Shown in pieces: positions 1-45,430 of a DNA stretch of 45,430 bases. A model generated the notes under the pieces. That model had not been told where the DNA came from, did no database searches, and saw nothing but the letters and a program-made list of their open reading frames with translations. The DNA is from Gammaproteobacteria bacterium (GTDB lineage: Bacteria > Pseudomonadota > Gammaproteobacteria > JAJDYQ01). The translations under genes and the position numbers were made by a program. Position 1 is the stretch's first letter. Each line of letters starts with the position of its first letter. Location: positions 1 to 45,430 of the forward strand of contig JAPYNQ010000059.1 of the NCBI GenBank assembly GCA_028289815.1, given 5' to 3'.

Positions 1-20
1 ATACTTCTTAGTATTTGCAT
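1..20 (-). CDS. Possible start of a gene running off the left edge
   Basis: An ATG at 20 (reading leftwards) opens a frame that stays open to the window edge (start residues MQILRS). A good Shine-Dalgarno-like GAGAGG lies at 32..27, seven bases upstream. An upstream ATG at 59 in the same frame is a less well-placed alternative. It starts 15 bases after the attC-like site behind hicB, which is where the next gene of a cassette array would begin. Too little is visible to name it. Confidence 0.3.
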
Positions 21-35
21 GATATTCCTCTCGGC

Positions 36-94
36 ACTTAACACCTCAATCAGAGACATCGTTTTGCATCATCCACTTGAATGACATGTTATGC
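36..94 (-). other. attC-like recombination site (59 bp) after hicB
   Basis: Read on the minus strand, the 59-bp segment begins GCATAAC, which overlaps the hicB stop codon, and ends GTTAAGT. The right core fits the integron consensus GTTRRRY exactly; the left core fits RYYYAAC with one mismatch. The two ends form an imperfect hairpin: 14 of 17 positions pair, counting two G-T wobbles, with a 25-nt loop. Position (overlapping the stop), length and core sequences are as in integron gene cassettes. There is no integrase in the window, so this is an inference from structure. Confidence 0.5.
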
Positions 95-301
95 AGTAAT
101 CTCTACATATGCAGATTGCGTGGAGGGCTGAGGCACGATCAATCTTTCCTGCTTGAGGCCATCAATATGGAACTCAATCGCCTCCTTCATACTAGCCTTG
201 ATCTCCATCACCGTCCGGCCCGTGGACACACAACCCGGAACATCCGGGGAATATGCCGAAAAACCGGCCTCGGTTTTCTCTACAACGATTAGATATTCCA
301 T
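89..301 (-). CDS. hicB: HicB family antitoxin
   Basis: This 70-residue protein has the short HicB fold: an N-terminal strand segment (EYLIVVEKTEAGFSAYSPDVPG) followed by a helix with EIKASMKEAIEFHIDGL, typical of the RNase H-like HicB domain. It has no visible C-terminal DNA-binding domain, so it is a compact HicB. It should bind and neutralise HicA and may help repress the operon. Its ATG overlaps the hicA stop codon by one base (TAATG), so the two are probably translationally coupled. The toxin-first order is usual for hicAB. An attC-like hairpin starts at its stop codon. Confidence 0.88.
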   Translation of the reverse strand: MEYLIVVEKTEAGFSAYSPDVPGCVSTGRTVMEIKASMKEAIEFHIDGLKQERLIVPQPSTQSAYVEITA

Positions 302-486
302 TACTTTGGTCTCGCTTGCTTAAAAATACTATTGAGTGTTCCAATGGCAAGATCATCACCAGGCCATCCCGGCACTGTCACCAACCCATGCTTCATGGAA
401 TGCTTGAATTGCCGATGACTGCCACACATACGCACTTGATACCAACCATCAGCCTCAAGCAGCCGAATGATATCCTTTACCTTCAT
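301..486 (-). CDS. hicA: HicA family mRNA interferase toxin
   Basis: A 61-residue small basic protein of the HicA family, a double-stranded-RNA-binding-like fold that cleaves mRNA. Visible hallmarks are the N-terminal MKVKDIIRLLEADGW helix and the GSHRQFKHS segment containing the catalytic histidine (His24). Length is normal for the family. It is first in a two-gene operon with hicB. A palindrome lies just upstream of its start. Nothing suggests inactivation, so this is probably a working toxin kept in check by HicB. Confidence 0.9.
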   Translation of the reverse strand: MKVKDIIRLLEADGWYQVRMCGSHRQFKHSMKHGLVTVPGWPGDDLAIGTLNSIFKQARPK

Positions 487-491
487 GGATT

Positions 492-503
492 GGAGACATC
501 TCC
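492..503. promoter_or_regulatory. Palindrome just upstream of hicA, possible HicAB operator
   Basis: GGAGA-CA-TCTCC is a perfect 5+5 inverted repeat with a two-base centre, ending five bases upstream of the hicA start codon. It covers the only purine-rich stretch that could serve as the hicA ribosome binding site. HicB/HicAB complexes commonly autoregulate through inverted repeats at this location; the specific role here is inferred. Confidence 0.35.
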
Positions 504-740
504 ATTAAATTCCACTGTGCATAATAGCCCAAGTTATCACAAAATGTGGATAGGCAAAAAAACTTTGTGCCTGAGTTATTCGCCTGTTTTTGATAAGAAA
601 ATATATTTATTGATATTGGTTTAACTACGCTTTTTGCTTTGAAAAAATATTTCTTACCTGTACCGAACCCCATAAACTACTATCAGCAACTTGCACAGGC
701 CACCTGATTTTGTCTCACAGCCCCTGAGCCAGAACGACAT

Positions 741-769
741 TTGCGAACATCAACAGCCTTGTATAGAAT
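741..769 (+). promoter_or_regulatory. Putative sigma-70 promoter for rpe-gph
   Basis: TTGCGA (741-746) and TAGAAT (764-769) are separated by 17 bases and lie about 70 bases upstream of the rpe start. The spacing is ideal and each hexamer has a few consensus mismatches. Assignment is by eye only. Confidence 0.35.
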
Positions 770-838
770 ATTCCGCTTTTTCGCCTGCCCACGACTACCG
801 ACAGGTAACTGATCAACAGACTTTTCAGAGGTTAAGAT

Positions 839-1543
839 ATGCAGGATTATGCCATTGCTCCATCCATTCTTTCTGCCGATTTTGCTAGGCTTGGTGACGA
901 GGTGAGTCAGGTTATTGCCTCCGGTGCTGACATCGTGCATTTCGATGTTATGGACAACCACTATGTTCCCAACCTGACTATTGGCCCCTTGGTCTGCGCT
1001 GCGCTGCGCAAGCATGACATAACTGCTGACATTGATGTGCATCTGATGGTCAAGCCGGTTGACCGCATCATCCCGGATTTTGCCAAAGCCGGTGCCAGTT
1101 ACATCACTTTTCACCCGGAAGGTTCCGAACACATTGATCGCTCCCTGCAGCTCATCAAAGATGAGGGCTGCAAGTGCGGCCTAGTATTCAATCCGGCAAC
1201 GCCGCTGGACTATCTGAATTACACTATCGACAAGCTCGACATGATACTGCTGATGTCCGTCAACCCGGGCTTTGGGGGCCAGAGCTTCATACCGGGCACG
1301 CTGGACAAGTTGCGCGAAGCTCGCGAGATCATTGATCGGTCCGGTCGCGATATTCGCTTGGAAATTGACGGTGGCGTAAAAATCGACAATATCCGCGAAA
1401 TCGCGGAGGCCGGTGCCGATACGTTTGTAGCCGGTTCCGCCATTTTCGGCGCGGCCAGCGACAACGACCCGAATGGCTACAATACCGTCATCAAGGCGAT
1501 GCGGGACGAGCTGGCGAAAGCCGACGTTGCTAGGGCAGCCTGA
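839..1543 (+). CDS. rpe: Ribulose-phosphate 3-epimerase
   Basis: A 234-residue TIM-barrel enzyme that interconverts ribulose 5-phosphate and xylulose 5-phosphate in the pentose phosphate or Calvin pathway. Family motifs are all present: [13 protein letters not shown] near the N-terminus, [12 protein letters not shown] with catalytic Asp36, DVHLMV, the [10 protein letters not shown] phosphate-binding loop around 139-148, and EIDGGV with the second catalytic acid Asp177. The start is supported by CAGAGG at 826-831, seven bases upstream. It leads the rpe-gph-trpEGDC cluster usual in gammaproteobacteria. Confidence 0.97.
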
Positions 1544-1601
1544 TCATTAACCGAACCATACGGGCACGGCCCGCACCACCCCGGCCCCGCCTTTTTCTGT
1601 C

Positions 1602-2297
1602 ATGCTGATGAGAAAACCTGAATTGATTCTGATTGATGTCGATGGCACTCTGGTCAACAGCCTCCCCGACCTCGCCCACTGCGTCAATTTCATGCTGCTT
1701 GAACTTGGCATGCAGCAATACTCTGAGAACAAAATTCGGGAATGGGTTGGCAATGGTGTCGAGCGCCTTACCCGCCGTGCGCTGACCGGTCAACTGAACG
1801 GTGAGCCGGACGATACCCTGTTCGGCAAAGGCTACTCTCTGTTTCTTGATTGCTACGCCCACAACACCTGCAAACACAGCACACTTTATCCGGGCATCCG
1901 CGAGGGAATCAATAAATTACACTCACTTGGCTTCATACTGGGCATTGTAACCAACAAGGTCTCACGGTTCACCGTCCCTCTGCTGAAGGATCTAGGCGTT
2001 TATGATGATTTCACAATTATCATTGCCGGTGACACACTGGAAAAACAGAAACCGGACCCCGTCCCCCTGCTGTATGCGGCACAACAGACAGGCGTTGATC
2101 CAAAAAACGGCCTGATGGTGGGCGACTCTGTCAGTGATGTAAAAGCTGCACGTGCTGCCGGCTTCCAGGTTGTCTGCATGCGTTATGGTTATAATCGTGG
2201 CAACGATATAAGCAAAGCCAACCCGGACGCAGTGATTGATTCACTGGAACAACTGGATACACTATTTACCGGTTTGGACGATCACGTCACTCGGTGA
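1602..2297 (+). CDS. gph: Phosphoglycolate phosphatase (HAD family)
   Basis: A 231-residue HAD-superfamily hydrolase that removes phosphate from 2-phosphoglycolate, formed by DNA repair or by Rubisco oxygenation. HAD motif I is DVDGTLVNS (nucleophile Asp12, acid Asp14), motif II is in GIVTNKVSRF, motif III is the lysine in EKQKPDP, and motif IV is GDSVSDVKAARAAG. An alternative start is the ATG at 1608. It lies 58 bases after rpe. In relatives trpE follows directly; here a restriction-modification system intervenes. Confidence 0.93.
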   Translation: MLMRKPELILIDVDGTLVNSLPDLAHCVNFMLLELGMQQYSENKIREWVGNGVERLTRRALTGQLNGEPDDTLFGKGYSLFLDCYAHNTCKHSTLYPGIREGINKLHSLGFILGIVTNKVSRFTVPLLKDLGVYDDFTIIIAGDTLEKQKPDPVPLLYAAQQTGVDPKNGLMVGDSVSDVKAARAAGFQVVCMRYGYNRGNDISKANPDAVIDSLEQLDTLFTGLDDHVTR

Positions 2298-2420
2298 AGC
2301 CGGCTGACGTGCAAGTTTTGGATACCCTCTTAATGTATAACAATCGCATACAGCCGGACAAAGTACCACTATTTCGCTGCTGCGAGGTGCTGGAATACCA
2401 AAGAACAGAGAGATGCCATT

Positions 2421-3905
2421 TTGCTATCGACGATTGAACAGAAGAGACAGCAGCTTGCAAAGAGTACCGAAACAAAAAAAAAGGCACATTTCGGTCAATT
2501 TCTCACACCCGAAAAAATTGCAGCATTTATGGCATCTCTTTTTCCGGATACCAGAGGAGATTGTCACCTCCTAGATGCGGGCGCAGGGATCGGTTCGTTA
2601 TCTGCCGCTTTTCTGAATAGATGGAGACAGGCGGGATTTCACTTTCAGAAAGTTACTGTCGATGCCTTTGAGCTTGATTGTAAACTGATTGATCACTTGT
2701 CGAATACATTGGAGCAGTACAATGGCAGAGGTGATTTTACCGCAAATATTTACGAGGAAGATTTCATTCATTCTGCGGTTGAATCATTGACTGGCAATCT
2801 GCTCTCCAGGTACCGAGGGCACTTTACTCACGCTATTCTTAATCCGCCTTACAGAAAACTCAACAGCAGGTCTGCCCATCGACTGGCACTACGCCGTGCT
2901 GGTATCGAAACAGTAAATCTCTACAGCGCTTTCGTGGCACTGGCCATCGCACAAATCATACCGGGCGGGCAGCTCGTTGCCATCATCCCGCGCAGCTTTT
3001 GCAATGGACCTTACTATCGGCCTTTCAGAGATTTTATCCTTGAGCGGACGGCTATCTGCCACATACACCTGTTTCACTCACGCAACAAAGCCTTCAAGGA
3101 TGATAATGTTCTACAGGAAAACATCATTATCCGCCTGAAGCGTGGAGCGCGACAGGACACAGTGACGGTCTCCACCTCGGCCGATGACAGTTTTTCCGAT
3201 CTCTCTTCCCATGAATACCCGTTTGATCGAATCGTATCTCCGGATGACCCGGAGCACTTTATCCATATCCCCGCGTCACCCGAACAGGGTGCTAGCCAAC
3301 TATCTCCGATAATCCGCCACACAATTGCCGAGCTTGGCATCCAGGTATCGACCGGACCGATAGTTGACTTTCGACTGAAAACACACCTGCGTGATATGCC
3401 CGAACCAAACACCGTACCCTTAATTTATCCCGGGCACTTCAATGAGAACGGTATAAAGTGGCCCATTCAGGGCATGAGGAAGTGCAATGCGATTGAACAC
3501 AATGCCAACACAGCAAAATGGCTTTATCCGAATGGGTTTTATTGCGTGGTACGTCGCTTCTCATCCAAAGAAGAAAGGCGCCGTATTGTGGCTAGCGTGG
3601 TTGAACCTGAGGTATTTGGTGAAGCAGCCATGCTAGGCTTCGAAAACCATCTGAACCTTTTCCATAGAAACAGGCATGGCCTGCCGGAATTCTTGGCTCG
3701 TGGGCTGGCCGCATTCCTCAACACAACCACAATAGATGAACATTTCCGACGCTTCAGCGGCCACACACAAGTCAATGCAAACGACCTCAGACGGATGAAA
3801 TATCCAAATCGTGATACCTTAGCCCGGTTCGGTAAGTGGGCTGCTGACCAAGGAGCACCCTCGCAGGAGCAGCTCGACATCAAGCTGGAGAACCTGACTG
3901 CATGA
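2421..3905 (+). CDS. Adenine-specific DNA methyltransferase, BsuBI/PstI type
   Basis: A 494-residue N6-adenine methyltransferase. An N-terminal segment KAHFGQFLTPEKIAAFM precedes the AdoMet-binding motif I LLDAGAGIGSLS (51-62) and catalytic motif IV NPPY (141-144); the C-terminal half is target recognition. This gamma-like layout and the downstream partner point to the BsuBI/PstI family, which methylates CTGCAG; the actual site cannot be proven from sequence. The start is a TTG at 2421 with AGAGAG seven bases upstream; no other in-frame start precedes motif I suitably. It overlaps the endonuclease gene by four bases (ATGA). The frame is intact, so protection may persist although the endonuclease is broken. 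Confidence 0.9.
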   Translation: MLSTIEQKRQQLAKSTETKKKAHFGQFLTPEKIAAFMASLFPDTRGDCHLLDAGAGIGSLSAAFLNRWRQAGFHFQKVTVDAFELDCKLIDHLSNTLEQYNGRGDFTANIYEEDFIHSAVESLTGNLLSRYRGHFTHAILNPPYRKLNSRSAHRLALRRAGIETVNLYSAFVALAIAQIIPGGQLVAIIPRSFCNGPYYRPFRDFILERTAICHIHLFHSRNKAFKDDNVLQENIIIRLKRGARQDTVTVSTSADDSFSDLSSHEYPFDRIVSPDDPEHFIHIPASPEQGASQLSPIIRHTIAELGIQVSTGPIVDFRLKTHLRDMPEPNTVPLIYPGHFNENGIKWPIQGMRKCNAIEHNANTAKWLYPNGFYCVVRRFSSKEERRRIVASVVEPEVFGEAAMLGFENHLNLFHRNRHGLPEFLARGLAAFLNTTTIDEHFRRFSGHTQVNANDLRRMKYPNRDTLARFGKWAADQGAPSQEQLDIKLENLTA

Positions 3906-4856
3906 AGAGCAAAAATGATTACATCGAAGTCGCACAACAAATAATCACTTCGCTGGGACTGCCACGAGCACAACAGAACGAGCGTTCCGCCATTTGCCTG
4001 CTTGCACTTCTGAACCTCACACCAGGCAAGCCATGGGCCGATGCAGAAAACCCTTTGATGGGCATCACACCCATAATGAATTGGGTCAGGGAGCACTATG
4101 ACAGGGAATATGCACCCAATACTCGCGAGACATTTCGTCGACAAACCATGCACCAATTCTGCGATGCAGGACTGGCCTTACATAACCCGGACAAGCCTGA
4201 TCGACCGGTAAATAGCCCGAAAGCAGTTTATCAAATCGAACCTGTCACACTCGCCCCTTCTGCGCACCTTCGACACATCAGCATGGCCCAGCAAACTGGC
4301 TACCTACTTGACCAAGCATGAAACACTGGTCGCACAATACGCCAGAGAGCGGAAACAAAATCAGACGCCGGTTGCGATTGCACCTGACCAACAAATTATG
4401 CTTAGCCCCGGCAAACATAGTAAACTGATCAGGGACATTATTGAGGATTTCGCACCACGCTTCGCACCGGGTAGCTCGCTGGTTTATGTGGGCGATACAA
4501 GCAATAAGTGGGGCTACTTTGACGCTACCCTATTGTCTAAGCTGGGCGTCGATGTTGATGCGCACGGCAAGATGCCCGATGTGGTGCTGCATTACACTGA
4601 CAAAAGCTGGCTACTGCTCGTGGAGGCCGTCACCAGTCACGGCCCAGTCAATGGAAAGCGCCACACTGAGCTTGCCACGCTGTTTGCCGGATCAAAAATC
4701 GGACTGGTCTATGTAACTGCTTTTCCGAATCGAACTATCATGGGGCACCACCTTGGCGAAATTGCATGGGAAACCGAGGTATGGGTGGCTGATGCACCTT
4801 CTCACTTAATCCATTTTAACGGAGCACGCTTCCTTGGGCCATACGATGTACACTGA
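3902..4856 (+). pseudogene. BsuBI/PstI-type restriction endonuclease, frameshifted
   Basis: The reading frame from ATG 3902 codes the N-terminal winged-helix half (for example ERSAICLLALLNL and NTRETFRRQTMHQF). It goes out of frame near 4254-4257, a run of four C, and stops at 4321. The second half, in the next frame, carries the catalytic PD-(D/E)XK part: LVYVGDTSNKWGYFD, KMPDVV, WLLLVEAVTSHGPV and KRHTEL, ending at 4856. Dropping one C joins the halves as VTLA-LLRTFDTSAW and gives 317 residues, the normal size of R.BsuBI or R.PstI (about 316-326). A TTG at 4308 could start a separate C-terminal polypeptide, but the upstream frame is clearly coding back to 4257. A real one-base insertion, phase variation or an assembly error are all possible. 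Confidence 0.88.
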
Positions 4857-4908
4857 AAGGTCTGGAACAGGCCAGCCACAACATATCTGGCAATAACCGG
4901 ATTATCCT

Positions 4909-6399
4909 ATGAATAAAGAACAATTCCTTACCCTCTGTAAAAAAGGCTACAACAAGATACCGATAACCAGCGAAGTGCTTGCCGATCTTGAAACTCCACT
5001 CAGTGCTTTTTTAAAGCTGGCAGCACAGCCCAGTACTTACCTGTTTGAGTCAGTACAAGGCGGAGAAAAATGGGGGCGCTACTCCATTATCGGCCTGCCC
5101 TGCAAATCACGCATTGAGGTTTACGGAAACCAAGTGAATCTTGTTGTCGATGACCAAGTAACTGAATCGGAAACCGTGAATGACCCTTTAGACTGGATCG
5201 AGCAGCACTACAATCAATTCAATGTCGCTCCGATAGAAAATGCGCCACCATTTACCGGTGGACTGGTCGGGTATTTCGGGTTTGATACCATTCGGTATAT
5301 TGAACCACAGCTGACCACAGGAAAAAACAAAGATACCTTGGGTACACCGGATATCGTGTTATTCATCTCCGAAGAAGTCGTCATTTTTGACAATCGGCAC
5401 GGCAAACTGTTTTTTATCGCACTGGCGGATGCCAATGAAATCGCCTATAACCGCTGCCGGAAGCGACTGCACTCCCTCAACAAGCGACTTCGCAGCAGCT
5501 GCCAAGATTACCGCCAACTCAAAGAAGACAAGATCGACATCAGAGAAGAAGACTTCGTATCGGAATTTGCCCGGGATGACTACAAAGCCGCCATCAATCG
5601 CATCAAACAATACATCATAGACGGTGATGCCATGCAGGTCGTATTATCACGGCGCATGTCCATCCCGTTAAATGTCGTCGCCCTAGATGTCTATCGTGCC
5701 CTGAGGAGTTTGAATCCTTCACCTTACATGTTCTATATTGACTTGGGCAGCTTCCAGATTGCGGGTTCTTCCCCGGAGGTTTTGACACGCGTTGAAGACG
5801 GCATCGTTACCGTGCGCCCAATTGCGGGCACTCGCCCCCGCGGGCAGGATGAAGCGCAGGACAAGACCTTGGAAAAAGAGCTGCTCGCCGACCCCAAGGA
5901 GCTTGCCGAGCATCTGATGCTCATTGATCTTGGCCGCAACGATACAGGCCGTGTGAGCAAAGTCGGTACGGTGCAGCTTACAGACCGGATGATCGTCGAA
6001 CGCTACTCCCATGTCATGCACATCGTATCCAATGTCACTGGTGAACTGGACTCGTCGCACAGCCTTATGGATGCACTGCGCGCCACATTCCCGGCGGGAA
6101 CTGTCAGCGGTGCGCCTAAAATCAGGGCACTGGAAATTATTGATGAGCTGGAACCGGTTAAACGTGGAATTTATTCCGGTGCTGTAGGCTATCTGTCATG
6201 GAGCGGGAATATGGATACCGCTATTGCCCTGCGCACCGCCATAATAAAAGACGGTCGCCTGACTATTCAGGCGGGCGGAGGCATTGTTGCCGACTCCGAC
6301 CCCGGCAAGGAATGGGAAGAAACCATGAACAAGGGGCGCGCCATGTTCAGGGCAGTCGCACTGGCCGAATCAGGCTTTATGCCCAAGAGAGATAAATGA
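4909..6399 (+). CDS. trpE: Anthranilate synthase component I
   Basis: A 496-residue chorismate-utilising enzyme that makes anthranilate from chorismate, using ammonia delivered by TrpG. The N-terminal domain has the [17 protein letters not shown]-type feedback-site region (here LFESVQGG). The C-terminal domain has the family signatures [48 protein letters not shown] and [13 protein letters not shown]. Length is normal. No leader peptide or attenuator is evident in the 52 bases upstream, and a Shine-Dalgarno sequence is weak. trpG follows with a four-base overlap. Confidence 0.97.
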
Positions 6400-6977
6400 T
6401 GCTTCTGATGATTGATAACTATGACTCGTTCACCTATAACCTTGTACAGTATCTGGGTGAGCTGGGTGCGCACACTGAAGTGTATCGCAACGACAAAATT
6501 ACCCTGGCTGAAATCACCGAACTGGCACCGGAAAAGATAGTGATCTCCCCGGGACCATGCACACCGGATGAGGCCGGCATATCCGTTGAGGTAGTCAGAC
6601 AGTTCACAGGCAAAATACCGTTGCTTGGTGTCTGTCTGGGGCACCAGAGTATCGGGCAAGCCTTTGGTGGTAACATCACACATGCTAGAAAAATCATGCA
6701 CGGCAAGACCTCCATGATTCATCATGATAATACCGGGCTGCTCAAGGGATTACCCAATCCCTTCCAAGCCACCCGCTATCACTCGCTCGTAATTGAAGAA
6801 TCCTCGCTACCCGATAGCCTGCAGGTCAACGCTTGGACGCAGCTCGAAGACGGCTCAAGGGATGAAATTATGGGCATCACACATAAAGACCATATCGTCA
6901 TCGGTATACAATTCCATCCGGAATCCATCCTGACGCCGCAAGGTCATGAAATGTTGAAAAACTTTCTGGAGATGTAA
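6396..6977 (+). CDS. trpG: Anthranilate synthase component II (glutamine amidotransferase)
   Basis: A 193-residue class I glutamine amidotransferase that releases ammonia from glutamine for TrpE; in many bacteria the same subunit also serves PabB in folate synthesis. The catalytic triad is visible: Cys80 in GVCLGHQ, His174 and Glu176 in FHPES. The oxyanion region is [12 protein letters not shown]. The start ATG overlaps the trpE stop (ATGA), indicating coupled translation of the two subunits; a second Met follows immediately. Confidence 0.97.
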
Positions 6978-7030
6978 CAATAGCCACCATACGACAGAAT
7001 GATCAGACCCAACCGAGAAAGGAAACCGCC

Positions 7031-8056
7031 ATGAATTTACAACAAGCCATTGCCAGCGTTATTGACCGACGTGATCTGTCGCACGACGATATGAAAAACG
7101 TGATGCGTCTCATCATGACCGGAGAGGCAACCCCGTCCCAGATCGGCGGTTTCCTGATCGGCTTACGCATGAAAGGCGAAACAGTGAGCGAGATCGCCAC
7201 GGCAGCGGAAGTTATGCGCGAACTCGCGCACAAAGTGGATATTTCCGGCGACCATATTGTCGATATTGTCGGCACCGGCGGCGATGGTTCCGGTACATTC
7301 AATATCTCCACAGCCGCCTGCTTTGTAGTTGCCGCGGCAGGTGGCAGGGTTGCCAAACACGGTAATCGCTCAATCTCCAGTAAGTCCGGCAGCGCTGACT
7401 TACTCGAGGCCGCCGGCGTCAACCTTGATCTGACTCCTGAGCAGATCGAGCAGTGTATCGAACAGACCGGCGTCGGCTTCATGTTTGCGCCCAAACATCA
7501 CAGCGCCATGCGACACGCGATTGGTCCCCGTAAAGAAATGGGGGTACGCACCCTGTTCAATATCCTGGGGCCACTAACCAACCCCGCCGATGCACCAAAT
7601 CTGGTCATGGGCGTGTTTTCCCCGGAACTGGTTGAACCACTGGCACATGTATTCAAGGCACTGGGCAGCAACCATATCATGGTCGTGCATTCAGATGATG
7701 GACTGGATGAAATCAGCATCGCCGCCAATACCCATGTTGCCGAGCTAAAAGGCGGCGAGGTCACCACTTGGGAAATTGATCCCGCCGATTATGGATGCAA
7801 AGCCGACAGCCTTGATTCAATCAAGGTTGAAAATGCCGAGGAAAGCCTTGAAATGGTGTATGCGGTACTAGGCAACGAGCCGGGGCCCGCGACCGATATT
7901 GTGGCACTCAATGCCGGGGCTGCAATCTATGTCTCAGGCCTTGCGGACTCAATGGCAGCCGGCGTTACCCAGGCACGAGAAGCTATTGAATCGGAGAATG
8001 CCGCAGAAAAAATGGCACAACTTGTGGCTGTATCCAATATGCCTGCCATTGTGTGA
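7031..8056 (+). CDS. trpD: Anthranilate phosphoribosyltransferase
   Basis: A 341-residue enzyme that transfers phosphoribose from PRPP to anthranilate. Hallmarks are the [13 protein letters not shown] glycine-rich PRPP loop (81-93), [21 protein letters not shown] (109-129), and the metal-binding DDGLDE segment near 218. The start is backed by AAAGGA ending eight bases upstream. It is 53 bases after trpG. The following gene of the pathway, trpC, is separated from it by about 2.4 kb of accessory DNA on the opposite strand. Confidence 0.97.
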
Positions 8057-8075
8057 GTGTTGGGGCAAAATTGGT

Positions 8076-8306
8076 TTATGTTGTGAGGCTATTCAGGTGA
8101 AGACTGAACCGTATCAAGTGGGGATGCTCGCCAGCAAGACATATAGACGATCATTGATCGGTGGCAGCATGTGCTTTCTGAAAGTCACGCTACTTCGCTA
8201 TGGCCTTTTCATCAATACCATAGCGCTGACTCAACACCTTGAGCAGAGCCATCTATCGTTGTATTACCGCTCGGACAGCATGCGTCATCGTAGTATACCC
8301 ATGTAA
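8076..8306 (-). pseudogene. Degenerate IS481-like transposase fragment
   Basis: Read on the minus strand, 8306..8187 translates as LHGYTTMTHAVRAVIQR, a TAG, then ALLKVLSQRYGIDEKAIAK, a TAG and R. This resembles the N-terminal helix-turn-helix of IS481-like transposases (HGSARTT..AVR.AIQ..., RYGINPKTVAKWR), with a TAG where the conserved Trp of AKW would be. A second piece, 8152..8076, reads DRLYVLLASIP and, after a one-base shift at a run of G (C on the minus strand), HLIRFSLHLNSL, resembling the YALQATIPHLTRSSLHRCL segment. The rest of the transposase is missing and no terminal inverted repeats were found. Family assignment is from motif memory. Confidence 0.6.
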
Positions 8307-8354
8307 TGACTAGCCAATAAATCCCTCTTGCGTTCAGGTGGTAATGATAAACTA

Positions 8355-8735
8355 TTAATTTTCTCGGGATTCAACAAATGATTTCGCTTCTCTTAGGCAC
8401 TCTTCAAAACCAAATCCTACTTTCCCGTCTTCCAAGATATTCTGCAATTCAATGATGTTTTCTAACTCATCACAATAATCATCAGCCGCTAACCCAAGAG
8501 TAGCCATAGTACCGACAAGAGGTATCAAAGAACCTGCTACTTTCTTTCCAGTTTTCTTAAGCGATTTCTTTAAAAGATTCGCACGTCGTTTTTTGATATT
8601 ATCTCTAACTCTATCAATTTTCGCTCCCTGAGCTAAAAGCTGCTTCGAATGAAAACTTGGAAGGCCAAGATCAAACTGAAAGAGACTACCTGAAACTAGT
8701 GTTCCCGCTAGAAACACTATGCCTGATCTGATCAA
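8355..8735 (-). CDS. Small membrane-associated protein of unknown function
   Basis: A 126-residue protein with an N-terminal hydrophobic stretch (about 4-20, signal or anchor), a strongly basic central helix (about 41-65, rich in Lys and Arg), a second hydrophobic segment SLIPLVGTMATLGLAA, and an acidic C-terminal tail beginning DDYCDELENI. I do not recognise a named family. The start is a TTG at 8735, nine bases after the attC-like core, with no clear Shine-Dalgarno; a GTG at 8717 is an alternative. The placement fits a gene-cassette ORF. The transposase fragment follows about 50 bases after its stop. Confidence 0.6.
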   Translation of the reverse strand: MIRSGIVFLAGTLVSGSLFQFDLGLPSFHSKQLLAQGAKIDRVRDNIKKRRANLLKKSLKKTGKKVAGSLIPLVGTMATLGLAADDYCDELENIIELQNILEDGKVGFGFEECLREAKSFVESREN

Positions 8736-8744
8736 CTTGTTTAT

Positions 8745-8816
8745 ACCTAACGTTTAAGCCGTGCAACACAAACGAAGTATAGCATAGCTTGCATCCGGAT
8801 GAGTATCTCGTTAAGC
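8745..8816 (-). other. attC-like recombination site (72 bp)
   Basis: On the minus strand the site begins GCTTAAC (8816..8810, perfect RYYYAAC) and ends GTTAGGT (8751..8745, perfect GTTRRRY). The outer arms pair over eight bases with two G-T wobbles, and an inner stem pairs CCG with CGG and TGCAA with TTGCA around a 22-nt loop, with unpaired extra bases on one side, as in integron attC sites. It starts four bases after the family-conserved end of the DUF3825 frame and ends nine bases before the next start codon, the usual layout of gene cassettes. No integrase is nearby. Confidence 0.6.
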
Positions 8817-8820
8817 ACCT

Positions 8821-9657
8821 TTATGGATTAAGCCAATCACGATCTGGACGAGTGATTAACCTAGCATCTACATAGGCCATATCCATTGTAAGAGCTGTTT
8901 TTATTCGATAAAGAAGATTGTGTTTATCCCGTTCCGCAACGAGGGCCAAATCTGCCTCATTTTCATCTGTGAGATTAAGGGGCAACAAAAGCTGAAGTCT
9001 TCCTTGATATCAACTAGGGATCGCTACTTTATAGTTGCGCATTATTTTTTGCTTTAGTAAGTCGACTGCGCCCTGCATCGCAGAAATTGCAAGGATTCTA
9101 TTACCGCGAAGGGACTCAGGCAGCCGATCATTATTTTCGTCAAAAATATGATCGTAGTTAACCTCAATTTCGCATGAAGAGTTGAAAACCAAACCAACTG
9201 GATCGGCAATATAGCTTGCTATATCAGGAAGTGGTGAGAAATCCGATAACTTTTTAGAATATGAGTCAAAGAAGCCATATAGAGTCCACCTAGGCTGACG
9301 TTTTTCCTCTGCACTTCTATTTTTGAAAAAAGTTGCATAAATATCTTTTTCGTTCCTTGTCTGTAGACCAGTATTAAAACAAGCGCGGTTACCGTCGCTT
9401 GAATAGGCTATTTTTTCTTCCTCAAGCAACCGAAGAAAAGTGTAATTTAAGTAGTTCATGAGAATAGGATAGTTTCGGTCTTCTCTGATGTATTCGCTTC
9501 GATGAAAATTCCAATCCTCATCTTTCGCCATTTTGGCTAGTCTTTTATATGGAGTCTCCCATGTTTCTCCTTGGTCACGGCTGTAACCAAAATGAGCAAA
9601 TATTTCACTTGCGGGTTGTTCCTTATACTTTGCAACCAAGCACTTGTAATTACTCAT
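8821..9657 (-). pseudogene. DUF3825 domain protein interrupted by an in-frame TGA
   Basis: The frame from ATG 9657 reads 215 codons with DUF3825-type features: WETPYKRLAKMAKDEDW, YLNYTFLRLLEEEKI, ACFNTGLQT, DIYATFF, WTLYGFFDSYSK and a YDHIFDENNDRLP segment. It stops at a TGA (9012..9010) after KVAIPS. Without any frame change, the next 62 codons read YQGRLQLLLPLNL, ADLALVAERD, LTMDMAYVDARLI and PDRDWL, which is how the family normally ends. The gene therefore carries one nonsense codon, probably a recent mutation from TGG or CGA, or a base error. The domain's biochemical role is unknown to me. It is bordered by attC-like sites. Confidence 0.8.
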
Positions 9658-9690
9658 CTACTTCTCCTTAGTAAATACAACTTTTCGTGG

Positions 9691-9753
9691 CGTTAACGAT
9701 CAATATCAATGACATCAGCTCTGCTGGCATCCATCTGCATACACTTGTTAGAG
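9691..9753 (-). other. Weak attC-like site between GIY-YIG and DUF3825 genes
   Basis: On the minus strand the segment starts CTCTAAC six bases after the GIY-YIG stop codon and ends GTTAACG 33 bases before the DUF3825 start. The invariant AAC and GTT triplets are present and TAAC can pair with GTTA, and a small CAGC/GCTG hairpin sits in the centre. Both cores deviate from consensus and the arms pair poorly, so this is at best a degenerate site; its position is the main argument. Confidence 0.3.
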
Positions 9754-9759
9754 ATCGCT

Positions 9760-10239
9760 TCATCCATGTATATTCCATGACAAATTGTTATTGCATGATG
9801 AGATTATATGCTCCTCTACCACAAGCCTAAGTATCCCCGGTTCAACTTTGATATATGCGATACCAATCTTTCCGCCACCAGTGACCCATTCTTTAACTTC
9901 CTTTAGCTTTGAACCGGTTTGAGCATTTTTTTTAATCAGATGCTGAGTTAGTCGATCTCGTAAACCTTTGCTTTTCCTCTGACCAACATATACAGGATTC
10001 CATTTTCTCCCATGGGTTTTTAGAAATATCGCATACACGTTTCCTTTGCCCTTGAGATTACTAAGAAATTTCTTGTTTGATTCTTTTATTTTCTCCACGG
10101 GCCAACAGCTTTGTAAAGGGCATTCTTCTGGATAATTGAACTCGTATGGCTGGCTATCAAGAAGCGATTTTCGACATTTTTCCGCAAATCTTGAAAGATC
10201 TTCTGGATAGGTGAAGGTTTCTGGACTATAAATAGGCAT
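9760..10239 (-). CDS. GIY-YIG nuclease-like protein
   Basis: A 159-residue protein. The C-terminal two thirds look like a GIY-YIG fold: VYAI (68-71) stands for the GIY strand, VYVGQ (83-87) for the YIG strand, an arginine follows in LRDRLTQHL, a glutamate in LVVEEHII (around 142), and an asparagine near the C-terminus (SCNNNLSWN). This matches the order of catalytic residues in the superfamily, but the exact subfamily and target are unknown. I prefer ATG 10239 over the GTG at 10245. It is the first ORF of the reverse-oriented accessory block between trpD and trpC. Confidence 0.65.
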   Translation of the reverse strand: MPIYSPETFTYPEDLSRFAEKCRKSLLDSQPYEFNYPEECPLQSCWPVEKIKESNKKFLSNLKGKGNVYAIFLKTHGRKWNPVYVGQRKSKGLRDRLTQHLIKKNAQTGSKLKEVKEWVTGGGKIGIAYIKVEPGILRLVVEEHIISSCNNNLSWNIHG

Positions 10240-10263
10240 GTTCACTACTAACTATCAAGTGTA

Positions 10264-10270
10264 GCCCAAC
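10264..10270 (-). other. Isolated integron-type core heptamer
   Basis: GTTGGGC on the minus strand matches GTTRRRY and lies 24 bases upstream of the GIY-YIG start, the position expected for the boundary of a first cassette. No partner RYYYAAC was found within 160 bases upstream, so it could be chance. Confidence 0.2.
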
Positions 10271-10533
10271 ATACCACAAAACGCGGTTCAGTGCACAAAT
10301 CCATACCCAAACTATCCTATTTGCTTTTGGCATAAATCCTGGCCTGTATAACTGCATCGGCATTATTGAGCGTAGCAGGTATTCTGTATCTCTGCCGGCA
10401 AGCTCCATTTCCTTGTTCCGATACACGACCTGTCGGTGCTCTTTATCGCCAAGACATCACAGGGCTGGGATTACAAGCCTAGGTGCGGTACATTACCCGC
10501 AGAAAAAAGCCAGTATGTAACGGACTCATACAC

Positions 10534-11331
10534 ATGCCAGATACCCCTGATATCCTGTTGAAAATACTCGAACGCAAGCACCAAGAGATTACCGCTCGCC
10601 GCGAAGCGGTGTCACTGGCTGAACTGGAGGCGCAGACAGGACAAGCACCACAGCCGCGTGGTTTTGCCTCTGCAATACGACATACTATTGCCAAGGGTCG
10701 CCCGGCGGTTATTGCCGAGGCAAAAAAAGCATCTCCGAGCAATGGTATTTTGCGAAAAAATTTTGACGTTGCGCAAATTGCCAAAAGCTATCACACCGGT
10801 GGCGCGAGCTGCATGTCTGTGCTCACAGATGAACATTTTTTCCAGGGCAGTGACGATTATCTGAAGCAGGCACGTACCGCCTGCAGTCTGCCATTGATAC
10901 GCAAAGATTTTATTATTGATCCTTACCAGGTCCATGAATCACGCATCATGGGTGCTGATTGTATTTTACTCATCGTTGCAGCCCTTGAAGACGCACAAAT
11001 GACCGAGCTGGTTCGGTTCGCAAGACAGCTGGAGCTGGATGTGCTTATTGAGATCCATGACGGCGATGAACTAGAACGCGCATTGAAGCTCGATCAGCCC
11101 TTGATCGGCATTAATAACCGCAATCTGCATACCTTCAAAACAACACTGGATACCACCATCAGCCTGCTGGGTAAGATTCCCGAAGATCGAATTGTTGTTA
11201 CTGAAAGTGGTATCCATACAAGAGAGGATGTATCACTGATGCGGAATAATCATGTAAATGCCTTTCTGATCGGAGAGGCACTCATGCGAGCATCTGAATC
11301 CGAAGAAAAACTGAGAGAATTATTCTTCTAA
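10534..11331 (+). CDS. trpC: Indole-3-glycerol phosphate synthase
   Basis: A 265-residue TIM-barrel enzyme that cyclises CdRP to indole-3-glycerol phosphate in tryptophan synthesis. Signatures are [11 protein letters not shown] (61-71), [41 protein letters not shown] and TESGIHT. I chose ATG 10534 because it gives the usual [15 protein letters not shown] start; an in-frame ATG at 10483 would add 17 uncharacteristic residues. It is cut off from trpEGD by the accessory block, so it must either be read through it or have its own promoter. Confidence 0.95.
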
Positions 11332-11372
11332 TGCTACTATCCAGCGCACTCTTGCAGCCAATATAAAAAATA

Positions 11373-12101
11373 ATGGGCAACAAAGATACAATTTATAATA
11401 AATCGACAGATAAAACCGAACCATTTGTCTTCAATGAAACAGTCGCACAGGTTTTTCCTGATATGATCCGGCGTTCAGTTCCTGGCTATGACAGTGTCAT
11501 TGACGGTACCGGGCTGATTGCCAGCAATTATATGCAGCCACAATCCAATGCTTACGATCTTGGCTGCTCCACAGGAGCATCCACTCTCGCCATGCTACGG
11601 TATATTACATGTGATGATTTCAGCATCATTGCTATTGATAACTCGCCTTATATGATTGAGCGCTGCCGAAAAAACATCCATAATTCCAGAGGATCTGACA
11701 GAGTCAGCTATCAATGTGAAGACGTTCTCGACATTGTAATCAGCAATGCGTCAGTTGTAGTGCTGAACTATACCTTGCAGTTCATTCCGCCACAGCGGCG
11801 TACCGCCCTGCTCACAAAAATATATGACGGCATGAGCCCTGACGGCGTGCTGATACTCTCGGAAAAGCTGGCGTTCGATAATCAGATCGAACAAATCCGA
11901 CAAACAGCCCTGCATGAGTCCTTTAAGCGCGCCAAGGGTTATTCAGAGCTGGAGATCAGCTGTAAACGTGCGGCATTGGAAAATGTTCTGGTTCCTGAGT
12001 CGTACGCCACTCACCTTGGTCGATTGAATGACATCGGTTTCCATGATGCACAGCTCTGGTTTCGCAGCATTAATTTCGCTTCAATGCTGGCATGGAAATA
12101 G
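11373..12101 (+). CDS. cmoA: Carboxy-S-adenosyl-L-methionine synthase
   Basis: A 242-residue class I methyltransferase-fold enzyme that makes carboxy-SAM from SAM and prephenate, the carboxymethyl donor for wobble uridine modification. Typical features are KTEPFVFNETVAQVFPDMI-type N-terminal segment, RSVPGYD, and AdoMet motif YDLGCSTGAS (61-70). Length matches E. coli CmoA. It overlaps cmoB by ten bases, so the two act and are expressed together. Confidence 0.95.
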   Translation: MGNKDTIYNKSTDKTEPFVFNETVAQVFPDMIRRSVPGYDSVIDGTGLIASNYMQPQSNAYDLGCSTGASTLAMLRYITCDDFSIIAIDNSPYMIERCRKNIHNSRGSDRVSYQCEDVLDIVISNASVVVLNYTLQFIPPQRRTALLTKIYDGMSPDGVLILSEKLAFDNQIEQIRQTALHESFKRAKGYSELEISCKRAALENVLVPESYATHLGRLNDIGFHDAQLWFRSINFASMLAWK

Positions 12102-13066
12102 TTGACTTCAAGCACCTGAACCGAATCCTGAAAGATCATCACTTATGGGAATGGGGGCATCATCTTGAAGAGATGAGCAGGCAATTTTTACAGAATAATC
12201 CACACGGAGATGTGCCTGTATGGCTGGCAACCCTGAGTAAACTACCGCAGATAGAAGTAACCGATAGAGATATAAGCAGTCCTGCCGTCAGCGTTTGTAC
12301 CGATCAGGAGTTTGATCGTAAAGCCCTGGAAACAGAGCTGAAGAGCCTGTCTCCCTGGCGCAAAGGACCTTTTGATATTCACGGAATTTACATAGACGCT
12401 GAATGGCGATCAGACTGGAAATGGCAACGGCTTATCGAAGGTATTACTCCGCTTCAGGGACGTAAGGTTCTTGATATTGGTTGCGGCAATGGCTACTACC
12501 TGTGGCGTATACTGGAAAACGGTGCCAGCTGTGCGCTTGGCGTCGATCCGGCATATCTATTTGCTATACAATTTCAGGCTATACGACATTTCATATGTAA
12601 AAATCTACCAGTAGCCATACTTCCTATCGGGATTGATGAGCTGCCTTTTCATATGCCGGCATTTGACAGCATATTCTCAATGGGTGTACTCTACCATCAA
12701 CGCGCTCCTCGGAAACACATCGAACAGCTCAGATCGCTACTGCTTCCAGATGGAGACCTGATACTCGAAACCCTGATTATCGAAGATGATGATCCGGTTG
12801 CGCTTAAACCGGCAGGACGCTATGCCAAAATGCGTAATGTACACCAAATCCCATCAGTATCACTGCTAAAACAGTGGTTGAAAAATGCCAACCTGCAAAA
12901 TATCAAAATGATTGATGTTTCGCCAACCACACCCAATGAGCAGCGAACAACCGACTGGATGCCGTTTAAATCATTAAAAGATTTTCTCGACCCGACAAAT
13001 CCGGCAAAAACCATAGAAGGATACCCTGCACCGATTCGCGCCATTATCACCGCAACCCGGAAATAG
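12092..13066 (+). CDS. cmoB: tRNA U34 carboxymethyltransferase
   Basis: A 324-residue enzyme that uses carboxy-SAM from CmoA to carboxymethylate 5-hydroxyuridine at position 34 of certain tRNAs, giving cmo5U. Conserved pieces are SPWRKGPFDIHGIYIDAEWRSDWKW (around 87-111), the nucleotide-binding motif VLDIGCGNGYYLW (126-138), LGVDPAYLFAIQFQAI and MGVLYHQRAP. Length is normal. Its stop is only five bases from the stop of the converging VWA gene, with no room for a separate terminator between them. Confidence 0.96.
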   Translation: MEIVDFKHLNRILKDHHLWEWGHHLEEMSRQFLQNNPHGDVPVWLATLSKLPQIEVTDRDISSPAVSVCTDQEFDRKALETELKSLSPWRKGPFDIHGIYIDAEWRSDWKWQRLIEGITPLQGRKVLDIGCGNGYYLWRILENGASCALGVDPAYLFAIQFQAIRHFICKNLPVAILPIGIDELPFHMPAFDSIFSMGVLYHQRAPRKHIEQLRSLLLPDGDLILETLIIEDDDPVALKPAGRYAKMRNVHQIPSVSLLKQWLKNANLQNIKMIDVSPTTPNEQRTTDWMPFKSLKDFLDPTNPAKTIEGYPAPIRAIITATRK

Positions 13067-13071
13067 CCGAT

Positions 13072-15189
13072 TCAGGTTGTCAGCTTTCTGTAAATATCGG
13101 ATACCTTGATCGGCAGCTGAGCGACATCATGAACCAGCGTATAATTAACCGCACCGTACATGCGCGGCAAATACTCAGGCCCATGCCGATCTATCGTGAT
13201 GCAAAATGGATGAATGCCAGCATATCTGGCCTCAATTAACGCCTTGCGGGTGTCCTCAATACCATAATCACCACGGTAATGATCAATATCGTCCGGTTTG
13301 CCATCGGATAGTGTTATCAACATGCGCGTCCTGGCCACTTGTTGCTGTAGCAGCTTTGTGAGGTGGCGAATAGTCACACCCATTCGGGTATATTCCTGTG
13401 GTTCGATATTTGCGATACGTGCCTTCACATCATCTGTATAACCTTCTGCAAAGTCCTTTATCCGATACAGCTCGCATTTTTTACGGGTATTACCAGAGAA
13501 TCCATAAATCGCATAACGGTCGCCGAGGCACTCCAACGCCTCACATAATAAAATCAGGGATTCACGTTCGGCATCGTTAATCCAGCCACGGGTTGAACCG
13601 CTCATATCCACCATAAAAGCGACCACGATATTGCGCTCAATACGATGCATATGGGTAAACAGACGATCAGTCATTTCAGCTCCGTCTCTGGCGGCAGCCA
13701 TGGCCTCAACCAGAGCATCAATATCAACATCACTACCGTTGGACTGACGCTTTAACAGACGATCTTCATCACGCATGGCCTCAAATGTCTTGCGCAGGCG
13801 CCCAACTAACCCATAATATTTCGTAATGGTACGGCGGGCGAATTGACGGTCACCGGGTTTCACCTCCCTTTCACGCAACACACACCAACGCTTGTGATAA
13901 TGATCGCGCTTTACATCCCATTCATCATAAAGCTCCGCATCCTCTTCATGATAGGTGCCCTGCCAAACCTCATCAGGGTCGGACTCATAGTACAGAGTCG
14001 GATCATACTCACCATCTCCGGCCGGTTTCAGATATTCATCCGGAATCCGACCAAAATCAAGCTGTATTGATGTCAACAGATTTCGTACTGACTCCGGTGG
14101 AGCACTGGGTACATCATCCAGCGTGAGCTCATACATCCCCGGCTCAGGAATGTTGTTTTCATGCCGTTGACCGGGCTCTCCCGTCTTTTCCTGCAAACCA
14201 AATCTGCGGTCCTGATGATCCCCACCGTCCGACGTAACTTCATTAAGCATGTCGGCAAGTTTCATACGAAGCAACGTCTTTTCACGTTCAATACGCACCC
14301 GCATGACTTCTTCAACTTCGTGAAGCCGCAGTTCCCCTTGATAGCAGATCGGCACAGGCATTGCCGATTCATAAAAGCATTCAACCAGTTTAAGCGAATC
14401 CGCTGCGGTGGCGCTCATACCTTCAAGCAGGGCAATCTGCTGCTGCCATTCCTGCGGACAGGTTTGCTGCCGCAATTGATTTTTTATATCCTGCATACGA
14501 CGATAAAGCCCAGGCAGATCACGTGCAATGCAAGCCTCCAGCCGATAAGTCTCCAGCTGATGGTATAAGGCAGTCGCCCTCTCGCTATCTTTATATTGCT
14601 GCAATACACTAAGCGGCTGATGACGAAAAGTACCAAAACGGGTCTGAGCCCATTGCAACGTTACGATTGACTTGAACAGATTAAAATTATCTTCCTTGGT
14701 TTCTAACACTGAAACTACCTTCGGCAGATACAATGTCTCACTGTCTGTGTAGGTATGGTTCCTTAACTCAAGTTTTAACTTGCGCCCGGAAAGCCCATGA
14801 ACAAAATTACTCAGCACGCCGCGTACCTCGCTATAAACACTACCCACCTTTCGCTGGCGGCTTAGCTCAACATAGTCCTCAACCTGACGTATAACCTCCA
14901 TTGCAGGATACAACCCAGAGGTATCATAAACATCAAGCGTATAAGATGCCCATTCCTCAATAGTCTGAGGATCCATTTCGTGAATGACTCGCACGATATT
15001 GACAATAAACTGGTGTGCCAGCTCCACCTGGGTGCTCGCCAGACTCTTTGCCCATGCAAGAATAAAGCGCTGATACCGCTCCCGCAGCGGCAACAGTACC
15101 CCTGCAAGCTCATCGGTACGTATAAAGGTAAATTCTGCTTCCAGATATTCATCAAGCCGCTCAATAATTTCCTGCTCAGTCAACCTCAT
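13072..15189 (-). CDS. NorD/CbbO-like von Willebrand A domain protein
   Basis: A 705-residue cytoplasmic protein. The long N-terminal part is helical and charged; the C-terminal 180 residues form a VWA domain with an intact metal-ion-dependent adhesion site, DMSGS starting at Asp528, a later TRMG threonine, and SDGKPDD. This arrangement is that of NorD (nitric oxide reductase activation) and CbbO (Rubisco activation), which work with a MoxR-type AAA+ ATPase (NorQ/CbbQ). No such ATPase, nor nor or Rubisco genes, is in the window, so the client is unknown. The ATG is backed by AAGGGG six bases upstream. Confidence 0.8.
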   Translation of the reverse strand: MRLTEQEIIERLDEYLEAEFTFIRTDELAGVLLPLRERYQRFILAWAKSLASTQVELAHQFIVNIVRVIHEMDPQTIEEWASYTLDVYDTSGLYPAMEVIRQVEDYVELSRQRKVGSVYSEVRGVLSNFVHGLSGRKLKLELRNHTYTDSETLYLPKVVSVLETKEDNFNLFKSIVTLQWAQTRFGTFRHQPLSVLQQYKDSERATALYHQLETYRLEACIARDLPGLYRRMQDIKNQLRQQTCPQEWQQQIALLEGMSATAADSLKLVECFYESAMPVPICYQGELRLHEVEEVMRVRIEREKTLLRMKLADMLNEVTSDGGDHQDRRFGLQEKTGEPGQRHENNIPEPGMYELTLDDVPSAPPESVRNLLTSIQLDFGRIPDEYLKPAGDGEYDPTLYYESDPDEVWQGTYHEEDAELYDEWDVKRDHYHKRWCVLREREVKPGDRQFARRTITKYYGLVGRLRKTFEAMRDEDRLLKRQSNGSDVDIDALVEAMAAARDGAEMTDRLFTHMHRIERNIVVAFMVDMSGSTRGWINDAERESLILLCEALECLGDRYAIYGFSGNTRKKCELYRIKDFAEGYTDDVKARIANIEPQEYTRMGVTIRHLTKLLQQQVARTRMLITLSDGKPDDIDHYRGDYGIEDTRKALIEARYAGIHPFCITIDRHGPEYLPRMYGAVNYTLVHDVAQLPIKVSDIYRKLTT

Positions 15190-15349
15190 ACAAGCCCCTT
15201 GAACCTGCTACAAAATATCAGCTACGCCCCTCATTCAACGCCTCGACGAGAGGTGTCGGGGCACGAAATGCAGGAACCGCGCAGTGTATAGTCGATACCA
15301 GCGAACTCCGATCATCAACTCGCAAACCACAGGCCGTCAGGCATGATTA

Positions 15350-15760
15350 TTAAATGGCAGGGTCAAAATCACCGGATTGGGATTCCTCTCCGGATGCCAG
15401 CAGCCAGATGCGATTGATTTTGCCGCTGGAATCAAATGTGTAGCGCACTTTTTTCTCCTCTCGAATCATTCCGGTCTGGACGATTCGATTATACTGATCA
15501 TGGATTCTGGAGTTAAACGCCAGCGCATATTCTCCGCCGTCAATCAATATCCGGTTACCGATGATGACGGGAGAGAGATAACCCGTCGCACTGTCTTCCG
15601 GAATATTGCGCATAGGAATGGGAATACTAGGCCTCTGCCGCTTATTGCCCTCTTCTACACCATGACCATAGTCCATGAATTCATTCACGATGTAGCCCAG
15701 AGGATCGGCTGCCACCGGCGAGGTAAGCAAGACCGGAGTCAGTAAAGGAATAACTGACAC
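15350..15760 (-). CDS. Small exported protein of unknown function
   Basis: The 136-residue frame starts at a GTG (15760) and has a hydrophobic start VIPLLTPVLLTSPVAA followed by DP, a plausible signal peptidase site. The mature part includes IPMRNIP, GYLSPVIIGNRILIDGGEYALAF and a basic EEKKVRYTFDSSGKI segment. As called, the signal peptide lacks a basic N-terminus. Ten in-frame codons upstream supply it (KCFFYRKFR) but have no standard start codon before a TAA, hinting at an unusual start or a start-region mutation. No family recognised. Confidence 0.55.
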   Translation of the reverse strand: MSVIPLLTPVLLTSPVAADPLGYIVNEFMDYGHGVEEGNKRQRPSIPIPMRNIPEDSATGYLSPVIIGNRILIDGGEYALAFNSRIHDQYNRIVQTGMIREEKKVRYTFDSSGKINRIWLLASGEESQSGDFDPAI

Positions 15761-16249
15761 CCGGAATTTTCTATAAAAAAAGCATTTTATGTCATTGGCT
15801 TAGCAAGCTGTAAAAATTTTCTCAGGGAAGAATCGCACGAAAAAGCATGGTTTACCGAGAGTAAATCAACATTTTGAGGTCATTCTTAACACCGCATCAC
15901 ATGAGTAGCATTCCAACAGTCAGTTAATAATACCTTAAGTATTAATGCAAATAGCTTGAACTTCAAGTCGGAACATGCGGCCATTCTTTACCACCAGAAA
16001 TGGCATTGAACGAATCGGCGTAGGAAAGTACAGGCTTGGATTACAGCAAGCATCTGTAACGTAAAAACGGTTCAGGTTATATGAGTCCACCACAAGCTGC
16101 ACTTTTGGCTACGGTTGATAGAGAAACAGGGTATCTCCTCGTTGCTGGAACCCGGAGAAACAAATCCGGGAAAGATAAATTTTACTGGAAAAGAGCTTCT
16201 GGCAAATAGCTCCAACCGACCAAGTCCACTGGCGGTTGTTTTAAATTTC
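15761..16249. other. Intergenic region downstream of dnaE
   Basis: This 489-bp stretch contains no convincing gene on either strand. A six-base-pair hairpin (CCCGGA/TCCGGG, eight-base loop) at 16151-16170 lies about 80 bases after the dnaE stop codon and might affect mRNA 3' ends, but it has no T-tract. The rest shows nothing recognisable. Confidence 0.5.
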
Positions 16250-19200
16250 TCAGTATACCAGTCTAACCGTATCTATCCCGTCAAGCCTCCTCAAACTGTG
16301 CAACAGTCCCTCCGTAGGTGACAGTTTCCAGTCATTGCTCAGGTGTATCGCGGTGCTTGCTGTACTGTTGGCATAGTATAACCGGACCGGACATCGTCCG
16401 GACTGATAAGGCTTAAGCGCTTCTTTCAGACTCTGCATGAGGCTAGGATTGGTTTTACCCGATTCCATGGTGATCATGAGATATTTCGCATAGTGCGCTC
16501 GAGCCTGGTCCAGCATCAAGATAGTCTTGGCCGTCAGCCTCGCCTCACCACCACCGAAACTATGCAATCCCAAGTCGCCCTCAATCACAATGAGATTGTC
16601 TCTGCCCAGATATTGACCAAATTTTTCCAGTGTTTCACTGAACAAAGCGATTTCAAGCCTTCCGGTTTTGTCGTCCAATAGTATGCTCGCCATACGGCCC
16701 CTGCGCGTCTTTCTGAACTGGATGCGGCTGATTAAACCGGCCACGCGGACAGCTCCGATGCCATTTTTACGACGCTCCCGGTGATGATGATCTCCCCTGC
16801 CAGGCATTTCAGCAGCAGCCAGCATACTGATGTCTCGCAGCCGGTGGGTTGTGATTTGATTAACATCTTCCTCATAGTAATTAATCGGGTGTCCCGTCAA
16901 GTATAGTCCAAGCACTTCCTTTTCAGCACTCAAGCGTTGCTCTTCCCGCCAGACAGGAATATTAGCTGTGGTCTCAAATTCGGATTGCGATACCGCCGAT
17001 TCAGGTACCAAGCCAAACAAATCGGCTTGGCCAGTTTCCGTATTATGTCCATACTGGTCGGCCAGCCGCAGGATCACATCCAGACTGTCAAGCAATGCAG
17101 CCCGGTTTCCGTCCAAGCAGTCAGCCGCACCGGCCTGAATGATCGCTTGTAACATGCCACGGTGCAGCCTGCGTTTATCGCAGCGCATGCAAAAGTCGGC
17201 CAAATCTTTGTACGGACCATTGGTATTGCGTTGCTCGACTATATCCGCAATTGCACTCTTGCCTACGCCTTTGATCGCACCAAGCCCATAGATTATGGAG
17301 TTGTTGTCACTGGCGATAAACTTATAGTCGGATTGATTGACATTCGGCGGACAGATTTCCAGTCCCATCTCACGACATTCGTTCACCAACCCGAGTATCT
17401 TGTCGGTGTTGTCCATGTCCGAAGATAAAACAGCCGCCATAAATGCCGATGGGTATCTGGCCTTAAGCCAAGCAGTTTGGTATGATAGCAGGGCATAGGC
17501 AACAGAGTGCGATTTGTTAAAGCCGTACCCGGCAAATTTTTCCATCAAGTCAAAAATGTAGGCCGCCTGCTTTTCCGATATGTCATTTTTAAGTGCGCCT
17601 TCAATGAAAGTGGTGCGGTGTGCGGCCATTTCCTCGGGCTTCTTTTTACCCATGGCACGACGCAGCATATCGGCACCACCAAGGGTATAGCCAGCCAGTA
17701 CCCGGGCGATCTGCATAACCTGTTCCTGATACAAGATGACACCGTAGGTCGGTTTTAGTATTGACTTTAGCCATGGGTGCGGATACTCAACAACTGCTCG
17801 ACCATGCTTTCGGTTTACAAAGTCGTCCACCATACCGGATTGCAGTGGTCCAGGACGGAACAGTGCCATTAGTGCTACGATATCAGCAAAACAATCCGGT
17901 TGCAGTCGCATAATCAGGTCTTTCATACCACGCGATTCGAGCTGGAATACCGCTGTGGTGTTACAGGCCCCCAATAACCGGAAAACCTCGCGGTCTCCGC
18001 TGTCAATTCGACGAATGTCAATTTTCTGACCGGTCAGTTTTGCGACGTTCCTGATTGTCCAGTCAATAATGGTCAGCGTCCTCAGCCCCAAAAAATCAAA
18101 CTTGACCAAGCCGATAGATTCTATATCGTCTTTGTCGAGTTGTGTAACAAGGCTGCCGCCTTCTTCACAGTACATCGGTGTAAAATCGGTCAGAGCGGAA
18201 GGAGCTATCACAACACCACCAGCATGCTTACTGACATTACGAGTCAGTCCTTCCAGCGGCTTGGCCAGATCAATCACGCTGCGCACTTCTTCGTCTTCAT
18301 CATAAAACCTGAGAAGCTCAGGTTCTTCCTGCAATGCCTTATCCAGGGTCATGCCGATTTCAAATGGGATTAGCCTAGCGATCTTGTCTCCAACGGCATA
18401 TGGATAACCCAATACACGGGCAACATCACGCACAACACCTCGTGCAGCCATGGTGCCGTAGGTAATAATCTGTGAAACTTTGTCACTGCCGTAACGCTTT
18501 GCCACATATTCGATAACATAGTCCCGTCTGTCCATACAGAAATCGATATCGAAGTCTGGCATGGAGATACGCTCTGAATTCAAAAATCGCTCGAATAGCA
18601 ACTCATGGGAGATTGGATCGATATCCGTGATACCCAAGGCATAAGCCACGAGCGAACCGGCACCGGAGCCTCGCCCGGGACCAACAGGTACACCATTGTC
18701 TCTGGCCCACTGGATGAAGTCTGCGACAATCAGGAAGTAACCTGAAAAGCCCATGTCAATGATGACATCCAGCTCCACTTGCAGGCGTTCGTCATAGACT
18801 TGTACCTGATGATGCAATAATTTGACATCACGTAAAAACTCCAGACGCTCCTGCAAGCCGGCTTTTGATTGCTGAATCAGATATTTTTCGGCTGACAGGC
18901 CATTTGGTATCGGGAACTCAGGCAGAAAATTTCTATCCAGCGTCAGCCCCAGATTGCAACGCTGAGCTATGGCAACAGAGTTTTCTACCGCCTCAGGAAG
19001 GTCTGAAAACAGCTCTATCATCTCCTCAACACTACGTAGATACTGTTCTCTGGAATAATTTTTCCGGCGACGCGGATCATCCAACATACGACCCTCACCA
19101 ATGCAGACGCGCGCCTCGTGGACTTCGAAGTCATTGATTGTCTGGAAACAAACATCATTGGTTGCAACAACAGGTGTCATCGTATCAACTGCCAGCCCAA

Positions 19201-19759
19201 CGCATTCCCTCAGATACCGTTCCTCATCAGAACGACCAGTGCGTATCACTTCAAGATAGAAACGATCAGGAAACAGGGTTCTCCAAGAACGCAGATATTG
19301 TCTGGCTTCATCAATATTGCCGTTCAGCAGGGCACGTCCTATATCTCCCTCGCGACCTGCAGAAAGGGCTATAATCCCTTCGGTATGGGTGCTGAGCCAA
19401 GACTTATGCAACATAGGGGTGCCATGAATCTGACCTTCAACATAACCGCGACTGAGCAGTCCGGCCAGATTACGATAACCCTGTATATTCTGGCAGAGGA
19501 ACACCATTCTAAATGGTGCGCTCGGCTGCGCTTTGTCACTTATCAAACATTCCGCACCAATAACGGGCTTAATGCCCGCACTCCAAGCCTCTCGGTAGAA
19601 TTTGACCATAGCGAACATGTTTGATAGGTCGGTAACAGCCAACGCTGGCATACCCTGATCGGCGCATTGCTTTATCAGTGACTTGATCCGCGCCACACCA
19701 TCGACAAGCGAGTATTCGGTATGAACATGCAGGTGAACAAATGTCGCCGGTGCCACCAT
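16250..19759 (-). CDS. dnaE: DNA polymerase III alpha subunit
   Basis: The replicative polymerase catalytic subunit, 1169 residues (E. coli 1160). The N-terminal PHP domain begins FVHLHVHTEYSLVDG. The active-site motif is PDFDIDF with Asp402 and Asp404, and the third carboxylate is in VKFDFLGLRTL near 556. GPGRGSGAGSLVAYALGITDIDP and FNKSHSVAYA are typical of the palm and fingers. A C-terminal OB-fold segment follows (VAGLISRIQFRKTRRGRMA). Its ATG overlaps the rnhB stop by one base (TGATG), a translational coupling. Confidence 0.98.
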   Translation of the reverse strand: MVAPATFVHLHVHTEYSLVDGVARIKSLIKQCADQGMPALAVTDLSNMFAMVKFYREAWSAGIKPVIGAECLISDKAQPSAPFRMVFLCQNIQGYRNLAGLLSRGYVEGQIHGTPMLHKSWLSTHTEGIIALSAGREGDIGRALLNGNIDEARQYLRSWRTLFPDRFYLEVIRTGRSDEERYLRECVGLAVDTMTPVVATNDVCFQTINDFEVHEARVCIGEGRMLDDPRRRKNYSREQYLRSVEEMIELFSDLPEAVENSVAIAQRCNLGLTLDRNFLPEFPIPNGLSAEKYLIQQSKAGLQERLEFLRDVKLLHHQVQVYDERLQVELDVIIDMGFSGYFLIVADFIQWARDNGVPVGPGRGSGAGSLVAYALGITDIDPISHELLFERFLNSERISMPDFDIDFCMDRRDYVIEYVAKRYGSDKVSQIITYGTMAARGVVRDVARVLGYPYAVGDKIARLIPFEIGMTLDKALQEEPELLRFYDEDEEVRSVIDLAKPLEGLTRNVSKHAGGVVIAPSALTDFTPMYCEEGGSLVTQLDKDDIESIGLVKFDFLGLRTLTIIDWTIRNVAKLTGQKIDIRRIDSGDREVFRLLGACNTTAVFQLESRGMKDLIMRLQPDCFADIVALMALFRPGPLQSGMVDDFVNRKHGRAVVEYPHPWLKSILKPTYGVILYQEQVMQIARVLAGYTLGGADMLRRAMGKKKPEEMAAHRTTFIEGALKNDISEKQAAYIFDLMEKFAGYGFNKSHSVAYALLSYQTAWLKARYPSAFMAAVLSSDMDNTDKILGLVNECREMGLEICPPNVNQSDYKFIASDNNSIIYGLGAIKGVGKSAIADIVEQRNTNGPYKDLADFCMRCDKRRLHRGMLQAIIQAGAADCLDGNRAALLDSLDVILRLADQYGHNTETGQADLFGLVPESAVSQSEFETTANIPVWREEQRLSAEKEVLGLYLTGHPINYYEEDVNQITTHRLRDISMLAAAEMPGRGDHHHRERRKNGIGAVRVAGLISRIQFRKTRRGRMASILLDDKTGRLEIALFSETLEKFGQYLGRDNLIVIEGDLGLHSFGGGEARLTAKTILMLDQARAHYAKYLMITMESGKTNPSLMQSLKEALKPYQSGRCPVRLYYANSTASTAIHLSNDWKLSPTEGLLHSLRRLDGIDTVRLVY

Positions 19760-20322
19760 CAGCCTTGCATAGCTTCACGCACAGGCCGGAAAAACCGACG
19801 ATGATGGTGGATGACACCATGCTCTTTTATTGCCCGGATATGCTCTTTGGTCGCATAACCCTTGTGCTTGTTAAATCCATATTCCGGATAAACCTGGTGC
19901 ATATTTATCATTTCCCGGTCACGTAATACTTTGGCAATAATAGATGCTGCGGCGATGCAGTCTGCACTGTCATCACCCTTTATGATTGTTGTAACCGGTT
20001 GGGAAATTCGTGGTGCCCGATTGCCGTCAACGAGTACGTGCTGTGGCATAATAGGCAATTGTTCGATTGCCCGTTTCATAGCAAGCATACTGGCATGTAA
20101 AATATTAATGTCGGCAATCTCCTCAACTTCCGCCCGACCAAAGGCATAAGCCATGGCATGTTTTCGGATGAGGATGTCCATCCACTCACGATGCGCTTGG
20201 CTCAATTTTTTCGAATCCCTGAGGCCTACCAGTGGCTGGTTCGGATGCAGGATTACGGCCGCTGCCATAACCGGCCCCGCCAGTGAACCGCGCCCCACTT
20301 CGTCAACTCCGGCGATCAGCAT
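19759..20322 (-). CDS. rnhB: Ribonuclease HII
   Basis: A 187-residue endonuclease that cuts RNA-DNA hybrids and removes misincorporated ribonucleotides. The catalytic Asp7-Glu8 pair is in GVDEVGRGSLAGPV, Asp99 in VLVDGN, and the last acid in KGDD (115-118), followed by AAASIIAKVLRD. Length is normal. It is usually found between lpxB and dnaE, as here. About 180 bases of apparently noncoding DNA separate it from lpxB. Confidence 0.97.
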   Translation of the reverse strand: MLIAGVDEVGRGSLAGPVMAAAVILHPNQPLVGLRDSKKLSQAHREWMDILIRKHAMAYAFGRAEVEEIADINILHASMLAMKRAIEQLPIMPQHVLVDGNRAPRISQPVTTIIKGDDSADCIAAASIIAKVLRDREMINMHQVYPEYGFNKHKGYATKEHIRAIKEHGVIHHHRRFFRPVREAMQG

Positions 20323-20505
20323 TGCACCATGCGTAAGGCTGAGGAAATTCTAACTAGTTCCAGATTGCCTGTGATATAGCGATATATCGCCAAGATCAAT
20401 GACCCGGAGTCTGATGCAGGAGAACAACAATGTAATGGCTGTTTTCCCTGATCCGGCAAGCCCGGGATGTACTTATACAGAGATCCTTTAAGGCCTTCTC
20501 TTACT

Positions 20506-21642
20506 CTATCCATTGAGTATTTCCATCACAGCATCAGCAGCACGCTCGCTGGCATTGCAACGTAGCAATTTGTGTACTTTTGTAAATTCCTGCTTGAGCT
20601 TTCTGATCTCTTCAGGTGAGTCATTGAGACGCTGTATTTCATTGGCAATAGCAGTCGGTCGGGCTTTTTCCTGATATAGTTCCAAGACAATGTCCTGTCC
20701 GGCCAAGTGGTTAGGCAATGCATAGCGGTCTACGATAAGTTTTTTTTTCATGTACCACCAAGTTGAAGCCGCCATTTTATATGCCACGACCATTGGCCGT
20801 TTACACAACAGAGCTTCCAGTGCTGCGGTACCCGAAGCAACCATGAGCAGATCAGATGCCACTATAACGTTTTTTGCTTGTCCATCGTATAAATGGACGG
20901 GAACTCCCGGGATTTGCCTGCCGATCATTTGTTCAAATATACCCCGGATTCCTGGTACCGCCAGTGGCACCACAAATTCCCAGTTGGGATGCATGTTATG
21001 TAATCTGGCCACTGCCTGACAAAATATCGGACCAATTTTCTGCACTTCTTTGCAGCGGCTTCCGGGCAATACGCCGATAATAGTTTTGTCCTGAGGAAGA
21101 TTTAATTGCACTCTCGCCCGACCTTGGTCTGGCTGAAGCTCAATAGCGTCCGCCAGCGGATGTCCGACGTATGTCACCGAAATATGATGCTGCTGATAAA
21201 ATCTGGCCTCGAATGGAAATAAGGTTAACATTCGGTCCACAGCTCGCCTGATCTTGTTTACACGCTCTGTACGCCATGCCCAAACTGACGGGCTGACATA
21301 GTGGATGGTTCGAATACCTTTCTTTCTCAGCTTGAACTCCAGACCGAGATTGAAGTCAGGAGCATCAACTCCAATCATTAAGTCCGGTGGATTATTGATC
21401 AGATATTTATGGAACTTGCAACGTATGCCGTAAATTTCAGGGAGTCTCCCCAGTGCCTCGGCAAATCCCATAACTGCCAACCTGTGCTGCGCAAAATGCG
21501 CGTCACAACCCGCCTCAATCATGCGTGGCCCCGCAATACCAATAAAGCTTACATCTGGTAACCGCCGTTTTACAGCTTCTATAAGACCCGCTGCAAGGTA
21601 ATCGCCTGAAACTTCTCCGGCAACAATAGCGATGGTAGTCAT
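20506..21642 (-). CDS. lpxB: Lipid-A-disaccharide synthase
   Basis: A 378-residue GT19 glycosyltransferase, peripheral on the inner membrane, that joins UDP-2,3-diacylglucosamine and lipid X to form the lipid A disaccharide. Signatures are GEVSGD (9-14), GIAGPRMIEAGC, VMGFAEALGRLPEI, YVSPSVWAWR, FPFEARFY, YVGHPLAD, LPGSRCKEV and the GT-B C-terminal ASGTAALEALLCKRPMVVAYK. Five bases separate it from lpxA. Confidence 0.98.
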   Translation of the reverse strand: MTTIAIVAGEVSGDYLAAGLIEAVKRRLPDVSFIGIAGPRMIEAGCDAHFAQHRLAVMGFAEALGRLPEIYGIRCKFHKYLINNPPDLMIGVDAPDFNLGLEFKLRKKGIRTIHYVSPSVWAWRTERVNKIRRAVDRMLTLFPFEARFYQQHHISVTYVGHPLADAIELQPDQGRARVQLNLPQDKTIIGVLPGSRCKEVQKIGPIFCQAVARLHNMHPNWEFVVPLAVPGIRGIFEQMIGRQIPGVPVHLYDGQAKNVIVASDLLMVASGTAALEALLCKRPMVVAYKMAASTWWYMKKKLIVDRYALPNHLAGQDIVLELYQEKARPTAIANEIQRLNDSPEEIRKLKQEFTKVHKLLRCNASERAADAVMEILNG

Positions 21643-21647
21643 GAATA

Positions 21648-22415
21648 TCAGCGGATAATACCGCGTTCGGACATACGCAAAAATTCAAGCAGCCGTTTTA
21701 CTTCCTCATGTTGTTGTGCTATGGCGTCCAGTTCATCAATTGCTTCACGAAGCCGTAAACCCGATTTATAGATAAGTTTATATGCCCGCCGAACCACCTT
21801 TATCTGGTCCATGGTGAAACCCGTGCGCTTAAGACCCTCCGTATTAATTCCACGTGGCTCAGCCGGATTTCCGTCCAGCATGGTATATGGAGGAACATCA
21901 CTCTTTATAACGCTACCCATACCCGTGAAAGCGTGATAACCGACCCGACAGAACTGATGGATAACCGTAAAAGCGCCCAGTATGACCTTGTCTTCAATCT
22001 TTACATGACCAGCCAGCGTCGCTCCATTGGCAAAAATAGTGTTGTTGCCAATCTGACAATCATGAGCCAAGTGAACATACGCCATGATCCAGTTATCATC
22101 GCCTACGCTGGTTTTACCACTGCCCTGCATGGTACCACGATTAAACGTGCAATATTCACGAATCACATTACGATCACCAATAATAAGCTCGGTGGGTTCG
22201 CCGACATATTTCTTGTCCTGAGGTGCATCACCCAGTGAATTGAACTGGTAAATTTTATTGCTTTTGCCGATTTTGGTTGGACCATTAATCACAACATGAG
22301 AACCAATCCGGGTACCAGAATCAATTTCTACATCTCTGCCAATGATCGTAAAAGGACCAATCTCCACGTCACTCGCTATCTTTGCATGCGGGTCGATTAT
22401 GGCTTGCGGTGCCAT
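21648..22415 (-). CDS. lpxA: UDP-N-acetylglucosamine acyltransferase
   Basis: A 255-residue left-handed beta-helix trimeric enzyme that adds a 3-hydroxyacyl chain to UDP-GlcNAc, the first step of lipid A synthesis. Hexapeptide repeats run from the N-terminus (IIDPHAKIASDVEIGPF), with the catalytic His in LAHDCQIGNN and MGSVIKSDVPPYTMLDGNPA toward the C-terminal helical part. I chose ATG 22415, which overlaps the fabZ stop as TAATG; an upstream ATG at 22436 would overlap fabZ by 22 bases. Confidence 0.97.
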   Translation of the reverse strand: MAPQAIIDPHAKIASDVEIGPFTIIGRDVEIDSGTRIGSHVVINGPTKIGKSNKIYQFNSLGDAPQDKKYVGEPTELIIGDRNVIREYCTFNRGTMQGSGKTSVGDDNWIMAYVHLAHDCQIGNNTIFANGATLAGHVKIEDKVILGAFTVIHQFCRVGYHAFTGMGSVIKSDVPPYTMLDGNPAEPRGINTEGLKRTGFTMDQIKVVRRAYKLIYKSGLRLREAIDELDAIAQQHEEVKRLLEFLRMSERGIIR

Positions 22416-22849
22416 TATGGCTGCTTGACCGTGCACATCAGTTCAGCGCTCACCGTCAATTGATCTTCAACGTGACACTTTCCATCAAAAACATAGATAC
22501 CAAGCCTGGATTTTAGAAATTCCACGTCTATACGAAGCTGGTCACCAGGTATCACGGGACGCTTGAATCTGGCTTTGTCTACGCCGGTAAGATAATAAGC
22601 CGAGCCACCTGCAACCTGTATATCATCGTTTTGAAATACCAGTATGCCAGCCGCTTGGGCCATCGCCTCAATCATCAGAACACCCGGCATAATAGGTTCT
22701 TGTGGAAAATGTCCGGAAAACTGGGGTTCGTTAGCCGTTATATTTTTAATGGCCATAATCGTTTTGCCCGGCACCAGTGCAAGTATCCGATCAATCATTA
22801 AAAACGGATATCGATGTGGCAAAAGTGCTTCAATTTCTTCAATGTACAT
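22415..22849 (-). CDS. fabZ: 3-hydroxyacyl-ACP dehydratase
   Basis: A 144-residue hot-dog-fold dehydratase of fatty acid elongation; it competes with LpxA for 3-hydroxyacyl-ACP, which explains its place between lpxD and lpxA. LLPHRYPFLMIDRI opens the protein, catalytic His47 is in SGHFPQEPIMPG and Glu61 in IEAMAQAAG. I prefer ATG 22849 (MYIEEIEALLPH) because a longer frame to 22921 would overlap lpxD by 38 bases and has no family resemblance. Confidence 0.96.
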   Translation of the reverse strand: MYIEEIEALLPHRYPFLMIDRILALVPGKTIMAIKNITANEPQFSGHFPQEPIMPGVLMIEAMAQAAGILVFQNDDIQVAGGSAYYLTGVDKARFKRPVIPGDQLRIDVEFLKSRLGIYVFDGKCHVEDQLTVSAELMCTVKQP

Positions 22850-22883
22850 CAAGCTCAATTGTATAATCCTCCAAGTGTCCGGC

Positions 22884-23936
22884 TTAATTCCCGACCTTGT
22901 TATCTTGCTTAACCTGATCAAATTTCTGCTCTAGCTTTTTCAATCGTTTTGCTATATCATCCAGTTGTGTAAAGCGAGCAAAGCTTCTCTTCCATGTGGC
23001 ATTTGTTTGTAGCGGTGTGCCTGATGAATAAACGCCAGCCGTTTCTACTGATTTGGTGACCATGGATTGGGCGGTAAGATGAACATCGTCTGCAATCTTC
23101 AGATGCCCCAGAATCAAACCCATCCCGCCTATTGTACAACGGCAACCGATTTCAGCACTACCTGCGATGCCTGTGCATCCGGCAATAGCCGTATGCTCAC
23201 CTATCCGAACGTTGTGACCTATCTGTATTTGATTATCCAGCTTTACACCATCACCAATTATAGTATCTTCAATGGCACCTCTGTCTATTGTTGTGCTTGC
23301 ACCTATTTCAACGTTATCACCAATAATAACCCGACCAAGCTGTGGGACTTTAACCCATTTCTCTCCGTCCTGCGCTATGCCAAAACCATCGGAACCAATA
23401 ACAGTGCCCGCATGGACCAGTACATTACATCCTAAAACACATTGCTTGTATATCGTAACACTAGAATGCAAATTAACGTTTTCACCAATAACAACATCAT
23501 CAGAAATAACACAGCTTGGACCGATGCGGGAGTTATTACCGATAGAAACATTTGCCCCAATAACAACATTCGCCTCTAGGATTACTCCCTCTCCCACTTT
23601 TGAGGAGTCATCGACCACAGCACTCGGATGGATTTCTCCGGCAGCAATCGTATCGTTATCGCTGCGGCTGATATATCCGGCCACCCGAGCATAGCAGACA
23701 TAAGGGTTATCATGTATCAGAGCTGCAACTGGACATGAAAGAGCATCGCTAGGCCGGAGTATTACTGCCGATGCTCTGGTTGTTTCCAGATATCGGGCGT
23801 ATTTACGATTGGCTAAAAAAGTAATCCCACCTGCCTTGCCATCATACAGAGTACAGACCCTATCAATCTTTATCTGCGGATCTCCCTTTAACTTACAGCC
23901 CACATATTTTGCCAGATCACCTAAAAGGTAAACCAT
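22884..23936 (-). CDS. lpxD: UDP-3-O-acylglucosamine N-acyltransferase
   Basis: A 350-residue left-handed beta-helix enzyme that adds the N-linked hydroxyacyl chain in lipid A synthesis. An N-terminal uridine-binding domain (GGITFLANRKYARYLETTRASAVI) is followed by hexapeptide repeats (GANVSIGNNSRIGPSCVI and on), with the catalytic His in QIGHNVRIGEHTAIAGCTGIAGS-type segment. A C-terminal coiled helix ends KRLKKLEQKFDQ. The ATG is preceded by GAGGGG five bases upstream. Confidence 0.97.
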   Translation of the reverse strand: MVYLLGDLAKYVGCKLKGDPQIKIDRVCTLYDGKAGGITFLANRKYARYLETTRASAVILRPSDALSCPVAALIHDNPYVCYARVAGYISRSDNDTIAAGEIHPSAVVDDSSKVGEGVILEANVVIGANVSIGNNSRIGPSCVISDDVVIGENVNLHSSVTIYKQCVLGCNVLVHAGTVIGSDGFGIAQDGEKWVKVPQLGRVIIGDNVEIGASTTIDRGAIEDTIIGDGVKLDNQIQIGHNVRIGEHTAIAGCTGIAGSAEIGCRCTIGGMGLILGHLKIADDVHLTAQSMVTKSVETAGVYSSGTPLQTNATWKRSFARFTQLDDIAKRLKKLEQKFDQVKQDNKVGN

Positions 23937-23975
23937 ATGTACCCCTCAGTTAATCTGTAAAGTAGATCATCGCAA

Positions 23976-24521
23976 TTACTTGCCCACGTTCTTCTTGAAT
24001 TCTTCACGAAGAATTTTCAGAACTTTCTCTGTGACATCTATACGCTCGCTTGCATATACAACCGAATCACCGACAATAAGGTCAAATTCCTCATCTTTCG
24101 CAAGCTTAACAATAGCTTCGTTAATATACTTTTGCAGCTTCGCCATTTCGCGATTACGCGCCAAGGAAAAATCCTCACGGAAATCATCAAGGTCGCGTTG
24201 CAGCTCGCGACGAGTCTTGGAAATATCAACTTCCAGTTTTTTGCGAGCTTCATTGGACATTGTACTCCCATCACGCTTCAAGATCTCTTCCTGACGACGT
24301 AGCTCCTTTTGCTTGTTCACCAGATCGGTATCACGTACCTTAAACTCAAGTTCGACCTTTTCTTTCGCTGCCCTCGTTTGTGGTGCCTTATCCAGCAAAT
24401 CAACCGGATTAACAAAGCCAATTTTTGACATCTCAGCATTCGTGATTCCAGTATGGAAAAAAAGCAGGAGAGTAGTAAAAATTATTTTAACATGTAAATT
24501 ATTGACCACAGTACACCTCAT
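23976..24521 (-). CDS. skp: Periplasmic chaperone Skp/OmpH
   Basis: A 181-residue periplasmic chaperone that binds unfolded outer-membrane proteins on their way to BamA. The signal peptide (IIFTTLLLFFHTGITNA) ends about residue 29. The mature protein starts with the conserved KIGFVN strand and has a long charged coiled-coil tentacle region (LEFKVRDTDLVNKQKELRRQEEIL...), then a second strand part (FDLIVGDSVVYAS). Eleven bases separate it from bamA. An alternative start is the GTG four codons in. Confidence 0.93.
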   Translation of the reverse strand: MRCTVVNNLHVKIIFTTLLLFFHTGITNAEMSKIGFVNPVDLLDKAPQTRAAKEKVELEFKVRDTDLVNKQKELRRQEEILKRDGSTMSNEARKKLEVDISKTRRELQRDLDDFREDFSLARNREMAKLQKYINEAIVKLAKDEEFDLIVGDSVVYASERIDVTEKVLKILREEFKKNVGK

Positions 24522-24532
24522 ACATTGAAACT

Positions 24533-26827
24533 TTAATAGGTTGTCCCAAAGGTAAATTGAAATCTCTGAATTTTATCATCATCTTCATCGTTTAACGGAT
24601 ATGCCCAACTTGCTTTCAGCGGACCTATCGGCGACAACCAGCGCATACCAATACCGGCAGAATAACGCAGTTCATCCAATGCAAAGTCACCTGTTTCTGC
24701 GAACACATTTCCCGCATCCAAAAACGTACCGAACCGCCAGGCTCTGTCATCCTCATCAAAAAAAGGCATGGGCATTAAAAACTCCGCATTTCCGACAACC
24801 CTGAAATCTCCACCAAAAGGCTCTCCTTCGGAATCTTTGGGGCCCAGAGTATTATCTTGGAATCCACGCACCGATGCGACCCCTCCCGCATAAAAATGTT
24901 CAAGGAAAGGCAAATCATCAAGATCTCCATAGCCATCACCGATTCCCAGCTCACCATTTAGCAGTAAGGTAATGCGGCGTGTTAAAGGGACATAGGTCTG
25001 GTGACGATAGGTGATTCGATAGTATTCCAAATCACTGCCGGGGAAGGTAAATTCACCACTGATAAGATTATAGGTACCACGATCAGCGAGTAGAGCAACT
25101 CGATTACGTCTATCACCTACCCAGCTTGCGACCGCTACCAGATTTTTATAGGCATCGTCCTGGTTGGCAGCAAAATCCCTTATTTCTATAGGTGCTCCAC
25201 TTGCCAGCTTCAGCTCCAGACGTTCATAACCAAAACCAGCAAATATGGTGTTTGTCTCCGAAACCGGAAATCCATAGTTTACCCTCATCAGAAGCTGATC
25301 AGTCGTATAATCGGATGTCCCCAGTTCTTCTGCATCCCGCTCCTTGAGTAGCACGTTGAAACCTCGGCTCACTCCGTCAGCCGTATAATACGGATTCATA
25401 TAATTCAAGCCATAAGCTGTATCAGCCTCACGGGTGCTGATACTGAAGCCAAACCGCGTACCTGATCCCAAAAAGTTATCTTGGGTAACGGATGTGCTTA
25501 ACAATAGGCCCTGAGATTGCGAGAAACCAATACCCGCGGTCAGTGCTCCAGACGGCTGCTCAACAACAGAGTAATTGATATCAACCTGATCAGGGTTGCC
25601 CGGCACCGAGGGTGTTTCGACATTGACTTGGTTAAAATAGCCCAGTCGCTCCAAGCGCGTGGTTGATTGCTCTACACTCTTGGTAGACATCCAGGAATTT
25701 TCTATCTGGCGCAGTTCACGACGAATGACTTCATCCTTTGTTTTAGAGTTGCCGGACACATTGATTCGCCTAACATAGACTCGACGCCCCGGGTCCACAA
25801 AAAAAGTCAGCGAAACCGTTTTATCCTGTTCATTGACATCCGGAATAGCATTAATATTCGCAAATGCATAGCCGTCATTTGCCATCAATTCGGTAAGGCT
25901 ATCAGTGCTATCGACAATAAGCCGGCGGGAAAATACATCACCATTCCTAACCTTGACCGCCTTGAACAGTTCCTCGTCAACATACAGTAGCTTGCCTGAC
26001 ACTTTCACGTCCGAAACTCTGTATTGACCCCCTTCAGTAATGTTAATGGTGATATAGATATCCTGTTTGTTCGGCGTAATTGATACCTGCGTGGAGTCAA
26101 TATTGAATTTCAGATACCCTCGGTTCAGATAATATGAGCTGAGCGTCTCCAAGTCTGAAGCCAGCTTCTGCTTGGAATATTGATCATTCCTAGAGAAAAA
26201 TGAGTACCAAGCCGGAAGAGTCAGCTCGAACTGCTCTAACAACTCATCATCATCGAAAGCTGTATTACCAACAATGTTGATTTCCTTGATCCTAGCGACT
26301 TTACCTTCGGATATATCAATTCGAATAGCCACTCTGTTGCGTTCAACAGGGGTCGCAGTGGAAGTGACCTTCACCGAATACTTACCGTTAGCATAGTATT
26401 GACGACGCAGCTCATCTTCAACAGTTTCAAGGATGGCCTGCTTGAACACCTCTCCCTCAGACAACCCAATACCTTTTAGGGCTTCCTTGAGTTCTTCGTT
26501 ATTAAATTCCTTATTTCCTGAAAACTCGACACTGGCAATCGCAGGCCTTTCCTCCACAACCACAATCAGGGTATTACCCTGTCGCTCCAGCCGGATATCC
26601 TGAAAGTAGCCACTCTTGTACAAGGCACGAATTGCTTCGGCATAACGGGACTCACTTAGCTCTTCTCCAATCTTAACCGGGAGATAGTTAAAAACCGTGC
26701 CAGCAGCAATTCGTTGGATACCCTCAATACGGATATCCTCAACCATAAAGGTATCTGCGAATGCAGACGTAACGAAACCACAGCCAATAAAAAAAGTGAG
26801 TAGTGCTCTATAGCAAATTGATTTCAT
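24533..26827 (-). CDS. bamA: Outer membrane protein assembly factor BamA
   Basis: A 764-residue Omp85 protein that inserts beta-barrel proteins into the outer membrane. Signal peptide ends at SAFA (residue 24). Five POTRA domains follow to about residue 420 (starting [14 protein letters not shown]), then a 16-strand barrel. The barrel has the essential VRGF motif in [13 protein letters not shown] and ends with an aromatic (FTFGTTY), the recognition signature. It is slightly shorter than E. coli BamA (810). Position between rseP and skp is standard. Confidence 0.97.
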
Positions 26828-26853
26828 TATATTTTAGTTCCATTGAGTCAGTT

Positions 26854-28206
26854 TCAGCCAAATAGCCGGCTAAAGTCGTTATAAAACGCTAATCCCATGA
26901 TAAATAGTAAAAGTATCAGCCCGATTTGCTGGCCTGTTGCCATAGCACTATCAGATAACGGCTTACCGCGCACGAATTCTATAATGTAATAGAGCAAATG
27001 TCCTCCATCCAGCATAGGTATGGGCAACATATTTAAAACGCCCAAGCTAATACTGATAAGAGCCAGAAAACGCATGTACTCCAGCCATCCCAGCTCTGCA
27101 GTCAGTCCAGCATAATGGGCGATCGTTATTGGTCCACTGATATTTTTATATGACGCTTCGCCAATAATCATGCGACCAATCATCCTGATCATGAGCACGG
27201 ATAAATCCCATGTTTTCGCCATCGCCTCGGCAACAGCTCTGAACGGATTATATGAAGTCTCCACATAATGCCGCTGGCGCACCTCTTCGGGAATATGGCC
27301 GCGTACCCCAATTCGTCCAATATCTCTGCCCTCAACACGGATGCGCTCCGGTATAACCATAAGCTCTAGCTGTTCAGAATATCGTTCTACTACGACATGA
27401 ACGGATTCGCCCGGTCTTTCGCTGATATGATGCACCCACTGTGACCAGTTTTGAATACTCTCTCCATCTGCACTCACTATAAGGTCACCCCGGCGAAAGC
27501 CTGCCCTGTGCGCCGGGCCTCCCCGAGTTACCTCACCTATCCATACAGGCGGACTCCAGCGCCTTAAACCGAGATTAGTCACAACCCCTCTATCATCAAT
27601 TAATCCAGCTCTATCCGTAAGAGAAAGCCGGTAATGATGCAGACTACCCGTATGGGTCTGCGTATAGATATCCAAGTGAGTATCTGCTATGGCGGCCTCC
27701 AGCAATGCATTGTTAACCATTGTCCAGCTGGCGACTTCAACGTCATTGACGCGGATAATCTGCTCACTGGCTCTCATACCGGCATTTGCCGCGATAGAAT
27801 CTTCAATTACTTCACCAATCATAGCAATCTGCCCGGGCATACCAACGGTGTACATTAGCCAGTAGGCCACAATCGCAAAGATGAAATTCAATAGCGGACC
27901 GGCAAATACGATCAAGGCCCTCACGGAAAGCGGCTTGTGATTAAAGGCCAAATGCCTGTTAGCTTTACCAACCTCATCGCCTTGTTCACCCAGCATCCGA
28001 ACATAACCACCCAAAGGTATTACCGCTAGCACGTATTCGGTTCCATCAGCGGCTTTATGCATCAACAGCGGCTTTCCGAATCCAACTGAGAACTTCAGGA
28101 CTTTTACTCCCAGCCTTCGAGCTACCCAGAAGTGCCCAAACTCATGAACCGTCACCAGAATACCAATGGCAACGATGAAAAAAATGATGCTCTGCAAAAT
28201 TTCCAC
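26854..28206 (-). CDS. rseP: Site-2 intramembrane protease RseP
   Basis: A 450-residue zinc metalloprotease of the inner membrane that cleaves anti-sigma E and remnant signal peptides. The HExxH motif is HEFGH (His21 to His25) in the first membrane helix; the third ligand region is NMLPIPMLDGGHLLYY in the C-terminal membrane part. Two PDZ domains lie between (for example GGPAHRAGFRRGDLIVSADG). It starts with GTG, overlapping the dxr stop (TAGTG). Confidence 0.96.
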   Translation of the reverse strand: MEILQSIIFFIVAIGILVTVHEFGHFWVARRLGVKVLKFSVGFGKPLLMHKAADGTEYVLAVIPLGGYVRMLGEQGDEVGKANRHLAFNHKPLSVRALIVFAGPLLNFIFAIVAYWLMYTVGMPGQIAMIGEVIEDSIAANAGMRASEQIIRVNDVEVASWTMVNNALLEAAIADTHLDIYTQTHTGSLHHYRLSLTDRAGLIDDRGVVTNLGLRRWSPPVWIGEVTRGGPAHRAGFRRGDLIVSADGESIQNWSQWVHHISERPGESVHVVVERYSEQLELMVIPERIRVEGRDIGRIGVRGHIPEEVRQRHYVETSYNPFRAVAEAMAKTWDLSVLMIRMIGRMIIGEASYKNISGPITIAHYAGLTAELGWLEYMRFLALISISLGVLNMLPIPMLDGGHLLYYIIEFVRGKPLSDSAMATGQQIGLILLLFIMGLAFYNDFSRLFG

Positions 28207-29399
28207 TATGTGGCCCTGGAGGCCAGCAGAACTTCGGCAGTAACACGAGCCTGCCGGTCTGCCTCAAGAATAATCTCAAGAGAGTCCGCCGGACGCTTTT
28301 CCACGGTTTGCAATACCTGCTCAATCAGCTCAGAGATTTGAGTAAACTTCAATCGATTGTTAAGAAAAGCATCAACTGCAACTTCATTGGAGGCATTTAA
28401 TATAGTTGACGATGTGCCGCCCTCTTGAAGGGACTCATAGGCTAGCCCCAAGCATGGAAATTTCTGCATATCAGGTGCCTCAAAATTCAGTTGCGCAATA
28501 TCTAAGATATTCAGTGGCTCAACTCCTGCTTCGCAGCGTTCAGGCCAAGCCAGACTGTGAGCAATCGGTGTCCGCATGTCGGGATTGCCCAGCTGTGCCA
28601 GTACTGATCCATCAGAATACGCAACCATGGAGTGAATGACACTTTCAGGATGTATGACCACTTGGATATCATGGATCGGCACACCAAAAAGCCAGTGAGC
28701 CTCAATAATTTCGAGTCCTTTATTCATCATTGTTGCGGAGTCAACAGAAATCTTGCGTCCCATATCCCAGTTTGGATGTGCAGTGGCTTGGTCAGGTGTT
28801 ACCGAATCAAGCAGCTCCAACGGTGTTGTTCTAAAAGCTCCCCCGGATGCCGTCAGCAGTATACGTTTGACACCCACCCGGGACAGACCATCTCTGAAAT
28901 TGGTGGGCAGAGACTGAAAAATTGCATTGTGCTCACTGTCAATAGGCAATAGCTCGGCACCGCCTTCACGAACAGTGCGCATAAAAATGTCTCCGGACAT
29001 GACCAGTGCTTCCTTGTTAGCAAGTAATACGCGCTTACCGGTTTTTGCCGCCGCCAGCGCAGACAAAAGCCCTGCCGCTCCAACAATTGCAGCCACTACG
29101 TAGTCAACATCCTCTCTGGAAGACACGTACTCCAGAGATTCGGCACCAGATAGCACCTGAACATCTGTATCAGCCAGACTGGTTGCCAACCTTTCAGCCG
29201 CAACTTCGTTGACCATTACTGCCAACTTCGGCTGGTGAGTACGGCATATTTCAGTCATGCGTTTAACATTGTTATTGGCCGTCAGGGCAACCACTTTATA
29301 TTGATGCGGATACCTAGAAAGCACATCCAGTGCACTCCGGCCGATAGAACCAGTTGCACCAAGTATCGTCATACCGATTCGATTTTCAGAGTCTCCCAT
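28206..29399 (-). CDS. dxr: 1-deoxy-D-xylulose 5-phosphate reductoisomerase
   Basis: A 397-residue NADPH-dependent enzyme making MEP, the committed step of the non-mevalonate isoprenoid route. NADPH loop is GATGSIGRS (14-22); metal and substrate residues are in LLPIDSEHNAIFQ and MNKGLEIIEAHWLF; the flexible loop is HPESVIHSMV. I chose ATG 29399, which overlaps the cdsA stop (TGATG); a longer start at 29432 adds 11 atypical residues within cdsA. Confidence 0.97.
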   Translation of the reverse strand: MGDSENRIGMTILGATGSIGRSALDVLSRYPHQYKVVALTANNNVKRMTEICRTHQPKLAVMVNEVAAERLATSLADTDVQVLSGAESLEYVSSREDVDYVVAAIVGAAGLLSALAAAKTGKRVLLANKEALVMSGDIFMRTVREGGAELLPIDSEHNAIFQSLPTNFRDGLSRVGVKRILLTASGGAFRTTPLELLDSVTPDQATAHPNWDMGRKISVDSATMMNKGLEIIEAHWLFGVPIHDIQVVIHPESVIHSMVAYSDGSVLAQLGNPDMRTPIAHSLAWPERCEAGVEPLNILDIAQLNFEAPDMQKFPCLGLAYESLQEGGTSSTILNASNEVAVDAFLNNRLKFTQISELIEQVLQTVEKRPADSLEIILEADRQARVTAEVLLASRAT

Positions 29400-30241
29400 C
29401 ACTGTATGTCCGGTATGAGTGCAGGAAACCAACCCAACGCCAACACATAGAGAGGAGCCGCGGCTGTAAGGCCATCAATTCTATCCATAACACCACCATG
29501 GCCCGGAAATATACTACCGCTATCCTTCAATCTGGAAGATCGCTTTGCCACGCTCTCAAGCAAATCTCCAGCTACTGAAAAAACACCTCCAAGCAGCGCC
29601 AAACTGATAAATTGCAACAAATGAATATCATTAAGCTCCAGAAGGCATCCTAACAGGAAAGCCACGATAATCACTGCAACAAGCCCGCCGTAAACACCTT
29701 CCAAAGATTTACCCGGACTAATCGTCGGTGCCAACTTGGTAATGCCTGCCAAATTACCAGTGAAATAAGCACCGGAATCAACCGCCCACATCAGCGCGAA
29801 GAACGACAACAGAAGATACAAGCCATTACTTCCCAAGGAGTGCAGCCATAGCAGGGAAATCCAAGGCGGAATCAGCAGAATAAACCCGATTAAACTACAA
29901 AAATACGTATTAACCATGCTTGACAACATTTTTTCCACCGGAGTCACCGTCAACCAAGCAAACACCAATAACCACCAAACAAACGAAAAATACAGTACAT
30001 ATAAGATGGTATCCCCTTGGCTTATCCAGTTATAGCCATACCACATGGATACCCCGAGCAGGCCGACATAGAACAGCCGAGGCACAACGCCAGCAAATCC
30101 TGACAGGCGTGACCATTCCCAACCACCTACCAGAATAATGATCCCCAAAAATATGGCGAGGCGACCAGTAGATAGCCAGATAATCACCGCAAGCAGTAAC
30201 GGGATGAGTACCAGTGCCGTGAGAATACGGTCTTTAAGCAT
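29399..30241 (-). CDS. cdsA: Phosphatidate cytidylyltransferase
   Basis: A 280-residue integral membrane enzyme that makes CDP-diacylglycerol from phosphatidate and CTP for phospholipid synthesis. About eight hydrophobic segments are visible. The family signature is close to the C-terminus: RSSRLKDSGSIFPGHGGVMDRIDG, with the metal-binding aspartates in DRID. Its start overlaps the uppS end by eight bases. Confidence 0.96.
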   Translation of the reverse strand: MLKDRILTALVLIPLLLAVIIWLSTGRLAIFLGIIILVGGWEWSRLSGFAGVVPRLFYVGLLGVSMWYGYNWISQGDTILYVLYFSFVWWLLVFAWLTVTPVEKMLSSMVNTYFCSLIGFILLIPPWISLLWLHSLGSNGLYLLLSFFALMWAVDSGAYFTGNLAGITKLAPTISPGKSLEGVYGGLVAVIIVAFLLGCLLELNDIHLLQFISLALLGGVFSVAGDLLESVAKRSSRLKDSGSIFPGHGGVMDRIDGLTAAAPLYVLALGWFPALIPDIQ

Positions 30242-30995
30242 GAGAAATTTTTCTGGATACCACTTGTTCCGAGGTCATCCCATAGCGGCGTTGGCGCTTA
30301 GCGTAATCTTTTAACGCCATACCAAAAGCCATTTCATTAAAGTCAGGCCACAAAGTATCGGTAAAATAAAGCTCCGTATAAGCCAGTTGCCAGAGAAGAA
30401 AATTACTTATGCGGTGCTCTCCTCCAGTGCGGATAAACAGGTCCGGTGCCGGAATATCAATTGTGGAAATATTTTCAGCCAATAATTCCTCTGTAATATT
30501 TTCCGCGTCAATTTCCTTTGACTGCACCTGCTCGACCAGACGTTGTGCAGCTTGCGTTATATCCCACCGCCCACCGTAGCTCACGGCGATAACCAACGTC
30601 AGCATATCATTGGAAACTGTCTGCGTTTCAGCATCTTCCATTGCGTACTGAACATTGACCGGGATGTGATTCCGATCACCAATAAAACGTACCCGGACAC
30701 CGTTCTCATCCAGTTCCTTAATCTCGCTACCCAGTGCGGTCAGCAATAAATCCATTAGCAAACCAACTTCTGTACGCGGTCGCCTCCAGTTCTCGCTGCT
30801 AAAGGCAAATAATGTTAGATAACGAATGTTATTCCTAAGACAGGCACCAACAATATTCCTGACAGACTTTACGCCTTGGCGATGCCCTTTATGACGAGGT
30901 TCGCCACGCATTTTCGCCCAACGCCCGTTACCATCCATAATAATAGCAACATGCCCCGGTATCGCTAGGACGGTATTGTCAGCAGCAACCTCCAT
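30234..30995 (-). CDS. uppS: Undecaprenyl diphosphate synthase
   Basis: A 253-residue cis-prenyltransferase that builds the C55 lipid carrier for peptidoglycan and O-antigen. The catalytic Asp21 is in IIMDGNGRWAKMRG; other motifs are GHRQGVKSVRNIV, FAFSSENWRRP, SYGGRWDI, and DLFIRTGGEHRISNFLLWQLAYTE-type segment, with TDTLWPDF. Five bases separate it from frr. Dxr, this gene and cdsA together supply lipid precursors. Confidence 0.97.
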   Translation of the reverse strand: MEVAADNTVLAIPGHVAIIMDGNGRWAKMRGEPRHKGHRQGVKSVRNIVGACLRNNIRYLTLFAFSSENWRRPRTEVGLLMDLLLTALGSEIKELDENGVRVRFIGDRNHIPVNVQYAMEDAETQTVSNDMLTLVIAVSYGGRWDITQAAQRLVEQVQSKEIDAENITEELLAENISTIDIPAPDLFIRTGGEHRISNFLLWQLAYTELYFTDTLWPDFNEMAFGMALKDYAKRQRRYGMTSEQVVSRKISHA

Positions 30996-31000
30996 AAGTG

Positions 31001-31558
31001 CTAGATCTCCAGAAGCTCTTTTTCTTTTTCCGCAACCATAGCATCAACTCTGGCAACAAATTTATCCGTCAATTTTTGAATCTGGTCAGATCCCCTTCGC
31101 TCATCGTCTTCGGCAATCATTCTTTCCTTGACCATAGCCTTCAAGTCGCCGTTGGCATCGCGACGAATATTGCGTATCGCAACCTTTGCGCCTTCGGCTT
31201 CGCCTTTAACAACCTTGATCAGATCGCGTCGGCGCTCTTCCGTAAGGATTGGCATCGGAATGCGAATAACAATTCCCGCCGTACTAGGAGTAATACCCAA
31301 ATCAGAAGCCAAGATGGCTTTCTCAATAACCGGTATCATGTCCTTTTCATAAGCGGTAACAACCAAGGTGCGCGCATCCTCGGCAACAATACTTGCCACA
31401 TTATGAAGCGGCACTTCCGAACCGTAGTACTCCACCTTAATATGATCAAGAAGGCTTGCATTGGCCCGGCCCGTGCGTATTTTTGTAAGCTCCGCCGCCA
31501 ACGCATCCAGCGACTTGCCCATTCTGCGCCTAGCATTCTCTATGGTTTCTCCAATCAT
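31001..31558 (-). CDS. frr: Ribosome recycling factor
   Basis: A 185-residue two-domain tRNA mimic that, with EF-G, splits post-termination ribosomes. Hallmarks are [47 protein letters not shown], and [16 protein letters not shown]. Length matches E. coli (185). It lies 24 bases after pyrH, the standard order tsf-pyrH-frr. Confidence 0.98.
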
Positions 31559-31582
31559 TCTCTATTCCCTTACTTAATCAGA

Positions 31583-32299
31583 CTAATTAACCAGCGTACC
31601 GACACTGTCACCCAGCATCAGACGCTTCAGTGCACCTTTTTCTTTAATATTCAGTACCCGAAAGGGTAGATTGTTATCCCGACATAATACAATCGCTGTG
31701 GCATCCATCACACCTAACCTCCTTGACAGTGCCTCGTCATAAGAAATCCGGCTATACCGGGTAGCATCAGGTTTTTTTACAGGGTCGGCCGAATAAACAC
31801 CATCAACCTTGGTCGCCTTTAGCAGAATATCTGCACCAATCTCGACTGCACGTAAACTGGCTGCAGAATCGGTGGTAAAGAACGGGTTACCCGTACCCGC
31901 CGCGAATATGACCACTCGCCCTTTCTCAAGGTGTCGTAACGCACGGCGGTGAATGTAATCCTCACACACCTCATTGATTGAAACCGCAGACATTACGCGC
32001 ACCAACAAATTGGTTTTCTCAAGGGCCTGCTGCATCGCAAGTGAATTAATAACAGTTGCCAACATTCCCATATGGTCCGCAGTTACCCGATCCATGCCGC
32101 TGGCTCCCGAACTGGTACCGCGAAATATATTGCCACCACCAATCACCACACCCACCTCCACACCTAAACTGGTAACAGATCTAATCTCGGACGCAACAAA
32201 AGCAATCATTTCCGGGTCAATACCATAATCACCCGACCCCGTCAGCGCCTCGCCACTAAGCTTGAGAAGGATACGTTTAAAGGTCGGCGAATCAGCCAT
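31583..32299 (-). CDS. pyrH: Uridylate kinase
   Basis: A 238-residue bacterial UMP kinase of the amino acid kinase fold, phosphorylating UMP to [14 protein letters not shown] at the N-terminus, [25 protein letters not shown], and [17 protein letters not shown] are diagnostic. The ATG overlaps the tsf stop codon (TAATG). Confidence 0.98.
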
Positions 32300-33216
32300 T
32301 ACTGTGCGGCTTTCGCTTGGGACTTAACTTCTTCGGCGAAGTTTTCTGCTTTCTTTTCAATACCTTCACCCAGTTCAAAACGAGTGAATGAAACCACCTT
32401 GGCATCACTTGCCTTGAGTAGCTCTTCGACAGTCCTGCGCTCCGATGCCGGCAACTCGGTGTCCTTGACAAAAGTCTGACTCAGCAGGGCAATTTCCTTC
32501 AAAAATTTGTTCATGCGCCCGACAACCATCTTTTCAGCAGTATCGGCGGGCTTGCCTCTTCGCTTTGCCTCCTCTTTTGCCTGCTCCGCCAAAACGGTTC
32601 TTTCTTTTTCCAGTACTTCTGGACCAACTGCATCAGCATCAATGAACTGAGGCTTGGATGCCGCGATATGCATTGCGATATCCTTGGCCAAAGCAGCACT
32701 ACCGCCCTCAAGCGCAACAATCACGCCAATACGTGCCGTTGGACCGACTTTGTGCAGATAGCTCCCCAGATTGCTGCCTGTAACAACCTCGAAGCGACGA
32801 ACACCCATGTTTTCACCAACTTTACCGATTAGGTCTTTCAAACTATCAGCCACTGAGACACCATCATCTTCCAAAGACAAGGCATTCAGGGCATCAAGGT
32901 CCACCGGACGACCCGCAAGCACACGTTTTGCCACTGCCTCGACATAAGCAGTAAAGTCATCGTTCCTAGCGGTAAAGTCCGTCTCACAGTTTACTTCCAG
33001 AATCACCATGGCGCGGTTGTCTCCCATAATTGCTACAACGCCTTCAGTGGCAATGCGCCCCACTTTCTTGTCCGCCTTCGCTGCGCCCGCCTTGCGCAGC
33101 AGATTCGCAGCAGCATCCATGTTGCCATTAGCCTCAACCAGAGACTTTTTACATTCCATCATACCTGCACCGGTACGCTCGCGCAGTTCCTTAACCATCA
33201 CAGCAGTAATCACCAT
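32299..33216 (-). CDS. tsf: Elongation factor Ts
   Basis: A 305-residue guanine nucleotide exchange factor for EF-Tu. The N-terminal UBA-like part has [19 protein letters not shown]; the core has the [10 protein letters not shown] motif that contacts EF-Tu and the dimerisation subdomain [13 protein letters not shown]. Length is slightly above E. coli (283). A short CGGG/CCCG dyad lies in the 62-base gap after rpsB, comparable in place to rpsB-tsf attenuation in enterics, but no T-tract is seen. Confidence 0.97.
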
Positions 33217-33278
33217 TTAAATGACCCCTCAAAATACAAACCATAAAGACCGGGATGAAGCCCGCAGGGTAGATGTGA

Positions 33279-34646
33279 TTATCCTTCGCCTTTTTCGGGC
33301 ACCTCGACAACCACCTTTTCGTTGAAGTCAATATCCTGATCCTCAATCCTGTGCCTACCTCCAGTAGTGACCGCCCTAATCAACGTGGTAACCAGCTCCA
33401 GTGTCGTACGGTATCTCTTGGCTTTACCGCTTAGGCGATCAGATAATTTCTGCCGCCCACTAGCGGTTAGCTCGCCATTTACAATGAGTTTATTCCGCCG
33501 CCAATAGCCATACACCTTTTTCCCCATCGTAGCTTTGAGCAAATCGGGATGATGCGACTTATCAGACGGCGTGATACCACTGGTCTCGGAAAATGTAACC
33601 ATGCCAGATGCCACAAAACAGGCAATCAAATAGGCCGATTTGGAAGCTTCGCTCGGTAATAACTCGTTCGGGGCATCACAGCTGACAATATAATAAGCTG
33701 GGTGCTGCTCAACCGGCTCAGACTTGGCACTTTCTTTTTTAGAAACAACTTTTTCTCCGACGACCTTACTCGCTGATTCTGCCTCAGCAGATTTTCCTTG
33801 TGCAGCACTCTCCGAAGCTACGGCTTCGGACTCTCCCGGGGAGGCGATCATTATTTTTTTCTTGGTAGTAATTTTTGCGGCTTTTTTAGTCACCTTCTTT
33901 TCGATTGATCCAGGCTTGTCTTCCTGCATTTCAACGAACTCATCACTTCCCACATGTGTGGGCACCGACTGGCGACCTTCGACAATGGCATCGGCAACTG
34001 CTTCCGCATAAAGGGTAATCGCCCGAATAGCGTCATCATTACCCGGAATAACGTAATCAACATTATCAACCTTATTGTTTGTATCAACTATGCCAACAAC
34101 CGGGACTCTCAGCTTATTTGCTTCGCAAACGGCGATATTCTCATAACCCACGTCAATCACGAAAATTGCGTCGGGCAAGTAGTTCATATTACGAATTCCA
34201 CCTAGGCTTTTGTGCAACTTCTGTGCTTCTCGACGCAGACCCAATGCCTCTTTTTTGCTCAGACGATCCATACGACCATCTTCTTCCATAGACTCAATAC
34301 TCTTCATGCGCTCAACAGACTGACGCACGGTTTTGAAGTTTGTTAACATACCACCCAGCCAGCGCTGACTCACATAGGGCATTTCACAGCGTTTAGCTGC
34401 TCGGGCAACCGGATCGCGCGCCGCACGCTTGGTGCCTACAAAAAGAATTTTACCGTTATTGGCAGCCACTGTTCCTAGATAATTGAGCGCACCGCTCAAC
34501 ATCGGCAGGGTTTTTTCAAGATTAATAATGTGGATCTTGCCTCGATGACCGAATATGTAGGGAGCCATCCGAGGGTTCCAGTAACGGGTCTGATGACCAA
34601 AGTGAACGCCAGCTTCAAGCAGCCGGCGCATGGTGACATTTGCCAT
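33279..34646 (-). CDS. rpsB: Ribosomal protein S2 with a large C-terminal extension
   Basis: A single uninterrupted 455-residue frame. Residues 1-228 are a standard S2 ([59 protein letters not shown]); S2 normally ends near 240. Residues about 245-314 form a Lys/Ala/Ser/Glu-rich, probably disordered linker. Residues about 315-455 look folded: a mixed alpha/beta start ([12 protein letters not shown]), then a segment resembling a winged helix ([20 protein letters not shown], then [17 protein letters not shown]), and an acidic tail. I do not recognise the extra domain. A binding role on the ribosome or nucleic acid is a guess from its basic, wHTH-like look. Confidence 0.95.
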
Positions 34647-34691
34647 TATATTACTCCAGATTGTATGGGTTAATTCTCCGCACTACCCCGA

Positions 34692-34702
34692 CGGGCAACC
34701 CG
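34692..34702 (-). promoter_or_regulatory. Small hairpin in the rpsB leader
   Basis: CGGG-CAA-CCCG (on either strand a four-base-pair stem with a three-base loop) lies about 45 bases upstream of the rpsB start, inside a GC-rich leader of about 140 bases. Leaders of rpsB in gammaproteobacteria can bind S2 for autogenous control; whether this one does cannot be told by eye. Confidence 0.3.
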
Positions 34703-34784
34703 CAGATCAAATAGAACCAAGGCACCCACCCGCCGTGACGGTATGCGTTTGTATTTACAAAAATACCAGACAGCCAATACCCGA

Positions 34785-34833
34785 CTTATAATACCCAGCC
34801 GCCGACTTGCGCAACGGGCGGACACTTTATAAC
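34785..34833. promoter_or_regulatory. Divergent promoter region for rpsB and map
   Basis: A perfect palindrome TTGCGCAA (34807-34814) can serve as a -35 element in both directions. Leftwards, TTGCGC is followed after 18 bases by TATAAG (34790..34785), giving a plausible rpsB promoter about 140 bases upstream of its start. Rightwards, TTGCGC is followed after 15 bases by TATAAC (34828-34833) for map; that spacing is short. Hexamer fit is by eye. Confidence 0.35.
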
Positions 34834-34913
34834 ATACCGGTGGTTTCTAACAAAGCACTTTGCTGAAAAACTGGAAATTCTTCATAATCAGGTAGAAATT
34901 CTGAGATTATCTC

Positions 34914-35705
34914 ATGGCAGTCAGCATCAAAACATCTGAGGAAGTAGAAAAAATGCGCGTAGCCGGGCAACTGGCCGCCGAAGTACTTGATATGATCGGT
35001 CCCTACGTCAATGCTGGAGTAACCACTGGCGAACTTAACGATATCTGTCACGACTATATCGTAAATACCCAAAATGCCATTCCGGCACCACTGAACTACC
35101 GGGGATTCCCAAAATCAATCTGCACGTCCATCAACCACCAAGTCTGTCATGGCATTCCAGGAGATAAACGCCTCAAAAAGGGAGATATTGTCAATATCGA
35201 CATTACCGTCATCAAGGACGGCTATCATGGAGACACCAGTCGCATGTTTTCGATTGGCGAAACATCGCTCCTCGCTAAAAGAGTCACCCGAATTGCCTAT
35301 GACTGCATGTGGATCGGTATAAAGCTGGTTAAGCCGGGAACCCGGCTCGGCGATATAGGCCACGCTATTCAAATTTGTGCGGAGTCACAAAACTGTTCGG
35401 TGGTTCGGGACTATTGCGGTCATGGTATTGGCAGGGCATTTCATGAAGAACCCCAAGTATTACATTATGGTAAAGCGGGCACCAGCCTGATGCTGGAGCC
35501 TGGCATGATCTTCACCATTGAACCCATGATCAATATCGGCCAGAGGTATACCAAACTTCTGAGTGACAAATGGACTGTCGTTACTAGGGACAGAAGCCTG
35601 TCGGCACAATGGGAGCATACCATTCTTGTTACCGAGGACGGATATGAAGTACTCACTCTCAGCCCTACTGATAAAGGCCGCCAAGCTCCACCTAACTGGC
35701 ATTAG
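34914..35705 (+). CDS. map: Methionine aminopeptidase, type I
   Basis: A 263-residue pita-bread-fold metallopeptidase that removes the initiator methionine from nascent proteins. All five metal ligands are present: Asp96, Asp107, His170, Glu203 and Glu234, and the substrate histidine His79 is in CHGIPGD. Length equals E. coli Map (264). It is divergent from rpsB, the common arrangement, and glnD follows two bases after its stop. Confidence 0.98.
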   Translation: MAVSIKTSEEVEKMRVAGQLAAEVLDMIGPYVNAGVTTGELNDICHDYIVNTQNAIPAPLNYRGFPKSICTSINHQVCHGIPGDKRLKKGDIVNIDITVIKDGYHGDTSRMFSIGETSLLAKRVTRIAYDCMWIGIKLVKPGTRLGDIGHAIQICAESQNCSVVRDYCGHGIGRAFHEEPQVLHYGKAGTSLMLEPGMIFTIEPMINIGQRYTKLLSDKWTVVTRDRSLSAQWEHTILVTEDGYEVLTLSPTDKGRQAPPNWH

Positions 35706-35707
35706 TC

Positions 35708-38386
35708 ATGTCCACGGCAGAGTTCGCGCCCTATGCACCCGTACTGGAAATACTGACAGTTGATTTAGACGATAAGCCGACATCCATTACCGCCTTCAAA
35801 AAAGCACTTTCCTCAGGACGAAATATACTGCAGGAACGCTTTCGGGCAGGTTCGTCGCCGAGAAAATTAACACGAGGCTATGCCCGATTTATTGACGAGG
35901 TATTGATACTGGCTTGGCAACCTGAACTTGCTCCTCATACGAAAGAGGCTACCCTGCTAGCTGTGGGCGGCTATGGCAGGAACGAGCTTTTTCCTTGCTC
36001 TGATATTGATCTCATGGTTCTGACCAGAGACAGTTTATCGGCGACAGCGAAGGAGAAGATACAAAAATTTCTTACCTTCCTTTGGGACATCGGTCTGGAG
36101 GTCGGACACAGCGTCCGAACAGTAAAAGAAACCGTCACCGAAGCAAAAAATGACATCACCGTTATTACCAATCTTCTTGAAGCCCGGCCGCTCAAAGGTT
36201 CTTCTGTTCTTTATGACCGGATACGCAGAGCGACTGCAAACAAACGCCTGTGGCCCAGCAAAAAATTCTATGCCGCCAAGATCCAAGAGCAGGAAAAGCG
36301 CCATAAGAAATACGAAGGTACGGCCTATAAGCTGGAACCTAATATCAAGGAAAGTCCAGGTGGGCTAAGGGATATTCATACCATTGGCTGGATAGCAAAA
36401 CGTCACTTTGAAACCCGTAAAATCACGATACTCAAAGATTCTGGTTTTTTAACTGAGGAGGAATTCAAAACTTTGCAGGAAGGCCGCGAGTATTTAAGCA
36501 AAATACGGATTTCATTACATTTATTAACAGACCGAGGCGAAGACCGTCTGTTATTCGATTTTCAACGCACCTTGGCCAAGCAGTTTGGCTACGAGGGCCG
36601 AGGTAATGAACCAATTGAACAATTCATGCAGAAATACTATCGCACAGTCATGGAACTAGGTCGGCTAAGTGAAATGCTGATTCAGCATTTCGATGAGGCC
36701 GTGCTACCCCAAGCATTCTGGCGTCCACGACGCATCACGCAACTTAATCGGCGTTTTCAGGTACATTATGGCTATCTTGAAGTGATCAATGAAGATATAT
36801 TCAGACGTTATCCTCAGGCACTTCTGGAAGTATTCCTTTTGCTCCAGCAGCATCCGGAACTTAAAGGTGTACGCGCTTCAACGATTCGCCTGATTCGACA
36901 TTATCGTCACCAAATAGATGATGTATCCCGTGATGACAGCCGGACGAAAAGCTATTTCTTGGAGATTCTACGGCAACCATGCGGTATCACTCGCGAGTTA
37001 CGCCGCATGAACCGCTATGGCATCCTAGCCGCTTATTTGCCAGAGTTTGAAAATATCGTCGGCAGAATGCAATACGATCTGTTTCATACCTATACAGTTG
37101 ATGAGCACACCCTATTTGTTATTCGTAATCTGAGACGCTTCACAGTGCCTGAACATCACCATGAATTTCCGCTGTGCAACCAGATCATGGCGACCCTGCC
37201 AAAACCGGAGATCATCTATATCGCCGGCCTTTACCACGACATTGCCAAGGGTCGAGGCGGTGACCATTCCAGTCTCGGCGCCGTCGATGCACGCGCTTTC
37301 TGTGAGCGCCATAACCTGAGTGGATACGATACTGACCTGATATGCTGGCTGGTGGAAAACCACCTTTCAATGTCTTCCACATCACAGAAACAAGATATTT
37401 CTGACCCGGATGTCATCGAGAAATTCGCTCGTCACATCGCCGACAATACGCGACTGAATTATCTCTACGTCTTGACTGTTGCTGATATATGTGCAACCAA
37501 TCCATCGTTATGGAATAACTGGAAGGCAAACCTGCTTAGCGATCTGTACCATGCCTGCAGAAACATGTACCGCCATGGACTAGGATCCAAGGAACTGGAA
37601 AAACTCAGTATTGAGTCCCGCCGTAAAGAGGCAAGTGACCACCTTTTAAAATCTGGCATAATCAGCACCCAGTTACAAACACTATGGGACCGTATGCCGC
37701 GTGAGTATTTCCTGCGTCACTCTGCAGACACCATTGTCTGGCATTCCACTACCATTCTTGGTTGTTCGGATAGCACGCCGCCTATCGTAAGCTGTCGTTA
37801 TGACGCACAGCGCGGTGTCAACAATGTGTTTATATACACCAGTGACCAAATCAGCCTATTTGCGCACTGCGCCAGCGCTCTGTCACAATTACAATTAAAT
37901 ATTCTTGACGCCCGAATCCTAGAAACCAATGACAGCTACGTGCTAGATACCTTTGTTGTGCTCAACGAGCAGGGCAAACCCATCAGCAACCCTGCAGACC
38001 TGGATATTATTGAAAACCGTGTACTGGAAGAAATCCAACTAGGTAACGCGCCAGTACGCCAGCGCATGGTCACCATTCCTAGGGCCTTAAAACAATTTAC
38101 ATTAAGAACCTCAGTGACATTTGAACAGGACAAGCGCTTGCAACGCACCCTGTTGAGGTTGCGCACTACCGACAGACCGGGCATACTAGCCGGTATCGGT
38201 CAGGTGTTCATGGAGCACAATGTGCGTCTTTATAATGCGAGAGTTGCCACATTTGGTGAACGTGTCGAGGATGTTTTTTATATTACCACTCAGGATAAAC
38301 GGTCAATTACCGACGAACTTCAGCTGGAGAACCTGAAGATGGCGATTATAGATACATTGTCCGTCCACAATGACTTGCCTGAATAA
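35708..38386 (+). CDS. glnD: Bifunctional uridylyltransferase / uridylyl-removing enzyme (PII sensor)
   Basis: An 892-residue nitrogen sensor that uridylylates PII proteins when glutamine is low and removes UMP when it is high. Domains in order: nucleotidyltransferase with GGYGRNELFPCSDIDL (86-101), a helical middle with KESPGGLRDIHTI, HD hydrolase with LYHDIAKGRGGDHS (around 510), and two C-terminal ACT domains that bind glutamine (the last starting LRLRTTDRPGILAGIGQVF). Length matches E. coli (890). All active-site motifs look intact. Confidence 0.98.
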   Translation: MSTAEFAPYAPVLEILTVDLDDKPTSITAFKKALSSGRNILQERFRAGSSPRKLTRGYARFIDEVLILAWQPELAPHTKEATLLAVGGYGRNELFPCSDIDLMVLTRDSLSATAKEKIQKFLTFLWDIGLEVGHSVRTVKETVTEAKNDITVITNLLEARPLKGSSVLYDRIRRATANKRLWPSKKFYAAKIQEQEKRHKKYEGTAYKLEPNIKESPGGLRDIHTIGWIAKRHFETRKITILKDSGFLTEEEFKTLQEGREYLSKIRISLHLLTDRGEDRLLFDFQRTLAKQFGYEGRGNEPIEQFMQKYYRTVMELGRLSEMLIQHFDEAVLPQAFWRPRRITQLNRRFQVHYGYLEVINEDIFRRYPQALLEVFLLLQQHPELKGVRASTIRLIRHYRHQIDDVSRDDSRTKSYFLEILRQPCGITRELRRMNRYGILAAYLPEFENIVGRMQYDLFHTYTVDEHTLFVIRNLRRFTVPEHHHEFPLCNQIMATLPKPEIIYIAGLYHDIAKGRGGDHSSLGAVDARAFCERHNLSGYDTDLICWLVENHLSMSSTSQKQDISDPDVIEKFARHIADNTRLNYLYVLTVADICATNPSLWNNWKANLLSDLYHACRNMYRHGLGSKELEKLSIESRRKEASDHLLKSGIISTQLQTLWDRMPREYFLRHSADTIVWHSTTILGCSDSTPPIVSCRYDAQRGVNNVFIYTSDQISLFAHCASALSQLQLNILDARILETNDSYVLDTFVVLNEQGKPISNPADLDIIENRVLEEIQLGNAPVRQRMVTIPRALKQFTLRTSVTFEQDKRLQRTLLRLRTTDRPGILAGIGQVFMEHNVRLYNARVATFGERVEDVFYITTQDKRSITDELQLENLKMAIIDTLSVHNDLPE

Positions 38387-38606
38387 CAGGCTGGCTAATG
38401 CCTCTATACGTCATAAATGGGCAACATATCCGTGACCTCTCGCCAAGCTGTTCGACCAAGCCTCACACAGCACTATCAGGAATAGATCATTTGATAGTAT
38501 ACACGCAAAAACCCGATACTGATGACCGGAACCCAAGGTATCCCTTATCTGCTGACCGCAATCTCCCAGCGATTAATTGGGATAGTAGAAAAACAACTTT
38601 CGCCCC
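38387..38606. other. Spacer after glnD
   Basis: About 220 bases with no convincing gene. A GCCTG/CAGGC dyad at 38377-38391 straddles the glnD stop codon but has no T-tract. An ATG at 38522 opens a 34-codon frame (MTGTQGIPYLL...) with no recognisable family. Confidence 0.4.
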
Positions 38607-38907
38607 TTGAAAATTATAGTTATTGACGATGAGTTAGAGAGACATTTTAGAAAAGACTCAGGTGAATTATCACCAACTTTGAATAAAGCTTATTATAAAG
38701 CTAAAGCCGGAGACGCGGAATACTATTATAATGTAATTCCGATATTTTAAGCCCAAAAGAATATTTGAAGTAGGATGTGGATATAGCACCAAGATAGGAG
38801 CAGCTGCAATCATGTATGCATTGAACCTTTTGAAAATCCGTGGCTTGAAAAACCTGACGTTACAGTTGTCCGAAAAAAGGTAGAATATCTTGGAACCGAT
38901 TTTTTTC
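38607..38907 (+). pseudogene. Fragment of a class I SAM-dependent methyltransferase
   Basis: Three pieces in two alternating frames together look like one protein. 38607-38750 reads LKIIVIDDELERHFRKDSGEL... to a TAA; 38749 onwards reads KPKRIFEVGCGYSTKIGAAAI, an AdoMet motif I; 38817 onwards reads CIEPFENPWLEKP and DVTVVRKKVEYLGTDFF, as expected downstream in the same fold. About 20 residues seem deleted between the last two pieces. After 38907 the frame dissolves into the oppositely oriented portal remnant. It cannot make a functional enzyme. Confidence 0.55.
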
Positions 38908-40215
38908 AGCGGCATCGAGTGCCTGCTCAAGCGGGTCGATGGAAGGCACGGGTGGCATGGCATTGGCCATTGGATGCCTGAGGTACGAGTACGGGCACTC
39001 GCCGGAAAAGTCGGTGCCGGGGTCGCTTGGGCAGACAACAGCTCGTCATCGTCATCCGGTTCCTTGAGTGCCAGCTTGGAGCGCACTTCGGAGGCGCTGA
39101 CATGGAGGCCAAGCGGCACCAGTAAAGCCCAAGGTCTCGGCGAGCATCTTGACGTCAGTCGGATCCTCACACCGGATGATGACCTGTGGCCAAGCGCTGC
39201 GCTCACCATGGTTGAGTTTAATGATCGGGATCACCAAGTCACGGCGCAGGGTGGCGGCCAGTTGGCGGGCGTCGGAATGTTCGATATCTTGACGCACCAG
39301 ATTATGCACCTGACCGAGGGCATAGCTGCCGCTGTTGCCGTCCTCCGTGGTCAAAGTCTGTCCCAACACGGCAATGCTGATCTGTCTGTCTATGTAAGCG
39401 ATGAGCTCGCGGTAGATTTCCGACCGGCCCCGCACGGTGGTATCTGCCACAAACTCAGTCATCATGTCCTCCGGCACGATGGCGGCGGCATCTACTGCGA
39501 CATTGCACACGGCCTTGAGCAGTTCTTTTTTATCTCTTTCATTTGCGGCCGGCCCGAACTTTCCCAGCCGCATCGGTTGACCATATGCCTCGCAGAAGCG
39601 CACCCAATCTTTCATGCCGAAATTTTTGAATAGCCAACCCCAAGCAGCGGCGCGGGCGATGCCGCCACGAATGGCTAGGCCGGACTTGGCCTTGGAGATA
39701 TGGACAATAAATTTATAGGGCTTTAGGTCAACCCAGCCGCCCTCGTCATCACGGCGCATCAGGCGGGTACCGGTGTCGCGGTCGAAGTCAAACCAGCGCG
39801 GTTGACGCCACTCGATCCGCTCCGGTATCCATTGTCGCTCTGACATATCCCACATGATCTCCGCGACGGCGTAGCCCTTGCTGATGGCATCGAGCAGATC
39901 AAACAGCTCGTCCTCAATCGCCTCACCACGGAAGTACTCACGCACCAGATCGGCATCGGCCACGTCCTTGGCGCTATCGGAGGCCGGTTCGATCTGCACG
40001 CCAATCTGTGCGACCTGCCGCCGGCGGGTTTGCGTCACGCCCAAATAATGCAGGTCGCGCTCCTCCATGATCTCTACTAACTCAACGTAACGCTCACTAG
40101 CCCCGTGACCGGGCACCTCCGAGTCCCTCAAGATGGCGGCAAGACGCTGGGGAGTGATCTTGCCTAGGTGACTGGTCGGCCAGATTGACCTCACGCCGGT
40201 AACGGAGGCACCGGC
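38908..40215 (-). pseudogene. Decayed Mu-like phage portal protein (gp29/DUF935 type)
   Basis: The main frame (40194..about 39130) reads as a Mu gp29-like portal: SIWPTSHLGKITPQRLAAILRDSE, HYLGVTQTRRRQVAQIG, WRQPRWFDFDRD, YGQPMRLGKFG, DRQISIAVLGQTLTTEDGNSGSYALGQVHN. It then shifts frame near 39125 (LVPLGLHVSASEVRSKLALKEP with a DDDDELL tail) and again near 38960-39000 (PPVPSIDPLEQALDAA). The family-like text continues upstream of the GTG at 40194 (ASVTG) into a stop, so the natural start is lost. No other phage genes flank it. In phages it would form the portal vertex of the capsid. Confidence 0.75.
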
Positions 40216-41295
40216 ACAAGATTACGGAAAAATCATATCCACATACTCCATCGCCCACACCATTTCACTCGCTCACCACGGATAGGGCAAGCTTCACTTG
40301 TTACCCAAATAGAATGCTCCAAACTGAAAGATTCTGAATTGCTCAGGACTGGACAGTAGTTCGAAGAGACAAGCCGTTAATAAGCAAAAAGCACCCTATG
40401 CCGGGAAAAGCTGGCGCCCGGGTCCAAGAGAATATTTTTTAGGGGCAGTCTGACCAAGGGTCGCGCCCTGATCGTGGCCATATCCAAGCTCAGTAACCAA
40501 CCCCCTACCCGAGTCTTCTCTGAAAAATGCTTCCGAGTTAACCCCCCCCCTAAACATCCAGTAGGTGACCACCGATAGCAGCAGTTGTTCTAAAGACTTG
40601 TCTGATCGCTTCCTACATATTCACACTGCCCAAGAGTAGTTCATGGATTTTCATAAGGGCCTACTGTTCACAGGCTTGGGGCTGTTTAGCGAAAGACTGG
40701 ACGGTTGACTGGCAATACAGCGACACTCGGCCACGCAAAAGATAATCACCAAGAGGCACAACCCCGATGTACCTACAAGACTTAGACACCCAAGGCATGG
40801 CAACATCGGCCAAAGGGACCGGGGAAATACCAGATCAGAACTGAACAACAGGAAAATTCTGAAACTAGGCCGGCACAAGCTGGAACAGTTGCTCGGTCTG
40901 TAAAACGTCAAAATGCTGTTTTACAGCCAGCTTCGGCTAAAGATGAGCTAGATAATTCTCATATTTTTCCTCAATGATGCCGTGAGCCTGACGGCTCCCC
41001 AGCTTCGATCAAAAAATGCAGGTTACGGGACTTGTACGAGGCATTGGTAACCGATATTTGACAAATTTGCTCACCCGCCACTGCCTAGATGATCGAGATC
41101 CGATCAACTTCTTGATTACTCCAGAGAATAATCCCATCGGATCATAGCACCTCATCCCCGATAGTCTATTTGCTACTTCAGGCGGACACCATTAAAAAAA
41201 ATGTTGGATTACAAGATATTATGAACTACTATTGCCACTATTCTGTGGAAATAAAGCTGGAGACCAGCAATTCCAATAATGTTACAAGGTGAACA
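40216..41295. other. 1.1-kb region without a recognisable gene
   Basis: No frame here shows convincing family features on either strand. A run of nine C lies at 40542-40550. One plus-strand frame around 40820-40970 stays open with a plausible but unrecognised composition and ends TGA. The region may hold further decayed mobile DNA plus the promoter for pilB. AAGGTGA at 41285-41291 is the pilB ribosome binding site. Confidence 0.45.
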
Positions 41296-43014
41296 ATGGC
41301 AGTAACAAACCCATCACCAAAATTAGGTGGCTTGCCACGTCGGCTGGTTGTTGACGGGTTCATCACTGAAAAAACTGCTCAAAAAGTTACTGAAGAGGCC
41401 CAAAAGGAAAAGCTCCCCTTCGTTACGCGGCTGGTAAAGTCTGAAGCATTGGACGCCATAACTATTGCCAATGCTGCCTCTCAGGAATTCGGCGTTCCGG
41501 TCATGGATATTAGTGCGCTTGATCTTGAGGATGTCCCAGTAGACTTGGTTGATGAAAAGCTCATCATCCGACACCATGCACTACCTATTTTCAAGCGTGG
41601 TAAGCGGCTCTATGTAGCAGTATCTGACCCTACGAACCTTCAGGCTCTGGACGAAATTAAATTTAACACCGGCCTAAATACCGATCTGGTCCTTGTTGAA
41701 GAAGACAAATTAGCCATAGTCATTGAAAAAATACTGTCTAAGCAGGACAACACGCTCGAGAATATGGACCTTGATGAAGATCTGGACAATATTGATACCA
41801 TTGATGAGAGCGCTCAGGAAAACGATGCTATAGGAGCAGGAGAAGACGACGCGCCTGTCGTGCGCTTTGTCAATAAGGTACTGACAGATGCCATTAATAA
41901 AGGAGCGTCTGACCTGCATTTTGAACCTTATGAAAAAAGCTATCGTGTCCGTTTTCGCATGGATGGCATGTTGCAGGAAATCGCATCACCGCCACAAAAT
42001 CTGGCACCAAGGATTGCAGCGCGCCTAAAGGTCATGTCCCGCATGAATATCGCCGAGCGACGTATCCCTCAGGACGGTAGAATCAAACTCAAAATATCCA
42101 AAAAACGGGCTATCGACTTTCGCGTCAATACCTGCCCCACTCTTTTCGGCGAGAAACTCTGTTTGCGTATTCTGGATCCCTCCAGCGCTCAGATGGGCAT
42201 TGATATGTTAGGATATGAACCTGAGCAGAAACAGATATATATGAAAAACCTGATGAAGCCCTATGGCATGTTTCTGGTCACCGGGCCCACTGGTAGCGGT
42301 AAAACCGTGTCACTTTACACTGGCGTTAATATCCTAAATACCGTTGATCGCAATATCTCCACTGCAGAAGATCCGGTGGAAATTAACCTGCCCGGCGTTA
42401 ATCAGGTCAATGTTGACGAAAAAACCGGCATGAATTTTTCAGCTGCCCTCAAGGCATTCTTACGTCAGGACCCCGACATTATCCTAGTTGGTGAGATTCG
42501 AGACCTTGAAACCGGCGGCATTGCCATAAAGGCCGCCCAGACCGGTCATATGGTTATGTCCACTTTGCATACCAATGATGCACCACAAACTATTACCCGT
42601 ATGGTAAATATGGGAATCCCCCCATTTAATATTGCCTCCGCGGTGAATGTTATTATCGCACAACGGCTGGGACGCCGTCTGCACAAAGCCAGCAAAGTCA
42701 TTGCGGATATTCCCAAAGAAACCCTGCTTAAAGAAGGTTTTACAGAGGAAGACCTCTCCGACCAAGATTTCAAGCTTTACTCTCCTGGCGATTCTGAGGA
42801 AGCTCCCGGAGGCTATAAAGGTCGTGTCGGCATTTATCAGGTTATGCCTATTTCAGAGGCTATGGGGCGCTTGATCATGAAAGAAGCAAACGCATATGAA
42901 TTGGCTGATCAGGCTAAAGCCGAAGGCATTAACGACATTAGACGTTCTGGACTGCTAAAGGCCATACAAGGCGTAACCAGTCTGGAAGAAATTAACCGAG
43001 TAACCGCTGAATAA
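41296..43014 (+). CDS. pilB: Type IV pilus assembly ATPase PilB
   Basis: A 572-residue hexameric ATPase that powers pilus extension. An N-terminal MshEN-like region (ITIANAASQEFGVPVMD) is followed by the motor: Walker A GPTGSGKT (330-337), Walker B DPDIILVGEIRD (392-403) and the His box HMVMSTLHTNDA. Unusually, the four cysteines that bind zinc in PilB/GspE (RLCxxCK and GCxxC) are absent: His463 and Ser466 in RLHKASK, Ser500 and Ala503 in SPGDSEEAPGG. Flanking residues fit normal PilB well, so this is loss of the site and not misreading. AAGGTGA supports the start. Confidence 0.96.
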   Translation: MAVTNPSPKLGGLPRRLVVDGFITEKTAQKVTEEAQKEKLPFVTRLVKSEALDAITIANAASQEFGVPVMDISALDLEDVPVDLVDEKLIIRHHALPIFKRGKRLYVAVSDPTNLQALDEIKFNTGLNTDLVLVEEDKLAIVIEKILSKQDNTLENMDLDEDLDNIDTIDESAQENDAIGAGEDDAPVVRFVNKVLTDAINKGASDLHFEPYEKSYRVRFRMDGMLQEIASPPQNLAPRIAARLKVMSRMNIAERRIPQDGRIKLKISKKRAIDFRVNTCPTLFGEKLCLRILDPSSAQMGIDMLGYEPEQKQIYMKNLMKPYGMFLVTGPTGSGKTVSLYTGVNILNTVDRNISTAEDPVEINLPGVNQVNVDEKTGMNFSAALKAFLRQDPDIILVGEIRDLETGGIAIKAAQTGHMVMSTLHTNDAPQTITRMVNMGIPPFNIASAVNVIIAQRLGRRLHKASKVIADIPKETLLKEGFTEEDLSDQDFKLYSPGDSEEAPGGYKGRVGIYQVMPISEAMGRLIMKEANAYELADQAKAEGINDIRRSGLLKAIQGVTSLEEINRVTAE

Positions 43015-43030
43015 CAGAGGGCTGCACCCT

Positions 43031-44242
43031 ATGGCATCGACAAGCGATCTGGTATTTACCTACGAGGGCAAAGATGCACAAGGACGCGCTGTAGTGGGCG
43101 AACTCGTCTGCCAATCTGAGGCCATTGCCAAAGCACAATTACGTAAACAGGGAATCATCTCCAAAAAACTCAAGCGGAAAAAGAAAAAAACTGGTGGTAA
43201 GGCCGTTACGCCCGGAGACATCGCAACATTCGCACGTCAGATGACCACCATGATGCGGGCCGGTGTCCCGATGATCCAAGCCTTTGAAATTGTGGGCCGT
43301 GGCCACGAAAAACCCAAAATGCAGGACCTCATACTGGCACTTAAAACTGATGTTGAAGGCGGCATTAACCTCGCCGACGCCTTGGAAAAACATCCTCTCT
43401 ATTTCGATGATCTTTTCGTACAGCTGGTACGCGCTGGTGAACAATCGGGCGCTCTGGAGAGCCTGCTGGATAAAATTGCCACCTACAAGGAAAAAAACGA
43501 GGCATTAAAAGGTAAAATCAAAAAAGCGATGTTCTATCCAATTGCCGTTATCGTAGTAGCCATGATCGTAAGTTCCATTCTCCTGATCTTCGTGGTGCCC
43601 CAATTCAAGGAGGTATTTGCAAGTTTTGGCGCTGAATTGCCGGCATTTACACAGCTGGTAATCAATATGTCCGAATGGTTGCAGGCAAACTGGTACATCG
43701 CCCTATTTCTCGTTGTCGGTATTGTTTACGCCTTTCTGGAGGCGAACAAGCGTTCGAAGGGATTTCATAAGTTCCTTGACCGGGTTATATTAAAATTGCC
43801 GATTGTCGGACCAATTCTTGTTCAGGCAACCATCGCCCGGTTTGCCAACACCATGGCAACAATGTTTGCCGCTGGTGTACCACTGGTTGAGGCCATGGAC
43901 TCGGTGGCTGGTGCATCGGGTAATGTTATCTATGAAGAAGCAATCAAAAAAATGAAGAATGATATCTCCGCCGGCACACAACTACAGACTTCAATGCGTA
44001 CACATGGCGCTGACCTTTTCCCCAATATGGTCATCCAGATGGTTTCCATTGGCGAAGAATCCGGCCAGCTGGACAATATGCTGAATAAAGTCGCTGAATT
44101 TTACGAAGAGCTGGTCGATAATGCGATTGATGGCCTCACATCGTTACTTGAACCTCTCATTATGGCTTTTCTCGGGGTGGTCGTTGGTGGCCTTGTCGTC
44201 GCCATGTACCTGCCAATATTCAAACTGGGTGCAGTGGTTTAG
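43031..44242 (+). CDS. pilC: Type IV pilus inner membrane platform protein PilC
   Basis: A 403-residue polytopic membrane protein that anchors the PilB motor. Two repeats of the T2SSF domain are visible, each beginning FARQMTTMMRAGVPMIQAFE and FANTMATMFAAGVPLVEAMD, with three membrane helices (around 170-195, 220-240 and 375-395). EQSGALESLLDKIA and EESGQLDNMLNKVA are the paired conserved segments. GAGGG precedes the start. It follows pilB by 16 bases. Confidence 0.96.
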   Translation: MASTSDLVFTYEGKDAQGRAVVGELVCQSEAIAKAQLRKQGIISKKLKRKKKKTGGKAVTPGDIATFARQMTTMMRAGVPMIQAFEIVGRGHEKPKMQDLILALKTDVEGGINLADALEKHPLYFDDLFVQLVRAGEQSGALESLLDKIATYKEKNEALKGKIKKAMFYPIAVIVVAMIVSSILLIFVVPQFKEVFASFGAELPAFTQLVINMSEWLQANWYIALFLVVGIVYAFLEANKRSKGFHKFLDRVILKLPIVGPILVQATIARFANTMATMFAAGVPLVEAMDSVAGASGNVIYEEAIKKMKNDISAGTQLQTSMRTHGADLFPNMVIQMVSIGEESGQLDNMLNKVAEFYEELVDNAIDGLTSLLEPLIMAFLGVVVGGLVVAMYLPIFKLGAVV

Positions 44243-44296
44243 TACTCTTTAGGACTCTGCCTTAAGGATTAGCTCAATCTTATATCGGCAAAGTTT

Positions 44297-45175
44297 ATGG
44301 ATTTCATCAACCTCATCCTGAATTCCACCTTTCTCGTATTTCTATTGGTATTTATAAGCGGCGCAGCAATTGGCAGCTTTCTCAATGTTGTCATCCACCG
44401 TCTGCCACTGATAATGTACAAAGACTGGTCAGAACAGTGTAAGGAAATACAAGGCAACCCGCTCATGGAAATGATCCCTGAAGATCGTATATCTCTCGCT
44501 GCCCCAGCATCGCGCTGCCCCAAATGCGCATCGCCAATCACTCCTATGCAAAATATTCCAATCCTTAGTTATTTGATGCTCGGGAAAAAATGCGCAAATT
44601 GCGGCACACAAATCAGTATACGCTACTTTCTGGTTGAAGCCTGCTGCAGCCTGCTTGCGATTTTTCTAGTGTTTCGCTATGGACCTACCATGCAAACTAT
44701 TTTCTATCTCGCATTTACATTTATGCTGATCCCCATGGCTTTTATTGATATAGAGCACAAGTTATTACCTGACTCTATAACCTATCTCGCTCTCTGGACA
44801 GGTATCATTTATAGCCTGACCGGCTACAGTATAACGCTAGAAAACAGCGTCTATGGAGTACTTATCGGATATTTATTACTTTGGAGTGTTTACGCTAGCT
44901 TCAAGGTTATCACAGGCAAAGAAGGCATGGGTTATGGTGACTTTAAATTATTGGCAGCTATAGGTGCCTGGGTTGGCTGGAAAATGTTATTACCTGTCAT
45001 TCTTATTGCTTCAGTCGTTGGAACAATTATCAGCGTAGCGATACTTGTACTATCGAAAAAAAGCAATGACACACAGTCTCAGACAATACCTTTCGGCCCA
45101 TATCTTGCTCTAGGTGGATGGATCACCCTGTTATGGGGAACTGATCTGACCCGCTGGTATTTAAACCAGTTTTAA
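44297..45175 (+). CDS. pilD: Prepilin leader peptidase / N-methyltransferase PilD
   Basis: A 292-residue inner-membrane aspartic protease that cleaves and N-methylates prepilins and pseudopilins. The N-terminal cytoplasmic loop has the four zinc cysteines Cys74, Cys77, Cys99 and Cys102 (CPKC and CANC). The catalytic aspartates are Asp151 in the FIDIEHKLLPD motif and Asp215 in GMGYGDFKLL. Seven or eight membrane helices are apparent. No pilin gene lies nearby in the window. Confidence 0.96.
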   Translation: MDFINLILNSTFLVFLLVFISGAAIGSFLNVVIHRLPLIMYKDWSEQCKEIQGNPLMEMIPEDRISLAAPASRCPKCASPITPMQNIPILSYLMLGKKCANCGTQISIRYFLVEACCSLLAIFLVFRYGPTMQTIFYLAFTFMLIPMAFIDIEHKLLPDSITYLALWTGIIYSLTGYSITLENSVYGVLIGYLLLWSVYASFKVITGKEGMGYGDFKLLAAIGAWVGWKMLLPVILIASVVGTIISVAILVLSKKSNDTQSQTIPFGPYLALGGWITLLWGTDLTRWYLNQF

Positions 45176-45177
45176 AT

Positions 45178-45430
45178 ATGCTCTCCGTTGTAATCACTGG
45201 AAATACTGGTAGCGGAAAATCCACGCTCAGCAATTTTCTTTCTGAATTTGGAATTGACACGATCTGTGCGGATAAAATCAATGCAGATGTATTTAAATAT
45301 TGCAGGCTTGTATCTCATCAGACTAATAAAATTATCAATTCCCTTGATATGACTAAGGACAATAGAGTTGACAAAATTCATCTGAGAAATATTATTTTCA
45401 ATAGACCTCTCATAAAAAAAGCCATAGAAT
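45178..45430 (+). CDS. coaE: Dephospho-CoA kinase, N-terminal part (cut by window end)
   Basis: The frame starts two bases after the pilD stop and runs off the right edge. The P-loop GNTGSGKS (7-14 or so) followed by LSNFLSEFGI and IHLRNIIFNRPLIKKAIE resemble CoaE, which phosphorylates dephospho-CoA in the last step of coenzyme A synthesis; pilD-coaE is a standard neighbourhood. The sequence is divergent: the usual DAD after strand 2 reads CAD. No Shine-Dalgarno is visible, suggesting translation coupled to pilD. Confidence 0.8.
   Translation, partial: MLSVVITGNTGSGKSTLSNFLSEFGIDTICADKINADVFKYCRLVSHQTNKIINSLDMTKDNRVDKIHLRNIIFNRPLIKKAIE

Follow-up and report, generated by a model that had tools for sequence, protein, structure and literature searches.

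A very probably decayed integron attC site in an integrase-less cassette array within a gammaproteobacterial trp operon

The interval 8745–8816 of the DNA analysed here is very probably an integron attC eroded by point mutations, in a short, integrase-less cassette array inside a trp operon. The window, meaning the whole stretch analysed, comprises 45,430 nt and corresponds to positions 1 to 45,430 of the forward strand of contig JAPYNQ010000059.1 (assembly GCA_028289815.1, Gammaproteobacteria bacterium); its features are given in Table 1. What settles the identity of the site as an attC is homology over the full 72 nt, not its cores or a general covariance model (CM), and a second attC, together with a trp insertion that sister genomes lack, argues for a small cassette array without an integrase of its own. 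A decayed attC in a stranded array is of a kind already known; its position is unusual, and the generic models built here are not sensitive enough to detect it.

Table 1 Coordinates of the array, its host operon and further attC remnants in the window
Feature	Position	Strand	Remarks
Decayed attC (main site; very probable)	8745..8816	-	Between DUF3825 cassette and ORF A cassette; nhmmer, alignment, tile rank, CMs
Second decayed attC	9692..9753	-	Gap between ORF C and DUF3825 gene
ORF A, 126 aa	8355..8735	-	No known family; third array gene
DUF3825 gene	8821..9657	-	PF12873; second array gene; in-frame TGA at 9010-9012
ORF C, 161 aa	9760..10245	-	PF20815 GIY_YIG_2 E 0.0037; first array gene
Insertion between trpD and trpC, 2.4 kb	8057..10530	.	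Three cassette-like ORFs; edges approximate
trpD, left host flank	7031..8056	+	PF00591 E 5e-97
trpC, right host flank	10531..11331	+	PF00218 E 7e-97; homology to G001 from about 10532
Further decayed attC	2335..2395	+	Left edge of gph/trpE insertion
Weaker candidate ('hicB site'), likely decayed attC	36..94	-	After hicB, contig end

Homology of the main site to an attC subtype

Read on the minus strand from 8816 to 8745, the main site (GCTTAACGAGATACTCATCCGGATGCAAGCTATGCTATACTTCGTTTGTGTTGCACGGCTTAAACGTTAGGT) carries both consensus cores where the first-pass annotation had placed them, with GCTTAAC matching RYYYAAC (R'') and GTTAGGT matching GTTRRRY (R') exactly, and the two are mutually complementary (7/7 pairs, G-T counted). 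The distances behind its claim of cassette geometry are equally correct: the site begins 4 bases past the TAA (8821–8823) of the DUF3825 frame, and 9 bases separate its end from a TTG start at 8735. The supposedly conserved ORF end on the near side does exist as the end of a frame, but an in-frame TGA severs it from the rest of the gene. When the window was scanned for attCs with a simple search on cores plus stem, the main site was the top match. The cores prove nothing alone, because across the genome (2.18 Mb) such core pairs are rarer (23) than a reversed control pattern (65); we therefore rejected the core pattern by itself as attC evidence, its below-control frequency being uninformative.

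Covariance models were built from attCs in arrays adjoining IntI of the same class, IntI being present in 144 of 369 genomes. R1 comprises 26 sites, R2 112 sites and R3 33 sites of the genus, none of them from the window. R1 recovers more than 100 attCs in integron loci, with scores up to 67.8 bits. At the main site it gave 11.7 bits (E 0.33 per 45 kb), R2 10.0 bits (E 2.8) and the genus model R3 15.9 bits (E 0.088 in the window), and model score alone could not separate the site from background. A background-level score from an attC model was the first outcome that the annotation itself had named as speaking against its claim, and the general model did score near background. Rfam at gathering thresholds yielded nothing at the main site, the sole match in the window being t44, elsewhere.

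Homology to a particular group of attCs tells the site apart. An nhmmer profile of four same-genus attCs (three from G001 and one from a G002 contig that carries IntI) scores 34.8 bits at 8813–8746 of the window (E 4.5e-10), where the runner-up has an E of 0.46. The best local alignment of the main site against 144 attCs scored 66 (shuffles: mean 23.4, sd 3.0), and both results speak for descent from attCs. When 1814 tiles of the window were ranked, the two tiles over the main site came first and second. With twelve members of attC subtype TAACAAGGCGCTCGTTCGGACGCAAACTACGCTGCGCTTCGTTTGCGCCGCACAGCTTNNNCGTTA, which occurs in G001, G002 and other integrons of the class, the site shares 62–71% identity over the full 72 nt including the central loop. 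The central loop varies freely between unrelated attCs; since it matches as well, descent is favoured over convergence. The subtype members are 74–96% identical to one another, whereas the main site, homologous to them along its full length, lies 16 transitions from their consensus and has lost the hairpin.

The core frequencies and the generic CM score, along with a fold z of about 0 (see below), are what one would expect if ordinary intergenic DNA happened to fit the loose attC consensus and the stem were fortuitous. We regard this as extremely improbable. Chance is refuted by the end-to-end subtype match, because members of the subtype occupy arrays beside IntI, some relatives of the main site being attCs whose contigs also carry full-length IntI (L101, L080, L077); the attC between ORF C and the DUF3825 gene also stands against it. 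The earlier description of an attC between two accessory genes is upheld by homology to known attCs and by that neighbouring attC, while the cores on which it leaned are at chance level.

Loss of the hairpin and mode of decay

The inner stem proposed in the first-pass annotation, CCG(GA)TGCAA with TTGCACGG, is present as eight pairs with a 2-nt bulge; it is not the homologous attC pairing. It would leave spacers of 11 and 7 nt on its two sides, the usual range in real attCs being ~4–7 nt per side; with its spacing wrong and its pairing different from that of homologous sites, it was rejected as the attC fold. Pairing in the subtype joins the CGGACGCAAAC arm with GTTTGCGCCG, which the main site keeps only via several G-T wobbles. 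Instead of an L''/L' stem with an extrahelical base and short spacers, the homologous stem is degraded to mismatches and G-T pairs.

Folding of the bottom strand, which the annotation had suggested as a check, did not favour the site: as single-stranded DNA, both strands were about as stable as their shuffled versions (z 0.1 and −0.05). Median z values were −1.8 for attCs of the genus and −3.1 for those of the class, although 36% of the genus attCs also lie above −1. The predicted bottom-strand energy is −5.7 kcal/mol; its four sister sites range from −8.6 to −14.5 kcal/mol, and the subtype consensus reaches −15.6 kcal/mol.

All 16 differences between the main site and the subtype consensus are transitions, 12 of them from G:C to A:T. 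Across trpEGD, ~72% of the differences from G001 are likewise transitions (468/648). We rejected the all-transition pattern as something special, as its chance is ~0.005 given the trp bias and it was noticed after the fact. The changes in the main site fit neutral drift under the transition bias of these genomes.

A cassette array within the trp operon

Read along the minus strand, the array runs ORF C, attC 9753–9692, the DUF3825 gene, attC 8816–8745 and ORF A, so that two attCs of the same orientation each follow an ORF, as in a cassette array. The second attC reached 23.1 bits with R3 (E 0.0011) and 14.0 bits with R2, the best score of that model in the window; its E with R1 was 3.6 per 45 kb, and its alignment scored 42 (null 23.4, sd 2.7). 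Among the array genes, the DUF3825 gene matches the whole PF12873 model, positions 1–238 (254.9 bits, one TGA inside; 215-aa part E 1.1e-49), and is a probable pseudogene. ORF C possibly encodes a GIY-YIG nuclease, judged by a PF20815 match of 17.7 bits, under the Pfam cut-off of 22.4. Integrons yielded no close copy of the DUF3825 gene: it was absent from the 93 other genomes of the class that were searched, and the flanks of four DUF3825 relatives (Microcoleus, Psychroflexus, Fulvivirga and Saccharofermentans) held no attC. A search for plasmid relatives of the three array proteins returned none for ORFs A and C and only distant DUF3825 matches.

The earlier annotation overlooked that the main site is degenerate and that the trp operon is split by the cassettes, whose insertion is specific to the lineage. 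Neither same-genus genome carries the block: in G001, 16 bases separate the aligned flanks, and G002 lacks it too. trpD and trpC adjoin in other genomes of the class.

How the block arrived is less certain. Another mobile element or homologous recombination could have delivered it with old attC remnants aboard, and the outer ends would suit such a course, as ~280 bp at each end hold no cassette-like gene and alignment detected no convincing attC there (8057–8355: 30 vs 27.4, sd 2.8; 10240–10531: 36 vs 26.6, sd 2.4). We consider this unlikely, given that ORF, Pfam and repeat scans recognised no transposase or long flanking repeat, that the block is single-copy in the genome and that attCs were detected at several other loci of this genome. 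The idea that the whole insertion is itself a repeat or mobile element was rejected on the same grounds of single copy and missing long repeats. A 12-base sequence, CCGCAGAAAAAA, occurs at both 8001–8012 and 10497–10508, near the ends of the insertion, and may be due to chance.

We infer instead that an integron integrase placed the cassettes in the trp operon, where they may have entered through an attG-type secondary site or been left by the decay of an integron formerly standing there. IntI recombines attC as a folded bottom strand, and the integrase would have acted on that strand of the 8745–8816 attC. Loss of a working IntI in the lineage would then have stranded the array, which would have been mutating since, mainly by G:C to A:T transitions.

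Integrase-less cassette arrays are known as CALINs and have been proposed to be degraded integrons (PMC9024848). The trp array resembles them in having at least two attCs, no nearby integrase and accessory genes in one orientation, but differs in sitting within a biosynthetic operon and in that both attCs are too decayed for the generic model (R1 E 0.33 and 3.6), which means that the array would probably escape a standard scan. In Xanthomonas, intI is widely inactivated, and CALINs occur there outside the integron locus (PMC12444791). Cassettes have also been reported to insert at chromosomal attG sites (Loot et al. 2024, as cited in PMC12901181); the likeness lies in cassettes at a chromosomal locus off the integron, here trpD/trpC, and the difference in the array having at least two attCs rather than being one cassette. 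Taxon-specific attC models are already established (PMC8352920).

Integrase remnants and further attCs in the genome

None of the genome's contigs carries an IntI over the TIGR02249 family cut-off, contig C55 having no match at all, which agrees with a CALIN in that no integrase is nearby. Contig C9 holds an IntI-like match of 72 residues that contains a TAG stop (profile E 1.3e-12) and aligns with a G002 IntI at 41% identity across 51 residues; an attC candidate lies 1.3 kb to the right of this match (C9:50974–51049, R3 E 1.3). In coordinates of this locus (L078, G000 C9:44000–54000), the fragment occupies 5528–5680 on the minus strand and the attC candidate 6975–7050, with small ORFs between; it is a probable dead integron. 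Sites of the attC type are abundant in the genus: we counted 25 matches in G001, where nothing resembling IntI reached E ≤ 1e-60, and four in G002.

With a hairpin no stabler than shuffles, an in-frame TGA in the DUF3825 gene and IntI present only as a stop-bearing fragment, the array appears dead and the main site is probably no longer mobile. If the attC were still functional, the array would be excised or shuffled by an IntI acting in trans or missed in the assembly; the genome is a draft (97% complete, 89 contigs), so an intact IntI could sit in a gap. The R boxes are indeed intact and complementary, G-T wobbles could allow part of the stem, and the same-genus G002 has two IntI over the cut-off. 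Against this stand the weak predicted hairpin relative to its sisters, the 16 substitutions from the consensus, the adjoining pseudogene and the yield of a mere IntI fragment from this genome, which together make continued function quite improbable.

A stranded array with a lost integrase and a hairpin dissolved through transitions makes a clear case of integron decay. It also exposes a blind spot, as relic attCs that general CMs cannot distinguish from noise are recognisable with a profile of the lineage's own subtype, and such relics help to explain foreign genes that split a core operon. The remnant at 2335–2395 went undetected by the CMs and was matched by the nhmmer profile (E 2.8e-5) and by alignment (54; null 25.9, sd 3.1). 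The gph/trpE insertion there (2298–4905, 2.6 kb) carries a BsuBI/PstI-type restriction-modification system and is absent in G001 and G002. The candidate at 36–94 is likely a decayed attC, with 12.0, 12.9 and 14.6 bits (R1, R2 and R3) and an alignment score of 37 (null 22.9, sd 2.3); in the tile ranking it does not stand out from unrelated tiles.

Tentatively, cassettes may repeatedly enter scattered secondary sites in core operons throughout the genus (gph/trpE, trpD/trpC and perhaps more) and persist after integrase loss, in which case a large, hidden part of the genus's accessory genes would be marked by attCs too decayed for standard models; we think this possible rather than probable.

Several further observations concern cassette content and other loci. 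Attachment-site candidates L130 and L131 (G000 C73 and C18) follow shortly after genes of DNA-methylase (restriction-modification) type, which suggests that defence genes are common cassettes in the genus. The IntI-bearing array L077 (G002 C356) includes a cassette at 818–1693 whose protein resembles, by eye, a nucleotidyltransferase of a kind found in defence systems. An attC-like site at 293–355 of L116 / L132 (G000 C27; 14.6 bits with R1) follows a short ORF, and its flanks are, in our reading by eye, presumably the end of tuf and rpsJ. Finally, the interval 39052–40194 of the window, near pilB, encodes a Mu-like phage portal protein (PF06074 E 8e-99).
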